Below, piece by piece: positions 1 through 64,000 of a stretch of 64,000 nt of DNA; the stretch's first letter is position 1; every line of letters starts with the position of its first letter. The DNA comes from Propionispora vibrioides (GTDB lineage: Bacteria; Bacillota; Negativicutes; Propionisporales; Propionisporaceae), in NCBI RefSeq assembly GCF_900110485.1, contig NZ_FODY01000024.1, positions 1 to 64,000 of the forward strand, read 5' to 3'. The notes below the pieces were generated by a model. It had not been told where the DNA came from. It ran no database searches and worked only from the letters and a program-made list of their open reading frames with translations. The position numbers and the translations under genes are program-made.

Positions 1-93
1 AAAACGAAGTGTTTTACCGATACTCTGGCCTATGGAATCAATAACACAAGCTTCATGATGTCGTTTGCCGACATCGATACCAACAAAAAACAT
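1..93 (-). CDS. IS110-family transposase, N-terminal 31 codons (cut by window edge)
   Basis: The minus strand reads from an ATG at 93-91 off the left edge. The first residues include MFFVGIDVGKRHHEACVID, the opening of the RuvC-like DEDD domain of IS110/IS1111 transposases, whose first catalytic aspartate sits in the GIDVGK stretch. A good ribosome site (GGAGGT, about 101-106 on the minus strand) precedes the ATG. Only the N-terminus is here, so intactness cannot be judged. IS110 enzymes recombine circular DNA guided by an RNA encoded in the element's noncoding end; that end would lie just to the right. Confidence 0.8.
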   Translation of the reverse strand, partial: MFFVGIDVGKRHHEACVIDSIGQSIGKTLRF

Positions 94-300
94 ATCACAT
101 ACCTCCAAGTGGTCGGTTCCCGCATACCTTTGCGATATACAACCTAGTTTGACATACGAAGATCGGGCGATGCCCTTCAACATCCAGCTCATTCGTAAAC
201 TCTCGCAAAGTCGGGGCTACACTCTTTATACCGAGAACAAAGTCTCAAGGAGGATTTCGTAGCACTCCGACTCACACGAGAATATTATCTCAAAACTTGG
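94..300 (-). mobile_element. Probable noncoding left end of the IS110-type element (bridge-RNA region)
   Basis: About 200 bases upstream of the IS110 transposase start carry no convincing gene. In IS110-group elements this side normally holds a long noncoding end that is transcribed as the bridge (seek) RNA. No terminal inverted repeat is visible, which is normal for IS110, so the outer boundary (somewhere before the cupin ribosome site at about 346) is a guess. Assignment rests on family knowledge, not on a recognised RNA fold. Confidence 0.35.
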
Positions 301-360
301 AGGATACGTGAACAGTTTATATTGGATTGTCTAATATCAATATACTAGGAGGATTTATCT

Positions 361-708
361 GTGAACAAGTTTATTTTCAATGATTATTTCCGTGATCCTC
401 AGAAAAAAATCGCCAAGCGGATGCTTTTCAAAAGCGATAATGTAATTGCTTTTATTCTGAACATTGCAAAAGGGGCAATACTGCCAGGACACACACATCT
501 AGAATCAACCCTTTTCCTGCAGGTCATAGAGGGTAATGCCAAGGTTGTCACGGATGGCAATGAAACCTTGTTGCAGGTGGGCGAGTTAATGCAGGTTGAT
601 GGGCAGGAAAGCATGCAGGTTATAAACATCGGCGAAGATGTTTTGCGCCTTTTGGTCACAATTTCACCAATGGGCTCGGAAGCCTTTGCAACAGATGCAG
701 ATATTTAA
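361..708 (+). CDS. Small single-domain cupin protein
   Basis: A 115-residue protein beginning at GTG 361 with an excellent ribosome site (AGGAGGA, 346-352). The first cupin motif is clear: PGHTHLE with His44, His46 and Glu48, then Gly58. In the second motif the usual metal-binding His appears to be replaced (sequence around GQESMQVIN, 81-89), so metal binding may be weak or use other ligands. The body is a single beta-barrel with no signal peptide, hence cytoplasmic. The gene stands alone, closed by a strong hairpin, next to the IS110 end. Such small cupins bind small molecules or act as isomerases or dioxygenases; the substrate cannot be told. Confidence 0.8.
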   Translation: MNKFIFNDYFRDPQKKIAKRMLFKSDNVIAFILNIAKGAILPGHTHLESTLFLQVIEGNAKVVTDGNETLLQVGELMQVDGQESMQVINIGEDVLRLLVTISPMGSEAFATDADI

Positions 709-713
709 CAAGG

Positions 714-746
714 ACAGAGGGACAGGTATGCTGTCCCTCTGTAATC
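714..746 (+). terminator. Terminator-like hairpin after the cupin gene
   Basis: Perfect 12-bp inverted repeat ACAGAGGGACAG (714-725) and CTGTCCCTCTGT (731-742) with a 5-base loop, 5 bases after the stop codon. The T-run that follows is weak (TGGTTTTAT). Confidence 0.65.
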
Positions 747-1098
747 TGGTTTTATGTGATAAATTGCCGTCAAGAGTATTCATGGTTGATCTAAATTAAT
801 ACTGAAATTCTGAAGCGTTCGTTTATGCGGGCGTTTTTTGTTTTATCATATTTATTTAGTGATGCGAGAAAATGATGAGATTATATTCTAAGCCATAAAA
901 GGTATAATCAAGAATATAAGTGATGCGGTCACTCATGAAAATGTTGCCTATATTCGCTTGGAATTAGTTCCGGCGAATTTTTTGTTAAGCGGGTTGGCAA
1001 CACTGTATTATCAATGCTTAGCCTGAGTTTGCTATCTAGTTTAAAAGAGTAATGTCAGGTATCATCTATGACTTTATGTTAGAAATAAAACAAATTAA
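747..1098. other. Gene-free stretch with one weak hairpin
   Basis: No gene with a ribosome site was found. A short GU-containing hairpin (816-821 with 828-833) followed by six T may be a second terminator. The stretch 880-1050 looks like degenerate sequence without recognisable protein similarity. Confidence 0.5.
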
Positions 1099-1148
1099 TT
1101 GACTTAATCAATCAATTTGTTGACTTAGTCAATTAATCTGTTTATACT
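1099..1148 (+). promoter_or_regulatory. Promoter with two MarR-type operators
   Basis: Two copies of the palindrome TTGACTTARTCAA lie at 1099-1111 and 1120-1132, 21 bases apart (two helical turns, same face). The second is a perfect 13-mer. Its first six bases form the -35 TTGACT (1120-1125), followed after 17 bases by the -10 TATACT (1143-1148). A bound dimer would cover the -35 box, which points to repression of the gene that follows, most simply by its own MarR domain. Confidence 0.8.
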
Positions 1149-1182
1149 AACATATATAGTAAAGAAAAAAGGATGATGGTTT

Positions 1183-2103
1183 ATGATAAAGGAGCTTGAA
1201 AAGCGTGCATTAGAAGTTCGAGACTTTAACCGGTTTTATACTAATATAATTGGTCTTATGGACAAGACGATACTTGATAGCCCATACTCACTTGCTGAAG
1301 CCAGAGTGTTGCTTGAAATTGATACCGCCGGTCAGTGTACGGCCAGTGATTTGACAAAATTGTTGCAGATTGACCCAGGGTATTTAAGCCGCATACTGTC
1401 CAAATTTACACAAGATAAGTTTGTTATTAAAGACCGGTCATCCGTTGACAGACGTGCCCAGGTGCTAACACTATCTGATAAAGGACGACAAACTATTTAT
1501 AACCTTTACAATGAGTCAACAATACAAGCCAGTAAGATTCTTGAGAAACTGACGAACGAAGAACAGAAAGAGCTTATTGGTCACATGGTTGCAATGAGAA
1601 ACATTTTGGATAAGAAGCAGGATAAGACCTATATTATACGTACGCTTAACCCCGGTGAAGCTGGATATATTGCGTATAGACATTGTGTTCTTTACGAAAA
1701 GGAATATGGACTTGGTGGAACTTTTGAGCAGTATGTAATGGATGCTCTAACAAAATATCTTAACGAACAGCCTGAAGGCGAAGTTTGGGTAGCAGAAAAT
1801 ATTGGACGAATTGTTGGGTCAATTGCGGCTGTCAGTACTGAGGAAGGGATAGTTCAACTTAGGTGGTTTTTAATAGAACCGGAATATCGTGGTTCAGGAT
1901 TAGGCCGGCAGTTAATGACAACAGCTATGGAATACTGTAAGCGCAAGAAGTTTAGACAGGTGTATTTGTGGACGTTTCAAGATTTAAAGGCGGCGCGGCA
2001 TTTATATAAAAGTTTCGGGTTTTCACTAACTGAACAAGCTGAAAGCGATACCTGGAAAAGTGGTGTAGTAGAAGAACGGTGGGACATGGTACTTAATAAT
2101 TAG
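1183..2103 (+). CDS. MarR-type regulator fused to a GNAT acetyltransferase
   Basis: A 306-residue two-domain protein. Residues about 1-145 are a MarR winged helix (recognition region around SDLTKLLQIDPGYLSRILSK, then the wing with DRRAQ). Residues about 150-306 are a GNAT acetyltransferase with the acetyl-CoA loop YRGSGLGRQ near residue 235. This fusion is a known architecture in Firmicutes and other bacteria; the acceptor substrate is usually unknown. Start ATG 1183 follows AAAGGATGATGG. The two palindromes before the gene suggest autoregulation, perhaps relieved by the compound that the GNAT domain modifies (inference). Confidence 0.9.
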   Translation: MIKELEKRALEVRDFNRFYTNIIGLMDKTILDSPYSLAEARVLLEIDTAGQCTASDLTKLLQIDPGYLSRILSKFTQDKFVIKDRSSVDRRAQVLTLSDKGRQTIYNLYNESTIQASKILEKLTNEEQKELIGHMVAMRNILDKKQDKTYIIRTLNPGEAGYIAYRHCVLYEKEYGLGGTFEQYVMDALTKYLNEQPEGEVWVAENIGRIVGSIAAVSTEEGIVQLRWFLIEPEYRGSGLGRQLMTTAMEYCKRKKFRQVYLWTFQDLKAARHLYKSFGFSLTEQAESDTWKSGVVEERWDMVLNN

Positions 2104-2141
2104 TCCTACGTATGTATGAGGATATAATGTAACTGTAAAAG

Positions 2142-2189
2142 GGCCTACCGGGTATAAGGATTTATATAAATCCTTATACCCGGTAGGCC
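2142..2189. terminator. 48-bp perfect palindrome, probable two-way terminator
   Basis: Arms of 24 bp (2142-2165 and 2166-2189) are exactly complementary with no spacer; the outer bases are GGCCTACCGGG. It lies between the end of the MarR-GNAT gene and the tail of the oppositely oriented oxidase remnant. Flanking T-runs are poor on both sides. Confidence 0.6.
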
Positions 2190-2236
2190 TTAAACTTGCC
2201 ATCCTTAATCAGATATCTGGTCTGGGGAGCTACAGT

Positions 2237-2693
2237 TCATCGCCAGCTTTTAGCTTTGGCGGGCGGAATACCTTGTGGGAAGCTGAAAATATTTTCTGGA
2301 TCGTAACAGGACTTAACATGGGTGAGCCGTTCGAAGTTACTACCGTAGTAACCCCGGGGCCAGTTTTTGATAGCAAGGTTAGGTGAATTGACGTAAACCC
2401 CCCAGGTATAGGAGAGCATCGCCCTGCGGAAATCCTCCCCCCAGCGGATACCTGGCATGGCCCCGTCTGGGGTGTTCCTGTTCCTCCCAACCCATGAAAC
2501 AGGACGGTGCCCGAGGAGGTGGGCGGCGCGTCGATGAAACGCCGGACTGTACTGATAGCAGCCTCGGGCAACTGACCGTAGATAAACGAATCAGTGCCGC
2601 GTTGTAGTGCCTGTCATCCGGCCAAACTATCCGCCCCGTCAGTTGGGGTTCTCTGTAGAGGCGTAGTTCATTGTTTTTGGGCGTATCATTCAA
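2237..2693 (-). pseudogene. Decayed FAD-linked oxidase (BBE type), large internal deletion
   Basis: Three frames on the minus strand give pieces of one protein. The N-terminal piece (2693 down to about 2590) contains LTGRIVWPDDRHYNAA, typical of the start of FAD-binding oxidases. The C-terminal piece (2458-2237) contains YYGSNFERLTHVKSCYDP and NIFSFPQGI, the signature of the BBE (berberine bridge) tail. Such enzymes are about 450 residues long, but only about 150 codons remain, with at least two frame changes between the pieces, so most of the FAD and substrate domains are gone. No product can be made. Confidence 0.75.
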
Positions 2694-2730
2694 CCATCCG
2701 GGAAATAATATACATCGCTAATTAGGCGGA

Positions 2731-2774
2731 TTATTCGAAAATTTCCGTATTATTGCGGAAATATATCTGAATAA
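2731..2774 (+). promoter_or_regulatory. Nested inverted repeat before the PTS activator gene
   Basis: ATTTCCG (2741-2747) pairs with CGGAAAT (2756-2762), and outside it TTATTC (2731-2736) with GAATAA (2769-2774). It may be an operator for the regulator downstream or for a global regulator. The factor is unknown. Confidence 0.4.
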
Positions 2775-2850
2775 TGGATTATTTCTATTTTTTTTAGATA
2801 ATGCTATGCTTAAGACAACCCAAATATAAAAAGACGCTATAGCACAAATA

Positions 2851-4896
2851 TTGGGGGTGATAAAAATTAGTAATAAAGAAATGAGTAAAAGAAAGTTACT
2901 TGCCGAGTTGTTGAATCGAACGGTTCCCGTTACAATAACAGACTTAGCCAGTCTTATAAATAAGACTGGTAGAACGACAAGAAGTTATTTAGATGAAATT
3001 CAAGATGAGTTTAAGAAGTCTGATATTGAAATTGTTAGGAAGACAAATGTTGGGGTTTATATTGATATTGATGATAAAGATAGAGAGAATTTAATAAATA
3101 CACTTGAGAAGAATAAGGCGAATTCTTTTACTATTGATAATTTTTCATCTAAATATCGGCAAGTATATATTCTAAAAACACTCCTTGAAGCTAAATTTTC
3201 TTATACAATTCAGATGTTTGCTGAGGAGCTATATTGCAGTAAAAGTACCATTGTGAATGAACTGGTTTATGTCCAAGAATGGCTGAAAAGATATAATCTT
3301 GCATTACAAAGAAGGCAAAATCAAGGATTATGGATAGAAGGAGATGAAAGGGATTATCGAAAGGCGCTAAAAGAGCTGATTGATGATATAAAAGATAAAG
3401 AACAACAATTTGAAGATTTAACTGAAACCGAAACAAAGTTGGACTATAGAATCGACATAGTTGATTATGTAAAAATCAAGAATATGTTTTCTAAAATAAA
3501 TTTGTATACTATTCAACGAATTATTCAACAGGCAGAAAAAAAATTAGGAGTTTATTTTACCGATCAGGCATTCCTTAATTTAATTACCCATATGGCTATT
3601 ACTATTGAAAGATTAAAAAATCATAAAGCCGTGTCCGGAAATGAAAACTATCTTGAGAGTTTAAAAAAAGAACGGGAATATGCCATTGCAGAATGGGTTG
3701 TAAATGAGCTTAGCAAAGAATTTAAAGTGAACTTTCCGGAAGAAGAAATTGGTTATATATCAATCCATATGATAGGAGCAAAAATTCAAGATCACGGTGA
3801 AAAGTGTAGCGAAATTATTGAAAAGTATGATGTTAATTTAACAGATGCAGCCAAAAGCATAATTTCATTGTCTTCTGAAATTTTGAATATAGATTTAACC
3901 AAAGATGAAGGGCTATTAACCAGATTAGTGTTGCATTTAAGGCCAACAATTATGAGATTAAAATATGGTCTTAGATTGACAAACCCAATACTTTATAAAA
4001 TAAAAGAAGAATATACAAATATATTTGGAGTTGCTTGGGCTTGTAACAGTATTTTCGAAAGAAATTTTGGTGTATCAATAAATGAAGATGAAGTTGGATA
4101 TTTAGTACTTCATTTGGCATTAGCAGTTGAAAATATACGAAGCAAGATAAAGACTGTAATTGTCTGCTCAAGCGGAATAGGTACTTCTCAGTTGGTAGCC
4201 TCAAAACTGGTTAGAAAATTTGATAATCTTGAAATAACACATATACTGCCCTATAATCGGTTAAATCAAAAAATAATAGATGAAGCAGATTTAATCGTTA
4301 CAACAATAAAAAATATTTGTAATAGTAAAAAAATAGTATATGTATCAACGCTTGTTAATGAAAATGATTATATTAACATCGCAGATGCGATTGAAAAGAG
4401 AAAGAAAAGGCAAATGGATGATATTCCTCTTTCAGATTTCGAAGTAAATAAAGAATCAGATGTTGATGAATGTAAAGAAAAGATTTTTGAAAAAGAGTTA
4501 TGTTTTTTAGATAATGATATTTCTGATTTTTTTCAAGCTATAAACTATTATGGTAAATTAATGGAGAAAATGGGTTACGCCAAAATTGGTTTTCATGAGG
4601 ATATTTTAAATAGGGAAAAAATAGGATCAACATACATTGGAAAAGGCATAGCGATACCCCATTCTAAAGATGTATTTGTAAATAAATCAAGGGTATGTGT
4701 AGTGAAGTTTAAAAATCCCGTAGTCTGGAAAGAAAATGAGTTGGATATTATTTTTATCCTATGCTTAAAATTTAATGATGTTAATAATACGAAAAAATTT
4801 TTTAAAAAATTCTATTCTATATTTGAAGATAATGAAATGATAAACAAAATTAAAAATGCTCAGAGTATAAATGATGTAAATTTTTTATTCGACTAG
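2851..4896 (+). CDS. BglG/MtlR-type transcriptional activator with PRD, EIIB and EIIA domains
   Basis: A 681-residue PTS-controlled regulator. In order: N-terminal HTH (about 12-70), a second Mga-like HTH (about 95-160), PRD1 (about 190-310, His247 and His306), PRD2 (about 325-430, His362 and His421), a GatB-like EIIB (Cys439 in CSSGIGTS) and a fructose/mannitol-type EIIA (His604 in IPHSK). Phosphorylation of these sites by HPr and the cognate EII tells the protein whether substrate is present. It stands 11 bases before the EIIA gene and so probably activates this PTS operon. The start is uncertain: TTG 2851 has no ribosome site, GGGGGTG (2853-2859) points to an ATT at 2866, and ATG 2881 is 21 bases away. 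Confidence 0.9.
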   Translation: MGVIKISNKEMSKRKLLAELLNRTVPVTITDLASLINKTGRTTRSYLDEIQDEFKKSDIEIVRKTNVGVYIDIDDKDRENLINTLEKNKANSFTIDNFSSKYRQVYILKTLLEAKFSYTIQMFAEELYCSKSTIVNELVYVQEWLKRYNLALQRRQNQGLWIEGDERDYRKALKELIDDIKDKEQQFEDLTETETKLDYRIDIVDYVKIKNMFSKINLYTIQRIIQQAEKKLGVYFTDQAFLNLITHMAITIERLKNHKAVSGNENYLESLKKEREYAIAEWVVNELSKEFKVNFPEEEIGYISIHMIGAKIQDHGEKCSEIIEKYDVNLTDAAKSIISLSSEILNIDLTKDEGLLTRLVLHLRPTIMRLKYGLRLTNPILYKIKEEYTNIFGVAWACNSIFERNFGVSINEDEVGYLVLHLALAVENIRSKIKTVIVCSSGIGTSQLVASKLVRKFDNLEITHILPYNRLNQKIIDEADLIVTTIKNICNSKKIVYVSTLVNENDYINIADAIEKRKKRQMDDIPLSDFEVNKESDVDECKEKIFEKELCFLDNDISDFFQAINYYGKLMEKMGYAKIGFHEDILNREKIGSTYIGKGIAIPHSKDVFVNKSRVCVVKFKNPVVWKENELDIIFILCLKFNDVNNTKKFFKKFYSIFEDNEMINKIKNAQSINDVNFLFD

Positions 4897-4907
4897 GAGG
4901 GGAGAAA

Positions 4908-5345
4908 ATGGAACAAATAATAACAAAGGATTTACTTATATTGGACTTAGCTTCTTCTACTAAAGAAGATGTAATTAAAGACATGGCAAAAGTTATCGAA
5001 TCCGAGGACCGGTTGGATAATTTAGAAGGTTACTTGGAACAAGTGTTTAAAAGGGAAGAAACTTTTCCTACCTCAGTTGGTTTCGAGGTTGCTATTCCAC
5101 ATGGCAAGACTGATGCCGTTAAATGGCCTACCGTTGCTTTTTCCCGATTGAAAAATGAGGTTAAGTGGAGTAACGAAGAGAGTGTTAAATATGTATTTCT
5201 AATTGCAGTGCCGGAAAAGGAAGCCGGAAATATGCATTTGCAAATTATCGCACAACTTTCTAGAAAAATAATGAGGGAAGAATTCAGAGAACAACTGAAG
5301 AATGCGTCAGAGGCAGATGAACTTCTGAAGATATTGACAATGTAA
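4908..5345 (+). CDS. PTS EIIA component, fructose family
   Basis: A 145-residue cytoplasmic EIIA of the fructose/mannitol superfamily. The phosphorylated histidine is His65 in VAIPHGKT, the classic motif. It takes phosphate from HPr and hands it to the EIIB encoded at 6746. The start ATG 4908 follows AGGAGGGG at the end of the regulator gene, 11 bases away, so the two are cotranscribed. EIIA, EIIC and EIIB are separate polypeptides here, as in fructose-like PTS of the Frw/Fry type. Confidence 0.92.
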   Translation: MEQIITKDLLILDLASSTKEDVIKDMAKVIESEDRLDNLEGYLEQVFKREETFPTSVGFEVAIPHGKTDAVKWPTVAFSRLKNEVKWSNEESVKYVFLIAVPEKEAGNMHLQIIAQLSRKIMREEFREQLKNASEADELLKILTM

Positions 5346-5417
5346 ATTTAATGTATATAGTTCAATTAATTATGGGTTTTATCTATGCTATATAAAATAT
5401 ATTAAGGGGGAAAAAGA

Positions 5418-6521
5418 ATGGATGATTTAAAAGGTTTATTCAAAAACACAAGGCAACATTTGATGTCGGGGGTATCGTACATGATTCCCTTCGTTGTTGC
5501 AGGCGGTGTACTGCTAGCGCTTTCAGTTCTATTATTTGGTTCAGCATCTGTACCTCCAGAAGGAACAAGACTTAATGACTTATTTAATATCGGCGCAGCT
5601 GGTTTGGGACTTATGGTACCAATCCTTGCAGGTTTTATAGCATTTTCAATGGCAGATAGGCCTGGTATTGCACCGGGAGCTATTGGTGGTTTCCTTGCCA
5701 ATAAAATTGGTGCAGGTTTTTTAGGCGGGATAGTGGCAGGTATACTGGCAGGAGTCATTGTATTTTATTTAAAGAAGATTAAAGTTCCGACAATCATGCG
5801 TTCCGTTATGCCGATATTTGTTATTCCATTAGTGGGTACGTTCATAGTTGGCGGACTTATGATGTGGGCTTTAGGTACTCCAATAGCGGGTTTGATGAGC
5901 GGAATGAAGGCTTGGTTAGAGGGATTAGGGACTGGTAACTTAGGTATATTAGGAATAATTGTAGGTTTGATGATTGCTTTTGATATGGGTGGTCCAATAA
6001 ATAAAGTGGCTTATGGCTTTGGTGTAGCCATGGTTGGTACGATTGATACGGCAACAGGAATGGCATCTCCCATTGCATTAACAATTATGGCGGGGATTGG
6101 TGTGGCTATATGTGTACCGCCAATTGGAATGGGGGTTGCTACTTTACTAGCACCAAAGAAGTACACTGCTGAAGAAAGAGAAGCCGGGAAAGCGGCCATA
6201 TTAATGGGTCTTATCGGAATCACAGAAGGGGCCATACCATTTGCTGCAGCAGATCCCTTAAAGGTCATACCTTCTATCATGGCAGGTTCTGCGGTAGGAT
6301 CAGTTGCAGCCATGTTATTAGGAGCGGGAAATCCGGCACCCTGGGGCGGATGGATTGTTTTGCCGGTTACTAAAGGCGCAGGTGCTTATATTATTGCTAC
6401 TCTGGTAGGTGTAGCCGTAACGGCTCTATTGGTAAATATTTTAAAGCGAAAAGTAAATCAAGCTACTAGTAACACTGATACCGGAGATGGTAGTCAGGAA
6501 GTTGAGTTAACTTTTGAATAA
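5418..6521 (+). CDS. PTS EIIC permease, fructose family
   Basis: A 367-residue polytopic membrane protein, the sugar channel of the fructose-family PTS. The family features are present: MSGVSYMIPFVVAGGVLLAL near the N-terminus, Gly-rich loops (PGAIGGF), a conserved ITEGAIPFAAADP segment around residue 270, and GAGNPAPWGG. The C-terminal tail after the last helix is short and hydrophilic. The ribosome site AAGGGGG precedes ATG 5418. Specificity cannot be read from sequence; the neighbouring glycyl radical enzyme suggests a polyol or anhydro-sugar rather than plain fructose (inference). Confidence 0.92.
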   Translation: MDDLKGLFKNTRQHLMSGVSYMIPFVVAGGVLLALSVLLFGSASVPPEGTRLNDLFNIGAAGLGLMVPILAGFIAFSMADRPGIAPGAIGGFLANKIGAGFLGGIVAGILAGVIVFYLKKIKVPTIMRSVMPIFVIPLVGTFIVGGLMMWALGTPIAGLMSGMKAWLEGLGTGNLGILGIIVGLMIAFDMGGPINKVAYGFGVAMVGTIDTATGMASPIALTIMAGIGVAICVPPIGMGVATLLAPKKYTAEEREAGKAAILMGLIGITEGAIPFAAADPLKVIPSIMAGSAVGSVAAMLLGAGNPAPWGGWIVLPVTKGAGAYIIATLVGVAVTALLVNILKRKVNQATSNTDTGDGSQEVELTFE

Positions 6522-6627
6522 CTGTTAATTGATGATTGCATTTTTTCAATTTAATAACTGACTAAACCGATAAGTTAACTGGGATAAAATGAAAAAAACA
6601 AATAAGTAGCTGTGGCAAAGAAAATAA

Positions 6628-6687
6628 GCTCTCCTTTGCTTATAAATAACAAGGATAGATATTGTTTTCAAAAAAGTAAAGGAGAGC
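6628..6687 (+). promoter_or_regulatory. Inverted repeat in the EIIC-EIIB gap
   Basis: GCTCTCCTTT (6628-6637) is the exact complement of AAAGGAGAGC (6678-6687), 40 bases apart, in the 224-base gap before the EIIB gene. It could form an RNA stem that adjusts the EIIB level or protects an mRNA end. No open reading frame uses the enclosed AAAGGAG. Confidence 0.4.
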
Positions 6688-6745
6688 GGCGAAATCAACA
6701 AGTTAAGAACTATACATTGATATTACTATATGGAGGTAGATTAAA

Positions 6746-7069
6746 ATGAAAATTTTAGCAGTAACAGCATGTCCTTCAGGAGTTGCCCACACTTATATGG
6801 CAGCTGAAGCATTGGAGAAAGCGGCAAAAGTTAAAGGTATTGAAATTAAAGTTGAGACACAAGGTTCTATTGGAATAGAAAATAAAATTACTGCCGCAGA
6901 TATCAAAGATACAGATGCAGTAATTTTAACGAAAGATATGGGAATTAAGGAAGCTGAAAGGTTTAATGGACTTCCAATTGTCAAAGTTGCAATTAGCGAT
7001 GTGGTAAAGAAGGCTGAACAAATATTAGACAAAGTTGAAGCGTATATTAATGGAAAGAAACAGGTTTAG
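6746..7069 (+). CDS. PTS EIIB component, fructose family
   Basis: A 107-residue cytoplasmic EIIB. Cys9 in TACPSGVAHTYMAAEAL is the phosphocysteine of the fructose-type EIIB family, which passes phosphate from EIIA to the sugar bound in EIIC. Length and motif are standard. Start ATG 6746 has the ribosome site TGGAGGT. It is the last gene of the PTS operon and is followed by a terminator. Confidence 0.92.
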   Translation: MKILAVTACPSGVAHTYMAAEALEKAAKVKGIEIKVETQGSIGIENKITAADIKDTDAVILTKDMGIKEAERFNGLPIVKVAISDVVKKAEQILDKVEAYINGKKQV

Positions 7070-7165
7070 ATCTGCCGCGATAAATAAAGATAGTTAATTG
7101 ATTGGAAATTAGAGCGGGGAAAACTAAATTACGTAATCAATTATAGATTTTGCGGTAGTGTTTTA

Positions 7166-7211
7166 GAGCGTTAGGGGCGGGGCTTTGTACCGTCTGCGCT
7201 TTTTTCTTTTT
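7166..7211 (+). terminator. Terminator of the PTS operon
   Basis: AGCG (7167-7170) closes with CGCT (7197-7200) around a GC-rich stem, followed by TTTTTTCTTTTT (7200-7211). Strong rho-independent signal after the EIIB gene. Confidence 0.75.
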
Positions 7212-7251
7212 GTAATGAAGTGTTTAATCATCAGTATTACGTATTTATTAT

Positions 7252-8013
7252 TTATAGCAACTTTATATTTGAATCCTCAAGTATTTTGATTATTTCGCTG
7301 TCAGGAAGTTCATCTATTATTATACAATCTATGTCGTCCAGAGTTGCAAATTTGTAATTACCATCAAAATGGAACTTGTTGTTTTCCATGACCAAATAAC
7401 TTTTTTTGCTTGCTTCAATTATTGCTTTTTTTGTAATGCCGTCGTCAATATCAAAAGTTGTTATATTTTTATCAAAGGCATCTACTCCGCAACTGCCAAT
7501 AAATGATTTATCGAACTTATAGCGGGAAATAAGTTCAATCGTTGCAGCCCCAGTAAAACCTAACAAATTTTTGTTCAGTATACCTCCCGTAGCTACTACA
7601 GTAATATTATTTTGAGAACATAATATATTTAATATTTCCAATGTATTTGTAACAACTGTAACTTTTTTGGCACTCCCTGCTAGTAGCTTTGCAAGTAAAA
7701 TATTTGTTGTAGATAAATCTAAAAATATCGTTTCCCGATCTAAAATAATACCGAAAGCTTTTTCAGCAATAATTGTTTTGGAAGGTACGTTAATTTCTTT
7801 TCTGGATCGTATGTCGTAATTATTGGCGGATTCTCTAATCTGAACTGCACCACCATAGGTTCTTTTTAAATGTCCTTGATTTTCCAGGATTTTAAGATCT
7901 TTTCTAATACAATCTTCCGTGACACTAAATCTGCTGCTGAGCTCTTTAACTTTAAGTTTCCCTGCAGAGTTAAGGAGGCTAATTATTTCCGATAGACGTT
8001 CTTCAGCAAACAA
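7252..8013 (-). CDS. DeoR-family transcriptional repressor
   Basis: A 253-residue protein from TTG 8013, chosen because an AAAGGGG ribosome site lies 7 bases upstream and because it gives the usual family start (FAEERLSEIISLLNSAGKLK). The longer reading to 8097 adds 28 residues without family similarity. Residues 1-60 are the DeoR winged helix (CIRKDLKILENQGHLKRTYGG). The rest is the sugar-phosphate sensing DeoRC domain, with LDLSTTN and KSFIGSCGVD. DeoR proteins repress carbohydrate genes until a phosphorylated sugar binds. Lying between the PTS and the radical enzyme genes, it probably controls one or both. Confidence 0.9.
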   Translation of the reverse strand: MFAEERLSEIISLLNSAGKLKVKELSSRFSVTEDCIRKDLKILENQGHLKRTYGGAVQIRESANNYDIRSRKEINVPSKTIIAEKAFGIILDRETIFLDLSTTNILLAKLLAGSAKKVTVVTNTLEILNILCSQNNITVVATGGILNKNLLGFTGAATIELISRYKFDKSFIGSCGVDAFDKNITTFDIDDGITKKAIIEASKKSYLVMENNKFHFDGNYKFATLDDIDCIIIDELPDSEIIKILEDSNIKLL

Positions 8014-8095
8014 GGTTGTACCCCTTTCTGTTAAAACAAATAATTGAGTTAAAGGCATTTCTAAATGTATTACAAGTAAATCAATATGAGGTTTC

Positions 8096-8117
8096 AAAGA
8101 CTATAGTTTTAGTCTTT
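8096..8117 (-). promoter_or_regulatory. Inverted repeat in the DeoR gene leader
   Basis: AAAGACT (8096-8102) and AGTCTTT (8111-8117) form a 22-base palindrome about 80 bases before the TTG start of the DeoR gene. It is a candidate autoregulatory operator. Confidence 0.4.
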
Positions 8118-8449
8118 TCCCGATATATCATTAGCTTGTTGAATAAACTAATTATATTATAGAACAGAACTGTGGACAATAATACAAAATAATAAAAAGT
8201 GTGATAAAATTAGTGCTGATACTAGATTTTCGCTTCTACTGGGAAGAGCACCCAGCTCATTAAACAATGCAGTTGCTGAAGAGGCCCGGTTTTTCTAAAG
8301 CCTACAAAAGAGTCACGATAAGCAGTCGAGAACCTACTTTAAAAATAGTTCTGGACTGTTTTACTTTACAGGATGTTACCTATTAGCAATTATTCATAAC
8401 CATTGTCTCCTCAGTCTGTGTTCATAATCATAATGGCTAATACAAGTAA
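8118..8449. other. Intergenic region between the DeoR and glycyl radical enzyme genes
   Basis: No gene seen. It holds an AT-rich TATAAT-like stretch near 8150-8165 (minus-strand promoter for the DeoR gene) and a small hairpin CTGGG/CCCAG (8239-8255). No known riboswitch class was recognised. Confidence 0.4.
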
Positions 8450-8488
8450 GGAATTTTCATTGCGAAATTCCCCGGACTATTATATAAT
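8450..8488 (+). promoter_or_regulatory. Promoter and operator of the glycyl radical enzyme operon
   Basis: A -35 TTGCGA (8460-8465) and a perfect -10 TATAAT (8483-8488) are 17 bases apart. The inverted repeat GGAATTT (8450-8456) / AAATTCC (8465-8471) straddles the -35 and is a good site for a repressor, plausibly the neighbouring DeoR protein. Confidence 0.6.
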
Positions 8489-8544
8489 CAAGATAAAACA
8501 ATAATAAACAATATAAAATAATTACAAATTAAGGGAGGATATCT

Positions 8545-10899
8545 ATGGAAAAATTAATCCAAACCAAGCGGGTTAGCATTCTAAAGGAAAAAATGATGGC
8601 TCAACCAAGGTTTGTATCCATTGAACAAGCCTTAATTATTAAAAAGACATATGAAGAAAATGAAGAGAAACCAGTAATCATCAAAAGGGCACTTGCATTA
8701 AAAAATGCATTGCTGCACTTAGATATTGCAGTAGAACCGGAGGAGAAGATTGTAGGGAATCGTACAATCGGGGTGAGGTATGGCGTCGTATTTCCGGAAA
8801 GTGGAAGTTCCTGGATTGACCGTGAATTTGAAATCCTTCCAACCAGGCCACAAGATAAATTCAATGTACACAAAGGAGATATTGACAGTTTTAGAAAAAC
8901 AATTAGACCATATTTCAAGGGTAAATCGTTAGAAGATGTGATTAGGACCCGATACGGGCAGGAAATTGACGAGATTGCCAAGGTAGTAAAAATCAATCAA
9001 AAGGATCATGCACAAGGGCATATTTGTCCCAGTTGCCAAAAGTGGTTACAGTATGGGCCGGAGGAATTAAAGCAACAGGCTATTGCAAAATTAGAAAACG
9101 CGACCGGCAAACAATATGACTTTTATCAAAGTGTCATTTTAGTAATGGAAGGTGCTCAAGCCTTTATTATGCGATATCATGACCTTCTGGTGGAAAAGGC
9201 AAAGCAGGAGATTGATGCCGCTGATAAAGCGAATATGCTTGAGATTGCGGCTATTTGTAAAAATGTAAGTACGAAACCGCCCGGTTCTTTTCATGAGGCA
9301 GTACAATCAATCTGGTTCCTCTTTGTAATCCTTCATATGGAATCAAATGCATCTTCTTTTTCACCGGGAAGAATGGATAGCTTCTTATATCCGTATTATA
9401 AAAAGGATATAGAAGGCGGTAAAATTGATAAACAGAAGGCATTAGAAATCATAGAATGCATTTGGTTAAAGTTCAATCAGATTGTTTATTTGAGAAACTC
9501 CCATAGCGCTAAATATTTTGCAGGGTTTCCCATTGGTTTTAATATTGCAATTGGCGGCCAAGATGAAAACGGTAATGACTTTTTTAATGAATTATCTTTT
9601 CTATTTCTAAAAGCTCAGGAGCATTTGGGCTTGCCACAACCCAACTTGTCAGTAAGGCTTCATAAGGGAACCAATGAGCTTTTGTTAAAAGAAGCAATAA
9701 AAGTAGTTGCTAAAGGCAGTGGAATGCCACAGTTTTTTAATGACGAAGCTATTATTTCTTCCATGATGAATCTAGGTGTGACCGGAAAAGATGCCAGAGA
9801 TTATGCTATTGTAGGTTGCGTTGAGCTTACTACCCAGGGAAATAACCTTGGTTGGAGTGATGCCGCAATGTTTAATTTAAATAAGGTTTTGGAATTAACT
9901 TTAAACAATGGGAAGTGTTTGGTAACTGGGAATAATATTGGACCTGATGGGGGAAATCTAACGGACTATAATACTTTTGCAGACTTGGAAGATGCTTTTG
10001 CCAAAAACATAAACTATTTTATAGAAAAAATGATTTTGGCTTGTGAGCAAGTGGAAAAAGCGCATATAGATATTCTCCCTTCCCCGTTTTTGTCGGCAGT
10101 TATTGATAACTGCCTAGAGAAGGGTATGGATGTGACTGCCGGGGGAGCGGTATATAATTTCTCTGGTATTCAAATGATTCAAATCGCTAATTTAGCCGAT
10201 AGTTTGGCAGCCATTAAGCTTTTAGTATATGAGGAAAAACGAATTTTAAAAGAAGAGTTATTAAAAGCCTTACAATGCAACTTTGAAGGTTATGAAGTTA
10301 TTCGTACCATGCTGCTTAAACGTGCACCTAAGTATGGAAATGATATTGCTTACGTTGACGAGCTTGGCGCAAAATGGGCAAGATTCTTTAGTGAAAAATT
10401 AAGTCATTATACCAATTATCGGGGGGGAAGATATCATACGGGAATGTATACCGTTTCCGCCCATGTACCGATGGGTGAAAATGTGGGAGCCTCAGCAGAC
10501 GGAAGATATGCGGCAACTCCTTTGGCCGATGGCGGTATGTCTCCTGTATATGGAAGAGATATTGCTGGGCCAACAGCTGTATTAAAATCAGTTTCTCTAT
10601 TGGATAATTATTTAACTACCAATGGAGGACTGTTGAATATGAAATTTTTACCGGAATTCTTTAAAACGGAAAATAATATTGATAAGTTTGCAAAGTTTTT
10701 GAGAGCCTTTGTAGATCTGGAGATACCACATATCCAGTTCAATGTACTAAGGAAAGAAGATTTGCTTGCAGCACAAAAAGATCCTGAAAAATATAGAAAT
10801 TTAACTGTGAGAGTGGCAGGTTATACTGCTTACTTTACGGAACTGGCAGGTGAACTACAGAATGAAATTATTGCCAGAACAAGTTATGGAGACTTATGA
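8545..10899 (+). CDS. Glycyl radical enzyme of the PflD/YbiW type
   Basis: A 784-residue radical enzyme. The glycyl radical site is Gly759 in RVAGYTAYF. The active-site Cys425 and Glu427 lie in IVGCVELTTQG. The Cys-x-Glu pair marks the dehydratase/lyase branch, not pyruvate formate-lyase, which has two adjacent cysteines; the Leu after Glu sets it apart from GCVEP enzymes such as CutC and glycerol dehydratase. Start ATG 8545 follows GGGAGGA. The activase gene overlaps its end. With a fructose-type PTS close by it resembles the E. coli frw-pflDC locus; from memory, PflD/YbiW enzymes have been reported to open 1,5-anhydrohexitol 6-phosphates. Oxygen-sensitive, so anaerobic use. Confidence 0.92.
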   Translation: MEKLIQTKRVSILKEKMMAQPRFVSIEQALIIKKTYEENEEKPVIIKRALALKNALLHLDIAVEPEEKIVGNRTIGVRYGVVFPESGSSWIDREFEILPTRPQDKFNVHKGDIDSFRKTIRPYFKGKSLEDVIRTRYGQEIDEIAKVVKINQKDHAQGHICPSCQKWLQYGPEELKQQAIAKLENATGKQYDFYQSVILVMEGAQAFIMRYHDLLVEKAKQEIDAADKANMLEIAAICKNVSTKPPGSFHEAVQSIWFLFVILHMESNASSFSPGRMDSFLYPYYKKDIEGGKIDKQKALEIIECIWLKFNQIVYLRNSHSAKYFAGFPIGFNIAIGGQDENGNDFFNELSFLFLKAQEHLGLPQPNLSVRLHKGTNELLLKEAIKVVAKGSGMPQFFNDEAIISSMMNLGVTGKDARDYAIVGCVELTTQGNNLGWSDAAMFNLNKVLELTLNNGKCLVTGNNIGPDGGNLTDYNTFADLEDAFAKNINYFIEKMILACEQVEKAHIDILPSPFLSAVIDNCLEKGMDVTAGGAVYNFSGIQMIQIANLADSLAAIKLLVYEEKRILKEELLKALQCNFEGYEVIRTMLLKRAPKYGNDIAYVDELGAKWARFFSEKLSHYTNYRGGRYHTGMYTVSAHVPMGENVGASADGRYAATPLADGGMSPVYGRDIAGPTAVLKSVSLLDNYLTTNGGLLNMKFLPEFFKTENNIDKFAKFLRAFVDLEIPHIQFNVLRKEDLLAAQKDPEKYRNLTVRVAGYTAYFTELAGELQNEIIARTSYGDL

Positions 10900-11821
10900 T
10901 ACAAAAAAAATAAAGGGCAGTGTATTTGATATTCGAAGGTTTTCTACCCATGACGGTGCCGGAATTCGAACAACTATTTTTTTAAAAGGATGTCCGTTGC
11001 GGTGTGTTTGGTGTCATAATCCGGAAGGTCTTTCGCTAAAGCCACGGCTTATGTATTTGGAAAATCAGTGTATCCATTGCGGAACCTGTACCAAAGTATG
11101 TAAAGGCAATTCCATTATTTTAAAAGAAGGCAGGCTTCATATTGACAGAACGGTTACAGATGAGTGGGAAGATCCGATTGATGCCTGTCCGGCGGCCTGT
11201 TTAACCATGGATTGCAAATCATATACGGTAGAACAATTAGTAGAAGTGGGTTTAAAAGATGCAGCTTTTTTCCGGCATGGCGGAGGGATAACCTTATCGG
11301 GAGGAGAGCCGCTTTTACAAGAAAACTTTGCAATTGCATTGTTAAAAGCGTTTCACGAAGCCGGGGTTGACACTGCAATGGAGACTTCGCTTTATGTAGA
11401 CCGGGAGACAGTTGCAAAGGCGCTCCGCTATTTAGATACGATCTATGCGGATTTTAAAGTATTTGATAGCCAAAAACATAAAGAATTAACTAAAGTGACA
11501 AATGACAAGATTAAGGACAATATAAAATTCATTTTGGAGTCGAACAAAAGGGATCAAGTAATTATTAGAACACCACTTATTCCAACCATGACAGCTGAGC
11601 AAGAAAACATTTTTTCTATAGCAAAATTTATTACAAATATTTATCCTGAGGTAAAATATGAATTGTTGAACTATAACCCTTTAGCGCAGGCAAAATATAG
11701 CTTAGTGGAAATGGAATATTGCTTTGAAGAAAACCCAAGAATGTACACTGAAGATGAAATGAATGAATTTAGAGAAGTGGCAAAAAAGGCAGGAATTAAG
11801 AATCTCATCATTGAGGTTTAA
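10886..11821 (+). CDS. Glycyl radical enzyme activase (radical SAM)
   Basis: About 311 residues from ATG 10886; the longer GTG 10850 and ATG 10862 starts overlap the upstream gene further and have no better ribosome site. The radical SAM cluster motif is CPLRCVWC (Cys36, Cys40, Cys43), preceded by the activase hallmark THDGAGIRTT. A ferredoxin-like insert follows (CIHCGTCTKVC and CPAACLTMDC), typical of activases of the dehydratase branch. SGGEPLLQ binds SAM. It would install the radical on Gly759 of the upstream enzyme. The 14-base overlap means translational coupling. Confidence 0.92.
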   Translation: METYDTKKIKGSVFDIRRFSTHDGAGIRTTIFLKGCPLRCVWCHNPEGLSLKPRLMYLENQCIHCGTCTKVCKGNSIILKEGRLHIDRTVTDEWEDPIDACPAACLTMDCKSYTVEQLVEVGLKDAAFFRHGGGITLSGGEPLLQENFAIALLKAFHEAGVDTAMETSLYVDRETVAKALRYLDTIYADFKVFDSQKHKELTKVTNDKIKDNIKFILESNKRDQVIIRTPLIPTMTAEQENIFSIAKFITNIYPEVKYELLNYNPLAQAKYSLVEMEYCFEENPRMYTEDEMNEFREVAKKAGIKNLIIEV

Positions 11822-11933
11822 GTTAAAGTATTTTGCGGCTATTAAAGTGGAAATGGCAGTCTGGTAAAATGGATTTAATTACCCTGTAGTATGCAAACAG
11901 TGTGGCAACGCTGGTAACCTCATAAGTATTAAC

Positions 11934-11958
11934 AAAAAAATCCGCCCGAATCGGCGGA
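11934..11958 (-). terminator. Terminator of the minus-strand gene at 11969
   Basis: On the minus strand TCCGCC (11958-11953) pairs with GGCGGA (11946-11941), followed by a run of seven T (11940-11934). It comes just after the stop codon of the gene. Confidence 0.8.
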
Positions 11959-11968
11959 AGAAGATGGT

Positions 11969-12352
11969 TTATAGAAATTTAATGGTCATATCACGAAAAT
12001 ATTTCATTTTTGTCTTGATTGGGTCTTTGATGAAGTTTGGTTCGTCCTGTATGATTTTTTCCATAGTGCTTTTTTCTAAGATCACATAGGGCCGGATAAT
12101 CCCAAAAGGCGTGTGGAGTTCTGCGGAGAGGCCAGTTTCAATGTGAGAAATGCTTGCTCCATCCAGATGAAAGGTATATTCACCCAATAGCTTTTCGTTT
12201 TCTGTGATGCGCACGCCCACATGGTTCTGTTTCCCGGCCAAAAACGAGTTTACTACCGAGTAAAGCGCCTGATGATTCTGTTTAAACGCTTCAAAGGTGC
12301 GCTTGTAGAACGGCGTCAGTTCTTCATGGATAAATTTATCGGTCTCACTCAT
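11969..12352 (-). CDS. Conserved-looking hypothetical protein, 127 residues
   Basis: I do not recognise a family. The start ATG 12352 has an ideal ribosome site (AGGAGGAT), and a clean terminator follows, so the gene is real. The protein is soluble, without signal peptide or cysteines, with an N-terminal helical part (about 1-45, KFIHEELTPFYKRTFEAF) and a beta-rich middle (VGVRITENEKLLGEYTFHLDG). The outline recalls small lipid- or ligand-binding SCP2-like folds, but that is only an impression. It lies alone between the activase and a flavin reductase gene, both transcribed separately. Confidence 0.65.
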   Translation of the reverse strand: MSETDKFIHEELTPFYKRTFEAFKQNHQALYSVVNSFLAGKQNHVGVRITENEKLLGEYTFHLDGASISHIETGLSAELHTPFGIIRPYVILEKSTMEKIIQDEPNFIKDPIKTKMKYFRDMTIKFL

Positions 12353-12484
12353 AGTTCATCCTCCTAATTCTTTTAAGGGGGCATTCGATTGGCTTTCCCC
12401 AAAATGACGGGGTAGCGGATATATTGGTATTCCAGTACACGCAAGAAGAATATGATTTGCCATTTCTCGCGGAAGAGCAAGTTA

Positions 12485-13048
12485 TCAAATGCCCAGTGAT
12501 TTTTTGTACGCAGTGCCATCCTTGAATACCGTGCCGACAACCTTGCCTAATTCAAAATATGAGGGATACATCATGATCATTGGATTTATTTTTACAGGAT
12601 CGATCTGCCCGTCCGTCAAGCCTTTTTCATCTGCATAAACAGCTACTATTTCGCCCAGAAACATCAAGAACCCCGATAGTGTAATCGTTTGGGTTACTTT
12701 GCAAAGTATATTGATTGGGCACTCTTGGATCATTGGCGCTCTGCCGGCCTCATCGTAAAACGGGATGAACAATTCGGATTTATCCGTTGTTTTCCCTGAT
12801 ACCACACCGCAGAAATCAGTTTTCTCAGCCAAGTCCGGCGAGGGCAGATTTACGCTGAAAAATCCGTTCGCCTTAATACCGGTGGTTGTATAATGCGTTT
12901 CTTTTAAAGAAACATACAGCATCGGCTCCAAATTCACTACCCCGCAAGCGCCAACTGTACAATAATTGGGTCTGCCGCTAACATCTGCGCCTACGAGGAT
13001 AGTTGGAAAAGGCATAGCGGGCCTGTTTGACATTTTTATTTTTTTCAG
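12485..13048 (-). CDS. Flavin reductase-family protein (FMN-binding split barrel)
   Basis: About 183-188 residues of the flavin reductase/FlaRed fold: NRPAMPFPTILVGADVSGRP, CTVGACGVVN, and TGIKANGFFSVNLPS match the FMN-binding strands and loop. These proteins bind FMN and act as NAD(P)H:flavin reductases or as uncharacterised flavoproteins. The start is unusual. ATG 13033 is 23 bases from the ribosome site, whereas GGGAGG (about 13057-13062) is 8 bases from an in-frame CTG at 13048, giving an N-terminus (L/M)KKIKMSNRP. I list the CTG start. Cytoplasmic and monocistronic. Confidence 0.85.
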   Translation of the reverse strand: MKKIKMSNRPAMPFPTILVGADVSGRPNYCTVGACGVVNLEPMLYVSLKETHYTTTGIKANGFFSVNLPSPDLAEKTDFCGVVSGKTTDKSELFIPFYDEAGRAPMIQECPINILCKVTQTITLSGFLMFLGEIVAVYADEKGLTDGQIDPVKINPMIMMYPSYFELGKVVGTVFKDGTAYKKSLGI

Positions 13049-13361
13049 TTTAAATACCTCCCTTACAGGTTTAGTATCTACGGTTTTGATCGGTAATATT
13101 GGGCTTTCGCAGACATTATGCTCGAGGCGGAACTAACCGACTGCCCGGTTTCTTTATTATTTCACTGAGAAATTGAAATATCCTTTGACCAGCCTTTTAA
13201 GTAATAATTCATAGCTAATTTACCGGAAGCAAGAGGTCTCACCTGTAAAAATTGCCGGGAGATTGAGTGCGAAAGGAAACGCCGACTAGGTTGATTTGGA
13301 TAATCATCTTAGTCGGCTTTATTTCCACTGAATTTAGAAGAAATTACCAAGTCCGTCGAGA
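13049..13361. other. Divergent gap between the flavin reductase and polymerase genes
   Basis: Holds the minus-strand promoter region of the flavin reductase gene and one strong hairpin (13281-13317). A reading frame covers 13267-13410 but has no ribosome site and runs through that hairpin, so it is not taken as coding. Confidence 0.5.
13281..13323 (+). terminator. Rho-independent terminator before the SOS promoter
   Basis: GCCGACTA (13281-13288) pairs with TAGTCGGC (13310-13317) and is followed by TTTATTT. It lies 40 bases upstream of the LexA-controlled promoter and would insulate it from read-through. Confidence 0.7.
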
Positions 13362-13390
13362 TTTACACAGAACGTATGTTCTGGTATTAT
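13362..13390 (+). promoter_or_regulatory. SOS promoter with LexA box
   Basis: CAGAACGTATGTTCTG (13368-13383) contains GAAC-GTAT-GTTC, a match to the Firmicute LexA consensus GAACRNRYGTTC. It sits exactly in the 17-base spacer between -35 TTTACA (13362-13367) and -10 TATTAT (13385-13390). LexA bound here would block polymerase, so the downstream pair should be DNA-damage induced. Confidence 0.88.
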
Positions 13391-13410
13391 GTATATTGAG
13401 GTGGATAGTG

Positions 13411-13572
13411 ATGAGCGAACACACGATAGATTTACTGAGTATTCCTATTTATCGGCAGATGGCTCGGATAGTTTATGTCGACCGGTGTATGGTAAAGTGG
13501 GCGGGAATGCTTCTGTCTGAGCACAACGAGCAGATGAAAGAGAAAGAAGACAAAAGCGATGGGGCTCGTTGA
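13411..13572 (+). CDS. YolD-like small protein, partner of the Y-family polymerase
   Basis: A 53-residue protein from ATG 13411 (ribosome site GAGGTGG). It is hydrophilic and ends in MVKWAGMLLSEHNEQMKEKE, close to the KW...ML.EH pattern of YolD-like proteins, which in Bacillus and relatives are encoded next to UvrX/YqjW-type polymerases under LexA control. The role of YolD proteins is not settled. The last 14 bases overlap the polymerase gene, so translation is coupled. The longer upstream reading (to 13267) runs through a terminator and the promoter and is not coding. Confidence 0.7.
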   Translation: MSEHTIDLLSIPIYRQMARIVYVDRCMVKWAGMLLSEHNEQMKEKEDKSDGAR

Positions 13573-14836
13573 TTTTTCCCGCTTTCCCCGCAGAAGCGTA
13601 TTGTGCATCGACGTAAAATCATTCTTTGCGTCCGTAGAAGCGGTTCGGCGGGGGCTTGATCCGCTGGAAGCCTATATTGTTGTAGTATCGGATGTAAGAA
13701 GAACCGGTGCGATCGTACTGGCCAGCAGCCCGAAGGTTAAACTGGAATATAATATCAAGACCGGAAATCGACTCTTTGAAATTCCCAGGCATTCGCCGAT
13801 TATGGTAGTAGAGCCCAATATGGCGCTGTATATCAAGATGAACCAGGCAATACAGAATATATTCCGCCGATTCGTAGCAGATGAAGATCTACACGTTTAT
13901 AGCATTGATGAATCCATATTGGATGTTACCGCATCGCTAAATTTGTTTGGACCCGCAGAGGCAATTGCAAAAGCTATCTTAAAGACGGTGAAGAATGAGC
14001 TGGGTCTTATTGTGACTGTAGGCATTGGCGATAATCCGCTTTTGGCAAAGCTGGCGCTGGATAACGAAGCTAAAAAGCGTCCGCCGTGGCTTGCAAAATG
14101 GACGTATGAGACGGTGCCGGAAACGGTATGGAAAATACAGCCGCTGACTAAGTTTTGGGGCATATCCAGAGGATATGATGAGAAACTCAAGCGAATGGGC
14201 ATTTACACGATTGAGGGACTGGCTCACACCAATCCAGTGTGGCTGCAGAAAACTCTAGGCGTAATGGGATTGCAGCTATATTACCATGCATGGGGCTTGG
14301 ATGCTAGCATCATTAGCCAGAAGGAACGACCGAAAAGTAAATCCTATAGTAAGAACCAGATATTGATGCGGGATTACTATGAAAAAGCAGAAATTCTAAT
14401 GATCATCAAGGAAATGGTAGGAGATGTATGCACTAGGCTGCGTAAGCACCAGGAAAAATGCCAAGAGGTATATTTGGGAATAGGATACTCGGATAGGAAT
14501 TTTAACTTGGGTTTTACTGCACGAATTAAGCTAATTCGCCCAGAACACTCAACAGATATCATTAGTGAAGCGGCACGCCAGGAGTTTAGTAAGCGGTGGC
14601 AGGGTGAAGCGGTACGATCGGTAAATATTACTGCTGGGAAAATCGTGTCGCAAGGCTATGAGCAGTTGGAACTGTTTTTTGAAGGCGAAGAAAAGAACCA
14701 TGCCATAGATAGAGTAGTAGATGATCTTCGGAAGCGATTTGGTAAAAAAACGATCTTTTATGCTGGATCGATGGCTGGTGGAACCTTTCTTGAACGGGCG
14801 GATTATGTGGGTGGACATAAAGGGAAAAGTGAATGA
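13559..14836 (+). CDS. Y-family (UvrX/UmuC-like) translesion DNA polymerase
   Basis: A 425-residue translesion polymerase of the ImpB/MucB/SamB family. The catalytic carboxylates are visible: Asp18 in LCIDVKSFFASVEA and Asp117-Glu118 in YSIDESILD. The finger/palm region and the little-finger domain (about 230-360) follow. QLELFF near the C-terminus is a good beta-clamp binding motif. It lacks the extra tail of replicative enzymes. It resembles B. subtilis YqjW/UvrX more than housekeeping DinB. Driven by the LexA-boxed promoter with the YolD-like gene, it should act in error-prone bypass after DNA damage. Confidence 0.92.
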   Translation: MGLVDFSRFPRRSVLCIDVKSFFASVEAVRRGLDPLEAYIVVVSDVRRTGAIVLASSPKVKLEYNIKTGNRLFEIPRHSPIMVVEPNMALYIKMNQAIQNIFRRFVADEDLHVYSIDESILDVTASLNLFGPAEAIAKAILKTVKNELGLIVTVGIGDNPLLAKLALDNEAKKRPPWLAKWTYETVPETVWKIQPLTKFWGISRGYDEKLKRMGIYTIEGLAHTNPVWLQKTLGVMGLQLYYHAWGLDASIISQKERPKSKSYSKNQILMRDYYEKAEILMIIKEMVGDVCTRLRKHQEKCQEVYLGIGYSDRNFNLGFTARIKLIRPEHSTDIISEAARQEFSKRWQGEAVRSVNITAGKIVSQGYEQLELFFEGEEKNHAIDRVVDDLRKRFGKKTIFYAGSMAGGTFLERADYVGGHKGKSE

Positions 14837-14852
14837 TGTAAAATGTTGTTGG

Positions 14853-14904
14853 AGCGTTTCACAAGCACTTTTTTTGAAAAAACGTGTTGTGAAACGCTAT
14901 TTTT
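14853..14904 (+). terminator. Terminator of the polymerase operon
   Basis: AGCGTTTCACAA (14853-14864) pairs with TTGTGAAACGCT (14887-14898), a 12-bp stem extended by CAC/GTG, followed by ATTTTTT. Confidence 0.85.
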
Positions 14905-14914
14905 TCGTGAAGTC

Positions 14915-14944
14915 TTGAAATCAAAGGTTAGGCCACGCTATAAT
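14915..14944 (+). promoter_or_regulatory. Promoter of the flavoprotein gene
   Basis: TTGAAA (14915-14920) and TATAAT (14939-14944) with an 18-base spacer. Transcription from here would give a leader of about 235 bases. Confidence 0.55.
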
Positions 14945-14951
14945 TCTCACA

Positions 14952-15137
14952 TCAGGATCGGCCCTCCAGAGCGGTTTAAGACCGACTAATACGTCGTTTT
15001 TAAACATCTCGCTGGTTAAGCCTGAGCGTGGTACATGCGGTCAAAACCGTACTTATTTCAATAATTTCAAAAAAAATTTTGAGGCTTAAACAAGCTATGG
15101 ATGTCGCTGCTTCCTAAAAATGACACCCTATAGTGTC
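14952..15137 (+). other. Possible structured leader RNA of unknown class
   Basis: The predicted transcript begins near TCAGG (14952-14956), which pairs with CCTGA (15021-15025). Inside, CCAG/CTGG (14966-14969/15012-15015) encloses two overlapping hairpins that exclude each other: CGGT/ACCG (14972-14984) and CGAC/GTCG (14983-14996). A further CGGT/ACCG hairpin lies at about 15038-15050 and GACAC/GTGTC at 15122-15137. I could not match it to a known riboswitch. Confidence 0.35.
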
Positions 15138-15187
15138 GTGTAGCGTATTTATAACTAAGAAATCTGAATGGAAGAGGAGTAAATGGA

Positions 15188-16705
15188 ATGAATCAGTACG
15201 ATGTTGTAGTAATCGGATCAGGTTCTGCCAATATTGTCTTAGATGCAGCCCTTGAGCAAGGATTAAAATGCGCTATGATAGAAAAAGGACGATTTGGGGG
15301 GACGTGCTTAACTCGCGGCTGTATTCCTACTAAGGTAATGGTTACGGCTGCAGACTATATCAGGGAAATCGATGGATTGTCGAAGATCGGTGTCGATGTA
15401 GCTCCGGCAAGCATGAACTGGGAGACAGTTTCCCGGCGCGTATGGCAGAAAATAGAGGAAAGCAATGATGTTTTAACCTATTTTAAGGCAATGAAAAATC
15501 TGGATGTCTATCAGGGAATTGGTTATTTTACCAGAGAAAAGGTATTACAGGTAGCGTTAAATGATGGTACCCTATCAGAAGAGTTTACAGCCGACAAAAT
15601 CTTCATTGCCGTTGGGTCGCGAACGAATGTACCTTCATTTGATGGTTTGGAAGAGGCTGGTTATGTAACCTCTGAAACGCTATTTGGTGATAAGTATCCT
15701 AAAAAACCATATAAAAGTTTAGTCATTCTTGGCGGTGGTCCTATTGGGACCGAATTTGCTCATGTATTCGCCGCTGCAGGTACGCAAGTTACTTTGGTAC
15801 AGCGCAATATTCGCCTCTTGATTAAGGAAGATGAAGAAATCTCTGCCAAAATTTTAAAGGACCTTCGCAGGCTTGGTATTAATGTATTGTTAAATCAACT
15901 ACCAACTGCTGTAAGGGTAGAAAATGGTGAAAAAGTTCTAACCTTTTCTGACAAAATAACTAGTGAAACTTGCGAAGTCCGAGCAGAAGAAATTTTGCTC
16001 GCATCGGGAATACGCCCAAACACGGACCTTTTACACTTGGAAAACACAAGCATCATAACCGATAGCCGGGGGTGGATTCATACGAATGAGTTCCTGGAGA
16101 CAAATGTTGATGGTATCTGGGCATTTGGTGATGTAAATGGTGAAGCTCCATTCCGACATAAAGCAAATTATGAAGCTGAGATAGTCACTTACAACTTGTT
16201 TGGCGAGCACAAACAACAAGACTGGCGTTGGGCTCGTTATGATTTGGTACCCGTTGTAACCTTCACGCATCCTGAAGTTGCTCATGTGGGCTTGACAGAG
16301 CAGCAGGCCATTCAGTTAGGCTATGAAATAGTAACGGCCAAACATCACTATTCATCGACCGCCAAAGGATTTGCCCTTGGATTTGATCCAGGAGACGAGC
16401 ATGATGGATTTGTTAAAATTGTGGTGGATAAAAAAACAAACGCTATTCTAGGAATCCATTTAATCGGGCCACAAGCGTCTATTTTACTCCAACCATTTAT
16501 TAATCTTATGAATGCCGGTGAAACTAAACTTACACCGATCAATGAACATATTGCATCTAAGGCGGTAAAAGAACTGCGAGCCTCCAGAATGACTCGCTAT
16601 TTAGATCCGCATTCCGTGAAAAGTATAGGCGAAACAATGACTCCACACCCTTCGTTATCTGAAGTAATTATGTGGGTAGAATATTACCTAAAGGGAAACC
16701 AATAA
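15188..16705 (+). CDS. Pyridine nucleotide-disulfide oxidoreductase (lipoamide/mycothione reductase-like)
   Basis: A 505-residue flavoprotein of the class I disulfide reductase family. The N-terminal FAD fingerprint is VVVIGSGSANIVLDAA. The redox pair is Cys40-x4-Cys45 in GGTCLTRGCIPTK. The NAD(P) site is VILGGGPIGTEFAHVFAAAG. The second FAD motif is IWAFGDVNG. The C-terminal dimer domain ends with His487 and Glu492 (PHPSLSEV), the catalytic dyad, so the enzyme should be active on a disulfide. No lipoyl complex genes lie nearby, so the substrate is open (dihydrolipoamide, a low-molecular thiol disulfide or a metal ion). Ribosome site AAGAGGAG, ATG 15188. Confidence 0.9.
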   Translation: MNQYDVVVIGSGSANIVLDAALEQGLKCAMIEKGRFGGTCLTRGCIPTKVMVTAADYIREIDGLSKIGVDVAPASMNWETVSRRVWQKIEESNDVLTYFKAMKNLDVYQGIGYFTREKVLQVALNDGTLSEEFTADKIFIAVGSRTNVPSFDGLEEAGYVTSETLFGDKYPKKPYKSLVILGGGPIGTEFAHVFAAAGTQVTLVQRNIRLLIKEDEEISAKILKDLRRLGINVLLNQLPTAVRVENGEKVLTFSDKITSETCEVRAEEILLASGIRPNTDLLHLENTSIITDSRGWIHTNEFLETNVDGIWAFGDVNGEAPFRHKANYEAEIVTYNLFGEHKQQDWRWARYDLVPVVTFTHPEVAHVGLTEQQAIQLGYEIVTAKHHYSSTAKGFALGFDPGDEHDGFVKIVVDKKTNAILGIHLIGPQASILLQPFINLMNAGETKLTPINEHIASKAVKELRASRMTRYLDPHSVKSIGETMTPHPSLSEVIMWVEYYLKGNQ

Positions 16706-16821
16706 AACATACCAAAAGCTAACACGATCCTCTTTCAATGAAGGGGTCGGAACATTTCGCGTATTAGTATTATGTTTTTGTCCCGGCTCACGTGGAGTGT
16801 TGCCTTTGGCTGAAAAGAAAA

Positions 16822-16864
16822 CACAACCCGTAAGGCCAGGCATTGCCTGGCCTTACGGGTTGTG
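16822..16864. terminator. Long perfect hairpin between two rightward genes
   Basis: Arms of 20 bp (16822-16841 and 16845-16864) with a 3-base loop are perfectly complementary. The T-run is on the minus strand side (TTTTCTTTTC), so it terminates leftward transcripts best, although both flanking genes point right. It may still act as an end stabiliser for the flavoprotein mRNA. Confidence 0.6.
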
Positions 16865-16939
16865 GGGAAATATGAAAAGTATATTCATTGACAACACTGT
16901 TATAAGCTGATAGTCTAACATTAAACAGGAGATGATCTG

Positions 16940-17635
16940 ATGAATATTAAATTTAAAAGTGTGCAATCCCAAAAATTGGGCGATCAAATCATTCAGCAAC
17001 TCCAGGAAAAAATTTCGTTAGGAGAACTGCAACCTGGTGATAAAATGCCTACTGAGCCCGAACTCATGAGCATGTTTGGCGTAGGCCGTTCTACAATCCG
17101 AGAAGCAGTAAGAGTTTTAGTAAAAGCCGGTCTTCTTGAAGTTCGTCAAGGAGATGGGACGTATGTACTTGATAAAACGATTAATTCGGAGCCATTGGAA
17201 CATCGCTTGCGGCGGGCAGCAATATTGGAAGTGTATGAAGTTCGCCGTATTCTTGAACTGGAAATAGCCAAGCTGGCTGCTCTGCGCCGAACGGAAGATG
17301 ATCTTATTCATATGCGCGAAAGTCTGAATAAGAGACGCGAAGCAAGACGTATAGACGATAATCGCGCCTATGTTGATAGCGATCTTGCCTTTCATCTTGC
17401 CGTCGCTGCCGCGAGTAAGAATAGTGTGCTTGCCGATTTATACTTCAGTTTTTCTAACGCATTGCGGGATGCCTTGGACAAGTTGATTTCAGACCGGGAG
17501 CTATATCAAAACCAGATTTCCATCCATGAACAGTTATTAGATGCCATTGAACGTAAAGATGGACAGGCGGCTGAATATTGGACTGCGGAGAATCTGGACC
17601 GAACAACGAGAAGTTTAGAAGCACTATTACGATAG
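16940..17635 (+). CDS. FadR/GntR-family transcriptional regulator
   Basis: A 231-residue regulator. The GntR winged helix covers about 10-75 (LGELQPGDKMPTEPELMSMF, then GVGRSTIREAVRVLVKAGLL). The FCD effector domain follows (about 90-225), with the helix pattern EVRRILELEIAKLAALR and FHLAVAAASKN, whose acid and His residues usually bind a metal and a carboxylate effector. The MFS exporter gene follows 52 bases downstream, so the pair probably forms one unit in which the regulator senses the transported compound. Ribosome site AGGAGATG. Confidence 0.9.
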   Translation: MNIKFKSVQSQKLGDQIIQQLQEKISLGELQPGDKMPTEPELMSMFGVGRSTIREAVRVLVKAGLLEVRQGDGTYVLDKTINSEPLEHRLRRAAILEVYEVRRILELEIAKLAALRRTEDDLIHMRESLNKRREARRIDDNRAYVDSDLAFHLAVAAASKNSVLADLYFSFSNALRDALDKLISDRELYQNQISIHEQLLDAIERKDGQAAEYWTAENLDRTTRSLEALLR

Positions 17636-17687
17636 TGATTTTATGATATTAAACATCAGATGATAAGATGAAAAACGAGGTGCAAAA

Positions 17688-18869
17688 ATGAAAAATCGTT
17701 TTCTTTGGTTGCTGTCTGCAGGACATTTATTCACTGATTTAAATCAAGGTGCTTTGCCAGCCATATTACCTTTTTTGATAGCGGAGTACAATTTGAGCTA
17801 CGCTGCCGCTGCGGGACTTGTCTTTGCGGCAAGTTTTGTTTCTTCTATTATACAGCCTTTCTTTGGATATCTTGCCGATAAAAGTTCAAAACTTTGGCTT
17901 ATACCGGGTGGTATTCTGTTAGCTGGCTGTGGATTAGCAACTGTAGGTTTTCTCTCAAATTACTGGTTGATTTTTGCGGCCGTAACGGTTAGCGGGATCG
18001 GAATCGCAGCATTTCATCCGGAGGCGGCGCGAATGGCCAATAAAGTTTCCGGTGAAAAAAAGGGAACTGGTATCAGTATTTTTTCCGTCGGAGGCAATGC
18101 AGGATTTGCTTTAGGCCCGGTTATCGCCACAGCTTCGCTGCTGTTATGGGGTTTGAAAGGGACTCTGATTCTGATTGTGCCTGCAGCTATCATGGCGGTA
18201 ATCACAGCCTCCCAGGCAGGCAAATTGCATGAGTTTCAAAAGCTTGCCCAAAAAGCAGGGGGTATTAGGAATGAGGCAGAGGAGAAGGAGGAATGGGCCC
18301 CTTTTTCCAGACTCACAGTAGTCTTATTTTGCCGTTCGATCATGTTTTATAGCCTGAATACTTTTTTGCCGCTATACTGGATCAACATACTTCAGCAATC
18401 CAAAGCAACCGGCGGCTCTGCGTTAACTATTTTATTTACGGTCGGGGCAATAAGTACTCTATTTGGCGGGCAACTGTCAGACCGTTTTGGTTATACGACG
18501 ATCATCCGGATTGGATTTGTTGTGCTGCTTCCCTTCTTAATGGTCTTTAACATGGTTAGCAATGTTTCTTTAGCAACATTACTGCTCATTCCTATAGGCG
18601 TGGCTCTGTTTGCACCTAACAGCCCAATGACGGTTCTGGGACAAAAGTATCTTCCCAACCGGCTTGGTTTAGCTTCAGGAGTTACGCTGGGGCTGGCAGT
18701 AAGTGTGGGAGGGATAGCCGCGCCGGCGTTAGGGTGGTTTGCAGACAATTATGGATTGCCACACGCCATGCAATTAGTTACTTATTTGTCGATAGTATCG
18801 GCAGTTATGGCTTTTACTCTACCCGTTCCTCAGTCGGACACAAATACAGCCGGAAAATCTTCCGTTTAA
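17688..18869 (+). CDS. MFS transporter, fosmidomycin-resistance (Fsr) type
   Basis: A 393-residue twelve-helix MFS transporter. The start LLSAGHLFTDLNQGALPAIL and the first-loop motif QPFFGYLADKSSK are typical of the Fsr subfamily, drug/proton antiporters including E. coli Fsr. A hydrophilic central loop at about 183-205 separates the two six-helix halves, and the second half has GGQLSDRFGYT as the mirrored motif. It sits in the inner membrane. Cotranscription with the FadR-type regulator suggests inducible efflux; the substrate is not predictable. Confidence 0.88.
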   Translation: MKNRFLWLLSAGHLFTDLNQGALPAILPFLIAEYNLSYAAAAGLVFAASFVSSIIQPFFGYLADKSSKLWLIPGGILLAGCGLATVGFLSNYWLIFAAVTVSGIGIAAFHPEAARMANKVSGEKKGTGISIFSVGGNAGFALGPVIATASLLLWGLKGTLILIVPAAIMAVITASQAGKLHEFQKLAQKAGGIRNEAEEKEEWAPFSRLTVVLFCRSIMFYSLNTFLPLYWINILQQSKATGGSALTILFTVGAISTLFGGQLSDRFGYTTIIRIGFVVLLPFLMVFNMVSNVSLATLLLIPIGVALFAPNSPMTVLGQKYLPNRLGLASGVTLGLAVSVGGIAAPALGWFADNYGLPHAMQLVTYLSIVSAVMAFTLPVPQSDTNTAGKSSV

Positions 18870-19041
18870 GGATGATATCTAAGGGATAATGCGTTATGCA
18901 ATGCTCCGACTGAATTTGTAGAAGCATTTATTATTGCTTTAAAAATTTTAAAGGATGTCAACTTGCAATGAAAATGGTATTTGACGTATTTTCAGCGCTT
19001 TAGTTTTGCTACACAGGATAGATAGTGTAAGAATTTCTTTC

Positions 19042-19078
19042 ACGTCGTAGGTAAAAATATCTGCGGCGTTTCTTTTTT
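19042..19078 (+). terminator. Terminator after the MFS gene
   Basis: A 12-bp stem with GU pairs (19042-19053 with 19058-19069) and an AAAA loop, followed by TTTCTTTTTT. The rest of the 371-base gap (18870-19240) shows nothing else. Confidence 0.8.
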
Positions 19079-19240
19079 GCCGGGCAATAATTGGCAAAAA
19101 GCAGGGCGTATCAGTAATAGCAAAAAAGAAACTTTCTGCGAATCATAAAATATTGTGGGCAGGGGTTATAGTGTTTTGCGTTGAATTTTTTTTAATACAT
19201 TTTGCATAATCGCTAATATCATGAAAGGGTAATATACATC

Positions 19241-20068
19241 ATGAAAAAGCATTTAAATTTATTTTTTCCTCAATGGCAAGGTGGAGGCCCAGACCGGTCA
19301 ACCTATGATGGAGCGTTGGAATTAAAAAAGCTTTATTTTAAAGAAATAAAGTTTTCAGAAGTAGAAGTCAGTACGGAAGACATCGACAAATCTAATAATA
19401 TCATTATCGGGTATACAGAAATTCTCAAACAGCTAAAGAGAGCAAAGAAGTCAATAGCCCGAAAATTACCAGAGACGATATTTACCGTTGGCGGAGGCTG
19501 TGACGCTGATGTTGCATCTATTGCCTACTTAAATGATAAGATGCGAGGCGATCTGACGGTATTATGGCTTGATGCTCATGGGGATATGAATACGCATGAA
19601 ACATCTGCTAGCAAATATTTTTATGGAATGCCCTTAAGAACTTTGCTTGGAGAGGGTGAGGAAACAATCGTAAAACTGGTTTCCCCAAGCCTGCTGCCTT
19701 CACAAGTGATAATGTTAGGAATTCGCGATTTGGATGAGGCCGAAAAAGAATATATTACCGCTCAGAACATAAGCGTATTTACCGTACAGGATATGGAGCA
19801 AAGGGTGGATTCGGTTATTGAAACGGTTAAAACAAAGGGGCATCGGAGTATTTATATCCATATAGATTTGGACGTGCTTGATTTTGAAGAGTTTCCACAT
19901 GTCCCGGTTCCAGTACCTGCTGGGTTGAAAGTTAATACTTTTAAGGAGTTATTAAAGAAACTTGATAAGGAATTTAAGCTTGTTGGTCTGGGGCTTTTTG
20001 AATATCAGCCTTCTGGACAGACGATAGAATTGATCGAAGACATTATAAAAATTGGAGTTAAGTTATAG
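19241..20068 (+). CDS. Arginase/agmatinase-family protein with an altered metal site
   Basis: A 275-residue ureohydrolase-fold protein. WLDAHGDMNT (Asp111, His113, Asp115) and HIDLDVLD (Asp209, Asp211) are the standard dimanganese ligands. The first ligand motif, normally GGDHS, reads GGGCDAD (84-90): the His that holds the first metal is missing, with Cys87 and Asp88 in its place. It may therefore have one metal, a different metal, or a substrate other than arginine, agmatine or formiminoglutamate. It is monocistronic, with a terminator on each side, and no arginine genes are nearby. Cytoplasmic. Confidence 0.85.
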   Translation: MKKHLNLFFPQWQGGGPDRSTYDGALELKKLYFKEIKFSEVEVSTEDIDKSNNIIIGYTEILKQLKRAKKSIARKLPETIFTVGGGCDADVASIAYLNDKMRGDLTVLWLDAHGDMNTHETSASKYFYGMPLRTLLGEGEETIVKLVSPSLLPSQVIMLGIRDLDEAEKEYITAQNISVFTVQDMEQRVDSVIETVKTKGHRSIYIHIDLDVLDFEEFPHVPVPVPAGLKVNTFKELLKKLDKEFKLVGLGLFEYQPSGQTIELIEDIIKIGVKL

Positions 20069-20174
20069 AAAAAACTTGGTACAAGCGGTGCTGTGCTGCC
20101 GTCAAGGGTGAGAACACAGAATTTTTATAAATAAATATGATTTGTACATTATTTATGTTTGCCATTTTTATGAG

Positions 20175-20216
20175 TAAAAAGCCAAACTCCTGAGTTTCAG
20201 GGGTTTGGCTTTTTAG
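20175..20216. terminator. Two-way terminator after the arginase-family gene
   Basis: AAAAAGCCAAAC is mirrored by GTTTGGCTTTTT with a TGAGTTTCA loop, giving A-runs and T-runs on both sides. Confidence 0.85.
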
Positions 20217-20229
20217 CCACTAGTCCCTG

Positions 20230-20268
20230 AACTGGCTTTCTCTATAAGAAGGCCAGTTTAGTTTTTTT
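20230..20268 (+). terminator. Second terminator hairpin
   Basis: AACTGGC (20230-20236) and GCCAGTT (20252-20258), stem extended by CTTTCT/AGAAGG, followed by TAGTTTTTTT. Confidence 0.75.
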
Positions 20269-20333
20269 GTATGAGACATTAATTATCTAATAGTTTTGTC
20301 TACTTAATTTTATTGCAAAGCGCAAAAGTTTTC

Positions 20334-20364
20334 TTGACTTGGAGTTTGCTCCAAGTGATAAGCT
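20334..20364 (+). promoter_or_regulatory. MerR-type promoter of the CMD-cupin operon
   Basis: TTGACT (20334-20339) and TAAGCT (20359-20364) are 19 bases apart, the overlong spacer typical of MerR-activated promoters. Between them lies ACTTGGAG-TTTG-CTCCAAGT (20337-20356), a perfect inverted repeat. This closely resembles operators of the AdhR-like MerR regulators of aldehyde stress. No merR gene is in the window. Confidence 0.85.
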
Positions 20365-20409
20365 GAAGGAGACAAATAATAATACAGCAGTTATGAAAGG
20401 AGCAAATGT

Positions 20410-21177
20410 ATGGCAATTACGGAGTTTTCCAAGAAGTATCACGAAAGAATGTTTCCAGGATATGTATCTGAATTTTTAGAAACAGATCCGGAATTTATTG
20501 AGCGATTTGACAACTTTGCTTTTGATGAAGTGGTAAATAGTGATGACTTGGATGATCGCACGCGTATGATAGCGATTCTGGCAACACTTGTTGGTGCGCA
20601 GTGCGTGAATGAATACAAGGCGATGATGAAGGCAGCTCTAAATTTCGGTGTCACTCCGGTTGAAATAAAAGAGGTGGTATATCAGGCGGTCGCCTATCTT
20701 GGCATTGGAAGGGTATTTGATTTCTTACATGCTACTAATGATGTATTGACAGAAAAAGACATCCGGTTGCCACTGGAAGGGCAGGCAACCACAACGACAG
20801 AAAACCGTCTGGAAATAGGTATTCAGGCGCAGGTAGACGTTTTCGGTCCTCAAATGGCAGATTTTTATAAATCAGGACCGGAGGAATCACGTCATATCAA
20901 TCACTGGCTGGCGGGTAACTGCTTTGGCGATTATTACACCCGTACAGGTCTTGATTATAAAATGCGTGAGGTGATTACTTTTTGTTTTTTATCTGCCCAG
21001 GGTGGCTGTGAACCGCAGCTTACCAGCCACGCAGCCGCCAATATGCGTATCGGCAATGACAAGCAATTTTTAATTAAAATCATATCCCAGTGTCTGCCGT
21101 ATATCGGATATCCAAGAAGCCTGAATGCGCTTCGCTGTGTCAATGAAGCGGCAGCCCGGATGGGGGAAAATAGGTAA
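20410..21177 (+). CDS. Carboxymuconolactone decarboxylase-family protein, two domains
   Basis: A 255-residue protein with two CMD/AhpD-like domains (about 30-115 and 145-245). The first contains TRMIAILATLVGAQCVNEYK and VVYQAVAYLGIGRV. The second contains MREVITFCFLSAQGGCEPQLTSHAAANMRIG, with a Cys and His spaced as in CMD proteins that carry out thiol redox or decarboxylation. Two-domain forms are often encoded beside a cupin and controlled by a MerR regulator, as here. First gene of a four-gene operon, start ATG 20410 with ribosome site AAAGGAG. Exact reaction unknown; redox detoxification is the best guess. Confidence 0.85.
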   Translation: MAITEFSKKYHERMFPGYVSEFLETDPEFIERFDNFAFDEVVNSDDLDDRTRMIAILATLVGAQCVNEYKAMMKAALNFGVTPVEIKEVVYQAVAYLGIGRVFDFLHATNDVLTEKDIRLPLEGQATTTTENRLEIGIQAQVDVFGPQMADFYKSGPEESRHINHWLAGNCFGDYYTRTGLDYKMREVITFCFLSAQGGCEPQLTSHAAANMRIGNDKQFLIKIISQCLPYIGYPRSLNALRCVNEAAARMGENR

Positions 21178-21228
21178 AAAATTATATAGATAAAAGATGA
21201 TCAAGTGGAAAGAACAGGAGGCACGTAT

Positions 21229-21645
21229 ATGAGTAAAACAACGGATTTAAGTAAGGGAGCAATTTTTTCTATCGGAGATAAACTGCCGGAAAAGTTCAGC
21301 CAATATTTTATTGGTCAGGCATATTTGAACATGTTAACTACGACGGGGGTTCCCATTGGAAACGTAACTTTTGAACCGGGCTGCCGGAACAACTGGCATA
21401 TTCATCATAAGGGCGGGCAAATTCTGTTAGTAACAGGCGGCCGGGGCTATTACCAGGAATGGGGAAAAGAAGCCATTGAACTGCATCCGGGAGATGTGGT
21501 AAATATTCCACCGGAAGCAAAACACTGGCATGGAGCAGCCTGCGACAGCTGGTTTTCCCATCTGGCGGTGGAAGTGCCGGCAGATGGTAGTTCCAACGAA
21601 TGGCTGGAACCGGTGGATGACAAAGCGTACGGCAAGCTGAAATAA
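21229..21645 (+). CDS. Cupin protein of the CMD operon
   Basis: A 138-residue single-domain cupin from ATG 21229, chosen because AGGAGGC lies 8 bases upstream (a longer reading to 21205 includes the ribosome site). Motif 1 is NNWHIHHKGGQILLVTGGRG with the two His ligands. Motif 2 is PGDVVNIPPEAKHWHGA with the third His ligand, so the metal site is complete. The protein is cytoplasmic. Fixed pairing with the upstream CMD gene is known in many bacteria; they may act on the same oxidised small molecule. Confidence 0.85.
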   Translation: MSKTTDLSKGAIFSIGDKLPEKFSQYFIGQAYLNMLTTTGVPIGNVTFEPGCRNNWHIHHKGGQILLVTGGRGYYQEWGKEAIELHPGDVVNIPPEAKHWHGAACDSWFSHLAVEVPADGSSNEWLEPVDDKAYGKLK

Positions 21646-21660
21646 GCGGGAGGTGCACCC

Positions 21661-22380
21661 ATGGACAGACCGTATATCATATGCCACATGGTGACATCAC
21701 TGGACGGAAAGGTCACCGGCGACTTTTTAGGAAAAAGCGCATACAGTGGACTCATTGAGGACTATTACAGAATACACAGGGAATACGGCGCGGACGGTTT
21801 TCTCTGCGGCAGAGTGACGATGGAGAGCAGCTTTCCCCAACCGCCCGCCCCGACGGCGGTGTACGACGGCCCACCTATTGTGCGGGAGGATTATATTGCG
21901 GAGAGTGCGGCGTTTTACGCGGTTGCCATCGATCCGCAGGGAAAGCTTTGGTGGAGTGACCGCGCCATTGCCGACACGGATGACGGCTACAATGACGCGC
22001 ATATCATCGAAGTGTTGACCCAGAGTGTCTCCGACGTCTTTTTGGCACATTTGCGGGGTAAAGGCGTTTCATATCTCTTCGGCGGTAAAACCGAACTGGA
22101 CCTTTCCCTTGTCGTCCAAAAGCTCAAACGGGTATTTGGCGTGGAAACTCTGCTGCTTGAGGGCGGCGGGATTGTCAACGGCTCCTTTCTTCAGGAGGGA
22201 CTGATCGACGAAATCAGTCTTGTGGTGATTCCTGCAGCCGAGCCGTCGGAAAAGGCGGTTCCGCTCTTCCAAACGGGCCACTATCAAACCGGTGACATAG
22301 CGGCGGCTTCTTTCAGGCTGAAAGAAGCAAAAAATCTAGACAACGGCGGTCTATGGCTGACCTATCAAAAGCAATCATAA
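21661..22380 (+). CDS. RibD C-terminal/dihydrofolate reductase-like protein
   Basis: A 239-residue NADPH-dependent reductase fold of the RibD_C family. PYIICHMVTSLDGKVTG is the first strand and helix; VETLLLEGGGIVNGSFLQEGLIDEISLVV is the nucleotide-binding GGG segment. The deaminase domain of true RibD is absent and no riboflavin genes are near, so it is one of the many stand-alone members of unknown substrate, probably a small carbonyl compound. Start ATG 21661, ribosome site GGGAGGTG. Third gene of the MerR-type operon. Confidence 0.85.
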   Translation: MDRPYIICHMVTSLDGKVTGDFLGKSAYSGLIEDYYRIHREYGADGFLCGRVTMESSFPQPPAPTAVYDGPPIVREDYIAESAAFYAVAIDPQGKLWWSDRAIADTDDGYNDAHIIEVLTQSVSDVFLAHLRGKGVSYLFGGKTELDLSLVVQKLKRVFGVETLLLEGGGIVNGSFLQEGLIDEISLVVIPAAEPSEKAVPLFQTGHYQTGDIAAASFRLKEAKNLDNGGLWLTYQKQS

Positions 22381-22393
22381 AGGAGTAATGAAT

Positions 22394-23563
22394 ATGTACA
22401 ATTTTATTTTTCAAAATACAACCAAGATTTACTTCGGTGAAAACCGGCTAGGTCATTTGGGTGAAGAATTAAAGCAGTATGGAACCCGTGTATTGCTGAC
22501 CTATGGCGGAGGCTCTATCAAAAAAATCGGCCTTTATGACAAGGTGACGGAGGAACTGAAAAGGGCCGGGCTGACTGTCTTTGAACTGTCCGGCATTGAG
22601 CCTAATCCTCGTCATACCACTGTCAATAAGGGGGCGGAACTCTGCAAAAAGGAAAAGATCGATGTACTGCTTGCGGTCGGCGGCGGCTCGACTATCGACT
22701 GTACAAAGGCAATTGCCGCTGCAACATTTTACGACGGAGACAGTTGGGACCTGGTAACACATAAAGCACCGGTTAGCAAAGCGCTGCCGGTACTCACAGT
22801 ATTGACACTGGCGGCCACCGGTTCGGAGATGGATGCGGGCGGCGTCATCAGTAATATGGATACTAATGAAAAGTATGGTTTGATTCATCCGCTGCTTCAG
22901 CCCAAGGTATCTTTCCTCGATCCTACCAATACCTATTCTGTTAGCGCGTTTCAGACTGCCTGCGGCAGTGCGGATATCTTGTCACATATTTTTGATGTCA
23001 CCTATTTTACTGCTACTGAGAAGATGGATATGGTGGACCGTATTATGGAGGATATTATCAAAACCGTTATCAAATATGCTCCGATTGCCGTAAAGGAACC
23101 GGAAAACTATCAAGCACGAGCCAACCTGATGTGGGCTGCTTCATGGGCGCTGAATGGATTTTTGCAAACCGGGGCTTTTCAGGCTGCCAGTTGTCATGCC
23201 ATGGAGCATGAACTTTCTGCATTTTATGACATTACCCACGGTCTTGGCCTTGCTATCCTCACTCCCCGCTGGATGGAGTATATTCTGGATGAATCCACTG
23301 CACCGCAGTTTAAGAAATTCGGTGTTAATGTGTTCGGTGTGGATGCGTCGCTTTCCGATATAGATGGTGCAAAGCAAGCCATTGTGTGTCTGAACGATTT
23401 CCTGTTCAAAACGCTGGGCCTGCAAAGTACTCTCACTGAAATCGGTATTGATGATAAGAACTTTAAAGTCATGGCGAAAAAAGCCTGCAAAGGCGATGTA
23501 CTAAAAGGGTTTAAGCACTTAACGCCAGAGGACGTGGAGAACATCTTTAAGATGTGCCTGTAA
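22394..23563 (+). CDS. Iron-containing alcohol dehydrogenase (BDH type)
   Basis: About 389 residues of the Fe-ADH family, close to NADH-dependent butanol dehydrogenases. NAD site: RVLLTYGGGSIKK and AVGGGSTIDCTKA. Metal ligands: Asp and His in SADILSHIFD, then His residues in SCHAMEHELSAFYDITHGLGLA. AGGAG at 22381-22385 is only 2 bases from ATG 22388 but 8 from ATG 22394, so the latter is chosen. It reduces aldehydes to alcohols (or the reverse) in the cytoplasm. As the last gene of the MerR-type operon it fits an aldehyde-detoxification role. Confidence 0.9.
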   Translation: MYNFIFQNTTKIYFGENRLGHLGEELKQYGTRVLLTYGGGSIKKIGLYDKVTEELKRAGLTVFELSGIEPNPRHTTVNKGAELCKKEKIDVLLAVGGGSTIDCTKAIAAATFYDGDSWDLVTHKAPVSKALPVLTVLTLAATGSEMDAGGVISNMDTNEKYGLIHPLLQPKVSFLDPTNTYSVSAFQTACGSADILSHIFDVTYFTATEKMDMVDRIMEDIIKTVIKYAPIAVKEPENYQARANLMWAASWALNGFLQTGAFQAASCHAMEHELSAFYDITHGLGLAILTPRWMEYILDESTAPQFKKFGVNVFGVDASLSDIDGAKQAIVCLNDFLFKTLGLQSTLTEIGIDDKNFKVMAKKACKGDVLKGFKHLTPEDVENIFKMCL

Positions 23564-23638
23564 GAAGGAAGTAAACTATGACACGATATACCTGGTGAAA
23601 TAGACCTCAAAGTTATTCTCTTGCTTTTCCTTATTACA

Positions 23639-23680
23639 AAAAATGCACCTTACGCTTTGCGTAAAGTGCATTTTATTTTT
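23639..23680. terminator. Two-way terminator after the four-gene redox operon
   Basis: AAAATGCACCTTACGC with GCGTAAAGTGCATTTT around TTT, flanked by A-runs and T-runs. Confidence 0.8.
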
Positions 23681-24077
23681 AGTCTGAACAAGCCCAAGTG
23701 GTATGTGGAAAATGTGGTTGCATTTCCGTGGACATAAGTAAAACCATCACATTTTAAGCTAGTTTGAAAGAGCAAATACAGTCTGTTTCTGCCCATGCCT
23801 GAGGATTGACCATCGTATTCTGGTATGTTAGGATGAAACTGGTAATTAATATCAAGGATAAGTGCCATGGGCTTAATAGGGAAGCTTGGTGTTTTGACCG
23901 GGGATGTTTTTTTAGAGTAATTTTTACATAATAAGCCTTCCTGCCTACAGAGCTGGCTCATGTGTTTTTCTTTTGGAATTAGGCAGAAAGCCTAATCAAT
24001 CAATGCATTAATTGGCCGCCGGAGTAAGACCGGCAACTATTATACGGCGTATATTCTATTTAAGGGAGATGGAGGTT
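23681..24077. other. Gene-free gap with one hairpin
   Basis: A minus-strand reading frame (23650-23961) has no ribosome site and ends inside the terminator, so it is not called. A compact hairpin ATTAGGC/GCCTAAT (23978-23996) is the only structure seen. A 6-codon frame after the alcohol dehydrogenase (ATG 23578) could be the stub of a lost gene. Confidence 0.45.
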
Positions 24078-24875
24078 ATGAGGCGTTTTTTATCTTTTAG
24101 GCGCATGATGAGCGCTATGCTTGGTTTGATATTGTCATTTTGGTTGATTGTTCCCTGCGTGCAGGCGGAAACCAAAACTTTGCCCAGAGACACAAAGCTG
24201 CATCCGCAGGGGTGGGCGGTTGGCGATCTACTTGAATTTAAAAAAGGTACGATCCTTACGACCAATGATTTAGGAGAAGTAATTTCCGGTACTTTGAAGG
24301 ATGATACATTTCTCCAGCCTTGCGGCTGGGAAAGAGTAATTAATGATTACCACTACATTTCCGCCTATGCCAATATTGACCCCTTTTTCTCCCGGTTTCA
24401 TCGCTCCTTAGTAGAAAGAACCTATAACATAGCTATTCCCGGCTACGGGCATTTACGCTATAAAGGTGGAGCCCCGGTTACCTTTAGCGAACAAGGAGAA
24501 GTGATTTCCGGTACAATCGCTGAGCCGGCAACCGTTCGACTGGTGGCGGGGAAATACGGTTTTCTGACCTTTAAAGAAAACACCGTTCTTTCGTTTTATG
24601 ATTCCGGTGTGATCCGGTCCGGTGTCTTGGACGAGGATACCAATTTGCGGCCTGTAGGCTGGAAAGCAAATCTTTTCGCAAGTGACTCGGCCGGTTTTGT
24701 GAAGTTTAAGGCAAAACAAGCCATAGAATTCAATGAGAATGGGGAAGTTACCACCGGGACCCTAAAGGAAATGGCTAATTGGCGTTCAACGGAAGGGGAA
24801 GCCGTCGAATTTCCTGCTAATACTGTTGTACACTTTAATGACCAGGGTGCAGTAATGGAAAAAGCTGCTTCCTAA
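24078..24875 (+). CDS. Secreted protein with about five short beta repeats
   Basis: A 265-residue exported protein of unknown family. ATG 24078 (ribosome site GGAGG) gives a clear signal peptide: MRR..., a hydrophobic core (about 13-27), and cleavage after VQA. The mature part is a series of imperfect repeats of about 38 residues, each with a pattern like F...T.L.F...G.V.SGTL......L.P.GW (for example EFKKGTILTTNDLGEVISGT and FKENTVLSFYDSGVIRSGV). The repeat recalls MORN or WG-like beta-hairpin modules but matches neither. Site: periplasm or cell surface. It stands alone. Confidence 0.75.
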   Translation: MRRFLSFRRMMSAMLGLILSFWLIVPCVQAETKTLPRDTKLHPQGWAVGDLLEFKKGTILTTNDLGEVISGTLKDDTFLQPCGWERVINDYHYISAYANIDPFFSRFHRSLVERTYNIAIPGYGHLRYKGGAPVTFSEQGEVISGTIAEPATVRLVAGKYGFLTFKENTVLSFYDSGVIRSGVLDEDTNLRPVGWKANLFASDSAGFVKFKAKQAIEFNENGEVTTGTLKEMANWRSTEGEAVEFPANTVVHFNDQGAVMEKAAS

Positions 24876-25132
24876 TGTATGGCTGGTTAGAAAAAGCTGG
24901 TTTCTAAGGCTGTCGTTTATAAGTCAAACATTATCGAATCCGATTCAAGCAGGGAATAGAAAAGCCTATGGAACGTTTTTTTGTGTCAATGGCTGGGCTT
25001 CGGGTTTTAATTGATGTTCCCCTTGTGTGTTCCATGAAATTACGGTAATCGGAGTGATAAAGAACTGTCGGTTTGAAGGGGTATCACCTGGGCATGCACT
25101 AGAACATAACTACAATAAGTATGGAAACGAAC
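24876..25132. other. Gap after the secreted protein gene
   Basis: Nothing coding was seen in about 260 bases; a terminator closes the region. Confidence 0.4.
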
Positions 25133-25166
25133 AGCACGCTCTTAGGGCGTGCTTTCATTTTCTTTA
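25133..25166 (+). terminator. Terminator (rightward)
   Basis: AGCACGC (25133-25139) with GCGTGCT (25147-25153), then TTCATTTTCTTT. Probably ends transcription of the secreted repeat protein gene. Confidence 0.7.
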
Positions 25167-25174
25167 TGAGGAGT

Positions 25175-25507
25175 TTATATTTTGATTACCAGAAAGCATG
25201 CTAGGCCTGCTAGCAGCCATAGTAAAAACAAAGCCCAACGTTTTTTTCGTGTTTCATGACGTAGTGCACGATTAAGATCATGTTGCTTTGCTTTTCTTTT
25301 TTGTACTATTCCGGCAGGTAAATTGCCATCAGATAATGTAATTGCAGCAAAAGGACACTCTACGGCGCAGTGGCCACAGCCAATGCATTTCGTTTGATTG
25401 ATTATATACTGCTTCAAACCTTTTGTAACTGCTCCTACTTTACATGCTTTTTTACATATCCCACACTTTTCGCAGGCAGCGTTAATTTGGAATGGCATAC
25501 TGTTCAC
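25175..25507 (-). CDS. Membrane-anchored 2[4Fe-4S] ferredoxin
   Basis: About 110 residues (GTG 25507; ATG 25498 gives 107). Two complete cluster motifs lie at the N-terminus: CEKCGICKKACK and CIGCGHCAVECP. After a basic linker (KRKAKQHDLNRALRHETRKKR) a single hydrophobic helix (WALFLLWLLAGLACFLVI) ends the protein, so it is a tail-anchored electron carrier facing the cytoplasm. Tail-anchored ferredoxins of this type are less usual. It lies 57 bases downstream of the TetR gene on the same strand, and a Fur-like box stands before that gene, so its supply may follow iron status. Confidence 0.85.
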   Translation of the reverse strand: MNSMPFQINAACEKCGICKKACKVGAVTKGLKQYIINQTKCIGCGHCAVECPFAAITLSDGNLPAGIVQKRKAKQHDLNRALRHETRKKRWALFLLWLLAGLACFLVIKI

Positions 25508-25564
25508 CGACTTTCAAGGTTGATATAAAAAGTTTAGCCTGCGATTTCGAATTTGCCTGTTTCA

Positions 25565-26161
25565 TTAAATTAATTCAGAATCAATGTCTTTGCCGGAAAT
25601 GGGGAATGATGATCTAGGCTGAGCGATGCCAAACAGAAAAATATCTACCAGTTTCTCCAATTCAGAAAGCACGGTATTGCTGCACCAGATAGTTTCCAGA
25701 CAGAAGGGATCCTGAAGAATTCCGTCAACCATATTCTGCAGTAAGCTGATGTCAATGGAATGTAGACGGCCGCCAGCGATATTGACTTCAAGGGTGGCGG
25801 CAATTTTTTGCCACTGATTTTCCCGTATTGTAATGATTTGATCCCATTCAGCCGGATAATGCAGTTTCAAATCAAGAAGAGCTATCCGGCTGAATGGGGC
25901 AAGTGTCTGTTGGTATGCAAAGAGTAAGGCGGAAAGCTCAGTAGACAGTGAGTGATAAGGCAACTCATCGGTCATCTGACGGATGTTATTTAGTCTGAAG
26001 CCGACAAGTTGGCTGATCAGTTCCGTTTTACTATTAAAGTAGGAATAGAACTGGTCGGGCGAAAGGGACAGACGAGCTGTTAGTTGTTTCAGGGTAAAAG
26101 CGGCGCCCTGCTGATTGAATGCAGTCTGGGCGGCTAATAAGATTTCCCGCTGTGATAACAC
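25565..26161 (-). CDS. TetR-family regulator
   Basis: A 198-residue regulator. The N-terminal HTH is FTLKQLTARLSLSPDQFYSYFNSKTELI (about 22-49), the standard TetR layout. The C-terminal ligand domain has no recognised type. The start is GTG 26161 with AAAGGAGG about 9 bases away. It is followed by the ferredoxin gene and preceded by a Fur-like box, so it may belong to an iron- or redox-responsive unit. Its target is unknown. Confidence 0.88.
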   Translation of the reverse strand: MLSQREILLAAQTAFNQQGAAFTLKQLTARLSLSPDQFYSYFNSKTELISQLVGFRLNNIRQMTDELPYHSLSTELSALLFAYQQTLAPFSRIALLDLKLHYPAEWDQIITIRENQWQKIAATLEVNIAGGRLHSIDISLLQNMVDGILQDPFCLETIWCSNTVLSELEKLVDIFLFGIAQPRSSFPISGKDIDSELI

Positions 26162-26216
26162 AGGACTATGCCTCCTTTTGGCAACTGATGAGTTTGGAAT
26201 GCAGATTTATATATGA

Positions 26217-26231
26217 TGATAATTATTCTCA
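26217..26231 (-). promoter_or_regulatory. Fur-like box before the TetR-ferredoxin genes
   Basis: TGATAAT-T-ATTCTCA is a 7-1-7 inverted repeat with one mismatch to the Fur consensus TGATAATNATTATCA. It sits 56 bases upstream of the TetR start in an AT-rich promoter region on the minus strand. Confidence 0.6.
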
Positions 26232-26424
26232 ATTAATTTTAAAAAATAAAGAGCCTGCTACAGCCAAATGTATTTTTCGGTATCAGTATTGAACAATGCA
26301 TCAGAAATATAGCAAAGTCTAGAACAGACAGAGCGATTTGAAAAGAGGGTTGTCTGTTCTAGTAAATTCAGTGTTTAGATAGCATAGGTTTTAGTTAGAT
26401 ATGGTTTTTACCTGCCTTGAGATG

Positions 26425-27006
26425 TTAAACTTCAGCAACAACCCGGCAGGGTAGCCCTGTCAGTCCTTCATAATTGACCGGATAAGTATGCACTAAAAAC
26501 GGCTGGCCTTTAGCCACTGCAAGCAATGTATCCAGATTAGCCAGATTCTCAATCACAAAGACTCCATGATCAGCACAATACTGGTCGGCCCGGAAATGTT
26601 CGGCAGGCTTGCGGATACCAGGGAAGTCAATGCCAATCATGCTTACTCTTTTATTTACAAGATCGGTAATCAGCGCATCGGATAGTTCGAGAAGGGTTTG
26701 GAGATAGGCAGGAGTTCCAAACTTATTTTCCTTTAAGCACCCGCTGTAAAACATAATAAAATCATGTTCAGCAATTTCGTCCATATTGATATCGCCTGCT
26801 TCAATTTCTCGCTCCTTCACGTGGCTGACATCAAACAATATTCCTCTTCTTTCAGTATTCTCCAGCGGGAATTTTTTGTTCATTACGTCGAAGTGGGTGC
26901 CGATGTGCCCGAATTGAACAACAGGAGGTATTTGACCAGAAGCAGTCATACTCGACATTATTTTTAGAATTTCTTCGGTAACGGTAACTGACAGATCAAT
27001 TTTCAT
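26425..27006 (-). CDS. Cyclase-family metal hydrolase (kynurenine formamidase-like)
   Basis: A 193-residue member of the cyclase/KynB family. The metal motif H-x-GTH-x-D is present as FGHIGTHFDV (about 33-42). The later conserved part reads MIGIDFPGIRKPAEH, and HGVFVIENLANLDTL is typical. These enzymes hydrolyse amide or lactone bonds; KynB acts on N-formylkynurenine, but no tryptophan-catabolic genes are here, so the substrate is open. Ribosome site AAGGAGTG before ATG 27006. Controlled from a promoter region rich in GTTTCC half-sites. Confidence 0.85.
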   Translation of the reverse strand: MKIDLSVTVTEEILKIMSSMTASGQIPPVVQFGHIGTHFDVMNKKFPLENTERRGILFDVSHVKEREIEAGDINMDEIAEHDFIMFYSGCLKENKFGTPAYLQTLLELSDALITDLVNKRVSMIGIDFPGIRKPAEHFRADQYCADHGVFVIENLANLDTLLAVAKGQPFLVHTYPVNYEGLTGLPCRVVAEV

Positions 27007-27033
27007 TATACATCACTCCTTATAATATCGTTA

Positions 27034-27075
27034 GTTTCCTGGGAAACAATTTTATTATATGGCGATATTGTTTCC
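27034..27075 (-). promoter_or_regulatory. Operator cluster before the cyclase gene
   Basis: GTTTCC-TG-GGAAAC (27034-27047) is a 14-base palindrome. Its right half is part of a second inverted repeat GGAAACAAT (27042-27050) / ATTGTTTCC (27067-27075). Three half-sites thus cover the promoter of the minus-strand gene. The regulator is unknown. Confidence 0.55.
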
Positions 27076-27429
27076 GTGTCAACTATGAATTTGTCGACAT
27101 GGAATAATATATGTCTGACTTTGGGGGACAAGGGGGCAGGTACATTGTTCCAAAGATAAAAGAATGTTAAACTAACCTAGAAGTGATAAAAGCCAAGAGC
27201 AGTTAGCGGAAAAGAAATCTGTCCTTTTTGCAACATCTGATCGAGAGGTGTAATAGATAAAATGTAGTGGGACGAGAAACCTGTCCTCATGGCCTCGGAT
27301 CATTATTTTTTTATGCTGCGCGCGTTTCAATATCCCCAGTGTCATTTAGTCTTGCTATAATGTTATTGGGAAGAAAGACATGACAGGCCAGATAAATACA
27401 AGTATTTTAAATCCTATTTAGGTGGTGAC
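27076..27429. other. Gap before the helicase gene
   Basis: Two imperfect direct copies of AGAAAYCTGTCCT (near 27217 and 27279) are seen, and a -10-like TATAAT (about 27357-27362) probably serves the helicase gene. No coding signal. Confidence 0.4.
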
Positions 27430-29610
27430 ATGAGAATGAGCGATATATTAGCAGGGCTTAACGAGCAACAGCGACAGGCTGTAACGACTACTGAAGGCTT
27501 TATCCGTGTGATCGCCGGCGCGGGCTCCGGCAAAACGCGGGCGCTGTCCCACCGGTTCGCCTATCTGGTAAACGATATTGGCATCATGCCGGCCAACATT
27601 CTCTGCGTTACCTTTACCAATAAATCGGCGAATGAAATGAAGCAACGTATCCGCCGCCTCACCGGCGACAGCGATACAGGCTATATCAGCACGTTCCACA
27701 GCTTTTGCGTAGCCGTTTTACAAGAGGATATTAATACTGTACAGTATCCGAAGAACTTTCTCGTGCTGGACAACGCAGATATCGACGCCATGCTGAAGAT
27801 CATCTATGAGGAGCGCGGTCTCACACTGCGCCATATGACCTTTTCCAAAGCACGGGACATGATCGAAATACGCAAGATCTTCAAAGATCCCGAGTACTAT
27901 GAGCATATGATAGCGCTTCCTTTGGATAAATTGCAGCAAAGGTACCTGGATGCCGTGGAACCAGATGACATTATTTTCTGGGGTTATCTTTATCAACAAA
28001 AGAAGTGCTTCAGCCTGGACTACAACGACCTGATCAAATATGTGCTCTATATCTTCAGCGTCAACGAGGTAATTCGGTTAAAGTGGCAAAAACGGCTGGA
28101 ATACATCATGATCGATGAGTATCAGGATATCGATGAGCTGCAGTATCGCCTGATGAAGGTATTGTGTGCCTACCATCAAAACCTGTTTATTGTAGGCGAT
28201 CCGGACCAGACCATTTACACCTGGCGGGGAGCCAGCGTATGGTATATATTGAACTTTGATAAAGAGTTTTCTAATGTCCGCACCATCATGATGATGACTA
28301 ATTATCGATCTACACCGCAGATTGTGGCCGTAGCCAACTCTCTGATCGGGAACAATAAACACCGCATAAAAAAGGATTTGCTCCCGGTGCTGCCGGATGA
28401 CACCAAGGTTGTCTACCATCACGCCAAAACAGCGGAGGCGGAGGCCAAATGGATAGTGGCTGAAATCAAGCAACTCGTCGCTAATGGCATAAAGCTCGGC
28501 GACATTGCCATTCTATATCGTGCCCATTATATTTCCCGCATGCTGGAAGAGGTATTGTTGAAGGAAGAGGTACCGTACAAAATTTATAGCGGCGTACAGT
28601 TTTTCAACCGTATGGAGATCAAGGATGCGTTGTCATATTTGCGTCTGATAGCCTATAAGGACGACTTGTCTTTCCTGCGGATAGCCAACGTGCCCAAACG
28701 CAATATCGGTGAACGGCGCATGAAGTTTTTGCAGGACTACGCCATGCAGAATCAATGCTCGCTTTACAGTGCATTGGAACGGACAATCGATAGCGAAATT
28801 TTCAAGAGTACCAAGGCACAGCAGTTCGTAGCCCTGATCGAACGATTTTCGGCAGGCTATCAGGGGTTGCCTGTCTCCGAACTGTTGAATGCGGTCCTTG
28901 ACCAGAGCGGCTATGAAGTGATGCTCCGGACAGAAGGCAGCCAGGAACGGCTGGATAATCTGGCGGAACTGAAACAGTCGGTTTATGAATATGAAATATC
29001 CTGCGGTGAGGAATGCACACTGGAAGACTATCTTGCCCATGTGGCGCTGCTGACAAACACTGATGCTCTTTCCGGTCAGAACTCGGTCAAGCTGATGACT
29101 GTGCACACGGCCAAAGGGCTGGAGTTTCTCCATGTGTTTCTTTGCGGACTGGCGGAAGGCGTGTTCCCGTCGAGGAAGACTGCCACGCTCGAGGGAATGG
29201 AGGAGGAGCGCCGCCTGGCCTTCGTCGCTTTTACCCGGGCCCCAAAAGCACTGTTTATCACCGATGCGGAAGGACGTAATTTTGACGGTTCGCATCGTTA
29301 TCCGTCCCGCTTTATCTTTAATGTGGACAAGGCGCTGCTTGTCTACACAAATGAATTGGACGACAGTCTGGTATATGAAACAAACTGGAATATCACCAGT
29401 AGTGAAAAGATGTTGGCAGCGCAAGCTTCCGGGCCTGTCTTCAAGCCGGGTGACCGGATTGTTCACAGCATACTGGGGAGCGGAGCCGTGATCGATATTG
29501 AATACGACAAAGCCGCTTACGTGATCAAGTTCGATGACCTCGGGACAATGCGAAAAATCAATTTTAAAGCAAAGCTTGAGGCAGAGAGTGCTTTCAACGG
29601 AAACAAGTGA
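27430..29610 (+). CDS. UvrD/PcrA/Rep-type ATP-dependent DNA helicase
   Basis: A 726-residue superfamily 1A 3'-5' helicase. Motif Q/I: LNEQQRQAV and AGAGSGKTRALSHR. Motif II: IDEYQDID. Motif III: VGDPDQTIYTWRGA. Motif IV/V/VI: NYRSTPQI, VKLMTVHTAKGLEF and EERRLAFVAFTRA. The C-terminal tail (about 675-722, GDRIVHSILGSGAVIDIE) is the Tudor-like PcrA tail that contacts RNA polymerase. It is somewhat shorter than PcrA (about 740) and may be a second paralogue. No LexA box was seen. Start ATG 27430, ribosome site GGTGGTG. Confidence 0.93.
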   Translation: MRMSDILAGLNEQQRQAVTTTEGFIRVIAGAGSGKTRALSHRFAYLVNDIGIMPANILCVTFTNKSANEMKQRIRRLTGDSDTGYISTFHSFCVAVLQEDINTVQYPKNFLVLDNADIDAMLKIIYEERGLTLRHMTFSKARDMIEIRKIFKDPEYYEHMIALPLDKLQQRYLDAVEPDDIIFWGYLYQQKKCFSLDYNDLIKYVLYIFSVNEVIRLKWQKRLEYIMIDEYQDIDELQYRLMKVLCAYHQNLFIVGDPDQTIYTWRGASVWYILNFDKEFSNVRTIMMMTNYRSTPQIVAVANSLIGNNKHRIKKDLLPVLPDDTKVVYHHAKTAEAEAKWIVAEIKQLVANGIKLGDIAILYRAHYISRMLEEVLLKEEVPYKIYSGVQFFNRMEIKDALSYLRLIAYKDDLSFLRIANVPKRNIGERRMKFLQDYAMQNQCSLYSALERTIDSEIFKSTKAQQFVALIERFSAGYQGLPVSELLNAVLDQSGYEVMLRTEGSQERLDNLAELKQSVYEYEISCGEECTLEDYLAHVALLTNTDALSGQNSVKLMTVHTAKGLEFLHVFLCGLAEGVFPSRKTATLEGMEEERRLAFVAFTRAPKALFITDAEGRNFDGSHRYPSRFIFNVDKALLVYTNELDDSLVYETNWNITSSEKMLAAQASGPVFKPGDRIVHSILGSGAVIDIEYDKAAYVIKFDDLGTMRKINFKAKLEAESAFNGNK

Positions 29611-29799
29611 ATTATAACGTGGTAGTAGCCTATGGCTTTTTATCAGCCGTTATTTTACCGTATCATTTCCTATCGAGGGCGTAGCATTTCTAGGTCTCAA
29701 GGAATAATTATTTAACCTTGCACTATAATGGTATAGCGAATAAAAATAAGGACAAAAAAATGTGGTCATGATACAATAATAAAATATTAATAAAAAATA

Positions 29800-29960
29800 T
29801 TTTTTCAAGCTTGGAAAGGTAGCTAGGGTTCCGCCTTTTATGAGGGCTGCGACCGAGCGCTACAGCCGCTTTGCGGGGGCACCTATTGGCACAAAAAGCC
29901 CGAGGGGGATAGCTTGGCGTATTTACGTGCGTCAAGATATCTCTCCGGGCTTATTTTTTT
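29800..29960 (+). ncRNA. ykkC-class riboswitch with overlapping terminator
   Basis: The hallmark CTAGGGTTCCG is at 29823-29833. P2-like GGCTG...CAGCC (29845-29867) encloses a CGACCGAG loop as in ykkC RNAs. The 3' aptamer part reads GGCACAAAAAGCCCGAG (29888-29904). P1 is AGCTA (29821-29825) with TAGCT (29910-29914). AAGCCCG (29896-29902) of the aptamer can instead pair with CGGGCTT (29946-29952) to form a terminator with ATTTTTTTT, so a ligand-bound aptamer would allow transcription (ON switch). The gene controlled encodes a Nudix enzyme, which points to the nucleotide-sensing ykkC subtype 2 rather than guanidine. Confidence 0.8.
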
Positions 29961-29980
29961 TAAGAAGGGATTGAGTGTTT

Positions 29981-31219
29981 ATGATTGCCGATCAATATGA
30001 CGTTTTTCTGTTTGACCTTGACGGTGTAATTTATCGTGAGGATGCTGTTTTGGCAGGAAGCAGAAGGTGTATTAGAAAACTTCGGGCACTGGGGAAAAAA
30101 GTTTATTTCTTGACGAATGATCCGCGACCAACTAGACAAGAGTTATGCGATCGCCTAAATTCAATGAAGATAGCAGTGTCACAAGAAGAAATAATTACTT
30201 CTGGTTGGGCGACTGCTCAGTATCTAGCTGAAAATAATATCTCAGATGTTTTTGCAATTGCCACCGAAGGATTTATTAGCGAATTGGAGGCCCTTGGTAT
30301 TAGAACAAAAAATGACGGTAGTTGCCAAGCCGTTGTAGCTGGTTATAATGAAAATACGAATTTTGCGCAAATTCAGCAGGCAATAAGACATCTAGAGAAA
30401 GGCGCACGGTTTATTGCTACCAATGCTGATCAATCATTTCCAGGGCAAAATGGCCGGTGCATTGCGACAGGGGCAATTGCTGGAATGATCCGTATGGTTA
30501 GTGGAAAACAACCGCTTATTATCGGTAAGCCCTACTCTTATATTTTCTCGATTGCTTTCAGGAGAATTGTCCCTGATTCACGGGTGGTCATGATTGGCGA
30601 TAGCCTGGAAACAGATATCTTAGGAGCACATCAACAAGGAATTGATGCTATCCTTTTATCCAAAGATGAGTTGCGTTTTCCGTCAAAGTACGATTATCGG
30701 ATACCAGATAAGATTATTCCTACTCTTTTGGATTTGTTTAAGCCTGATATTGAAGTGGAGAAGTGGAGAAATCCGGGTTTTTTATGGCCGGATGCTGTAA
30801 AACCCGGAGTAGCGGCAGTAATATTCAATGCACAGCGTCAGGTACTATTGGTTAGACGTAATGACAATGGCTTGTGGAGTCTTCCTTCAGGACATCTGGA
30901 AATTGGTGAAACGGTTGTAGAGGCAATTAAACGGGAAATACAAGAAGAGACAGGGTTGATTGTGGACGTGGAGAAACTAATAGGTGTCTATTCAGATCCC
31001 GTTTCGCAAGTTTTTTCTTATCCGTCTGGTGGTACTACTCACTTCATTACCTTGAGTTTTTTATGTTATATAACAGGTGGATGTATGCAAGCGGACTATG
31101 GTGAGATTGCGGAAGTTGCTTTCTTCGATACAAGTCATTTACCAACCAATATGCTAAAAATGCATCCACAATGGCTAACAGATGCATTGGCTGACCAAAG
31201 TTTTTCTTTTTTTCGATAA
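29981..31219 (+). CDS. HAD-IIA phosphatase fused to a Nudix hydrolase
   Basis: A 412-residue two-enzyme protein. Residues 1-255 are a NagD-type HAD-IIA phosphatase: FLFDLDGVIYRE carries the nucleophile Asp, FLTNDPRPTRQ is motif II, and VMIGDSLETDILGAHQQG is motif IV. Residues about 275-410 are a Nudix domain with the full box GHLEIGETVVEAIKREIQEE... (304-326). Together they could hydrolyse a nucleoside diphosphate compound and then remove phosphate from the product. AGAAGGGA fits ATG 29981 (GTG 29975 is too close). Expression depends on the upstream ykkC-class riboswitch. Confidence 0.9.
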   Translation: MIADQYDVFLFDLDGVIYREDAVLAGSRRCIRKLRALGKKVYFLTNDPRPTRQELCDRLNSMKIAVSQEEIITSGWATAQYLAENNISDVFAIATEGFISELEALGIRTKNDGSCQAVVAGYNENTNFAQIQQAIRHLEKGARFIATNADQSFPGQNGRCIATGAIAGMIRMVSGKQPLIIGKPYSYIFSIAFRRIVPDSRVVMIGDSLETDILGAHQQGIDAILLSKDELRFPSKYDYRIPDKIIPTLLDLFKPDIEVEKWRNPGFLWPDAVKPGVAAVIFNAQRQVLLVRRNDNGLWSLPSGHLEIGETVVEAIKREIQEETGLIVDVEKLIGVYSDPVSQVFSYPSGGTTHFITLSFLCYITGGCMQADYGEIAEVAFFDTSHLPTNMLKMHPQWLTDALADQSFSFFR

Positions 31220-31300
31220 AACGAGGCCGTTACGTACCAACCGGTCCAGTCAGGTGGAGGACGTCTTCGGGGTACTCTTTTTTTCTTCCTTTTTTCCCAA

Positions 31301-31353
31301 AAAAGAGCGTGTTGCATTGTGTTTTTAAAAAACGTTTTGCGATATGCTCTTTT
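31301..31353. terminator. Two-way terminator after the HAD-Nudix gene
   Basis: AAAAGAGCGTGTTGCA (31301-31316) pairs, with GU wobbles, with TGCGATATGCTCTTTT (31338-31353). An earlier T-run (31278-31285) after a GTACC/GGTAC stem may be a first terminator. The gap 31354-31625 otherwise shows only an AT-rich promoter area. Confidence 0.65.
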
Positions 31354-31625
31354 CAGTTTTTATCATGAATGCGTTTTTCGATTTAAAATCAATACCGTAA
31401 TGTGCCAGCATCTAGGCCATCCGATTCAACCTTTTGCATCTCAACATTTTCTAATTTGGAGATTTGGGGATGGACTAACGTTATCTTTATGATGGTTATC
31501 CTAGCAACCTTAACTGAAGTTTAACTGTTTGATAACTCGATAAAAAAGTAACTATGCCATAATATAACAAGGGATAAATCTTTTTATAAGCATATAAATC
31601 TTTAGATTGAAGGAGATGCTGAAAA

Positions 31626-33329
31626 ATGATAACACGACGGTATCCGATAATTGTACAACTTACAACTATTTTTGTGACGACTATTTTATTTTTTCTCGTA
31701 ATATTGGGATATGTGCTATATAGCTACTCAAACACTATAAGCGCAACAGTAGAATACAGTGATAAAGTAAACACTGCTTCGGCAAGATTAATAATGGTCA
31801 AAGATGCCCATACTGATTTTACCCGGGCGTTGTTGAATATGCGTGGTTTTCTGTTTTATGTTGACGGGGCAGCTCAATACGAACAAGGGTATCGCAAAGA
31901 TTTTGCCAATAGCTATGAGATGGTAAAAAAATATAATGAGTCTGTTCAGACTATTGATGAAGATGCCGACCGATTAGAAAAGCTGCTGGCCGAATATCTT
32001 ATTCTTGGGGATAACGTGATAGCAGGCAAAAAAAATAATAATCCTGATCTGAACAACCTGATAAGTAGGGGGCGACAATTAGTTGAGCAAATCGATGCTC
32101 AATTTGTAGTTGTAGCTCAAAAACAAAGCAATGCCATTAATGCCGACAGCCAATTTCTAATCAATCAGTCAAGAATTCAGAGGCAAATAGGGATGATGGC
32201 CGGCATAATTGTAACGATTTTAGTAATACTTATCGCGTTTATCTATAGCAGGAGAGTAACTATCCGTCTGAATAACCTAAAAACTGAGGTGTCAGCGGTT
32301 GAAGCGCTGGACTTAACCAGACCGGATTTTCACGCCACTTGTAATGATGAAATTGGCGATATGGCCGAAGCCATCATAAATATGAAGCGCGCGCTACGTG
32401 GTGTTGTTGGACAGCTTAAGAGCAGTGCCGCTACATTGGCGGCATCATCCGAAGAACTCACCGCGAACTCGGAACAGTCAGCTCAGGTTGCCAAGCAAAT
32501 TGCGGCTTCGATTACCGGTGTAGCCACCGGGGCCAACGAGCAATTAGTGGCGGCCAATGAGGCTTCCTCGGTAGTTGAACAGATGTCGGCAGGTATACAG
32601 CAAGTATCCGCCAGCACAAATCAAGTTGCCGAGCAATCTGTCCGGGCGACTGGAAAGGCACAGGAAGGCGGAAGGGCAGTTGAAGAAGCAGTTAAGCAAA
32701 TCATTCAGGTTGAAGATACTGTCAATACTTCAGCGCAGGTTGTGGCTAAACTGGGTGAGCGCTCAAAGGAAATTGGTCAGATTGTCGATACGATTTCCAG
32801 TATCGCCAGCCAAACTAACTTGCTGGCCCTTAACGCAGCCATCGAGGCAGCAAGAGCAGGCGAACAAGGAAAAGGCTTTGCTGTAGTGGCCGAGGAAGTC
32901 CGCAAGTTGGCTGAGCAATCCCAGGAAGCAGCTAAGAAGATTGCAGAACTGATTGGAGAAATCCAGGAAGACACGGATCAGGCTGTTGGAGCCATGAACG
33001 ACGGCACGAGGGAAGTAAAAGCCGGAGCTGAGGTAGTTCATTCTGCGGGAATAGCTTTCCGTGAAATCATAGATATGGTGTCACATGTATCAAGCCAAAT
33101 GAGCGAGAGTTCCACGGCCATTCAGCAAATAGCTAACGAAAGTCAGCAGATTGTGGGAACGGTCAAAACGATTGATAACCTCAGCAAGATGTCATCTGGA
33201 GAGGCTCAAAATGTCTCGGCGGCCACCGAGCAGCAACTGGCCTCAATAGAAGAAATTGCGGTTTCCAGTGAAGCGCTGTCCAAGCTGGCGCAAGAACTCC
33301 AGGCCGAGGTGGCTAAGTTTCGCGTATGA
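31626..33329 (+). CDS. Methyl-accepting chemotaxis protein
   Basis: A 567-residue chemoreceptor. TM1 at about 11-32, a periplasmic four-helix-type sensor domain (about 33-187), TM2 (about 190-210), HAMP (about 211-263), and the long cytoplasmic signalling hairpin with the conserved tip [20 protein letters not shown] and [19 protein letters not shown] (about 395-440). It lacks the C-terminal CheR-binding pentapeptide. The ligand is unknown. Gene stands alone, start ATG 31626 with ribosome site AAGGAG, closed by two hairpins. Confidence 0.93.
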
Positions 33330-33491
33330 AATGATAGCGAGGATGTTTTTCCCGACTCATGATTTTCTTTGACTTCGAGTCTTTCATTATTCACACCCTT
33401 ATTAAATCCCGTAGAACCTTTGCCTATTTATGGGAGAATATGAATCGATTACAACTAGCGCAGCTATGACAGTACATACTGAATTTGGGTG

Positions 33492-33522
33492 GGACTTATT
33501 TGTTATTTCCTGGAAATAAGTC
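33492..33522 (+). terminator. Hairpin after the chemoreceptor gene
   Basis: GACTTATTT (33493-33501) with AAATAAGTC (33514-33522). No T-run of its own; the second hairpin follows. Confidence 0.4.
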
Positions 33523-33540
33523 ATACGTTGTTTAATATTT

Positions 33541-33577
33541 AGCGCATACAATTGAGTTGTACGCGCTACTTTTATGG
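33541..33577 (+). terminator. Terminator-like hairpin
   Basis: AGCGC-a-TACAA (33541-33551) pairs with TTGTA-c-GCGCT (33557-33567), then ACTTTTATG. A reading frame for 73 residues begins inside this stem and is therefore doubtful. Confidence 0.55.
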
Positions 33578-33820
33578 GTACTACTCCTCACTATTCTTCT
33601 GTTGTTCGCGGGCTCATCAGTTTTTTATAACGCTGATTCCTTTTTGATCCACTGTAGCTGGGAAGTTGCCGTTGTTTTAATGTTTTTTTGCTCACAAGAC
33701 AATTGTCAAGATTGTCGGCTGTGGTCATGGCTGATCAAGCAAGGTCTGAATTACATTGATGAAGATGGGGTACAATGACTGTGAATGCCTATCGATACCA
33801 GATATTAAAACAACTAGGGG

Positions 33821-33846
33821 TAGTTTAGTATACACTAGATAAACTA
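33821..33846 (+). promoter_or_regulatory. Inverted repeat before the YraQ-type permease gene
   Basis: TAGTTTA (33821-33827) and TAAACTA (33840-33846), enclosing TAGTATACACTA. It faintly resembles the Zur-like boxes further right but is two bases shorter in the core. Confidence 0.4.
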
Positions 33847-33872
33847 TTTGTTACGAATCAGGAGGGGGAACC

Positions 33873-34829
33873 CTGTATTCTAAATTACTTCCGCCTATTT
33901 CCAATCTAATGGATAAAGTCACATGGGCTGATCTCGTAAACTTTAAAATGATATTTTTTAGCGTTATCATCGAAGCATTACCCTTTATTTTGGTTGGAGT
34001 CTTTGTTTCGTCCGTGCTCAATTTGTTTTTGTCAGAAGAACTCATCCAGAAATTATTGCCGCAAAATCGGGTTTTGGGCATTATTATCGCCAGTATATTA
34101 GGCATATTACTGCCGCTATGTGAATGCGGAATAGTTCCGGTTACCAGGAGGCTGGTTCAAAAGGGAGTACCGGTTTCTGTTGCTGCGACGTTCATGCTTG
34201 CTACTCCCATTATTAACCCGGTCGTTCTTTTAGCCACTTCCGTGGCATTCAGTTTAAATCCCAAGATGGTTTGGCTGAGGCTTGGCGTAGCCTTCTTGGT
34301 TTCGATTGTTACCGGGATAGTATTAAGTTTTGTATTAAAGGATAACCAATTAAAAGAGAACTCTGACCTGCATTGTGATTGCTGTTCAGGGCACATGGCA
34401 AAGTCTGACTCTATCGTTGGCAACCTTTTTTATCTTCTAAAAGGAGCTTGCAGTGAGTTTTTTGAAATGGGAAAGTTTCTTATTGCCGGAGCTTTTTTAA
34501 GTGCCATAGCCCAGACGACAATCCCCTATTCGTCCCTGTCCACAGTCGGACAAGCCCCATTTCTATCTATTATCGTGATGATGGTGTTTGCATTTTTTGT
34601 TTCCGTATGTTCTTCGGCTGATGCTTTTATTGCAGCTTCCTTTGGGTCAAGTTTTACGACAGGAGCTCTTATCGCATTTATGGTGTTTGGACCGATGATT
34701 GACTTGAAAAACACGTTGATGCTTTATCATTCGTTTCGCCTTCGTTTTGTATTAACCTTGATCATTGTGGCTGTTTTTCTGTGTGTTAGTCTTTCCTATT
34801 TAAGCAACTTGCTGGTAGGAGGGGTGTAA
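33873..34829 (+). CDS. YraQ/ArsP-type permease (DUF318)
   Basis: A polytopic membrane protein of about 318 residues. Family signs: IIEALPFILVGVFVSS, ILLPLCECGIVPVTRRL with the conserved CECG motif, LATPIINPVVLLAT, and VCSSADAFIAASF. Such permeases are linked to metal or metalloid movement; with a TIGR03943 partner they form the YcgR/YcgQ-like pair that is Zur-controlled in Bacillus. ATG 33909 has no ribosome site. GGAGGGGG at 33861-33868 is correctly placed for an in-frame CTG at 33873, giving twelve extra residues, and that start is used here. Confidence 0.85.
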   Translation: MYSKLLPPISNLMDKVTWADLVNFKMIFFSVIIEALPFILVGVFVSSVLNLFLSEELIQKLLPQNRVLGIIIASILGILLPLCECGIVPVTRRLVQKGVPVSVAATFMLATPIINPVVLLATSVAFSLNPKMVWLRLGVAFLVSIVTGIVLSFVLKDNQLKENSDLHCDCCSGHMAKSDSIVGNLFYLLKGACSEFFEMGKFLIAGAFLSAIAQTTIPYSSLSTVGQAPFLSIIVMMVFAFFVSVCSSADAFIAASFGSSFTTGALIAFMVFGPMIDLKNTLMLYHSFRLRFVLTLIIVAVFLCVSLSYLSNLLVGGV

Positions 34830-35594
34830 GTGTTATTCCGAATTCGGCTTAGTTTTGATGCAATTATAAAAACCTTTATCCTTTTTGGTTACCTAATGTT
34901 TTTAACATGGCTGATAGGAACCAATGATATTCGGCTATATATCAATCCCCGCTACCTGGAGCTTACACAAATGACAGTATTAGTATTGTTTGTACTGGTT
35001 ATTGTTCAGGCGCTGCAAATTATATACATAAAGAAAGATAACCACTGTCATCATTCTAGCCGGATAGTAAGGAATTGGCTGGGATATATACCGTTTTTAG
35101 TATCACTCATGTTGGCTTTTTATTTACCCAGCAGTACATTAGATGCCAAATTAGTCGGAACGAAGGGGTTTAATACCGGTGTTATTGCTGTTAGTGAGCA
35201 AGCTTTGGCCGATTTTGCCGCTACTATGCAGCAAATGCCAGTGATCGAGGTTACCGACGAAAATTATATTAATGTGATATCGGCGTTAAGACTTCAGCCA
35301 GAAAAATATGTAGGTAAGCAAATAACAATTACCGGATTTGTTTATAAAGATTTGTCATTTCCCTCGTCGGAGCTGGCATTAGTCAGGTATGTAACTTTTT
35401 GCTGCTCGGCGGATGCAGTACCTTCCGGCATTTTATGCCAGATTAATGATGAACAAAATTATTCTATCGGAACCTGGTTGAGGGTCCAAGGTACTCTGGC
35501 GTTAAGCGAGCAGCAGAATAAGACAATACCCCTGGTTTCTGTCGAGAAAGTCACTCCCATTGAAGAGCCGCTGCAACCGTATATTTACCCGTAA
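34830..35594 (+). CDS. TIGR03943-family membrane protein
   Basis: A 254-residue protein that begins (GTG 34830) right after the stop codon of the permease gene. Helices at about 12-30, 45-65 and 85-100 precede an extracytoplasmic C-terminal domain with the family pattern GKQITITGFVYKDLSFP and LVRYVTFCCSADAVPSGILC, where a Cys pair and surrounding residues may bind metal. It is the obligate partner of YraQ-like permeases (YcgQ in B. subtilis). Its role is unproven; Zur control in relatives suggests zinc homeostasis. Confidence 0.85.
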   Translation: MLFRIRLSFDAIIKTFILFGYLMFLTWLIGTNDIRLYINPRYLELTQMTVLVLFVLVIVQALQIIYIKKDNHCHHSSRIVRNWLGYIPFLVSLMLAFYLPSSTLDAKLVGTKGFNTGVIAVSEQALADFAATMQQMPVIEVTDENYINVISALRLQPEKYVGKQITITGFVYKDLSFPSSELALVRYVTFCCSADAVPSGILCQINDEQNYSIGTWLRVQGTLALSEQQNKTIPLVSVEKVTPIEEPLQPYIYP

Positions 35595-35710
35595 ATGACG
35601 AATTAATTTATTGAGCAACTGGATAAGGTTATTTACATAGTCGCAGAAATCCTGCCACATTGGTAATGATTTATACTATTGTCAATCCTATAGCTGAAGG
35701 AGGGGATGCT

Positions 35711-36310
35711 TTGTTCGATAAGATTCTTGGAATTTTAAGCAACCTGGGATTGCCCGGGGTGTTTGCCGGAGTTTTTTTAGAAGCAATAGGACTGCCCTTT
35801 CCTGGCAGTGTATTAGTAGCTTTGGCCGGTTTTTTGTCAAAGCAAGGAGAGTTTAATATTATCGTAGCCTGGCTGGTGTCTCTGCTAGGTTACCTGCTGG
35901 GCTCGCTTTCTGCCTTTATGATAGGACGTCGAATGGGAGGACCCTTTATAAAGAGATGGTCGAGATATATCAGGTTGACTCCGGAACGGATTGATAAGGC
36001 CCAGGAACTTTTGCAAAAGTCTGCCCCTGTTTATATTATTGGCGGTCGCTTTGTACCAACGGTAGGCAACGTTACTCCCTATGTTGCCGGCATCAGCGGT
36101 ATTTCTATTGTTAAATTTCTTGTCTATGACATGGTACACGCGCTTCTCTGGTTAACCATCTTTTTAGGTGCCGGGGCTATGCTCGGCAGCAAATGGCAAA
36201 GGCTGGCAGACAATCCGTGGCTTGAGTGGGTTGCTATCGGCGGCAGTTTGTTAATATCGGTTTATGTGTTTAGAGACTTACTTTCTGTACATAACAAAAA
36301 TAAGGGGTAA
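35711..36310 (+). CDS. DedA-family membrane protein
   Basis: A 199-residue inner-membrane protein of the DedA/SNARE-associated family. FLEAIGLPFPGSVLVALAGFL is the re-entrant loop and GRFVPTVGNVTPYVAGISG carries the conserved Arg and Pro-Gly region. Many members work as lipid scramblases or flippases. TTG 35711 is chosen because AAGGAGGGG (35698-35706) lies in front of it and it gives the normal family length; the reading to 35660 has no ribosome site. Monocistronic, followed by a strong terminator. Confidence 0.88.
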   Translation: MFDKILGILSNLGLPGVFAGVFLEAIGLPFPGSVLVALAGFLSKQGEFNIIVAWLVSLLGYLLGSLSAFMIGRRMGGPFIKRWSRYIRLTPERIDKAQELLQKSAPVYIIGGRFVPTVGNVTPYVAGISGISIVKFLVYDMVHALLWLTIFLGAGAMLGSKWQRLADNPWLEWVAIGGSLLISVYVFRDLLSVHNKNKG

Positions 36311-36445
36311 AATTTGTCGTTAGAAAATAGAGATTTATAAATGCTTTGGCAGTTTATCTCCCAGCGGATTTGTAGTGCTGAGGGACGCTCTACCCATTAG
36401 GTATGATTATTACAATTAAATAAAGTTGTTATCTAAAATATTAAT

Positions 36446-36481
36446 AAAAATAAGACTCGCACGATAGCGAGTCTTATTTTT
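36446..36481. terminator. Two-way terminator after dedA
   Basis: A 15-bp perfect stem (36446-36460 with 36467-36481) of AAAAATAAGACTCGC and its complement, loop ACGATA. Confidence 0.88.
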
Positions 36482-36613
36482 ATTATCATATTCAATTATG
36501 AACATGCTCATGCTTGACGCAAAGTTTACGATAGGAAAAGGGGAGACATCCCATCTATCCACTTTTTATAAATTTTATTTCCAGGTATTGCTTATATTAC
36601 TCTAAGTAGTTAA

Positions 36614-36645
36614 AATATTAAATAGTAATATTACTATTTAATATT
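36614..36645 (+). promoter_or_regulatory. Zur/Fur-type operator, 32-bp perfect palindrome
   Basis: AATAGTAAT (36621-36629) and ATTACTATT (36630-36638) form the core, and the symmetry extends to 36614-36645 without a mismatch. It lies 13 bases before the regulator gene, so autoregulation of the zur-znuC-znuB operon is very likely. Confidence 0.85.
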
Positions 36646-36657
36646 GATTTAGGAAGG

Positions 36658-37122
36658 GTGGCTGTGAACGAAATCATAGCGTTTCTGAGAAAAAAAGATT
36701 ACCGAATTACTGTACAGAGAAAAGCGATTCTTGAGTCGCTCGTAACATGTGGCCAGTTCTTTTCGGCTCAACAAGTATTTGACAACGTAAAACGGACGTA
36801 TCAGGATATAAGTTTTGATACAATTTATCGTAACTTAAACTTGTTTAGTGCGTTTGGCTTACTCCAACAGATACATCTGCCTAAAGGAGATGGAAGTGTC
36901 TTTGAAATTACGGAGGAGCCACATCCCCATTTGATATGTCTCAGGTGCGGTAAGATCCAGTGCGTGGATAATACTCTTGTTGATTTAACCGTTATAAATG
37001 AAGCCTTATGGCCAGGTTTTACAATCTGTAGATATTCCCTCGAATTTTACGGCTATTGTTCGGAATGCAGAGATGCTCAGCGATTATCGGAAGAAAGGAA
37101 AGAAACTAATGTATGCATTTGA
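36658..37122 (+). CDS. zur: Fur-family regulator, probably Zur
   Basis: A 154-residue Fur-family repressor. DNA-binding helix YRITVQRKAILESLVTCGQF and FDTIYRNLNLFSAFGL. His-rich metal segment EPHPHLICLRCGKIQ. Two CxxC zinc pairs (CLRCG, CSEC). The start is GTG 36664 or an upstream codon near 36658; ribosome site AGGAAGGG. It overlaps znuC by 14 bases, and the znuCB genes plus the palindromes before it and before znuA make Zur the best subtype, though Mn or Fe sensing cannot be excluded from sequence. Confidence 0.85.
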   Translation: MAVNEIIAFLRKKDYRITVQRKAILESLVTCGQFFSAQQVFDNVKRTYQDISFDTIYRNLNLFSAFGLLQQIHLPKGDGSVFEITEEPHPHLICLRCGKIQCVDNTLVDLTVINEALWPGFTICRYSLEFYGYCSECRDAQRLSEERKETNVCI

Positions 37123-37870
37123 GCTAGAAGATGTGATGTTTGCGTATCCCAACAATATCGTCCTGGAAAAGCTTAATTTTAAAGTGGAATTAGGCGATTT
37201 TGTTGCGATGATTGGTCCCAACGGAGCGGGAAAATCTACGGTGCTGAAGCTATGTGTCGGCATATTAAAGCCCATATCCGGACAAGTAAAGATACTGGGA
37301 GAGCTGGCTGCCCAGTTTCAGAATTGGAAACAGATTGCTTATATTTCGCAAAATCCTCTGCGGGAACGCAGCTTTCCGGCGACTGTCGCTGAGGTTGTCG
37401 CAATGGGAAGGGCCGCCGCATTAGGGCTAGGGAATGATATCAAAAAGGAAGACCGGGAAATCATTCAGCAGTCGTTGGAATGGGTCGGGATGTATGAGCA
37501 TAGGCGGGATATAATTGGCCGGCTTTCGGGTGGACAGCAGCAACGGGTTATGATTGCCCGTGCGTTGGCTGCACAAGCCGCTATTTTAGTTTTAGATGAA
37601 CCCACGGCCGGAATCGACAGTATGGCAACAAACGCTATCTATGGGTTGCTGAAAAAACTAAATACCAGTTTAGAGACTACGATTGTAGTCGTATCTCATG
37701 ACGTGGATGGTATCGCTCAGTATGCTGATAAAGTGATAAAAATAAATAAAGGTGTTGAGTATTATGGCAGTTCCGAAACGTTTCGGAAACCTGACGGTCT
37801 ATGTCTGGGGTTACAGACCACTAGCGGTCGCGAACCAAGTGATACTATAGGAGATGGAAGCCATGCTTGA
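37109..37870 (+). CDS. znuC: Metal ABC transporter ATPase (ZnuC type)
   Basis: About 253 residues from ATG 37109 (ribosome site AAAGGAAAG; the reading to 36998 merely overlaps the regulator gene). Walker A GPNGAGKST, Q-loop ISQNPLRER, signature LSGGQQQRV, Walker B AILVLDEPTAG and switch VVSHDVDG are all present. It powers uptake of zinc (or manganese) by the ZnuB permease from the periplasmic carrier ZnuA. Overlaps the genes on both sides, showing tight translational coupling. Confidence 0.92.
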   Translation: MYAFELEDVMFAYPNNIVLEKLNFKVELGDFVAMIGPNGAGKSTVLKLCVGILKPISGQVKILGELAAQFQNWKQIAYISQNPLRERSFPATVAEVVAMGRAAALGLGNDIKKEDREIIQQSLEWVGMYEHRRDIIGRLSGGQQQRVMIARALAAQAAILVLDEPTAGIDSMATNAIYGLLKKLNTSLETTIVVVSHDVDGIAQYADKVIKINKGVEYYGSSETFRKPDGLCLGLQTTSGREPSDTIGDGSHA

Positions 37871-38687
37871 AATTTTCCAGTTCGATTTTATGCAGCGGGC
37901 ATTTATTGCCGGGATATCAATAGGACTTATTTGTCCTATGATCGGGATGTTTATCATTATGCGCCGGCAATCTTTGATTGGGGATGGACTTGGTCATATT
38001 GCCTTTGCCGGTGTTGCCACAGGATGGCTGTTAGGAATATATCCGGTCATGAGCGCCACTATTTTTACCGTAGCCGCAGCTTTGGGCATTGAAGAACTGC
38101 GTGCCAGAAGACCGGCCTTTGGTGATATGATTCTTGCCATTTTTTTCTATACCGGTATGGCTCTGGCGGTCTTATTTAGCAGCATGTCAAAAGCAAACAA
38201 TGTGAATTTAATGAGTTATTTATTTGGAAGTATCGTTACAGTTAGCCCTTTAGACGTCAAAGTTATTGTAGGGCTAGCGGTAATTGTTTTGCTTATTATG
38301 CGCTATATTTTCAAGGAGTTGCTTTTTATAACGTTTGATGAAGAAGCCGCCATTGTAAGTGGATTACCTGTAAAAAAAATCAATCTCATTGTTGCACTTC
38401 TTATCGCTTTGACTGTTTCAATCTCCATGCGGATAGTCGGAGTTTTACTGGTGGCCGCGCTCATGATTGTGCCGGTTGCCGCCAGCCTGCAAATTTCAGC
38501 AAGCTTTCGCAGGACGATCATGAATGCAATACTCATTTCTGAACTATCGGTTGTAAGCGGTTTACTAGGCTCTTTTTATCTCAATCTTGCATCGGGCGGA
38601 ACGATTGTCCTCAGTGCTGTTTTTCTATTTATTTTGTTATTTGGGTTGAGACAGACTATTTTCGACCGGTATCATGCAGCAAGATAA
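37863..38687 (+). CDS. znuB: Metal ABC transporter permease (ZnuB type)
   Basis: About 274 residues, eight or nine helices, ABC-3 family. Family motifs: MQRAFIAGISIGLICPMIGMF, LIGDGLGHIAFAGVATG and VSISMRIVGVLLVAALMIVP. ATG 37863 is chosen over ATG 37854 because TAGGAG (37848-37853) touches the latter. It forms the inner-membrane channel with ZnuC. Ends the zur-znuCB operon. Confidence 0.92.
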   Translation: MLEIFQFDFMQRAFIAGISIGLICPMIGMFIIMRRQSLIGDGLGHIAFAGVATGWLLGIYPVMSATIFTVAAALGIEELRARRPAFGDMILAIFFYTGMALAVLFSSMSKANNVNLMSYLFGSIVTVSPLDVKVIVGLAVIVLLIMRYIFKELLFITFDEEAAIVSGLPVKKINLIVALLIALTVSISMRIVGVLLVAALMIVPVAASLQISASFRRTIMNAILISELSVVSGLLGSFYLNLASGGTIVLSAVFLFILLFGLRQTIFDRYHAAR

Positions 38688-38707
38688 ATATAAGCAGGGC
38701 AGTACTC

Positions 38708-38736
38708 TTGACATGGGAAAAAATGGGATGTACAAT
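38708..38736 (+). promoter_or_regulatory. Promoter of znuA
   Basis: A near-perfect sigma-A promoter: TTGACA (38708-38713), 17-base spacer, TACAAT (38731-38736). Confidence 0.85.
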
Positions 38737-38740
38737 TAAT

Positions 38741-38762
38741 TAGTAAAATTACTATTTAGTAA
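38741..38762 (+). promoter_or_regulatory. Zur-type operators downstream of the znuA promoter
   Basis: TAGTAA-AA-TTACTA (38741-38754) overlaps a second palindrome TTACTA-TT-TAGTAA (38749-38762). Both use the half-site of the box before the regulator gene and lie just after the -10, an ideal place for repression. Confidence 0.8.
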
Positions 38763-38785
38763 TAATATTATTTGGAGGGAGAAAA

Positions 38786-39694
38786 ATGAAAAAAAGGTTT
38801 CTCAGTGTTTTTTGTTTGACTTTGTTAATGATCCTATTTACATCCAATCTTAGTTTTGCGGCAAAACCCACGATTGTTACAACCATTTATCCGCTCTATG
38901 ATTTTACTAAGCAGGTAGTTGGCGACAAGGCAAATGTAGAGTTATTGGTCCCGGCAGGGGCGGAGCCGCATGACTGGGAACCGGCACCGGCCGATATGAT
39001 CAAAATTAAAAATGCCCAAATGTTTGTTTATAACGGGGCGGGCATGGAGACATGGATTGATAAACTCCAGGCTTCCGTCTTGAAAGGTAAAAAAGTGGTT
39101 AAGGCTTCTGATTATGTGACTGTTCTTTCCGCTCAGTTTACCGAAGAAGGAGAACCAGCCCCGGCCGGTGCTATTGATCCTCATATTTGGTTAGACCCGG
39201 TCAATGTTCAGAGTATAGTGCAAGGAATTGCCAATGCAATTTCTGAAATGGACCCAGCTAATAGTAATTATTACAAAAGCAACGCTAATAATTACATAGC
39301 TGAGCTGCAGGCGCTGGATCAAGAGTATCAAACTCTTAGCAATGCGCCCCGGAAGCAAATTGTTACTTCCCATGCCGCATTTGGTTATATGGCCAAACGA
39401 TATGGGCTGCAGCAGGTAGCGATCATGGGGTTAGCACCCGATGCCGAACCGACGCCGCAGCGAATGGCGGAAATTATTCGTTATGTCAAAGCTAATGGAA
39501 TTCAATATATTTTCTTTGAAACTCTGGTCAGCCCGAAGTTATCCGAGGTTATTGCCAATGAAGCAGGGGCGCAGACACTGGTGCTGAATCCCATTGAAGG
39601 TTTAACCGATGAGGAAATCGCCCAGGGAGCCAACTACATTACCGAAATGAAAATGAACTTGGCTAACCTGAAAATAGCCTTGGGAGTAAATTAA
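38786..39694 (+). CDS. znuA: Zinc ABC transporter substrate-binding protein (ZnuA type)
   Basis: A 302-residue exported cluster A-I binding protein. Signal peptide (about 1-26, cut after SFA). Metal ligand His residues in AGAEPHDWEPAP, IDPHIWLDP and TSHAAFGYMAKR, plus an acidic ligand near the C-terminus. The usual His-rich loop of zinc carriers is short and lacks His (around TEEGEPAPAG), so a manganese role is possible, but the genome context favours zinc. It has its own Zur-controlled promoter. Confidence 0.9.
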   Translation: MKKRFLSVFCLTLLMILFTSNLSFAAKPTIVTTIYPLYDFTKQVVGDKANVELLVPAGAEPHDWEPAPADMIKIKNAQMFVYNGAGMETWIDKLQASVLKGKKVVKASDYVTVLSAQFTEEGEPAPAGAIDPHIWLDPVNVQSIVQGIANAISEMDPANSNYYKSNANNYIAELQALDQEYQTLSNAPRKQIVTSHAAFGYMAKRYGLQQVAIMGLAPDAEPTPQRMAEIIRYVKANGIQYIFFETLVSPKLSEVIANEAGAQTLVLNPIEGLTDEEIAQGANYITEMKMNLANLKIALGVN

Positions 39695-39789
39695 AGTATA
39701 TAGTTTGGAATGCATTTATCTGATGTGGGTGGAGCGAATTTACCTGTAACTTTGAACAGCTAAATGAAGAATAGCTTGATTTAGGTATG

Positions 39790-39812
39790 AACATCACTCA
39801 AAGAGTGGTGTT
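39790..39812 (+). terminator. Hairpin between znuA and exbB
   Basis: AACATCACTC (39790-39799) with GAGTGGTGTT (39803-39812); the T-run after it is poor, so it may be a weak terminator. Confidence 0.4.
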
Positions 39813-39848
39813 TCATACTTTTACTTCGTATATCGGAGGATGGGAAAA

Positions 39849-40487
39849 GTGGAATTGTTTAGTCATATTATTACGATATTCTCTAAAGGCGGATTTGTTA
39901 TGTGGCCGTTATTGCTATGTTCAATCATTGTAATCGCCATTGCTTTAGAACGCGGAGTATATTTTCGTCGCCATGCGCATAGTGACGTAAAATACCTGCA
40001 GGCGCTGTTAGTTGAGCAGTTAAAGGTGGGAAACTGGGAAAAGGCCAGAGAAATCTGTGAGAGATCACGAGGGATTCCGGCAGATATGCTGGCGCAGGCA
40101 TTAAGGCGGCCGTTTGAAGATTCCCGGCAACTGGAACAAGTGATTGATGGGATAGCAACAACAGCTGTTACTGATTTAAGCTACCGCCTGGAGTATTTGG
40201 ATACCATCGTGACTCTCGCACCGCTGCTTGGGTTATTAGGAACCGTGACGGGTATGATTCAATCCTTTAGTGTGCTAACCATCAAAGGGGGGCAGCCGTT
40301 GGTGATTACCGGTGGAGTAGGCGAAGCCTTAATTGCGACAGCAACGGGATTATGCGTGGCTATTTTGGCGCTGGTCATACACAGTTATTTTTCTCATCAC
40401 GTTAACACGGTAATTTCCGATATGGAACGAATGTCAAATTACGTGTTAAGTGCCATTCCACGGAGGTTACCGCATGAAGCTCAGTAA
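39849..40487 (+). CDS. exbB: ExbB/TolQ-family proton channel protein
   Basis: About 212 residues. Start GTG 39849 is 9 bases from GGAGG (39835-39839), whereas ATG 39840 touches it. Three helices: about 15-35, then TIVTLAPLLGLLGTVTGMIQSF (the conserved MotA/TolQ/ExbB segment) and ALIATATGLCVAILALVIHSYF. With ExbD it forms the proton-driven motor that energises outer-membrane import through a TonB-like protein. ExbB, ExbD and the TonB-like gene are consecutive, directly after the zinc genes. Confidence 0.9.
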   Translation: MELFSHIITIFSKGGFVMWPLLLCSIIVIAIALERGVYFRRHAHSDVKYLQALLVEQLKVGNWEKAREICERSRGIPADMLAQALRRPFEDSRQLEQVIDGIATTAVTDLSYRLEYLDTIVTLAPLLGLLGTVTGMIQSFSVLTIKGGQPLVITGGVGEALIATATGLCVAILALVIHSYFSHHVNTVISDMERMSNYVLSAIPRRLPHEAQ

Positions 40488-40881
40488 TCTGCGCAGCCCA
40501 AAATCGCCGAAAATCATGATTATTCCCATGATCGATATTATCTTTTTCTTATTAGTATTTTTTATGATGAGCACCCTCTACATGGTCGAACAAAATACGC
40601 TTTCCGTAGCTTTGCCGCAGACATTGTCAGCCCAATCGAGCCAGGTTTCGTTCGTGCCGATTACAATTACATCACAGGCAACTATTATCTTCAACCAGGA
40701 TGAAATATCTTCAGAAGTATTAGCGTCTCGTATTCAGGCAGAACTTCTGCGCGATCCGGAAACCGCGTTTATCTTGAGAGGCGACCGCCAGGTTGAATAT
40801 GGCCAGGTTATTGGAATATTGGATAAGCTTAAAAAGGCTGGTGTACGGAAAATTACTGTGGCCACCGAATTAAAACGCTAA
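40474..40881 (+). CDS. exbD: ExbD/TolR-family protein
   Basis: About 135 residues from ATG 40474 (ribosome site GGAGGT), overlapping exbB by 14 bases. One N-terminal helix with the essential aspartate of the family, in IIPMIDIIFFLLVFFMM, followed by a periplasmic domain that ends with VEYGQVIGILDKLKKAGV. Standard partner of ExbB in the proton-driven motor. Confidence 0.9.
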   Translation: MKLSNLRSPKSPKIMIIPMIDIIFFLLVFFMMSTLYMVEQNTLSVALPQTLSAQSSQVSFVPITITSQATIIFNQDEISSEVLASRIQAELLRDPETAFILRGDRQVEYGQVIGILDKLKKAGVRKITVATELKR

Positions 40882-40939
40882 AGAATGCCGGTACAATACG
40901 TAATTGTTTAGTGAACTTAGCGGTTTTGGAGATGATGGT

Positions 40940-41695
40940 ATGCCCAAGAATACGTGTTGGTACAGAGCGGTATTGATATCTTTCTTGCTCCACTGTTTGT
41001 TGCTGGCCGGGGCTGGTTGGATGACAATGAGCTATACGGCTGCGCCCGCAGAAGAACAGTATACAGAAATGGAACTTGAGCCTGATACTGCTGCGATAGA
41101 TGCACCGACGGATGAGCCAACAGAACAGAACCCTCCTTCTACTGAGGTGGCGCAAAAAGAGAAAGCAACAAAAGAGCCGCAGCAATCGGTGGGGAAAAAA
41201 CAGAGTGATATTTCTCCGGGGCCATTGCCGGCTAAAGCGTCGCAAAAGGATATACCGGAACAAATGTTATCTCATTATACAAAAGAACAGCTAAATCTGG
41301 CTTTGGCTCAATATAACCAAGCCTTGACCTTCAATTCTCATTCTGCCTTTGCTTATAGCAACCGAGGTCAGGTTTATTACGATAAAGGAGAACTTGACAA
41401 AGCTCTTGCAGATTTCACGCAGGCTTTGAAGATAAATCCTCAGCTTGTACCAGCACATATAGGACGCGGGTTCATTTTTATAAAACAAGATCAATGGGAT
41501 TTGGCACTGGAAGACTTTAACCAAGCGCTTCAGATTGCTCCTCAAGAGGCACTTGCCTACTATGGACGGGCGTTGTGTCTTTTAAAAAACGGCGATAAAC
41601 AAAAGGCGACTAATGATTTTCGCTCTTTTATCCAATATGCGAAACCCGAGTATAATCACTTTATACAAATAGCCTACCAATACTCTCAGAACTAG
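40940..41695 (+). CDS. TonB-like protein with a TPR domain in place of the TonB C-terminus
   Basis: About 251 residues from ATG 40940 (ribosome site GGAG, 8 bases). A TonB-like front: short cytoplasmic start, one helix (about 9-28), then an acidic and proline/lysine-rich stretch (about 35-115, for example EPTEQNPPSTEVAQKEKATK). The back half (about 120-245) is three TPR units (AFAYSNRGQVYYDKGELDKA, VPAHIGRGFIFIKQDQ, ALAYYGRALCLLKNGDKQKA). The usual TonB fold that grips TonB boxes is absent. Last gene of the exb operon, and its stop codon lies inside a MITE-like element. Confidence 0.8.
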   Translation: MPKNTCWYRAVLISFLLHCLLLAGAGWMTMSYTAAPAEEQYTEMELEPDTAAIDAPTDEPTEQNPPSTEVAQKEKATKEPQQSVGKKQSDISPGPLPAKASQKDIPEQMLSHYTKEQLNLALAQYNQALTFNSHSAFAYSNRGQVYYDKGELDKALADFTQALKINPQLVPAHIGRGFIFIKQDQWDLALEDFNQALQIAPQEALAYYGRALCLLKNGDKQKATNDFRSFIQYAKPEYNHFIQIAYQYSQN

Positions 41696-41856
41696 TACCT
41701 CATCTTCATTAAAAACTCTGCTATTTTTGCGGTCTTTTTCCGCACTGCTTCGTTGTCGTCTCCTTACAGATTCTCGATCTGCGCGGTTCCTCCGCCTCGC
41801 ATTGCAAAAAAATCCTCGCAAAAATAACTATCGTTTTAACGCAGATGAGGTACTAG
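41692..41856. repeat. MITE-like 165-bp element with 14-bp terminal inverted repeats
   Basis: CTAGTACCTCATCT (41692-41705) is the exact inverse of AGATGAGGTACTAG (41843-41856). Inside, TATTTTTGCG (41722-41731) mirrors CGCAAAAATA (41817-41826), with further small stems GCGG/CCGC and CAGAT/ATCTG, so the whole element folds on itself. It codes for nothing. The stop codon of the TPR protein (TAG, 41693-41695) is part of the left repeat. No transposase is present. Confidence 0.75.
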
Positions 41857-42056
41857 GAGCAGTTCTCAGGCGAATCTAATTTGCAGAGTTATGGATGTAA
41901 AAACACGTATAGCGTCAACGGAGGTATGCTTGAATGACCGGGAAGTATTGAAAAGTAGTTTCTAATCATTAATCTACATATTTATTTAATGGGGAAAAAG
42001 GAAAGCGCACTTCAGACTTGGTTTTGGTCATAGCGTGTTGTTGCTAATTTTATTTC
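41857..42056. other. Gap before the second Fur gene
   Basis: Nothing coding or structured was seen beyond the AT-rich promoter area. Confidence 0.4.
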
Positions 42057-42074
42057 AAAATAGTAAACTATATA

Positions 42075-42092
42075 AATAGTAATATTATGAAA
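42075..42092 (+). promoter_or_regulatory. Degenerate Zur/Fur-type operator
   Basis: AATAGTAAT (42075-42083) is a perfect half-site; the other half ATTATGAAA is partly degraded. A further AATAGTAAA half-site lies about 17 bases upstream (from 42059). It precedes the second Fur gene. Confidence 0.55.
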
Positions 42093-42108
42093 TAGGAGTG
42101 TGCTTTCA

Positions 42109-42537
42109 TTGCTAAAAGATATTATTGAGAAACTCCGGAGTAAAGGCTGCAAAATAACGCCTCAGCGTAGGATTATAATCCAATCATTAATCAAGTTTAC
42201 AAAGTTCCCTACGGCTTCGGAGCTTTGCAATGATATCAGACAAACTAATCCCGAAATCAGCTTGGACACGGTATACCGAAATCTTAATTTACTTATTGAT
42301 ATGGGCGTTGTGAACCAAATCAACTTGCCCGGTAAGGACGCTAATGTTTTTGAGCTGTCTCTGGAGGGGCATCACCATCATCTGGTTTGTCTCGGCTGTG
42401 GAGCGGCTGATTGTCTGGATTATTGTCCGGTAGATGAGAAGGAATTACAGAAAGCAACAGGTTTGAAATTTGAGATTATTGGTCATTCATTGGAACTATA
42501 CGGTTACTGCGAAAAATGCAAGGCACTTTCTAAATAA
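42109..42537 (+). CDS. Second Fur-family regulator
   Basis: About 142 residues from TTG 42109, which lies 10 bases after AGGAG; GTG 42100 is too close. It is a paralogue of the Zur-like protein at 36658: matching stretches TPQRRIIIQSLIKF, LDTVYRNLNLLIDMGVVNQINLPG and SLELYGYCEKCK. Metal motifs: GHHHHLVCLGC and CEKC. Both have the two CxxC zinc pairs. A half-preserved operator of the same type precedes it, so the two regulators may cross-control. Its metal is not known. Confidence 0.88.
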   Translation: MLKDIIEKLRSKGCKITPQRRIIIQSLIKFTKFPTASELCNDIRQTNPEISLDTVYRNLNLLIDMGVVNQINLPGKDANVFELSLEGHHHHLVCLGCGAADCLDYCPVDEKELQKATGLKFEIIGHSLELYGYCEKCKALSK

Positions 42538-42705
42538 GAGCGGCAAAAGTAAATATTTTACATACATTTGAGTTCCTTGAAATTTTATTCATTGGAATAT
42601 GTTGTTTGGCTAATCCTATTGCATAGTAAGGTAACAGTACGGGGTTTGACTTAAAAAGTAGTACAGGGACTTTTTCCAGGATAAAAGGACAAGGAATCTA
42701 TCCTT

Positions 42706-42752
42706 TAAAAGATTGGACGGTTATCCACTCGTGATAACCGTCCAATCTTTTA
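42706..42752. terminator. Two-way terminator between the Fur and HxlR genes
   Basis: A perfect 20-bp stem (42706-42725 with 42733-42752), TAAAAGATTGGACGG and its complement, 7-base loop, with A/T-runs on both ends. It serves both converging genes. Confidence 0.85.
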
Positions 42753-42789
42753 GTATCTGGACCTGCAAACGGATATGCTATGTATCGTT

Positions 42790-43134
42790 TTATCCCCACT
42801 TGGCCCCCCAGAGCTTCATTGCCTTAATGATAGGTCGCAGGCTGTTTCCTTTTTCCGTCAAAGAGTATTCCACGGTGGGTGGTATTGTGGGGTAGGCGGT
42901 CCTGCTGATGATACCCCGATCCTCCAAATCCTTTAGACGGACGGAAAGCGTTTTAGGACTTACGCCGGCGAGGGACTTACGCAGTTCGCCAAAGCGTTTG
43001 ACCCCATCGAACAGATCCCGGATGATTAAAAACGTCCATTTTCCTCCTAAAACCTCCAGCGCCTTTTCAATGGAACATTCTAATTCGGGCGGACAATCAC
43101 AGAGGTTTTGTTCAAGAGCTTCTTCTACTTCCAT
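42790..43134 (-). CDS. HxlR-family regulator
   Basis: A 114-residue winged-helix regulator. CSIEKALEVLGGKWTFLIIRDL has the N-terminal Cys common to redox-sensing HxlR proteins such as HypR and YodB; FGELRKSLAGVSPKTLSVRL is the recognition helix and RTAYPTIPPTVEYSLTEKG the wing. Extra cysteines (LCDCPPELEC) precede it. It is divergent from the aldo-keto reductase gene and probably controls that gene in response to electrophiles or aldehydes. Confidence 0.88.
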   Translation of the reverse strand: MEVEEALEQNLCDCPPELECSIEKALEVLGGKWTFLIIRDLFDGVKRFGELRKSLAGVSPKTLSVRLKDLEDRGIISRTAYPTIPPTVEYSLTEKGNSLRPIIKAMKLWGAKWG

Positions 43135-43149
43135 GCTTTCACTTCCTCA

Positions 43150-43198
43150 AAAGTAACTTTTTTGAAACTATATGATATAAATGTAACTACTTTTCATA
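43150..43198. promoter_or_regulatory. Divergent control region between HxlR and aldo-keto reductase genes
   Basis: Two copies of a GTAAC-N8-11-rTA(G/T)-type element lie here: AGTAACTTTTTTGAAACTAT near 43150 and GTAACTACTTTTCATAGT near 43183. They suit an HxlR dimer pair covering both promoters. Confidence 0.45.
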
Positions 43199-43399
43199 GT
43201 AAACTGCTGATGTTATACTGTCAATGTAAATTAGGCACGGAAAGAGAAGCCACTCCACGGCTATTCAACAAAGAAGAACCTGACCCAAACAGGAGTGAAA
43301 TCGTAACCAAAGTACTGCATCAAACCGCAGGGCGTATAACCATTTCTTAGCGATTTATTACAATAGATAATTAAAATCAACGAGAAAAGAGGAGTCACT

Positions 43400-44317
43400 A
43401 TGAGAAAAATCGACATCGGTAAAGGGGAAATACTTGCTTCTGCAATTTCGCTCGGCTGCATGCGGATGGCCAAGCTTACGGAAAAGGAAGCAAACATCAT
43501 GATTAACACAGCCTTGGAAGAGGGGATCGATTTCTTCGATCACGCCGACATATATGGCGCCGGCAAATCGGAAGAGATTTTCGCAAATGCAATCGGCATG
43601 ACACCTGGTATCCGTGAAAAGATGCTTCTCCAGTCGAAGTGCGGCATCAGGTCTGCCAGTTTTGACTTCTCGAAAGAACACATTCTGGAGGCAGTGGACG
43701 GCAGCTTGAAGCGTTTGAAAACCGATTACCTTGATGTATTGTTGCTTCACCGTCCGGATGCGTTGGTAGAGCCGGAAGAGGTAGCTGAGGCGTTTACCAT
43801 TTTGCACAGCAGTGGAAAGGTGCGTTATTTCGGTGTGAGCAACGAGACTCCGCTGCAGATCGAGCTTCTCACTAAATACCTGAATCAGAAGCTGCTGATT
43901 AATCAGCTTCAGTTCAGTGTCATGCATACCGGTATGATCGATTCCGGTATTACGATGAATATGAAATGGCCTTCCACTGTCGATCGTGATGGCGGCATTC
44001 TCGACTATTGCCGTCTAAAGGATATTACAATCCAGGCGTGGTCCCCGTTCCAGTATGGCATGTTTGAGGGTGTATTCCTTGACAACGACAAATTTCCGGA
44101 GTTAAACAAAACTATCAACGAAATCGCTGTCAAATATGGTGTGAAAAATACTGCCGTAGCGGTTGCATGGATTCTCCGCCACCCAGCCAAAATGCAGGTT
44201 GTTGTGGGCACCATGAATCCACAGCGCCTGCGTGACACTTGCAAGGCGACCAATTTTGAATTGACCAGGCAGGAGTGGTATGATATTTACCTTGCCGCAG
44301 GAAACAAACTACCATAA
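43400..44317 (+). CDS. Aldo/keto reductase
   Basis: A 305-residue NADPH-dependent reductase of the YdhF-like AKR branch. The catalytic Asp and Tyr are in FFDHADIYGAGKSEEIF, the Lys in LLQSKCGI, and the His in LLLHRPDALVEPEEVAEAF. NADP-binding residues come late (VVVGTMNPQRLRDTCKA). It reduces aldehydes or ketones in the cytoplasm. HxlR lies divergent to it and an Fe-alcohol dehydrogenase follows, so a carbonyl-stress function is likely. Start ATG 43400, ribosome site AGAGGAG. Confidence 0.9.
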   Translation: MRKIDIGKGEILASAISLGCMRMAKLTEKEANIMINTALEEGIDFFDHADIYGAGKSEEIFANAIGMTPGIREKMLLQSKCGIRSASFDFSKEHILEAVDGSLKRLKTDYLDVLLLHRPDALVEPEEVAEAFTILHSSGKVRYFGVSNETPLQIELLTKYLNQKLLINQLQFSVMHTGMIDSGITMNMKWPSTVDRDGGILDYCRLKDITIQAWSPFQYGMFEGVFLDNDKFPELNKTINEIAVKYGVKNTAVAVAWILRHPAKMQVVVGTMNPQRLRDTCKATNFELTRQEWYDIYLAAGNKLP

Positions 44318-44473
44318 GCTACATTGCCTTATCGGGATGACAGAGTAAGTTTCTGCCATCCCTGTTTCTTTCCTAGGCGACGACAATTATTCTTGCTATA
44401 GGTCTATATTAATCCCATAATATATAAAGAAGGAACTCTTTATATGGTAAAAAAACAAGAAGGAGTGAAACAC

Positions 44474-45655
44474 ATGCAAAGTTTCAGTTTTTATTCACCG
44501 ACTAAAGTGATTTTTGGCAAAGGAACAGAACTGGGAACGGCCGATGAGATCAAAAAGTTCGGCGGATCCCGGGTTTTGATTGTTTATGGCGGCGGCAGCG
44601 TTGTTAAAAGTGGGCTGCTGGCCAGAATAGAGCAGTCACTCACCAGTGCAGGTCTTGCCTTTACTTCGCTGGGGGGAGTGAAGCCGAATCCCCGCCTGTT
44701 TTTGGCACGAGAAGGTGTGCAGAAAGGAATTGACTTCGGAGTCGATTTTGTCCTTGCCGTAGGTGGTGGCAGCGTGATCGACACTGCCAAAGGTATTGCA
44801 CACGGCATTGCCAACCCGGGTACCGACATTTGGAAATTTTGGCTCAAAGAAGTGGAAGTTACGAAAAGTCTGCCTGTCGGTGTAGTGCTCACTATTTCGG
44901 CTGCGGGGAGTGAAACCAGCGACTCTGCAGTACTCACTGACGATGAAACTTGGACAAAACGCGGGCTGAGCACTGAGTTTAACCGTCCTAAATTTGTGGT
45001 GATGAATCCGGAGCTTACCTACACGTTGCCGAAATATCAGATTGCCTGCGGTGTAGTAGATATCATGATGCATACTCTTGACCGCTATTTTACGCCCGAT
45101 GAGGGAAATGCCATTACCGATGAAATTGCTGAAGCGCTGCTGCGCGTGGTGATAAAAAACGGACAGGTTGTGGTGGAAAACCCAACAGATTACGATGCGG
45201 CGAGCGAATTGATGTGGTGTGGCAGCCTTTCGCACAATGGACTTACCGGCCTCGGCGCAAAAAAAGATTTTGCCACTCATCAGCTCAGTCATGAACTCAG
45301 CGGCCGGTTTGACGCCGCCCATGGAGCAAGCCTTGCAGCTTTGTGGGGTTCTTGGGCACGATATACCTATCAGGAAAAACCGGAGCGTTTTGCCCGCTTT
45401 GCTAAAAACGTGTGGAGTATCGAAACAAACGATTGCAAATTGGCAGCACAGGAGGCTATTGATAAAACCGTTGCTTATTTTTCTTCTCTTGGTATGCCTA
45501 CAAGCTTTAGTGAGCTTGGTATTGGTGTTCAGAGCGAAGAAGTGCTGCAAGATCTTACCGACCGTTGCGTGTTTCATGGTGCGCGTACCATCGGACAGTT
45601 TAAAGTGCTCAACCGGTCGGATGTTTATGAAATCTACAAACTAGCCAACCATTAA
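44474..45655 (+). CDS. Iron-containing alcohol dehydrogenase (YqhD/BDH type)
   Basis: About 393 residues from ATG 44474 (AAGGAGTG 10 bases upstream; the reading to 44444 includes the ribosome site). NAD(P) site: RVLIVYGGGSVVK and AVGGGSVIDTAKG. Metal ligands in GVVDIMMHTLDRYF, HQLSHELSGRFDAAHGASLAAL. The GGGS context resembles YqhD aldehyde reductases. It is a diverged paralogue of the enzyme at 22394, and each lies in a different aldehyde-type operon with a different regulator family. Confidence 0.9.
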   Translation: MQSFSFYSPTKVIFGKGTELGTADEIKKFGGSRVLIVYGGGSVVKSGLLARIEQSLTSAGLAFTSLGGVKPNPRLFLAREGVQKGIDFGVDFVLAVGGGSVIDTAKGIAHGIANPGTDIWKFWLKEVEVTKSLPVGVVLTISAAGSETSDSAVLTDDETWTKRGLSTEFNRPKFVVMNPELTYTLPKYQIACGVVDIMMHTLDRYFTPDEGNAITDEIAEALLRVVIKNGQVVVENPTDYDAASELMWCGSLSHNGLTGLGAKKDFATHQLSHELSGRFDAAHGASLAALWGSWARYTYQEKPERFARFAKNVWSIETNDCKLAAQEAIDKTVAYFSSLGMPTSFSELGIGVQSEEVLQDLTDRCVFHGARTIGQFKVLNRSDVYEIYKLANH

Positions 45656-45675
45656 GATGGCGAATAGGGAAGAGT

Positions 45676-45700
45676 GGAGCTGAAAAATCAGCTCCTTTTT
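45676..45700 (+). terminator. Terminator of the aldehyde operon
   Basis: GGAGCTGA (45676-45683) and TCAGCTCC (45688-45695), loop AAAA, then TTTTT. Confidence 0.9.
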
Positions 45701-45790
45701 CTATTATGGACCTAAGGTGTGTCTTCTTCGCCTTGTCTTTAGAAAGAAATCCCCGCAAATTAATTTACACTTTCAAAGTTGGTGGAGTAC

Positions 45791-45865
45791 TAGTCTGGTG
45801 ACTAAACGAAACAGACTAGGTCTATAATAGAAAAGTGACAATTATGTCATGTGACACCGTTGTCA
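45791..45865 (+). promoter_or_regulatory. Promoter with tandem operators before the TetR gene
   Basis: A -10 TATAAT lies at 45823-45828. Just downstream stand two 14-base palindromes, TGACA-ATTA-TGTCA (45836-45849) and TGACA-CCGT-TGTCA (45852-45865), 16 bases apart. Upstream, CTAGTCTG (about 45790-45797) and CAGACTAG (45812-45819) form another inverted repeat in place of a clear -35. The tandem pair fits a TetR repressor. Confidence 0.7.
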
Positions 45866-45908
45866 TATGATGTGCGCTATGTTAATATGTTGTAAAGGAG
45901 ATGATAGC

Positions 45909-46499
45909 GTGCCCAAAGATACTTTCTATAACCTGAGTGATGAGAAGCAACAGAAAATTTTTGACGCTGCTGTCCGGGAATTTTCCAGTCGCCGCTTCAG
46001 CGAGGCATCTATCAACCAGATTGTGAAAACTGCCGGAATACCCAGGGGCAGTTTTTATCAGTATTTCAGCGGTAAAGAGGATATTTTTGGCTATATGTTT
46101 GAAAAAATCGTAGGGGAAAAACGAGAAGTCATTTATCAGGCAGAAGATTTGAATCTGGATGCCGACGTGTTTGAAATCTGCCTGCAAACAACCAAAGCCT
46201 CCTATACGTGGGGCAGGATAAAACCGGAATATAGCCATATCGCTATGCTGATGGAGATTGATACAAGTGAATTCATTACCAGACTCCGGGCTGCCTCATT
46301 TGAAAGCTTGATAAAAATAATCGAACGGGATAAAAAACGCGGTCTTATAAAACCGGAAGTTGATTCCGAATTGGTTGCCGACATGATCTATGCTCTGATT
46401 TGGAAACAATTTTCCTTAGTTGGGTTTGACGAGAAACTGTATTTAAAGAAACTTAACGATGGCCTTAGCATTATCAAGACAGGAATTACAGCCGGCTAG
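45909..46499 (+). CDS. TetR/AcrR-family regulator
   Basis: About 196 residues from GTG 45909 (AAAGGAGATGATAGC upstream; the reading to 45867 has no ribosome site). HTH: FSEASINQIVKTAGIPRGSFYQYFSGKEDIF. The ligand domain is of the larger TetR_C type, with no assigned inducer. The two tandem operators before it imply autoregulation. The phosphotransferase-like gene follows 54 bases later and is probably in the same transcript. Confidence 0.88.
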   Translation: MPKDTFYNLSDEKQQKIFDAAVREFSSRRFSEASINQIVKTAGIPRGSFYQYFSGKEDIFGYMFEKIVGEKREVIYQAEDLNLDADVFEICLQTTKASYTWGRIKPEYSHIAMLMEIDTSEFITRLRAASFESLIKIIERDKKRGLIKPEVDSELVADMIYALIWKQFSLVGFDEKLYLKKLNDGLSIIKTGITAG

Positions 46500-46553
46500 C
46501 GGCATAATGATCCGAGTAGCTCCAACATCAAAAAATAATAGGAGGTATTTGTT

Positions 46554-49178
46554 ATGAATTCCTATATACTCGGTTTTCAGGCGATTGATAAAGCACAGCT
46601 TATGCTGGTTGGAGGCAAAGGCGCCAATCTGGGGGAGTTATCCAGGATTGAGGGAATACGAGTACCGGAAGGCTTTTGTGTTACTACGGAAGCATATAAA
46701 AAAATCATCGGGCAGGCACCGGAGTTTGAGGTGCTGCTTGATCAACTGTCACAGCTAAAGGCAGACGAGAGACAGAGAATCGCTGAAGTCAGCGGCAAAA
46801 TCCGCAGCATGATCGAAGAAATAGCCATTACCAGGGAGATAGAGGAAGAAATTATGTACTATCTCTCGAAGCTTGGTGAAGAAAAAGCTTATGCCGTCCG
46901 TTCCAGTGCTACGGCAGAGGATCTTCCCAATGCCTCTTTTGCCGGCCAGCAAGATACGTATTTAAACATTATAGGAAAAGCTGCTATTCTTAAACATATC
47001 AGCAAATGTTGGGCGTCACTGTTTACTGACCGTGCTGTAACCTATCGTATTCAGAACGGCTTCGACCATCGTAAAGTTTATCTGTCTGTAGTTATTCAAA
47101 AGATGGTTTTCCCGCAGGCTGCAGGGATTATGTTTACGGCAGATCCTGTTACCGCCAACCGGAAAGTGCTGTCCATCGACGCCAGTTTCGGCCTTGGCGA
47201 AGCGCTGGTCTCCGGCCTGGTAAATGCTGATATCTATAAAGTACGGGAAGGTAGGATCATCGGCAAAAAGATATCCTCTAAAAAAATCGCTATTTATGCT
47301 TTAAAGGAAGGCGGTACGGAAGAAAGGGAGATAGAGTCAGAAAGACAAAATACGCCGACCTTGACAGATGAGCAGATTTTACAGCTTGAGGCCATGGGTA
47401 GAAAGCTTGAGACGTATTTTGGCCGCCCGCAGGACATTGAATGGTGTCTTTATGAAAATAAAGTCTATATCGTCCAAAGCCGTCCCATTACCACTCTATA
47501 CCCTGCACCGGAGACGAAGGATGGCAAAACCCATGTGTTTTTTTCTTTTGGTCATCGGCAAATGATGACTGAAGCCATGAGACCATTAGGTTACAGTTTT
47601 TTTCAGGATTTTTTCAAATTGATTTCCGGGGCGCCAATGATTGAACTTGGCGGCAGGTTGTATATGGACATGTCCCGTGAACTCAGTTTGCCGATAATAA
47701 ACAAATCTTTGGTCAAGAGCATGGACGTGATTGATGTTTTGATGCAGAAGGCTGCGTATAATATTCTAAAACGGAAAGACTTTATCAAGGAATTATCCCG
47801 GGAAAAAGGGTTGATGTTAGGAATTTCAGTGTGGCTGAAATGGGGGATCGACACCTTAAAAACCTATTTTAAGAATGACCATGCTATTGTGAGAAATCTT
47901 ATGGCTCATAATGAGATGGTGATGCATGACCTGGAACAAAGGATTGCCCAAGTGTCGGGTGATGAATTGTTTGATTCCATTTTTAAGAGTTATACGGACA
48001 TAAAGGACGCGGTCTTTGCCGGTTACGGAGCGGTTTTTACCGGCGCCTATGCCAGTTCCTGGATCAATAAGAACATGCAGAAATGGCTGGACGAAAAGAA
48101 TGCGGCTGATGCCCTGGCTCAATCGGTACCTGATAATGTTACCTCTGAAATGGGGCTGGAGCTTTTGGACGTAGCCGATGTTGTCAGAAGGTATCCGGCG
48201 GTAATTGCGTATTTTGAGCATGCCAGTGATGAGACGTTTTTTACGGAACTGGCTAAATTGGAAGGAGGGAAAGCCGTAAGTGATTCCATTCAGGCGTATC
48301 TAAAAAAATACGGTATGCGTTGTTCGGCAGAAATTGATATTACCAGGCCGCGCTGGAATGAGAAACCGACGATACTCATTCCCATGATTCTCAGCAATAT
48401 TAAGGCTTTCGGACCTGGTGCCCACCATGTGAAATTTGAACAAGGACTTGAGGACGCAAGACAGAAGGAAGCGAATATTCTGGAGCGGTTGGATCAACTA
48501 CCCGGTGGGAAAAGCAAAGCTAAAAAAACAAAGAAGATGATTAGTGTTCTGCGCAATTTCGCTGGGTACAGAGAATATAGCAAGTATTTGCTTGTCTGGT
48601 ATCTCTGGATTATCAAGCAAGCTCTGCTGAAGGAAGCCGATAAACTCGTGCAAAAAGGAGTGATAAGAGATAGGGAAGACATATATTATCTAACCCTTGC
48701 AGAATTAAGGGAAACCGTTAGCACGAACCGAACGGATTACAGCATTATAACAAAGAGAAAAGAAGACTATGAAGTTTTTAAGAAGCTAACACCTCCCCGT
48801 GTCATTACCTCTGAGGGGGAGATCATATCCAGTGCATATGATGCCGATAACATTCCTCAAGGTGTGTTAGCTGGTGTGGCAGTTTCATCAGGCATTATTG
48901 AGGGGCGGGCACGGGTCATCTTTAAAATGGAGGATGCCAATATCGAAGAAGGGGATATTTTGGTGACTACCTTCACAGACCCCAGTTGGACACCGGTGTT
49001 TGTAGCTATTAAAGGGTTGGTGACGGAGGTCGGCGGAATGATGACCCATGGCGCCGTTGTTGCCAGGGAATACGGCCTTCCGGCAGTAGTAAGCGTAGAA
49101 AATGCAACTCAATTGATTAAAGATGGACAGCGCATTCGAGTAAATGGAACGGAAGGGTATGTAGAAATTCTAAACTGA
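46554..49178 (+). CDS. PEP synthase-like phosphotransferase, probably rifamycin phosphotransferase (Rph)
   Basis: An 874-residue enzyme with an ATP-grasp domain (about 1-310, VGGKGANLGELSRI, AVRSSATAEDLPNASFAGQQDTYL), a middle domain (about 325-760), and the swivelling phosphohistidine domain (His832 in MMTHGAVVAREYG). Rifamycin phosphotransferases have this order and length (about 860) and lack the PEP-binding TIM barrel of true PEP synthase, which would come after the His domain; nothing follows it here. Rph inactivates rifampicin. No rifamycin-associated element was seen; a TetR regulator precedes the gene instead. Confidence 0.85.
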   Translation: MNSYILGFQAIDKAQLMLVGGKGANLGELSRIEGIRVPEGFCVTTEAYKKIIGQAPEFEVLLDQLSQLKADERQRIAEVSGKIRSMIEEIAITREIEEEIMYYLSKLGEEKAYAVRSSATAEDLPNASFAGQQDTYLNIIGKAAILKHISKCWASLFTDRAVTYRIQNGFDHRKVYLSVVIQKMVFPQAAGIMFTADPVTANRKVLSIDASFGLGEALVSGLVNADIYKVREGRIIGKKISSKKIAIYALKEGGTEEREIESERQNTPTLTDEQILQLEAMGRKLETYFGRPQDIEWCLYENKVYIVQSRPITTLYPAPETKDGKTHVFFSFGHRQMMTEAMRPLGYSFFQDFFKLISGAPMIELGGRLYMDMSRELSLPIINKSLVKSMDVIDVLMQKAAYNILKRKDFIKELSREKGLMLGISVWLKWGIDTLKTYFKNDHAIVRNLMAHNEMVMHDLEQRIAQVSGDELFDSIFKSYTDIKDAVFAGYGAVFTGAYASSWINKNMQKWLDEKNAADALAQSVPDNVTSEMGLELLDVADVVRRYPAVIAYFEHASDETFFTELAKLEGGKAVSDSIQAYLKKYGMRCSAEIDITRPRWNEKPTILIPMILSNIKAFGPGAHHVKFEQGLEDARQKEANILERLDQLPGGKSKAKKTKKMISVLRNFAGYREYSKYLLVWYLWIIKQALLKEADKLVQKGVIRDREDIYYLTLAELRETVSTNRTDYSIITKRKEDYEVFKKLTPPRVITSEGEIISSAYDADNIPQGVLAGVAVSSGIIEGRARVIFKMEDANIEEGDILVTTFTDPSWTPVFVAIKGLVTEVGGMMTHGAVVAREYGLPAVVSVENATQLIKDGQRIRVNGTEGYVEILN

Positions 49179-49320
49179 GGGTCTCTTCAGTAGGGCAATA
49201 AACTAAAATACTGGCGTCTTGTGAAGCTAGTCGTACTTTTTTTGCTTTTTTGCTAAGGCATTTGCCGAAATTTTTAATTTCCAATATTGACAAGCAACCT
49301 TATGGCAGGTATATTATTAA
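49179..49320. other. Gap after the phosphotransferase gene
   Basis: Nothing coding was seen in this part; the RNA-like leader starts at about 49330. Confidence 0.4.
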
Positions 49321-49329
49321 CAATTGAAT

Positions 49330-49490
49330 ATGCTGGGCAGGTGTGTTTTCAGGCTTAATGGGAGAAGAACGACAAAGCACCAGTGCGACCCTGCCGATGT
49401 GTGAGCAGTAATATTGAACTTATGTCCCTGCAATAAAAGCCGCAGGACTGTCTGGAAAACGACAAGTCAGAGTCCGGACAAATTCCTAGT
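49330..49490 (+). ncRNA. Degenerate cobalamin-riboswitch-like leader
   Basis: Several pieces match the cobalamin riboswitch in order: GCAGGTG (49337-49343), GGCTTAATGGGAGAA (about 49352-49366), TGCGACCCTGCC (49384-49395), ACTGTCTGGAAAACGAC (49447-49463), and AAGTCAGAGTCCGGAC (49464-49479). The loop GGTGAAA that the consensus carries after GGGAA is not found, and the B12 box GCCACTG is blurred. A strong terminator follows at 49551. I take it as divergent or decaying. Confidence 0.4.
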
Positions 49491-49550
49491 GATTAATTGC
49501 CGACAAAGCTGCGAACGGTAAGCAAGAGCGTTGTGAGATAAATTTGTCCT

Positions 49551-49578
49551 TCCCGGCCTATTTTGGCCGGGATTTTTT
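49551..49578 (+). terminator. Terminator after the cobalamin-like leader
   Basis: TCCCGGCC (49551-49558) and GGCCGGGA (49565-49572), loop TATTTT, then TTTTTT. It ends 138 bases before the DUF512 gene, as in a transcription-attenuating leader. Confidence 0.85.
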
Positions 49579-49716
49579 GTTGGAATGTTTTCGCAGCCAA
49601 GTGAGTGCGTCTGTGATATTATATAATGGTTATGTATGAAGTTACGGTTGCCATGGCAAACTTAAAACGTATTTAAAATGGGACACAGCGATTTAGTTTT
49701 AATTAAGAAGGATTGA

Positions 49717-51024
49717 ATGATGAATAATAAAATAGCAAAGATTATAAATGAAAGTATTGCCGAGGAATTAGAGCTAGAAGTTGGCGATAAATTAATTAGT
49801 ATAAATGGAACTGAGATTAAGGATATAATCGACTATAAGTTTTTAATGGCCGACGATTATATAGAAGTTGAAATAGAAAAGACAAATGGGGAAATTTGGA
49901 CTCTTGAAGTTGAAAAAGATTATCAAGAGGATTTGGGCATTGAGTTTGAAAGTGGAATTATGGACGAGGCTCGAAGCTGTCATAATAAGTGCCTTTTTTG
50001 TTTTATTGATCAGTTGCCCAAGGGAATGCGGAAAACACTATACTTTAAAGACGATGATTCAAGATTATCCTTTCTTCAAGGGAATTTTGTCACGTTAACT
50101 AATATGTCAGATAAAGATTTAGAAAGAATTATTCAATACAGAATTAGCCCTATCAATGTTTCCGTACATACAACTAATGCGGAACTTAGAAAAAAAATGC
50201 TGAATAACAGGTTTGCAGGAAACATTTATGATAGACTTGGGAAACTGGCAGATGCAGGAATTACCATGAATTGTCAGATCGTATTATGTCCTGGCTATAA
50301 TAATGGGGAAGAATTAATTAAAACAGTAAATGATTTGTTTAAATTATACCCTTCCGTGGAAAACGTAGCTGCCGTACCGGTTGGGGTTACTAAGTTTAGG
50401 AAAAATATGAGAGAAATAACCTTGTATAATGCTGAAAGTGCTAAAGCAGAACTTGATAATGTTAGTACGTTTCAGCAAAAGGCTCTGCTGGAAGCTGAAA
50501 CTCCTTTTATTCGATTGGCGGATGAGTTTTATGTACTTTCGGGAACTGAAATTCCGGCGACCGAATTTTATGGAGATTTTGACCAAATTGAAGATGGTAT
50601 TGGAATGATCCGTTTTTTTAGAGATAGTATCACTAAAAATCTAAAAAAGCTTAACCAGAAAGGTAAAGGTTCATTCAGTTTCATTACAGGTGTTTCGGCC
50701 TATAATGAAATAGTATGGGCTGCAAAAGCGATTGAGCAAAGAAATGACAGAGTCAAAATTAATGTTCATAAAGTTGCAAATGATTTTTTTGGACAAACCA
50801 TTACCGTGGCTGGACTATTGACTGGGCAGGATATTATGAAACAGATACAGCAGGATCAGGTTTTAGACTATATAATAATGCCGAAGAATATGTTTAAGAG
50901 TGACGAAAATATGATGTTAGATGATGTTACTGCTGTTGATTTGGAAAAATACTTTAATAAAAAGATTTTAATCTGTGATTTTACGGGGGAAGACCTGATT
51001 CAACTCATTAATGAGCACATGTAG
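49717..51024 (+). CDS. DUF512 radical SAM protein with N-terminal PDZ domain
   Basis: A 435-residue protein. Residues about 5-70 are PDZ-like (LEVGDKLISINGTEIKDI). The radical SAM cluster is CHNKCLFC (Cys88, Cys92, Cys95), followed by FIDQLPKGMRKTLYFKDDD, the family signature. The DUF512 domain (about 290-430, SFITGVSAYNEI, VAGLLTGQDI) is at the end. The family is widespread in Firmicutes and Cyanobacteria, but its reaction is not established. Its codon use is more AT-rich than that of the phosphotransferase gene before it. Start ATG 49717, ribosome site AAGAAGGA. Confidence 0.9.
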   Translation: MMNNKIAKIINESIAEELELEVGDKLISINGTEIKDIIDYKFLMADDYIEVEIEKTNGEIWTLEVEKDYQEDLGIEFESGIMDEARSCHNKCLFCFIDQLPKGMRKTLYFKDDDSRLSFLQGNFVTLTNMSDKDLERIIQYRISPINVSVHTTNAELRKKMLNNRFAGNIYDRLGKLADAGITMNCQIVLCPGYNNGEELIKTVNDLFKLYPSVENVAAVPVGVTKFRKNMREITLYNAESAKAELDNVSTFQQKALLEAETPFIRLADEFYVLSGTEIPATEFYGDFDQIEDGIGMIRFFRDSITKNLKKLNQKGKGSFSFITGVSAYNEIVWAAKAIEQRNDRVKINVHKVANDFFGQTITVAGLLTGQDIMKQIQQDQVLDYIIMPKNMFKSDENMMLDDVTAVDLEKYFNKKILICDFTGEDLIQLINEHM

Positions 51025-51129
51025 CAAGCTTTTCTCGCTGGTACCCATATGACCGGAGCGGAAGATAATAAAGGTGCTGAAGGCTGCAGAAAATACTATC
51101 TGGAAACACCGCATAGGAATAGAAGGAAG

Positions 51130-51420
51130 AGAGGGCAGGACCTTTGAGGCTTCGTACTGCAAGCTTGTAATTGTGGATGCAATCCAAAACAGCGCATTAT
51201 AGCTGCTGTCGGTCCGGGCGTATACAACATTCACTTGCCGAGAATTTCGGCGAACGATGAAATTCTTGCTGCTATCCAGTCAATGTTACCCAACTTGAAC
51301 CGGAAAAGCTGAGGATCGGCTCGGATTGCGGACTGAAAACACGTGGAGAGGGAGAGGCTGTTTCAAACCTTAAAAATTTTGTCGAAGTTACGAGACAAGT
51401 TGGAACAGCTGAGATACAAA
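51130..51420 (+). pseudogene. metE-like methionine synthase fossil (C-terminal part)
   Basis: Pieces of the cobalamin-independent methionine synthase C-terminal domain survive in different frames: AAVGPGVYNIHLPRISANDE with ILAAIQSML after it (51200-51288), and DCGLKTRGEGEAVSNLKNFV then EVTRQV (about 51326-51406). MetE has VYDIHSPR and NPDCGLKTR at these places. A TGA (about 51310) and a frame change separate the two. No start or catalytic N-terminus remains. Confidence 0.7.
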
Positions 51421-51550
51421 TACTAAGTGATTGGCTGCCCGCTCATCAAGCGAGGGAGCAATGTTCAATTAGGATATTTTAACCTGTTTATAAGAATTAA
51501 GCTGTATGGTTAGGGGCATCATATAATCAATTCTTATTTATAGATTGGTG

Positions 51551-51661
51551 ATGATTATGGGAGAGCGAAAAGTAGGAAAATTGGGTATGAAATTTGTCTT
51601 GATCTTAGGGGTTATAATTTGGGCTATTGCCGAAATCTGTTATTACCTACTGATTGACTGA
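51551..51661 (+). CDS. Possible 36-residue single-span membrane protein
   Basis: The frame MIMGERKVGKLGMKFV is followed by a hydrophobic helix (LILGVIIWAIAEICYYLLI) and a stop at 51659-51661. GATTGGTG before ATG 51551 (or ATG 51557) is a modest ribosome site. The basic N-terminus and single helix look like a real small membrane protein, and a hairpin follows. It has no recognised family. Confidence 0.45.
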   Translation: MIMGERKVGKLGMKFVLILGVIIWAIAEICYYLLID

Positions 51662-51675
51662 CTTGCTTACTTGTT

Positions 51676-51704
51676 CCCGGCTTTTAAATAAACTTCTAGC
51701 CGGG
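51676..51704 (+). terminator. Hairpin after the small membrane ORF
   Basis: CCCGGCT (51676-51682) with AGCCGGG (51698-51704). No T-run follows. Confidence 0.4.
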
Positions 51705-51741
51705 TATTGGCAGAAAATAGCAAGTGCTTTGTGTTTTAGAA

Positions 51742-51781
51742 ATCATCCTGTGTAGGCGAGGCTACATAGGATGATTTTTTA
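51742..51781 (+). terminator. Strong terminator
   Basis: ATCATCCTGTGTAG (51742-51755) with CTACATAGGATGAT (51762-51775), then TTTTTTAT. The region to 52017 also holds a 20-codon frame (51934-51996) whose status is doubtful. Confidence 0.8.
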
Positions 51782-52017
51782 TATAGGAGTGAGAGTATGT
51801 AGTGAGAAACAAGGTGATAAGCGGGAGGGGAACTGTTGCAGTATTTTCAGTATATGATTTTTATCTGGTAGTTGTGTTCACAAAAAGTTGCCGGCTACAT
51901 GACTGATATTTAAAAGAAAGGAATCGCATTGAAATGGAGGAATATAGCATCTTAGTGAAACTTAGGATAAGAATGAGAAGTAATATCCAATTTTAAACCA
52001 ATCATGGAGGAAGCGTT

Positions 52018-52602
52018 ATGACGGGATATGTTCAGGTCTATACTGGAAACGGCAAGGGAAAAACTACTGCAGCAATTGGGCTCTCTATCAGAGCGCTGGG
52101 CGCTGGACTTAAGGTCATGTTTTTGCAATTCATGAAATCCCTGGCCTATAGTGAACAAAAGATATTAACCGGCTTTGAGCCTAATCTCCACCTTAAAACA
52201 GTAGGAAAACCGTTTTTTATTGCCGTGGAAGGAATGCTGACAGAAGAAGAGCTGGCAAAGTGGCAGGATAAAGTTGTCGTGTTTCCGCCCGGTAAGCCTC
52301 CCGAGGAGTATCTGGCTTTGATTGCAACAGGCATGAGTGAAGCAAAGCAGGCAGTTCAAAGTGGTGAATATGACTTGGTAGTGTTGGATGAGATTAATTG
52401 TGCCCTTCATTTTGGATTAATTTCCTGGGAAGCGGTGCATGAACTTATTACTGCAAAGGCACCTAATACAGAACTTGTTTTGACCGGACGTGGTGCCAGT
52501 CAGGAGTTGATAGAATGCGCCGATCTGGTGACAGAGATGAAAGAAGTTAAGCATTATTATGCGACACAAGGATTGGAGGCACGTCTGGGTATTGAAAATT
52601 GA
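52018..52602 (+). CDS. cobO: Cob(I)yrinic acid a,c-diamide adenosyltransferase
   Basis: A 194-residue CobA/CobO/BtuR-type enzyme. P-loop GNGKGKTTAAIGLSIRALG (10-28), LQFMK, VVLDEINCALHFGLI and VLTGRGASQELIECADLVTEM are the family motifs. It transfers the adenosyl group of ATP to cob(I)inamide or cob(I)yrinate in coenzyme B12 synthesis or salvage. A strong ribosome site (TGGAGGAA) precedes ATG 52018. No other B12 gene is in the window, so it may serve salvage. Confidence 0.93.
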   Translation: MTGYVQVYTGNGKGKTTAAIGLSIRALGAGLKVMFLQFMKSLAYSEQKILTGFEPNLHLKTVGKPFFIAVEGMLTEEELAKWQDKVVVFPPGKPPEEYLALIATGMSEAKQAVQSGEYDLVVLDEINCALHFGLISWEAVHELITAKAPNTELVLTGRGASQELIECADLVTEMKEVKHYYATQGLEARLGIEN

Positions 52603-52624
52603 TGCAGATTTTCACAGTTAATCA

Positions 52625-52653
52625 TTGACAAAGAAAGGATAATGAGTTATTAT
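52625..52653 (+). promoter_or_regulatory. Promoter of the two-repeat cysteine protein gene
   Basis: TTGACA (52625-52630), 17-base spacer, TATTAT (52648-52653). Transcription from here would give a leader of about 190 bases. Confidence 0.75.
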
Positions 52654-52660
52654 AATCAAC

Positions 52661-52675
52661 AGATAATAATTATTA
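52661..52675 (+). promoter_or_regulatory. Fur-like box
   Basis: AGATAAT-A-ATTATTA is a 7-1-7 palindrome with two end mismatches to TGATAATNATTATCA, placed just after the -10, where a bound repressor would block initiation. Confidence 0.5.
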
Positions 52676-52856
52676 ATTAATAAAATAAATTTGTCCATGT
52701 GTTGACTTAAGCTCAAAGCTGAATGTTTTAAGTTTAACTACACATAATATATTCAACTGGATAGAGCATTAGCAGTGGTAACTACAGCAAGAACAGTAGA
52801 GATCGAAAGGATCTTTACAGGTTTTACATTTACATGATTTTAGGAGGATGATGATG

Positions 52857-53144
52857 ATGAGTGATGAACAGAATGAAATGAGCCAGGGCGAGTGCAGCAC
52901 AGCAGGCAAGGGCTTTGCTCGCACCCAAGATACGGCTATTGCCCCGGAAAGCTGCGGGTTGCCGGAAAGAGGTTTCGGTCTTACTAATGCCGGTAAGAAG
53001 GCATCAGATGCTAGCTGCGGTTGCGGGCCGACCGATTGCAGTACGGCAGGTATGGGATTTGCCCGTACCGATAAGACGAAAATTGCCCCGGAAGATTGTG
53101 CCAACCCGTCACGCGGTTTCGCAACGGTTGATACCGGTAAATAA
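52857..53144 (+). CDS. Small protein of two cysteine-containing repeats, unknown function
   Basis: About 95 residues from ATG 52857 (AGGAGG is 9 bases before; three more ATGs lie closer). Two repeats of 36-37 residues: ECSTAGKGFARTQDTAIAPE and CGLPERGFGLTNAGKK, then DCSTAGMGFARTDKTKIAPE and CANPSRGFATVDTGK, joined by a CGCG linker. The consensus is CSTAGxGFART.xTxIAPExC...xRGF. Six Cys in all, no signal peptide, no helix. I recognise no family. Metal binding, thiol storage or a peptide precursor role are all possible. The promoter carries a Fur-like box. Confidence 0.7.
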   Translation: MSDEQNEMSQGECSTAGKGFARTQDTAIAPESCGLPERGFGLTNAGKKASDASCGCGPTDCSTAGMGFARTDKTKIAPEDCANPSRGFATVDTGK

Positions 53145-53167
53145 TCGGTAAGTTACCAATACATAAA

Positions 53168-53196
53168 CTCATTCCTGTAAGCGGGATGGGTTTTTT
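53168..53196 (+). terminator. Terminator of the cysteine-repeat gene
   Basis: CTCATTCC (53168-53175) with GGGATGGG (53183-53190), then TTTTTT. Confidence 0.75.
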
Positions 53197-53213
53197 GTTT
53201 TCTATTAAGAGGA

Positions 53214-53267
53214 AACAGGCTTTTCGGGATAGTTCATACAGTGACTATCTTTGAAAGCCTGTTTTTT
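53214..53267 (+). terminator. Second terminator hairpin
   Basis: AACAGGCTTT (53214-53223) with AAAGCCTGTT (53254-53263), an inner GATAGT/ACTATC, then TTTTTT. Confidence 0.7.
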
Positions 53268-53359
53268 GCCATCTAAAGATGGCTATTGCGTTGAGAGGGA
53301 AGTCTCAGCTCTTTTATCGGGCTCGTAAATAAATAATAAAATGGGCTGACCATGTGTAG

Positions 53360-53375
53360 TGGCATAGATATTGCA
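53360..53375 (+). promoter_or_regulatory. Sigma-54 promoter of the LDH2-type gene
   Basis: TGGCATAGATATTGCA has GG and GC exactly 10 bases apart, a good match to the -24/-12 consensus TGGCAC-N5-TTGC. It is preceded by ATGTGTAG, as is the second such promoter at 54691. Confidence 0.85.
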
Positions 53376-53497
53376 CTTATATAAAAGTGTAGTTGAATCT
53401 GGCGCAAGAGTAAATGTTGTTTTTATTTCTCAGACGAAACAAGAAAAGGGAAACGTCTGGCTATATTGCGCTAATCCATAAAAAGGGAAGTGAGTTC

Positions 53498-54553
53498 ATG
53501 GGTGAAAAAAAGAGTTTTTTCGCAGAAGAGTTGCACCGGTTTATGGTACAAGTTCTTGATAAGGCAGGAATAGCAGGGCAGGACAGTGAGATTGTGGCCG
53601 ACAATCTTTTGAGGGCCGATTTATGGGGGATTGGGACTCATGGTATCAGCCGTTTTCCCCGGTATCTGATGCGACTTCAAAACGGTACGATTAATTCGCA
53701 CCCCGCTATTACCATCAAGAATATTTTTCCGGCAGTGTTGGCCGTAGACGGGGATAATGGTCTTGGCTCCATAGTAGGTTTTCAAGCACTGGAGGCGGCC
53801 ATGGCGGGAGCGGATAAGCAGGGTTTGTGCCTGGCCGGTGTTAAGGGCAGCAATCATTTTGGTGCTGCCGGATTTTATTGTGAGCTTGCGGCCAAACGGA
53901 ATTATATCACTATTGTTTTGACCAACGCGCTAGCGGCTATTCCCCCTTGGGGAGGCAAGGAAGCTTACTTAGGGACAAATCCGATAGCCATCGGCTTACC
54001 TCGCCAGGATAAAGCACCGGTGGTAATTGATTTGGCGACTAGTGTTGTCGCCCGGGGGAAAATCATTTCGGCTGCAAAGCAGGGCGGGCTATTGCCGGAA
54101 GGCTGGGCATTGGACAAAGAGGGGCGACCGACCACCAATGCACAGGAGGCGTTGGCGGGAATGATTTTACCAATGGCCGGTCCGAAGGGATACGCGCTGG
54201 CTATGGCAATTGATCATTTATGTGGTGTATTTACCGGAGCCGGCTTTGGCCGGGAGGTTGCTTCCTATCAAAACGGGCAGAATCAGGCGAATGTAGGGCA
54301 TCTGTTTATTGTTATAAAGGCCGATGCGTTTACTACTGGCTTGCCGGAGTATTATGAACGCACCGAAAGATTCTGCCGGGAGATTAAGGCGGTAGGAAAA
54401 GCTGCCGGGGTGAGTGAAATCTATTTGCCTGGCGAACGTGAGCAACAGACGGAACAAACTTTGCTGAAGCAGGGAATTGAAATTTCTGACGGACTGCTGG
54501 AGGAGTTAAAAACTATTTCCCGCGAATATGGTGTTCCTTTACGCGAGGCATAA
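53498..54553 (+). CDS. Malate/L-lactate dehydrogenase-family (LDH2) oxidoreductase
   Basis: About 351 residues from ATG 53498 (ribosome site AAGGGAAGTGAG; the reading to 53414 has none). Family motifs: LLRADLWGIGTHGISRFPRY, VDGDNGLGSIVGFQAL, GVKGSNHFGAAGFYC with the catalytic His, and LGTNPIAIGLPR. Members use NAD(P)H with 2-ketoacids such as malate, ureidoglycolate or 2,3-diketogulonate. It has its own sigma-54 promoter matching that of the PTS operon next door, so it probably handles an acid intermediate of the same pathway. Confidence 0.9.
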   Translation: MGEKKSFFAEELHRFMVQVLDKAGIAGQDSEIVADNLLRADLWGIGTHGISRFPRYLMRLQNGTINSHPAITIKNIFPAVLAVDGDNGLGSIVGFQALEAAMAGADKQGLCLAGVKGSNHFGAAGFYCELAAKRNYITIVLTNALAAIPPWGGKEAYLGTNPIAIGLPRQDKAPVVIDLATSVVARGKIISAAKQGGLLPEGWALDKEGRPTTNAQEALAGMILPMAGPKGYALAMAIDHLCGVFTGAGFGREVASYQNGQNQANVGHLFIVIKADAFTTGLPEYYERTERFCREIKAVGKAAGVSEIYLPGEREQQTEQTLLKQGIEISDGLLEELKTISREYGVPLREA

Positions 54554-54592
54554 ACTTGGCAGTCGTTTAGTTAGTCAGCCTAGCCGATTGGT

Positions 54593-54648
54593 GTATCCTG
54601 CGGCGGATTTGCCGGATACGGGTACTACACAAGAAAGAGTAGTGTAGT
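54593..54648 (+). promoter_or_regulatory. Possible upstream activator sites
   Basis: Two inverted repeats precede the second sigma-54 promoter: GTATCC/GGATAC (54593-54598/54614-54619) and ACTACAC/GTGTAGT (54624-54630/54642-54648). Either could bind the LevR-type activator. Confidence 0.45.
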
Positions 54649-54690
54649 GTGCCGGTCGTTCTATAGAAGAATTTAAGCATTTATGTGTAG

Positions 54691-54706
54691 TGGCACGCAA
54701 TTTGCA
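54691..54706 (+). promoter_or_regulatory. Sigma-54 promoter of the mannose-type PTS operon
   Basis: TGGCACGCAATTTGCA is a perfect -24/-12 consensus (GG to GC spaced by 10). It stands 42 bases before GTG 54748 and again follows ATGTGTAG. Confidence 0.93.
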
Positions 54707-54747
54707 ATAGATATAGGCAGTTGCCAACCATAGGGGGTGTAAAAAAG

Positions 54748-55704
54748 GTGAAAGAAAAAATTGTTATTGGTTCCAGAGCACGGTCAAGGGCACCAGCTAT
54801 GCTTGAACTACTGGAGCAACAGGGCTATGAGCTGATCCTCAATCCCTTTGACAGAACATTGACTGAAGAAGAGCTAATCGAACGAATAAAAGGGGCCAGC
54901 GGCATGGTCGCTGGCAGTGATAAGGTAACAAAAAAAGTTTTGGAGGCAGGTTTTCCTACTTTGAAGGTTATCGCCAAACAAGGCGTTGGCTACAATACGA
55001 TTGATGTGAACACCGCCAAAGCGCTGGGAATTGCCGTGACGATTACACCGGGCGCAAACAGCGGATCAGTGGCAGATTTAACCTTAGGACTGATGCTGGC
55101 GGCGGCGAGAAACATTCCGGCAATGGACAGGGCTATTCGTAATGGTTCCTGGTATCGGCATACGGGTATTGAGCTTGCTGGCAAGGTCCTGGGACTTGTC
55201 GGCATGGGGCATATTGGTGGTGAGGTTGCCAAGCGGGCCGCTGCCTTTGGGATGAAAATTCTTGCCTATGATGTATGTCCCAGACAGGACTTTAGCGAGA
55301 GGTATCAGGTACGGTATACCGGGCTTGATGAGCTTTTCAGCCAAGCCGATTTTGTTTCGCTCCATGCACCGGCGATTGCTTCGACAATCGGTATGGTTAA
55401 CCGCGAAAGATTAAGTATGATGAAACCGGCAGCTTTTCTGATTAACGCAGCCCGTGGTGAGCTGGTTGTGGAAGCTGATTTATATGAGGCTTTGAAAAAC
55501 CGGCGCATTGCGGGAGCTGCCCTGGATGTCTACGCGCAGGAACCACCGCAAAAATCAGAACTGATGGAGTTAGAGAATATCACCTTTACTGCTCATGCCG
55601 GTGCATATACGCAGGAAGCTATTGTCGGAGCCGGAGTGATGGCGGCCGAAGAGGTCATTCGTGTGTTATCCGGTCAGGGCCCTCAATTTAATGTAGCAAA
55701 ATAA
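54748..55704 (+). CDS. D-isomer 2-hydroxyacid dehydrogenase (SerA-like)
   Basis: About 318 residues from GTG 54748 (AGGGGGTG 8 bases before). NAD-binding core GKVLGLVGMGHIGGEVAKRA, substrate Arg in LINAARGELVVEADLY, and the catalytic His in ITFTAHAGAYTQEA (a variant of the usual HIGG). It lacks the ACT domain of full-length SerA. It would reduce or oxidise a 2-hydroxy/2-keto acid in the cytoplasm. First gene of the sigma-54 operon. Confidence 0.9.
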   Translation: MKEKIVIGSRARSRAPAMLELLEQQGYELILNPFDRTLTEEELIERIKGASGMVAGSDKVTKKVLEAGFPTLKVIAKQGVGYNTIDVNTAKALGIAVTITPGANSGSVADLTLGLMLAAARNIPAMDRAIRNGSWYRHTGIELAGKVLGLVGMGHIGGEVAKRAAAFGMKILAYDVCPRQDFSERYQVRYTGLDELFSQADFVSLHAPAIASTIGMVNRERLSMMKPAAFLINAARGELVVEADLYEALKNRRIAGAALDVYAQEPPQKSELMELENITFTAHAGAYTQEAIVGAGVMAAEEVIRVLSGQGPQFNVAK

Positions 55705-55718
55705 AAAGGAGAGCAATT

Positions 55719-56369
55719 ATGAGGACAAAATACGAAAATTTAAAGACGATCATGGAAAGCGGCATGGTGCTTATTATACGGACCGATTCGGCGGAAGAGG
55801 CTAAACAGGTCGCTCAGGCCGCAGTCGAAGGCGGGGTGAAAGCCCTTGAAATTACGATGAGTTGTGCCAACGCGGTGGGGGTAATTTCTTATTTAGCTGA
55901 GAAATATGCCGATACCGATGTTGTGGTTGGTGCCGGGACTATTTTGGATGCGGAAACGGCCAATACGGTCATGCTTGCCGGCGCCAGACTACTGGTCAGC
56001 CCCAATTTGAATCCTAAAATGCTGGAAATTGCGAATCGCTATCAGGCTGTTACCATTTCCGGAGCATTGACACCGACAGAAATTTTAAATACAGTAAACA
56101 GCGGTGCAGATCTTGTAAAATTGTTCCCTGCCGAGTTTATGGGCCCTAACTATGTAAAAACAGTAAAAGCACCGTTGCCGCAGGCGGCTATTGTTCCGAC
56201 CGGCGGAGTCACACCGGATAACGTAAAAGATTGGTTTGCGGCGGGCTGCGCGGCCTTAGGGGTTGGCAGTTATATTTCCAAAGCGCATAAAAAAGACGGT
56301 GATTATGCAAAGGTTACTACCGCTGCTCAAGAATTTGTTAAAGCAATTGCCACGGCAAGAGCAGAATGA
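55719..56369 (+). CDS. eda: KDPG/KHG-type aldolase
   Basis: A 216-residue class I aldolase of the Eda family. Glu in KALEITMSC, GAGTILDAETA, the Schiff-base Lys in SGADLVKLFPAEFMGP, and PTGGVTPDNVKDWFAAG are all present, so it should cleave a 2-keto-3-deoxy acid 6-phosphate to pyruvate and an aldehyde phosphate. Lying between a dehydrogenase and PTS genes, it implies that the imported sugar derivative becomes a 2-keto-3-deoxy acid phosphate; but no matching dehydratase is here. Confidence 0.92.
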   Translation: MRTKYENLKTIMESGMVLIIRTDSAEEAKQVAQAAVEGGVKALEITMSCANAVGVISYLAEKYADTDVVVGAGTILDAETANTVMLAGARLLVSPNLNPKMLEIANRYQAVTISGALTPTEILNTVNSGADLVKLFPAEFMGPNYVKTVKAPLPQAAIVPTGGVTPDNVKDWFAAGCAALGVGSYISKAHKKDGDYAKVTTAAQEFVKAIATARAE

Positions 56370-56387
56370 GATTGGGGGATAGGTAAA

Positions 56388-56810
56388 GTGAGTACACAGG
56401 AAGGAAAGATGCCGGGAATTATCGTTGTTACACATGGAACCTTTGGCATGGAACTTATAAAAAGTGCGGAAATGATTATTGGAGCACAGGAAAATGTAAA
56501 GGTGGTGTCTTTGCTTCCGGGAGTCGATCTAACAGAGTATTTGGCTGAAGTAAGGGCCGTGCTAAAAGAGATGCCGGAAGAATCACTCATTATGTGTGAC
56601 TTGTTTGGCGGAACACCGTGCAATGTTGCTGCAGCGATTATGACGGAAATGAAAATTAGTGCGGTTACCGGGCTCAATTTGGGAATGATCATAGAGGCTT
56701 GTACTTTACGGGCCTCCCTGCGTGGAGCGGGACTGGCCGCGGCTGTGGTTGATGCTGGAAAGACAGGCTGTAAAAATATTGCTGAAGAAATGAACTTAAT
56801 AAATAATTGA
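56388..56810 (+). CDS. PTS EIIA component, mannose family
   Basis: A 140-residue EIIA-Man protein. The phosphoryl-accepting histidine is in GIIVVTHGTFGMELI (His16). DLFGGTPCNVAAAI is the second conserved part. Start GTG 56388, ribosome site GGGGGAT. The next gene follows after 19 bases. Confidence 0.92.
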   Translation: MSTQEGKMPGIIVVTHGTFGMELIKSAEMIIGAQENVKVVSLLPGVDLTEYLAEVRAVLKEMPEESLIMCDLFGGTPCNVAAAIMTEMKISAVTGLNLGMIIEACTLRASLRGAGLAAAVVDAGKTGCKNIAEEMNLINN

Positions 56811-56829
56811 AACTAAAGAGGTGGCTGGT

Positions 56830-57318
56830 ATGGCAAAAGTATCATTAATTCGGGTTGATTACCGGTTAATTCATGGACAGGTCGTGGCGAGATGGTTGAA
56901 AGAGACGCAGGCGACTAAAATTATCATTGTAAATGATGTACTGGCAAAAGACCGTACGATGGGGAATATATACCGGATGGCAACTCCCGCTGGAGTCCGC
57001 TGTGCTATTGTAAGCGTAGGACATTTTGTCTCCTCCTGGAAAGAGACGCAATTGGGGGAAGGCAATGCCATGGTGCTGTTTAAGGATATTGCCACTACGT
57101 ATCGTGCCTGGAAGGAAGGCTTTGAATTTGGCGATTTGCAAATCGGCGGTCTGGGGGCTGGTCCGGGCCGGAAGATTGTATATCAAAATATTACCCTGGA
57201 TCAAGAGGATTTTGCCATGCTGCAGGAAATGACCCCTGACCTGCATATCTTTTTTCAGGCTACACCGGAAGATAGCAAGAAGGATTATCAGGCAGTGGCA
57301 CCAACTATCAGTTTTTGA
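56830..57318 (+). CDS. PTS EIIB component, mannose family
   Basis: About 162 residues from ATG 56830 (AGAGGTGG; GTG 56821 overlaps the ribosome site). His in RVDYRLIHGQVVARW is the phosphorylated residue of the IIB-Man family. LQIGGLGAGPGRKIVYQNITL is typical. It passes phosphate to the sugar in the IIC-IID channel. Confidence 0.92.
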   Translation: MAKVSLIRVDYRLIHGQVVARWLKETQATKIIIVNDVLAKDRTMGNIYRMATPAGVRCAIVSVGHFVSSWKETQLGEGNAMVLFKDIATTYRAWKEGFEFGDLQIGGLGAGPGRKIVYQNITLDQEDFAMLQEMTPDLHIFFQATPEDSKKDYQAVAPTISF

Positions 57319-57348
57319 TAAAGAAAAGCGTTTAGGAGGGGAAGCGTT

Positions 57349-58152
57349 GTGTTACAAGCACTTATGGTTGCCTTATTAGGGTGGATTCAATGCTCATCGA
57401 TGCCGCCGGCTTGGTGGCTGGTCAGAGAGCCAATTATGACAGGTTTGTGGGTTGGCTTGATTTATGGTAAACCGGTGGAAGGAATCATCATTGGCGCGGC
57501 CATTAATGTGGCGTTCTTGGGCTGGAATAGCACAGGCGGAGCCAATCCGTCGGACTTATACTCAGCAGGACTCTTGGGAACTGCTATTGCCATTCAGGGA
57601 AATCTGACGACCGAACAGGCTGTTGTTATCGCCATATCGTTGGGGGTAATCGGCAATTATGCGTGGATTCTGTTTATGTCGCTCAACTCGGTGATCCCGT
57701 CATTGCAGGATAAGTGCGCCGAGCAGGGAGATATTAGAAAACTAATCTTTTTACAAATTGTGCCGTCCCAGTTGGTGGTTATTTTAGTTAGAGCTATTCC
57801 GGCCTATTTGGCAGTTTACTATGGACCGCCGATTATTGAAAGCTTGCTGGCTTCGGTTCCGGACTGGGGTGTCGCCGGTTTCAATGCGGTAGGTAAAGTG
57901 TTGCCAGCCCTTGGGATTGCGATGCTGCTAAAATATATGGGCAGAAAAGAACTGCTGGTGTTCTTTGGAATAGGCTTTGCGGTTAGTGCCTTTGGCGGAA
58001 TGAATAATCTTTTGTTTGCCGCTATCTTAGGGGCAGGTATGGGCTATATTTATATTTCTCTCCAACCTAAGGAGGCCGTTGCCAGCGCTGTGGCTCCCAG
58101 TCAGGCTTCTGTCAGGGAATCATCTTTATATGAAGGCGAGGATGAAATATGA
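57349..58152 (+). CDS. PTS EIIC component, mannose family
   Basis: A 267-residue membrane protein of the IIC-Man/Sor family. Features: multiple helices, WWLVREPIMTGLWVGLIYG, IGAAINVAFLGWNSTGGANP and a hydrophilic C-terminal tail. GTG 57349 follows GGAGGGGAAG. Overlaps the IID gene by 4 bases. Together they form the channel. Confidence 0.92.
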   Translation: MLQALMVALLGWIQCSSMPPAWWLVREPIMTGLWVGLIYGKPVEGIIIGAAINVAFLGWNSTGGANPSDLYSAGLLGTAIAIQGNLTTEQAVVIAISLGVIGNYAWILFMSLNSVIPSLQDKCAEQGDIRKLIFLQIVPSQLVVILVRAIPAYLAVYYGPPIIESLLASVPDWGVAGFNAVGKVLPALGIAMLLKYMGRKELLVFFGIGFAVSAFGGMNNLLFAAILGAGMGYIYISLQPKEAVASAVAPSQASVRESSLYEGEDEI

Positions 58153-58982
58153 TGGAAAATACGAAAAATAGTACAGTCGGTTTATCCAAGCTGGATTTGG
58201 AATTTGCCATACTCCGCTGGTGGTTTTTCAGCCATATGGCTTACAATTACCAGCGTCTGCAGGCTGGCGGTTTCGCCGTGATGATGGGGCCGCTCTTAAA
58301 AAAGCTGTATCCGGATAAGCCGGGCGAAGTGATTGCCGGTCTGAAACGACATATGATGTTTTTCAATACCGAACCGCGTTGGGGCGCCGTCATTCACGGA
58401 ATTGTTATCGCCTTGGAAGAGCAGCGGGCTAAAGGAATGGAGATTGATGACGCGACCATCGTTGATTTAAAATCTTCCTTGATGGGACCGCTGGCAGGTA
58501 TTGGCGATACTATCAGCGGCGGGCTTTACAAACCTTGTCTGCTGGGAATTTGTCTTGGCTGGGCTGCTACCGGCAGTATTATGGGGCCGTTGATGTTTGG
58601 CGTTTTCATGCTGGGTTATGATCTGCTGATAACCCATTTGGCTATCAGAAAAGGCTACTCTTTGGGTACTTCGGCGGTAACCTCTGTTTTAGAAGGCGGA
58701 TTATTTAAACGATTGACAACATTCTTCACCATTATGGGGCTCTTTGTGCTGGGCGTTATGGTGTGTAAATTCATTACTATAGACTTTGCCTGGATTCCGG
58801 TTTTAGCAGGTAAAAAAATCGTTGTAAAAGAACTGATTGATAAAATTGTTCCGAAAATATTGCCGCTTCTTATCACACTAGTATGCTGGCAGGCGATTAT
58901 GCGTGGCGTAAAGGTTGTCTATGTTTTGCTGGCTTTGTTCGCCTTTGCCTTAGCGGGTGGTGCGCTCGGCTTGATCGGCTAA
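58149..58982 (+). CDS. PTS EIID component, mannose family
   Basis: A 277-residue membrane protein of the IID-Man family: WWFFSHMAYNYQRLQAGGF at the start, MFFNTEPRWGAVIHGIVIALEEQ, DLKSSLMGPLAGIGDTISGG and a hydrophobic C-terminal half. Its start overlaps the IIC stop (ATGATG). It is specific for this class of PTS; substrate unknown. Confidence 0.92.
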   Translation: MMENTKNSTVGLSKLDLEFAILRWWFFSHMAYNYQRLQAGGFAVMMGPLLKKLYPDKPGEVIAGLKRHMMFFNTEPRWGAVIHGIVIALEEQRAKGMEIDDATIVDLKSSLMGPLAGIGDTISGGLYKPCLLGICLGWAATGSIMGPLMFGVFMLGYDLLITHLAIRKGYSLGTSAVTSVLEGGLFKRLTTFFTIMGLFVLGVMVCKFITIDFAWIPVLAGKKIVVKELIDKIVPKILPLLITLVCWQAIMRGVKVVYVLLALFAFALAGGALGLIG

Positions 58983-58993
58983 CTTCTTCACTG

Positions 58994-59033
58994 AAAATAT
59001 GGGGATCGTGTTGAAAGCGATGCCCCATATTTT
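58994..59033 (+). terminator. Terminator between the PTS and the activator gene
   Basis: AAAATATGGGGATCG with CGATGCCCCATATTTT (one bulged G), then weak T. The activator gene thus likely has its own supply or read-through. Confidence 0.65.
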
Positions 59034-59140
59034 GTTCCTTTCCGTATATGCACAACAGGGTTTGAGAGCGCTTAAAGGGGAACTACTCCTTTGACAAGAA
59101 TAGATACACAATATGTTTTTGATTGAATGAGGGACGATCG

Positions 59141-61924
59141 ATGACGAGAATTGACAGAGTTATGGAGCTTCTTGTACAACAGGATAAAAAAGGCACGGAC
59201 GGAATCAGTGCGCAGCAGATTGCTTTGGAACTGGGGATTCATCGCAGCGATGCTTCCGCCGATTTGAATAAATTGTTTAAACAGCAGAGAGTGGATAAGA
59301 TAGGCGTGCGGCCGGTGCTGTATCGATTGAAAAAGGCCGGTGCTTCACTCGATAAGCCGGCAGTAGAAACAGAAACGGAAAACTCTGCAGTTGATAGCGC
59401 CTTCCTGGGCATTGTCGGTTACGACGGCAGTATCAAGGCTCAGATTGAACTGGCTAAAGCGGCGATCATCTATCCGCCCCATGGACTGCATACTTTGATT
59501 GTTGGGGAAAGCGGTGTTGGCAAGAATCTTTTAGCCGAATCTATGTGGAATTACGCTAAAGGTTATTGGCAGGAGAAGGAGCCGGAAGAGATTCCTTTTG
59601 TTCAGTTTTGTTGCGCCGACTATGCGGCGAATGAGCAGCTTTTGCTGGCTCAATTATTCGGCTATGTAAAAGGATCGTTTACCGGGGCGGCGGAGGATCA
59701 TGAGGGAGTTGTGGACCGGGCGCAGGGCGGTATATTGTTTCTGGACGAAATTCACCGGTTACCGCCAGCCGGGCAGGAACTTTTATTTATGCTTATCGAC
59801 AAAGGCGTATACCGCCGTTTGGGCGAGACAAATAAGCTTCGGACATCAAACTTAATGATTATTGGTGCCACATCGGAGGATATTTCCAGCAGTCTTTTGA
59901 TGACTTTCCGCCGGCGCATTCCGGTACAGATCAGTTTGCCAAGGATCAGTGAACGGCCGATTCACGAACGGGTTAACATTATTGTACATTTTGTGCGTCA
60001 GGAAGCCGCACGGCTGGGGATACCTATCTGGGTAGCCGGCAAGGCTCTGGAGACTTTTGCAAATTATAACTGTGCGGCCAATATTGGTGAATTGAGAAAT
60101 GACGTGCTGCTCTGTTGCGCCAAGAGCTATCTGGAATATTCGGCCAAAGCCGGAGACTGCCTGAAACTGGATACCAAGAGTATTCCGGAACGTATTTTTG
60201 CTTTGGTAAAACGGCGAACGGTTCTAGATGATAAAATCAATCGTTTTTTCCGGGATGGAATGTTGATTCAGGCCAATAGCGATCCGGTAAAAGTGGCAGA
60301 AGAATCAGCTCATGGATTTCATATTGATTTTTATAAATATATCGACCGGAAAATTGCCCAATACCGCCAGATCGGTGTAGCCGAACAAGATATGGCGGAA
60401 AAAGTCGGTGTTGATTTAGAAAAATATTTTTGCTCTGTGGCGCAGGTGCTGCGGAAAAGCGAAAGCTCGGATATTCCGGCCAGTATTATCGAAGAGATCG
60501 TCTGGGAAACGGCGGATGAACTGTTAAAGGCGGCAACCGATCGCTTTGGGCGCACCTATGGCCGCAACACGCTGTTGGCACTGGCCTGGCACATGCAGCA
60601 GTTTAAAAAACGGATTGATTCGGGATATGTTATTTATAATCCTAATCTGGAACAGATACGGGCCAACCATAAGGATGCTTTCGCCTTGGTCGCGGCTTAT
60701 AAAGAGAAAATTTCAGCCTGCCTTGGCGTAACTGTTTCCGATGATGAAATCGGTTTTATGGTTATGTTTCTAATTCATGGGGTGGAGGACTATGCCAAGG
60801 CCCACATCGGTCTTGTGATTGTAGCTCATGGTCGTGGTATTGCGCGAAATATGGCGGAGGTGATAAATAATCTTTTAGGAACAGACTGCATAAAAGCCTA
60901 TGACATTCCCTTAAACCGCAGCAATGTGCAGACGATCGAAAAGTTGCGCCAGGTGATACAGGAAACGGACGAGGGGCTGGGAGTTATTTTATTGGTAGAT
61001 ATGGGTTTTTTAGTGACAATGGAGGATACACTTTGTCAAAAAACTGGCATACAGGTACGGATCATTCCTAATGTAACAACTGCTTTGGCGTTGGAAGCTG
61101 GCCGGCGTTTATTTACAACGGCAGAGAGTTTGGATGAAGCGGTGAAAGCCATCTATAATGCCTACGATGAATATGTCATGACCATCAGGCAGCGGCACGA
61201 GGGAAGTGAATGGCCGCAAAAAGAAAAAAAAGAACCTCCCAACATCCTCTTGGTTTGCGCTACCGGGCAAGGTGTGGCTGAAAAAATCAAGGAAATTTTA
61301 CTGGAGGAGATCCCGGAAATAAAAAATGCCCGCTTTACTATGGCGGGAGCTATGGTTGATATTGATCAATTTATTACCAGAGCAGGAGAACGGTTTGACT
61401 TGATTATTGGCAGTATTAATCCACAGGTGGAGCATGTTCCGTTTATTCCGGTCAGTGAAATTTTTGAACATGGCGGGATAAACCGGATTAAGACATTTCT
61501 TAGAACAGCTTACGAAGATGGAGAAATGCCTGGGGCTGTAAAAGTAGGAAAATATAGTGATACCTATAAGCTGTTGGAGACCCAGCTTAGCAAATTTGTC
61601 AAAGCGCTGCCGGTCAATAAAGTGGCCCACTGCTGCATTGAACTGGTGGATGCTATAGCGGAACAGTTTTTTGCCGGAGTAATGGAAGAAGACTGTGTTG
61701 TACGAACATATCTTCACGCAGCTTGCATGTTTGACAGGGTTCATGCCAAAGAAGCATTGCAGGAGCCTGTATGGAGTTTGAAAATACAGCAGGAACGGGA
61801 AAGGGATTTTAAATGCCTGCAGCAGATTGTTGCAGCTTGCGGTGCTAAGCTGGTGCTTGATGTTCCGGTTGGGGAGATTTGCTACTTTTTGGGTAGTTTA
61901 CCTGTACTAGATAAAAAAGGGTGA
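59141..61924 (+). CDS. LevR-type sigma-54-dependent activator with PRD, EIIA and EIIB domains
   Basis: About 927 residues from ATG 59141 (ribosome site GAGGGA). N-terminal HTH (about 1-65). AAA+ domain (about 85-330): Walker A GESGVGKN (122-129), GSFTGA sigma-54 contact loop (a variant of GAFTGA), Walker B GGILFLDEIHRL. PRD1 (about 440-550, AWHMQQ and FLIHGVEDY), a mannose-type EIIA (HGRGIA), an EIIB-like part (VCATGQGVAEKI) and PRD2. It should activate the two sigma-54 promoters at 53360 and 54691 when the PTS is drawing phosphate. Confidence 0.93.
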   Translation: MTRIDRVMELLVQQDKKGTDGISAQQIALELGIHRSDASADLNKLFKQQRVDKIGVRPVLYRLKKAGASLDKPAVETETENSAVDSAFLGIVGYDGSIKAQIELAKAAIIYPPHGLHTLIVGESGVGKNLLAESMWNYAKGYWQEKEPEEIPFVQFCCADYAANEQLLLAQLFGYVKGSFTGAAEDHEGVVDRAQGGILFLDEIHRLPPAGQELLFMLIDKGVYRRLGETNKLRTSNLMIIGATSEDISSSLLMTFRRRIPVQISLPRISERPIHERVNIIVHFVRQEAARLGIPIWVAGKALETFANYNCAANIGELRNDVLLCCAKSYLEYSAKAGDCLKLDTKSIPERIFALVKRRTVLDDKINRFFRDGMLIQANSDPVKVAEESAHGFHIDFYKYIDRKIAQYRQIGVAEQDMAEKVGVDLEKYFCSVAQVLRKSESSDIPASIIEEIVWETADELLKAATDRFGRTYGRNTLLALAWHMQQFKKRIDSGYVIYNPNLEQIRANHKDAFALVAAYKEKISACLGVTVSDDEIGFMVMFLIHGVEDYAKAHIGLVIVAHGRGIARNMAEVINNLLGTDCIKAYDIPLNRSNVQTIEKLRQVIQETDEGLGVILLVDMGFLVTMEDTLCQKTGIQVRIIPNVTTALALEAGRRLFTTAESLDEAVKAIYNAYDEYVMTIRQRHEGSEWPQKEKKEPPNILLVCATGQGVAEKIKEILLEEIPEIKNARFTMAGAMVDIDQFITRAGERFDLIIGSINPQVEHVPFIPVSEIFEHGGINRIKTFLRTAYEDGEMPGAVKVGKYSDTYKLLETQLSKFVKALPVNKVAHCCIELVDAIAEQFFAGVMEEDCVVRTYLHAACMFDRVHAKEALQEPVWSLKIQQERERDFKCLQQIVAACGAKLVLDVPVGEICYFLGSLPVLDKKG

Positions 61925-61938
61925 ACGGAGTAGAAAGT

Positions 61939-62748
61939 ATGAAAATAGATGCAATTGTTTTTGATTTGGATGGTACTTTGCTAAATGACAAAAAGGAAAT
62001 CAGCCGGGAGAATAGGGTCGCGCTAGAAGAATTAAGGCAGGCAGGGATTAAGATTATTCTGGCGACCGGGCGCAATGATGTCTATGTGAAAGGAATTGTT
62101 GCGGAGTTGGGCGGAATTGAGGCTATTATTTCCTGCAACGGAGCTTCGATTAGACGGTCTTATACGGATGAGATAATCTATAGCCAGTTTTTGGATAAGG
62201 CTTCCGTATTGGAGATTGCAAACCACTGTTTTACCGGGAAATTTGACTTTACTGCCAGCGTCTATGGTGCCATGTATTGCGTGGAATATAGTCGGCGGGT
62301 AAATATTTTTCATGAATATAATCAGCAAATGCCTAAAGCCTATAGGGTTCCGGTCAAAGTAATGCAGTCAGCCCAAGAACTGGCGCAGCAGGATGTTCTG
62401 AAGATGTTTATCTGGCAAATGGCCGGCAGGGAGCAGTCAGTTTTCCTGGAAGCTTTTCACGCGGCGGCAATTACCGTTGTTTCTTCGGAAAATGGCGGCA
62501 TGGATGTCAGTCATGCCGAAACCAGCAAGGGGAAAGCCATTGCTATTTTCGCTGAGAGGTATAATATACCGCTGCATAGGATAGCCGCCTTTGGCGACTA
62601 CAATAATGATATCAGCATGTTTGAGACAGTTGGCTATTCGGTGGCGATGGGAAACGCCTCGGACAAGGTAAAAACTCATGCGACCTATGTGACTAAAACC
62701 AATAACGAGGCTGGCGTCGCCTGGGGCATTAAAGAATATTTAGAATAG
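61939..62748 (+). CDS. Cof-type HAD phosphatase
   Basis: About 269 residues from ATG 61939 (the reading to 61921 overlaps the activator stop). HAD motif I FDLDGTLLND, LATGRN, and motif IV AAFGDYNNDISMFETVGYSVAMGN. Cof-type enzymes dephosphorylate sugar phosphates or pyridoxal phosphate. At the end of the PTS-activator block it may act on a phosphorylated by-product. It overlaps the activator gene stop in the longer reading, hinting at cotranscription. Confidence 0.9.
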   Translation: MKIDAIVFDLDGTLLNDKKEISRENRVALEELRQAGIKIILATGRNDVYVKGIVAELGGIEAIISCNGASIRRSYTDEIIYSQFLDKASVLEIANHCFTGKFDFTASVYGAMYCVEYSRRVNIFHEYNQQMPKAYRVPVKVMQSAQELAQQDVLKMFIWQMAGREQSVFLEAFHAAAITVVSSENGGMDVSHAETSKGKAIAIFAERYNIPLHRIAAFGDYNNDISMFETVGYSVAMGNASDKVKTHATYVTKTNNEAGVAWGIKEYLE

Positions 62749-62882
62749 ACGCAAAGACAAACGAATGGCAGGATAAGTGCAGTGAGTCTATTCTTTTTCT
62801 TGTAAATAGGCGGACAGTTATGTTTCCTTCTTGGCAAGTGATTCATATTATGTAATATAGTTAGAAAAAAGGAGGAAATAGT

Positions 62883-63167
62883 ATGCCGTCTCTGATTAAT
62901 TCGCCTGCCGCATATTCAATTAGCAGCAGCAATGAAGGGTCACTTGTAGAAATAACAATTACCAACAATAACGCCAGCGGTGGTGCGGCACTGGCCAATT
63001 TTATCGTTACTGCCATCTATGTAGGGGCCGACACCGAGTATGTCTGGACACAAGAGGTTGCCACGCTGGCGGCCCAGGCCTCAGTCACTTTCGATTTGTC
63101 AATTGATAGTGAAACCTATAATGTTGCTAACTTGCATGTGGGGATAGCTTTTCTGAATACTCCATAG
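62883..63167 (+). CDS. Hypothetical 94-residue beta-rich protein
   Basis: I recognise no family. ATG 62883 has an ideal ribosome site (AAAGGAGG). The protein is acidic, has no Cys or signal peptide, and its Ser/Thr/Asn-rich beta strands (EGSLVEITITNNNASGG) look like an Ig-like or CARDB-type fold with a regular strand pattern. It precedes a DNRLRE-type protein. A surface or spore-related role is a guess. Confidence 0.65.
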   Translation: MPSLINSPAAYSISSSNEGSLVEITITNNNASGGAALANFIVTAIYVGADTEYVWTQEVATLAAQASVTFDLSIDSETYNVANLHVGIAFLNTP

Positions 63168-63277
63168 CTTGGGGGAGAGTTGGGGATGTCCTCAAACTCT
63201 CTACATAGACACATGCTTTTCGATTATGGGATTACTGCTGCATGTTCGCCGAATGTATTGAAAAAGGGGCTGTTGGT

Positions 63278-63865
63278 ATGGCGGTTGTCAATATTCCAGC
63301 CAGTAAAAGTCTTACTTTATCAAGTAAAATTCCTTTGAAAAATATAAAACGAAACAAAATTTTTATCGGAGGCCAGGGAAGATATGTGTATTATAGTTAC
63401 CTCTTTTTTAATATAGATATGATTCCTGGCAATATTTCTTTATTAACTGCTAAGTTGGTCTTGTTTAAGACCGGTAAGTTGCAGGAAACAAGGAGGTTTG
63501 CCATTTATCCGCTGCTGCAGGAATTTTGTTCGCTAACAACCTATTTGCATAGTTGTCCCTTTGAGGTATGCCCAACGCTAAGACGAACCTTTAATGTGTC
63601 TGCAAGTGATATCGTCGTTGAAACAGATATTACCGAGTTGTTTGGTAGATGGCTTAACAATACGCTGGTGAACAGGGGAATCGCGATTATTGAGGAAAAA
63701 TTTAACTTTCAAGTGACCGGACGTACTTCTTTCGGTTCAGCGTACTGTAAAGATAAAACATTGATACCCTATATAAGAGTTGTGTATAAAGAAAAAGAAG
63801 GATCGCCTTATTTTCCCATACCTAATATCGGCTATTGTGCCACCGTTATTCCTTGCCAATCATAA
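63278..63865 (+). CDS. DNRLRE-domain-like protein
   Basis: About 195 residues from ATG 63278 (AAGGGG upstream; reading from 63242 is possible). Pattern YSYLFFNIDMIPGNISLLTAKLVLFKTG and DITELFGRWLNNTLVNRGIAII matches the DNRLRE/carbohydrate-adhesion type beta domain, seen in many surface and exosporium proteins of Firmicutes. No signal peptide. It follows the small beta protein in the same orientation. Confidence 0.65.
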   Translation: MAVVNIPASKSLTLSSKIPLKNIKRNKIFIGGQGRYVYYSYLFFNIDMIPGNISLLTAKLVLFKTGKLQETRRFAIYPLLQEFCSLTTYLHSCPFEVCPTLRRTFNVSASDIVVETDITELFGRWLNNTLVNRGIAIIEEKFNFQVTGRTSFGSAYCKDKTLIPYIRVVYKEKEGSPYFPIPNIGYCATVIPCQS

Positions 63866-63875
63866 GCGGTCATGT

Positions 63876-63905
63876 ATATCATTGTATTAACAATGATATT
63901 TTTTT
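63876..63905 (+). terminator. Terminator after the DNRLRE-like gene
   Basis: ATATCATTGT (63876-63885) with ACAATGATAT (63890-63899), loop ATTA, then TTTTTT. Confidence 0.88.
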
Positions 63906-63923
63906 ATGGAAGGAAATACAGAA

Positions 63924-64000
63924 ATGGAAGCAAGAACGGGCGGTACTGGCTGGGTGGGCATTGACAGTTGCAAACGAGTGGGAAAATATCGGGGCTGGGC
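63924..64000 (+). CDS. Start of an unidentified gene, cut by window edge
   Basis: ATG 63924 follows GGAAGG (63908-63913) and opens a frame to the window end, beginning MEARTGGTGWVGIDS. Too short to assign. It probably continues the block of the DNRLRE-like gene. Confidence 0.4.
   Translation, partial: MEARTGGTGWVGIDSCKRVGKYRGW

Follow-up and report, generated by a model that had tools for sequence, protein, structure and literature searches.

A probable NDP-responsive ykkC subtype 2c riboswitch precedes a HAD-IIA/Nudix fusion gene in Propionispora vibrioides

RESULTS

Organization of the Locus

The 64,000-nucleotide stretch of Propionispora vibrioides DNA analysed here (the window) carries a gene for a HAD-IIA phosphatase fused to a Nudix hydrolase, preceded by a structured leader. 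The features of the leader and gene are as follows.

29749–29777, + strand: promoter-like site AGGACA-N17-TACAAT with TG before the -10 (consensus scan, 9/12 matches)
29802–29923, + strand: ykkC aptamer of subtype 2c type (RF00442 and R1 scores; covariation in 32 sequences)
29806–29811, + strand: P0 5' arm, CAAGCU, partner of 29911–29916
29819–29863, + strand: P1, GUAGC 29819–29823 with GCUAC 29859–29863, enclosing the P2 arm and CUAGGGUUCCG
29831–29853: P2-like stem
29888–29900, + strand: P3, GGC 29888–29890, loop ACAAAAA, GCC 29898–29900
29911–29916, + strand: P0 3' arm, AGCUUG, a strand common to P0 and the terminator
29896–29963, + strand: intrinsic terminator, hairpin 29896–29952 followed by a U tract (MFE fold of the leader)
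29981–31219, + strand: HAD-IIA/Nudix fusion gene, 412 aa (Pfam, NCBIfam)
30005–30736, + strand: HAD-IIA phosphatase domain, residues about 9–252 (TIGR01460, 139.3 bits, cut-off 100.15)
30803–31156, + strand: Nudix domain, residues 275–392 (PF00293, E 3.1e-21)

Reading the leader directly places the ykkC hallmark CTAGGGTTCCG at 29823–29833, the positions of the ykkC core CUAGGGUUCCG 5' of the open frame 29981–31219, and the segment GGCACAAAAAGCCCGAG at 29888–29904. A preliminary description, made from the letters alone, had named the hallmark, the P2-like stem, the GGCACAAAAAGCCCGAG core and a terminator competing for GCCCG, and all four are found at the coordinates given; the 5' arm of the terminator reuses the P0 3' strand in addition to GCCCG and includes the 3' strand of P3. 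The promoter-like site is one of seven in the region against 5.4 expected, a number not above shuffles, and relatives, by reading, have a TATAAT-like box at a similar place. For the gene, ATG at 29981 is a likelier start than GTG at 29975, as the GTG is absent in one of the relatives (L006).

The Leader RNA and Its Relatives

At the gathering threshold Rfam gave no family match within the window. The best permissive match was Guanidine-I (RF00442), whose whole model aligned to 29812–29907 with 32.3 bits, under its cut-off of 63, and with an E value of 3.3e-4 in a 371-nt scan and 9.8e-4 in the whole 4.43-Mb genome; the Guanidine-I covariance search envisaged in the preliminary description was therefore negative at the gathering threshold and positive only in the permissive scan. 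HgcG, snoR26 and mir-1303, returned by the same kind of scan, scored well under their own cut-offs in the wrong context and were treated as chance matches. The folding energy of the isolated aptamer was no better than that of shuffles (z 0.90).

Three relatives of the fusion gene (L005, L006 and L007) have a like RNA just 5', with RF00442 scores of 36.5–39.4 bits, and these leaders together with that of the window were used to build a model, R1, that was run in eight genome scans; scans with R1, RF00442 and proteins amounted to 1,734 genome searches, some genomes being repeated. R1 gives the window RNA, itself one of the training sequences, 144.2 bits over 29802–29923. In the phylum sample it found five RNAs besides that of the window at 84.6–105.2 bits, the next match scoring 62.8, and the final high set comprises 32 RNAs at 78–160 bits, four of which are the training sequences and which, the R1 scans having used strict cut-offs, are not a census. 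R1 sets this 78–160-bit group apart from other ykkC RNAs, although RNAs of intermediate score, at 62 bits (L165) and 71 bits (L166), blur its boundary. No viral contig had the group signature. One member (L160:1501-1634) has a variant P3, GGAAUAAAAUGCC.

Across the 32 sequences, 96.5% of base-pair cells hold standard pairs (87.1% when shuffled) and 123 cells are altered in both partners, where column shuffles average 42.4, in an alignment that was fitted to the structure and is to that extent somewhat favourable to the signal; sliding the pair partners abolishes it. Every P1 cell is paired, P0 has 97.4% of its cells paired with four of its six pairs changed on both sides, and P3 has 99% paired with one pair changed on both sides. 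The leader RNA is real, and the comparative support for it is much stronger than its RF00442 score.

Genes Linked to the Group RNAs

Comparison of the downstream frames of the 32 group members with the two domains of the window protein showed that 31 of the RNAs lie before a fusion, a fusion remnant or a Nudix gene belonging to a single family. An intact HAD-Nudix fusion follows ten of them (window, L005, L006, L007, L117, L118, L119, L120, L121 and L123), and a stand-alone Nudix gene, about 49–56% identical to the Nudix domain of the window, follows 19 (L085–L089, L149, L150, L152–L159 and L161–L164; L153 and L154 by tblastn only). The two remnants are L122, with broken frames and a mismatch in the P0 5' arm, and L151, where homology within the available stretch extends to residues 1–64 only; they could reflect decay of the unit or assembly errors. 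The remaining RNA, L160, lies about 270 nt before a Ham1-family (XTP pyrophosphatase) gene, followed by an EamA-like transporter frame, and the Ham1-family gene is possibly a further gene type under a group RNA. The genes after lower-scoring RNAs include, by reading, purB-, purE- and permease-like ones. A second, weaker ykkC RNA of the Ktedonosporobacter genome (L130:1501-1630, − strand, 49.6 bits), whose CACCUCAUGGAAC is a 2c-like variant, lies upstream of an MFS transporter gene.

Across the 251 genomes sampled from the window's class, each of the nine full-length fusions is preceded by the RNA, and none of the ten strong RNAs lacks a fusion or fusion remnant downstream; the pairing of RNA and gene is real and conserved. 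Two sampled congeners have neither, and the RNA and gene thus seem to have been gained or lost together. The neighbourhood of the fusion also seems variable, as the UvrD/PcrA-type helicase just 5' (window 27430–29610) has matches of only 38–39% identity in the two congeners searched. In a tree of the Nudix domain the stand-alone proteins are separate from the fusions (100/97); the fusions of the window's class form their own group (94/93), and the Chloroflexota protein of L007 falls next to this group but outside it. Among 301 genomes of its phylum, that of L007 alone has a high-scoring member, which suggests that RNA and fusion gene were transferred together.

The Fusion Protein

The fusion of a Nudix enzyme to a HAD phosphatase, named in the preliminary description, is confirmed by Pfam matches to Hydrolase_6 (3.7e-25), Hydrolase_like (2e-11) and NUDIX (PF00293, 3.1e-21). 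The HAD residues Asp-12, Asp-14, Thr-45, Lys-183 and Asp-207 are present, as is the Nudix box (G304...E310...R318 E319...E322 E323), and in an alignment of ten fusions and five stand-alone Nudix proteins the catalytic motifs of both domains are intact, with the Nudix box of L005 deviating at TG and keeping its glutamates. Fusion relatives are 51–87% identical over their full length; a protein scan of genome contigs gave only three full-length relatives, the other matches examined covering mainly the Nudix part.

No PDB sequence match spans both domains. The predicted structure resembles HAD-IIA phosphatases, and the closest solved relatives of the Nudix domain, distant ones only, include NUDT18 and entries of the ADP-ribose pyrophosphatase type. 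In the AlphaFold model (pTM 0.66) the domains are confident; the linker and the relative placement of the domains are not, and we therefore make no claim of channelling.

Subtype of the RNA

Guanidine-I riboswitches are recognized by an A at the guanidine-contacting position and by having no P0 helix (PMC6031431). The window RNA has a C at this position, where the 32-member group has C or G, and it has a P0 helix, although this criterion and the extended conservation that goes with it are structurally shown for subtype 2b and assumed for 2c. It combines the ykkC scaffold (P1, P2, P3 and core) and the non-A position with a NUDIX/HAD-like gene downstream, and has a P3-side signature, CACCUAUUGGC...GCCCGAGGGG, that was not seen in the 2a/2b-like RNAs compared. 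Subtype 2c is described with NUDIX and HAD-like hydrolase genes and with (d)ADP and (d)CDP as ligands (PMC7266159), and NUDIX hydrolases are also named for it elsewhere (PMC5912903). Gene association and the signature shared with the Nudix-linked RNAs of the group thus support assignment of the window RNA to subtype 2c, and by homology to the published class its ligand would be an NDP. The preliminary description had given this label, along with the sensing of nucleoside diphosphates by Nudix-linked subtype 2 RNAs; the published association agrees on both counts, and that this ykkC RNA is other than guanidine-I is upheld by the sub-threshold score, the C for A and P0.

That a guanidine-I riboswitch (subtype 1) stands by chance before a hydrolase gene would fit RF00442 being the sole sensible Rfam match, but the score lies far below the cut-off of 63 bits, against 85.3 for the guanidine-I copy present in this genome, and the contact base, P0 and gene association are all wrong for it, so that this reading is almost certainly mistaken. 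A sensor of PRPP or ppGpp (subtype 2b or 2a) would share with the window RNA a common scaffold, the P0 helix and a pyrimidine at the subtype-2 position, and C29880 and G29902 seem to correspond to the paired C and G of PRPP aptamers. However, the window RNA belongs to a group set apart by score and by a distinctive P3-side signature, its downstream gene is the HAD-Nudix fusion and not a purine biosynthesis gene as for PRPP, and the context published for 2c is one of Nudix/HAD genes (PMC7266159). Furthermore, other ykkC RNAs of the same genome occupy purine-type permease and glutamate-synthase-like contexts, and we regard a PRPP or ppGpp sensor as very unlikely. In all, the window genome (G000) has three further ykkC RNAs (L001, L002 and L003, on contigs C27, C6 and C25), one being the 85.3-bit copy above the RF00442 cut-off, one preceding a Xan_ur_permease gene, and the third preceding a gene that by reading, and without confirmation from Pfam, is glutamate-synthase-subunit-like; four ykkC ligand classes are probably found side by side in this genome.

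A Predicted ON Switch and a Proposed Role for the Enzyme

Each of the 16 leaders folded is predicted to form a long hairpin from the 3'-strand bases of P3 and P0; a simple consensus scan for terminators did not list the 29896–29952 hairpin of the window. As aptamer and terminator are mutually exclusive, ligand binding should favour readthrough. This ON direction is predicted from the anatomy of the leader and from related classes: expression under 2c RNAs is predicted to rise with ligand (PMC7266159), and ON behaviour is reported for 2a and 2b (PMC6031431; PMC5912903). Our favoured reading, which we hold to be probable, takes the leader as a ykkC subtype 2c (NDP) transcriptional ON switch whose HAD-Nudix product drains the NDP pool. 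With no ligand, the P3 and P0 3' strands would be captured by the strong terminator and transcription would stop before the gene; abundant (d)NDPs would stabilize the aptamer, P0 and P3 would keep their 3' strands, and the blocked terminator would allow the enzyme to be made. The Nudix domain would then cleave the phosphoanhydride of an NDP, or of a related nucleotide, to give the NMP, from which the HAD-IIA domain would strip the remaining phosphate to give the nucleoside, these being the likely substrates and order of the two reactions. Draining of the NDP pool would close a negative feedback loop.

Some Nudix enzymes can release NDP from NTP or NDP-X, and this is what could be said for the earlier proposal that the fusion both makes and degrades an NDP ligand. 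Its domains are two hydrolases whose catalytic motifs are intact, and there is no kinase or transferase domain, so this part of the preliminary description is unsupported and we judge it highly improbable. A different departure from the favoured reading retains a relative of 2c and supposes another physiological nucleotide as ligand (an oxidized or modified NDP, or an NDP-X), with the enzyme as a housecleaning hydrolase. According to a review, it is somewhat unclear what exactly 2c RNAs bind (PMC7266159), the solved Nudix relatives are of the distant kinds named above, and a Ham1-family gene follows one of the group RNAs, all of which would suit such a ligand; the group signature, however, is common to ordinary Nudix-linked members, and we consider this reading unlikely. 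At a pocket-adjacent position, the fusion-linked RNAs have C in 11 cases and G in one, and the others C in five and G in 15. As a marker of fusion-linked RNAs this is a tendency only (11/12 C versus 15/20 G). The NDP reading can be extended: the fusion would dispose of NDPs in two steps, down to nucleosides, within one protein and under direct NDP control, and the RNAs linked to it would have a ligand preference shifted to match the enzyme. This extension appears to us quite doubtful.

DISCUSSION

Since Nudix and HAD-like genes under 2c RNAs are already described (PMC7266159), the pairing of this RNA with the fusion is expected, and the unit matches the published class and does not represent a new type of system, the fused gene being a useful detail. 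The riboswitch texts consulted (PMC7266159, PMC5912903 and PMC6031431) do not mention a HAD-Nudix fusion, and no literature on such a fusion under a riboswitch was evident in a search mostly at the level of titles and the openings of abstracts. In the class sampled the fusion is always under a 2c-type switch, joining in one protein both of the hydrolase types reported for the subtype. With the precise ligand described as not entirely clear in the review cited, this suggests that the role of the regulon may be to take NDPs fully to nucleosides.

Among known systems the closest is subtype 2c (Sherlock et al. 2019, as summarised in PMC7266159), which resembles the window unit in its ykkC scaffold, subtype-2 features, gene types and competing terminator; the difference is that the downstream gene here is a single HAD-Nudix fusion. 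Guanidine-I (RF00442) has the same P1/P2/P3 layout and CUAGGGUUCCG core, from which the window RNA departs by its sub-threshold score, the C for A, the added P0 and a different gene. The PRPP (2b) and ppGpp (2a) riboswitches are alike in the P0 helix, the pyrimidine at the subtype-2 position and terminator control, but the 2a/2b-like RNAs compared here are of the CACCG...CGG type, unlike the CACCUAUUGGC...GCCCGAGGGG of the window, and their genes differ too. In the protein, the HAD domain shares fold and catalytic motifs with the HAD-IIA phosphatases of the NagD/Pho2/chronophin group and the Nudix domain with the MutT-type Nudix hydrolases; what sets the fusion apart from both families is that the two domains are present in one chain.
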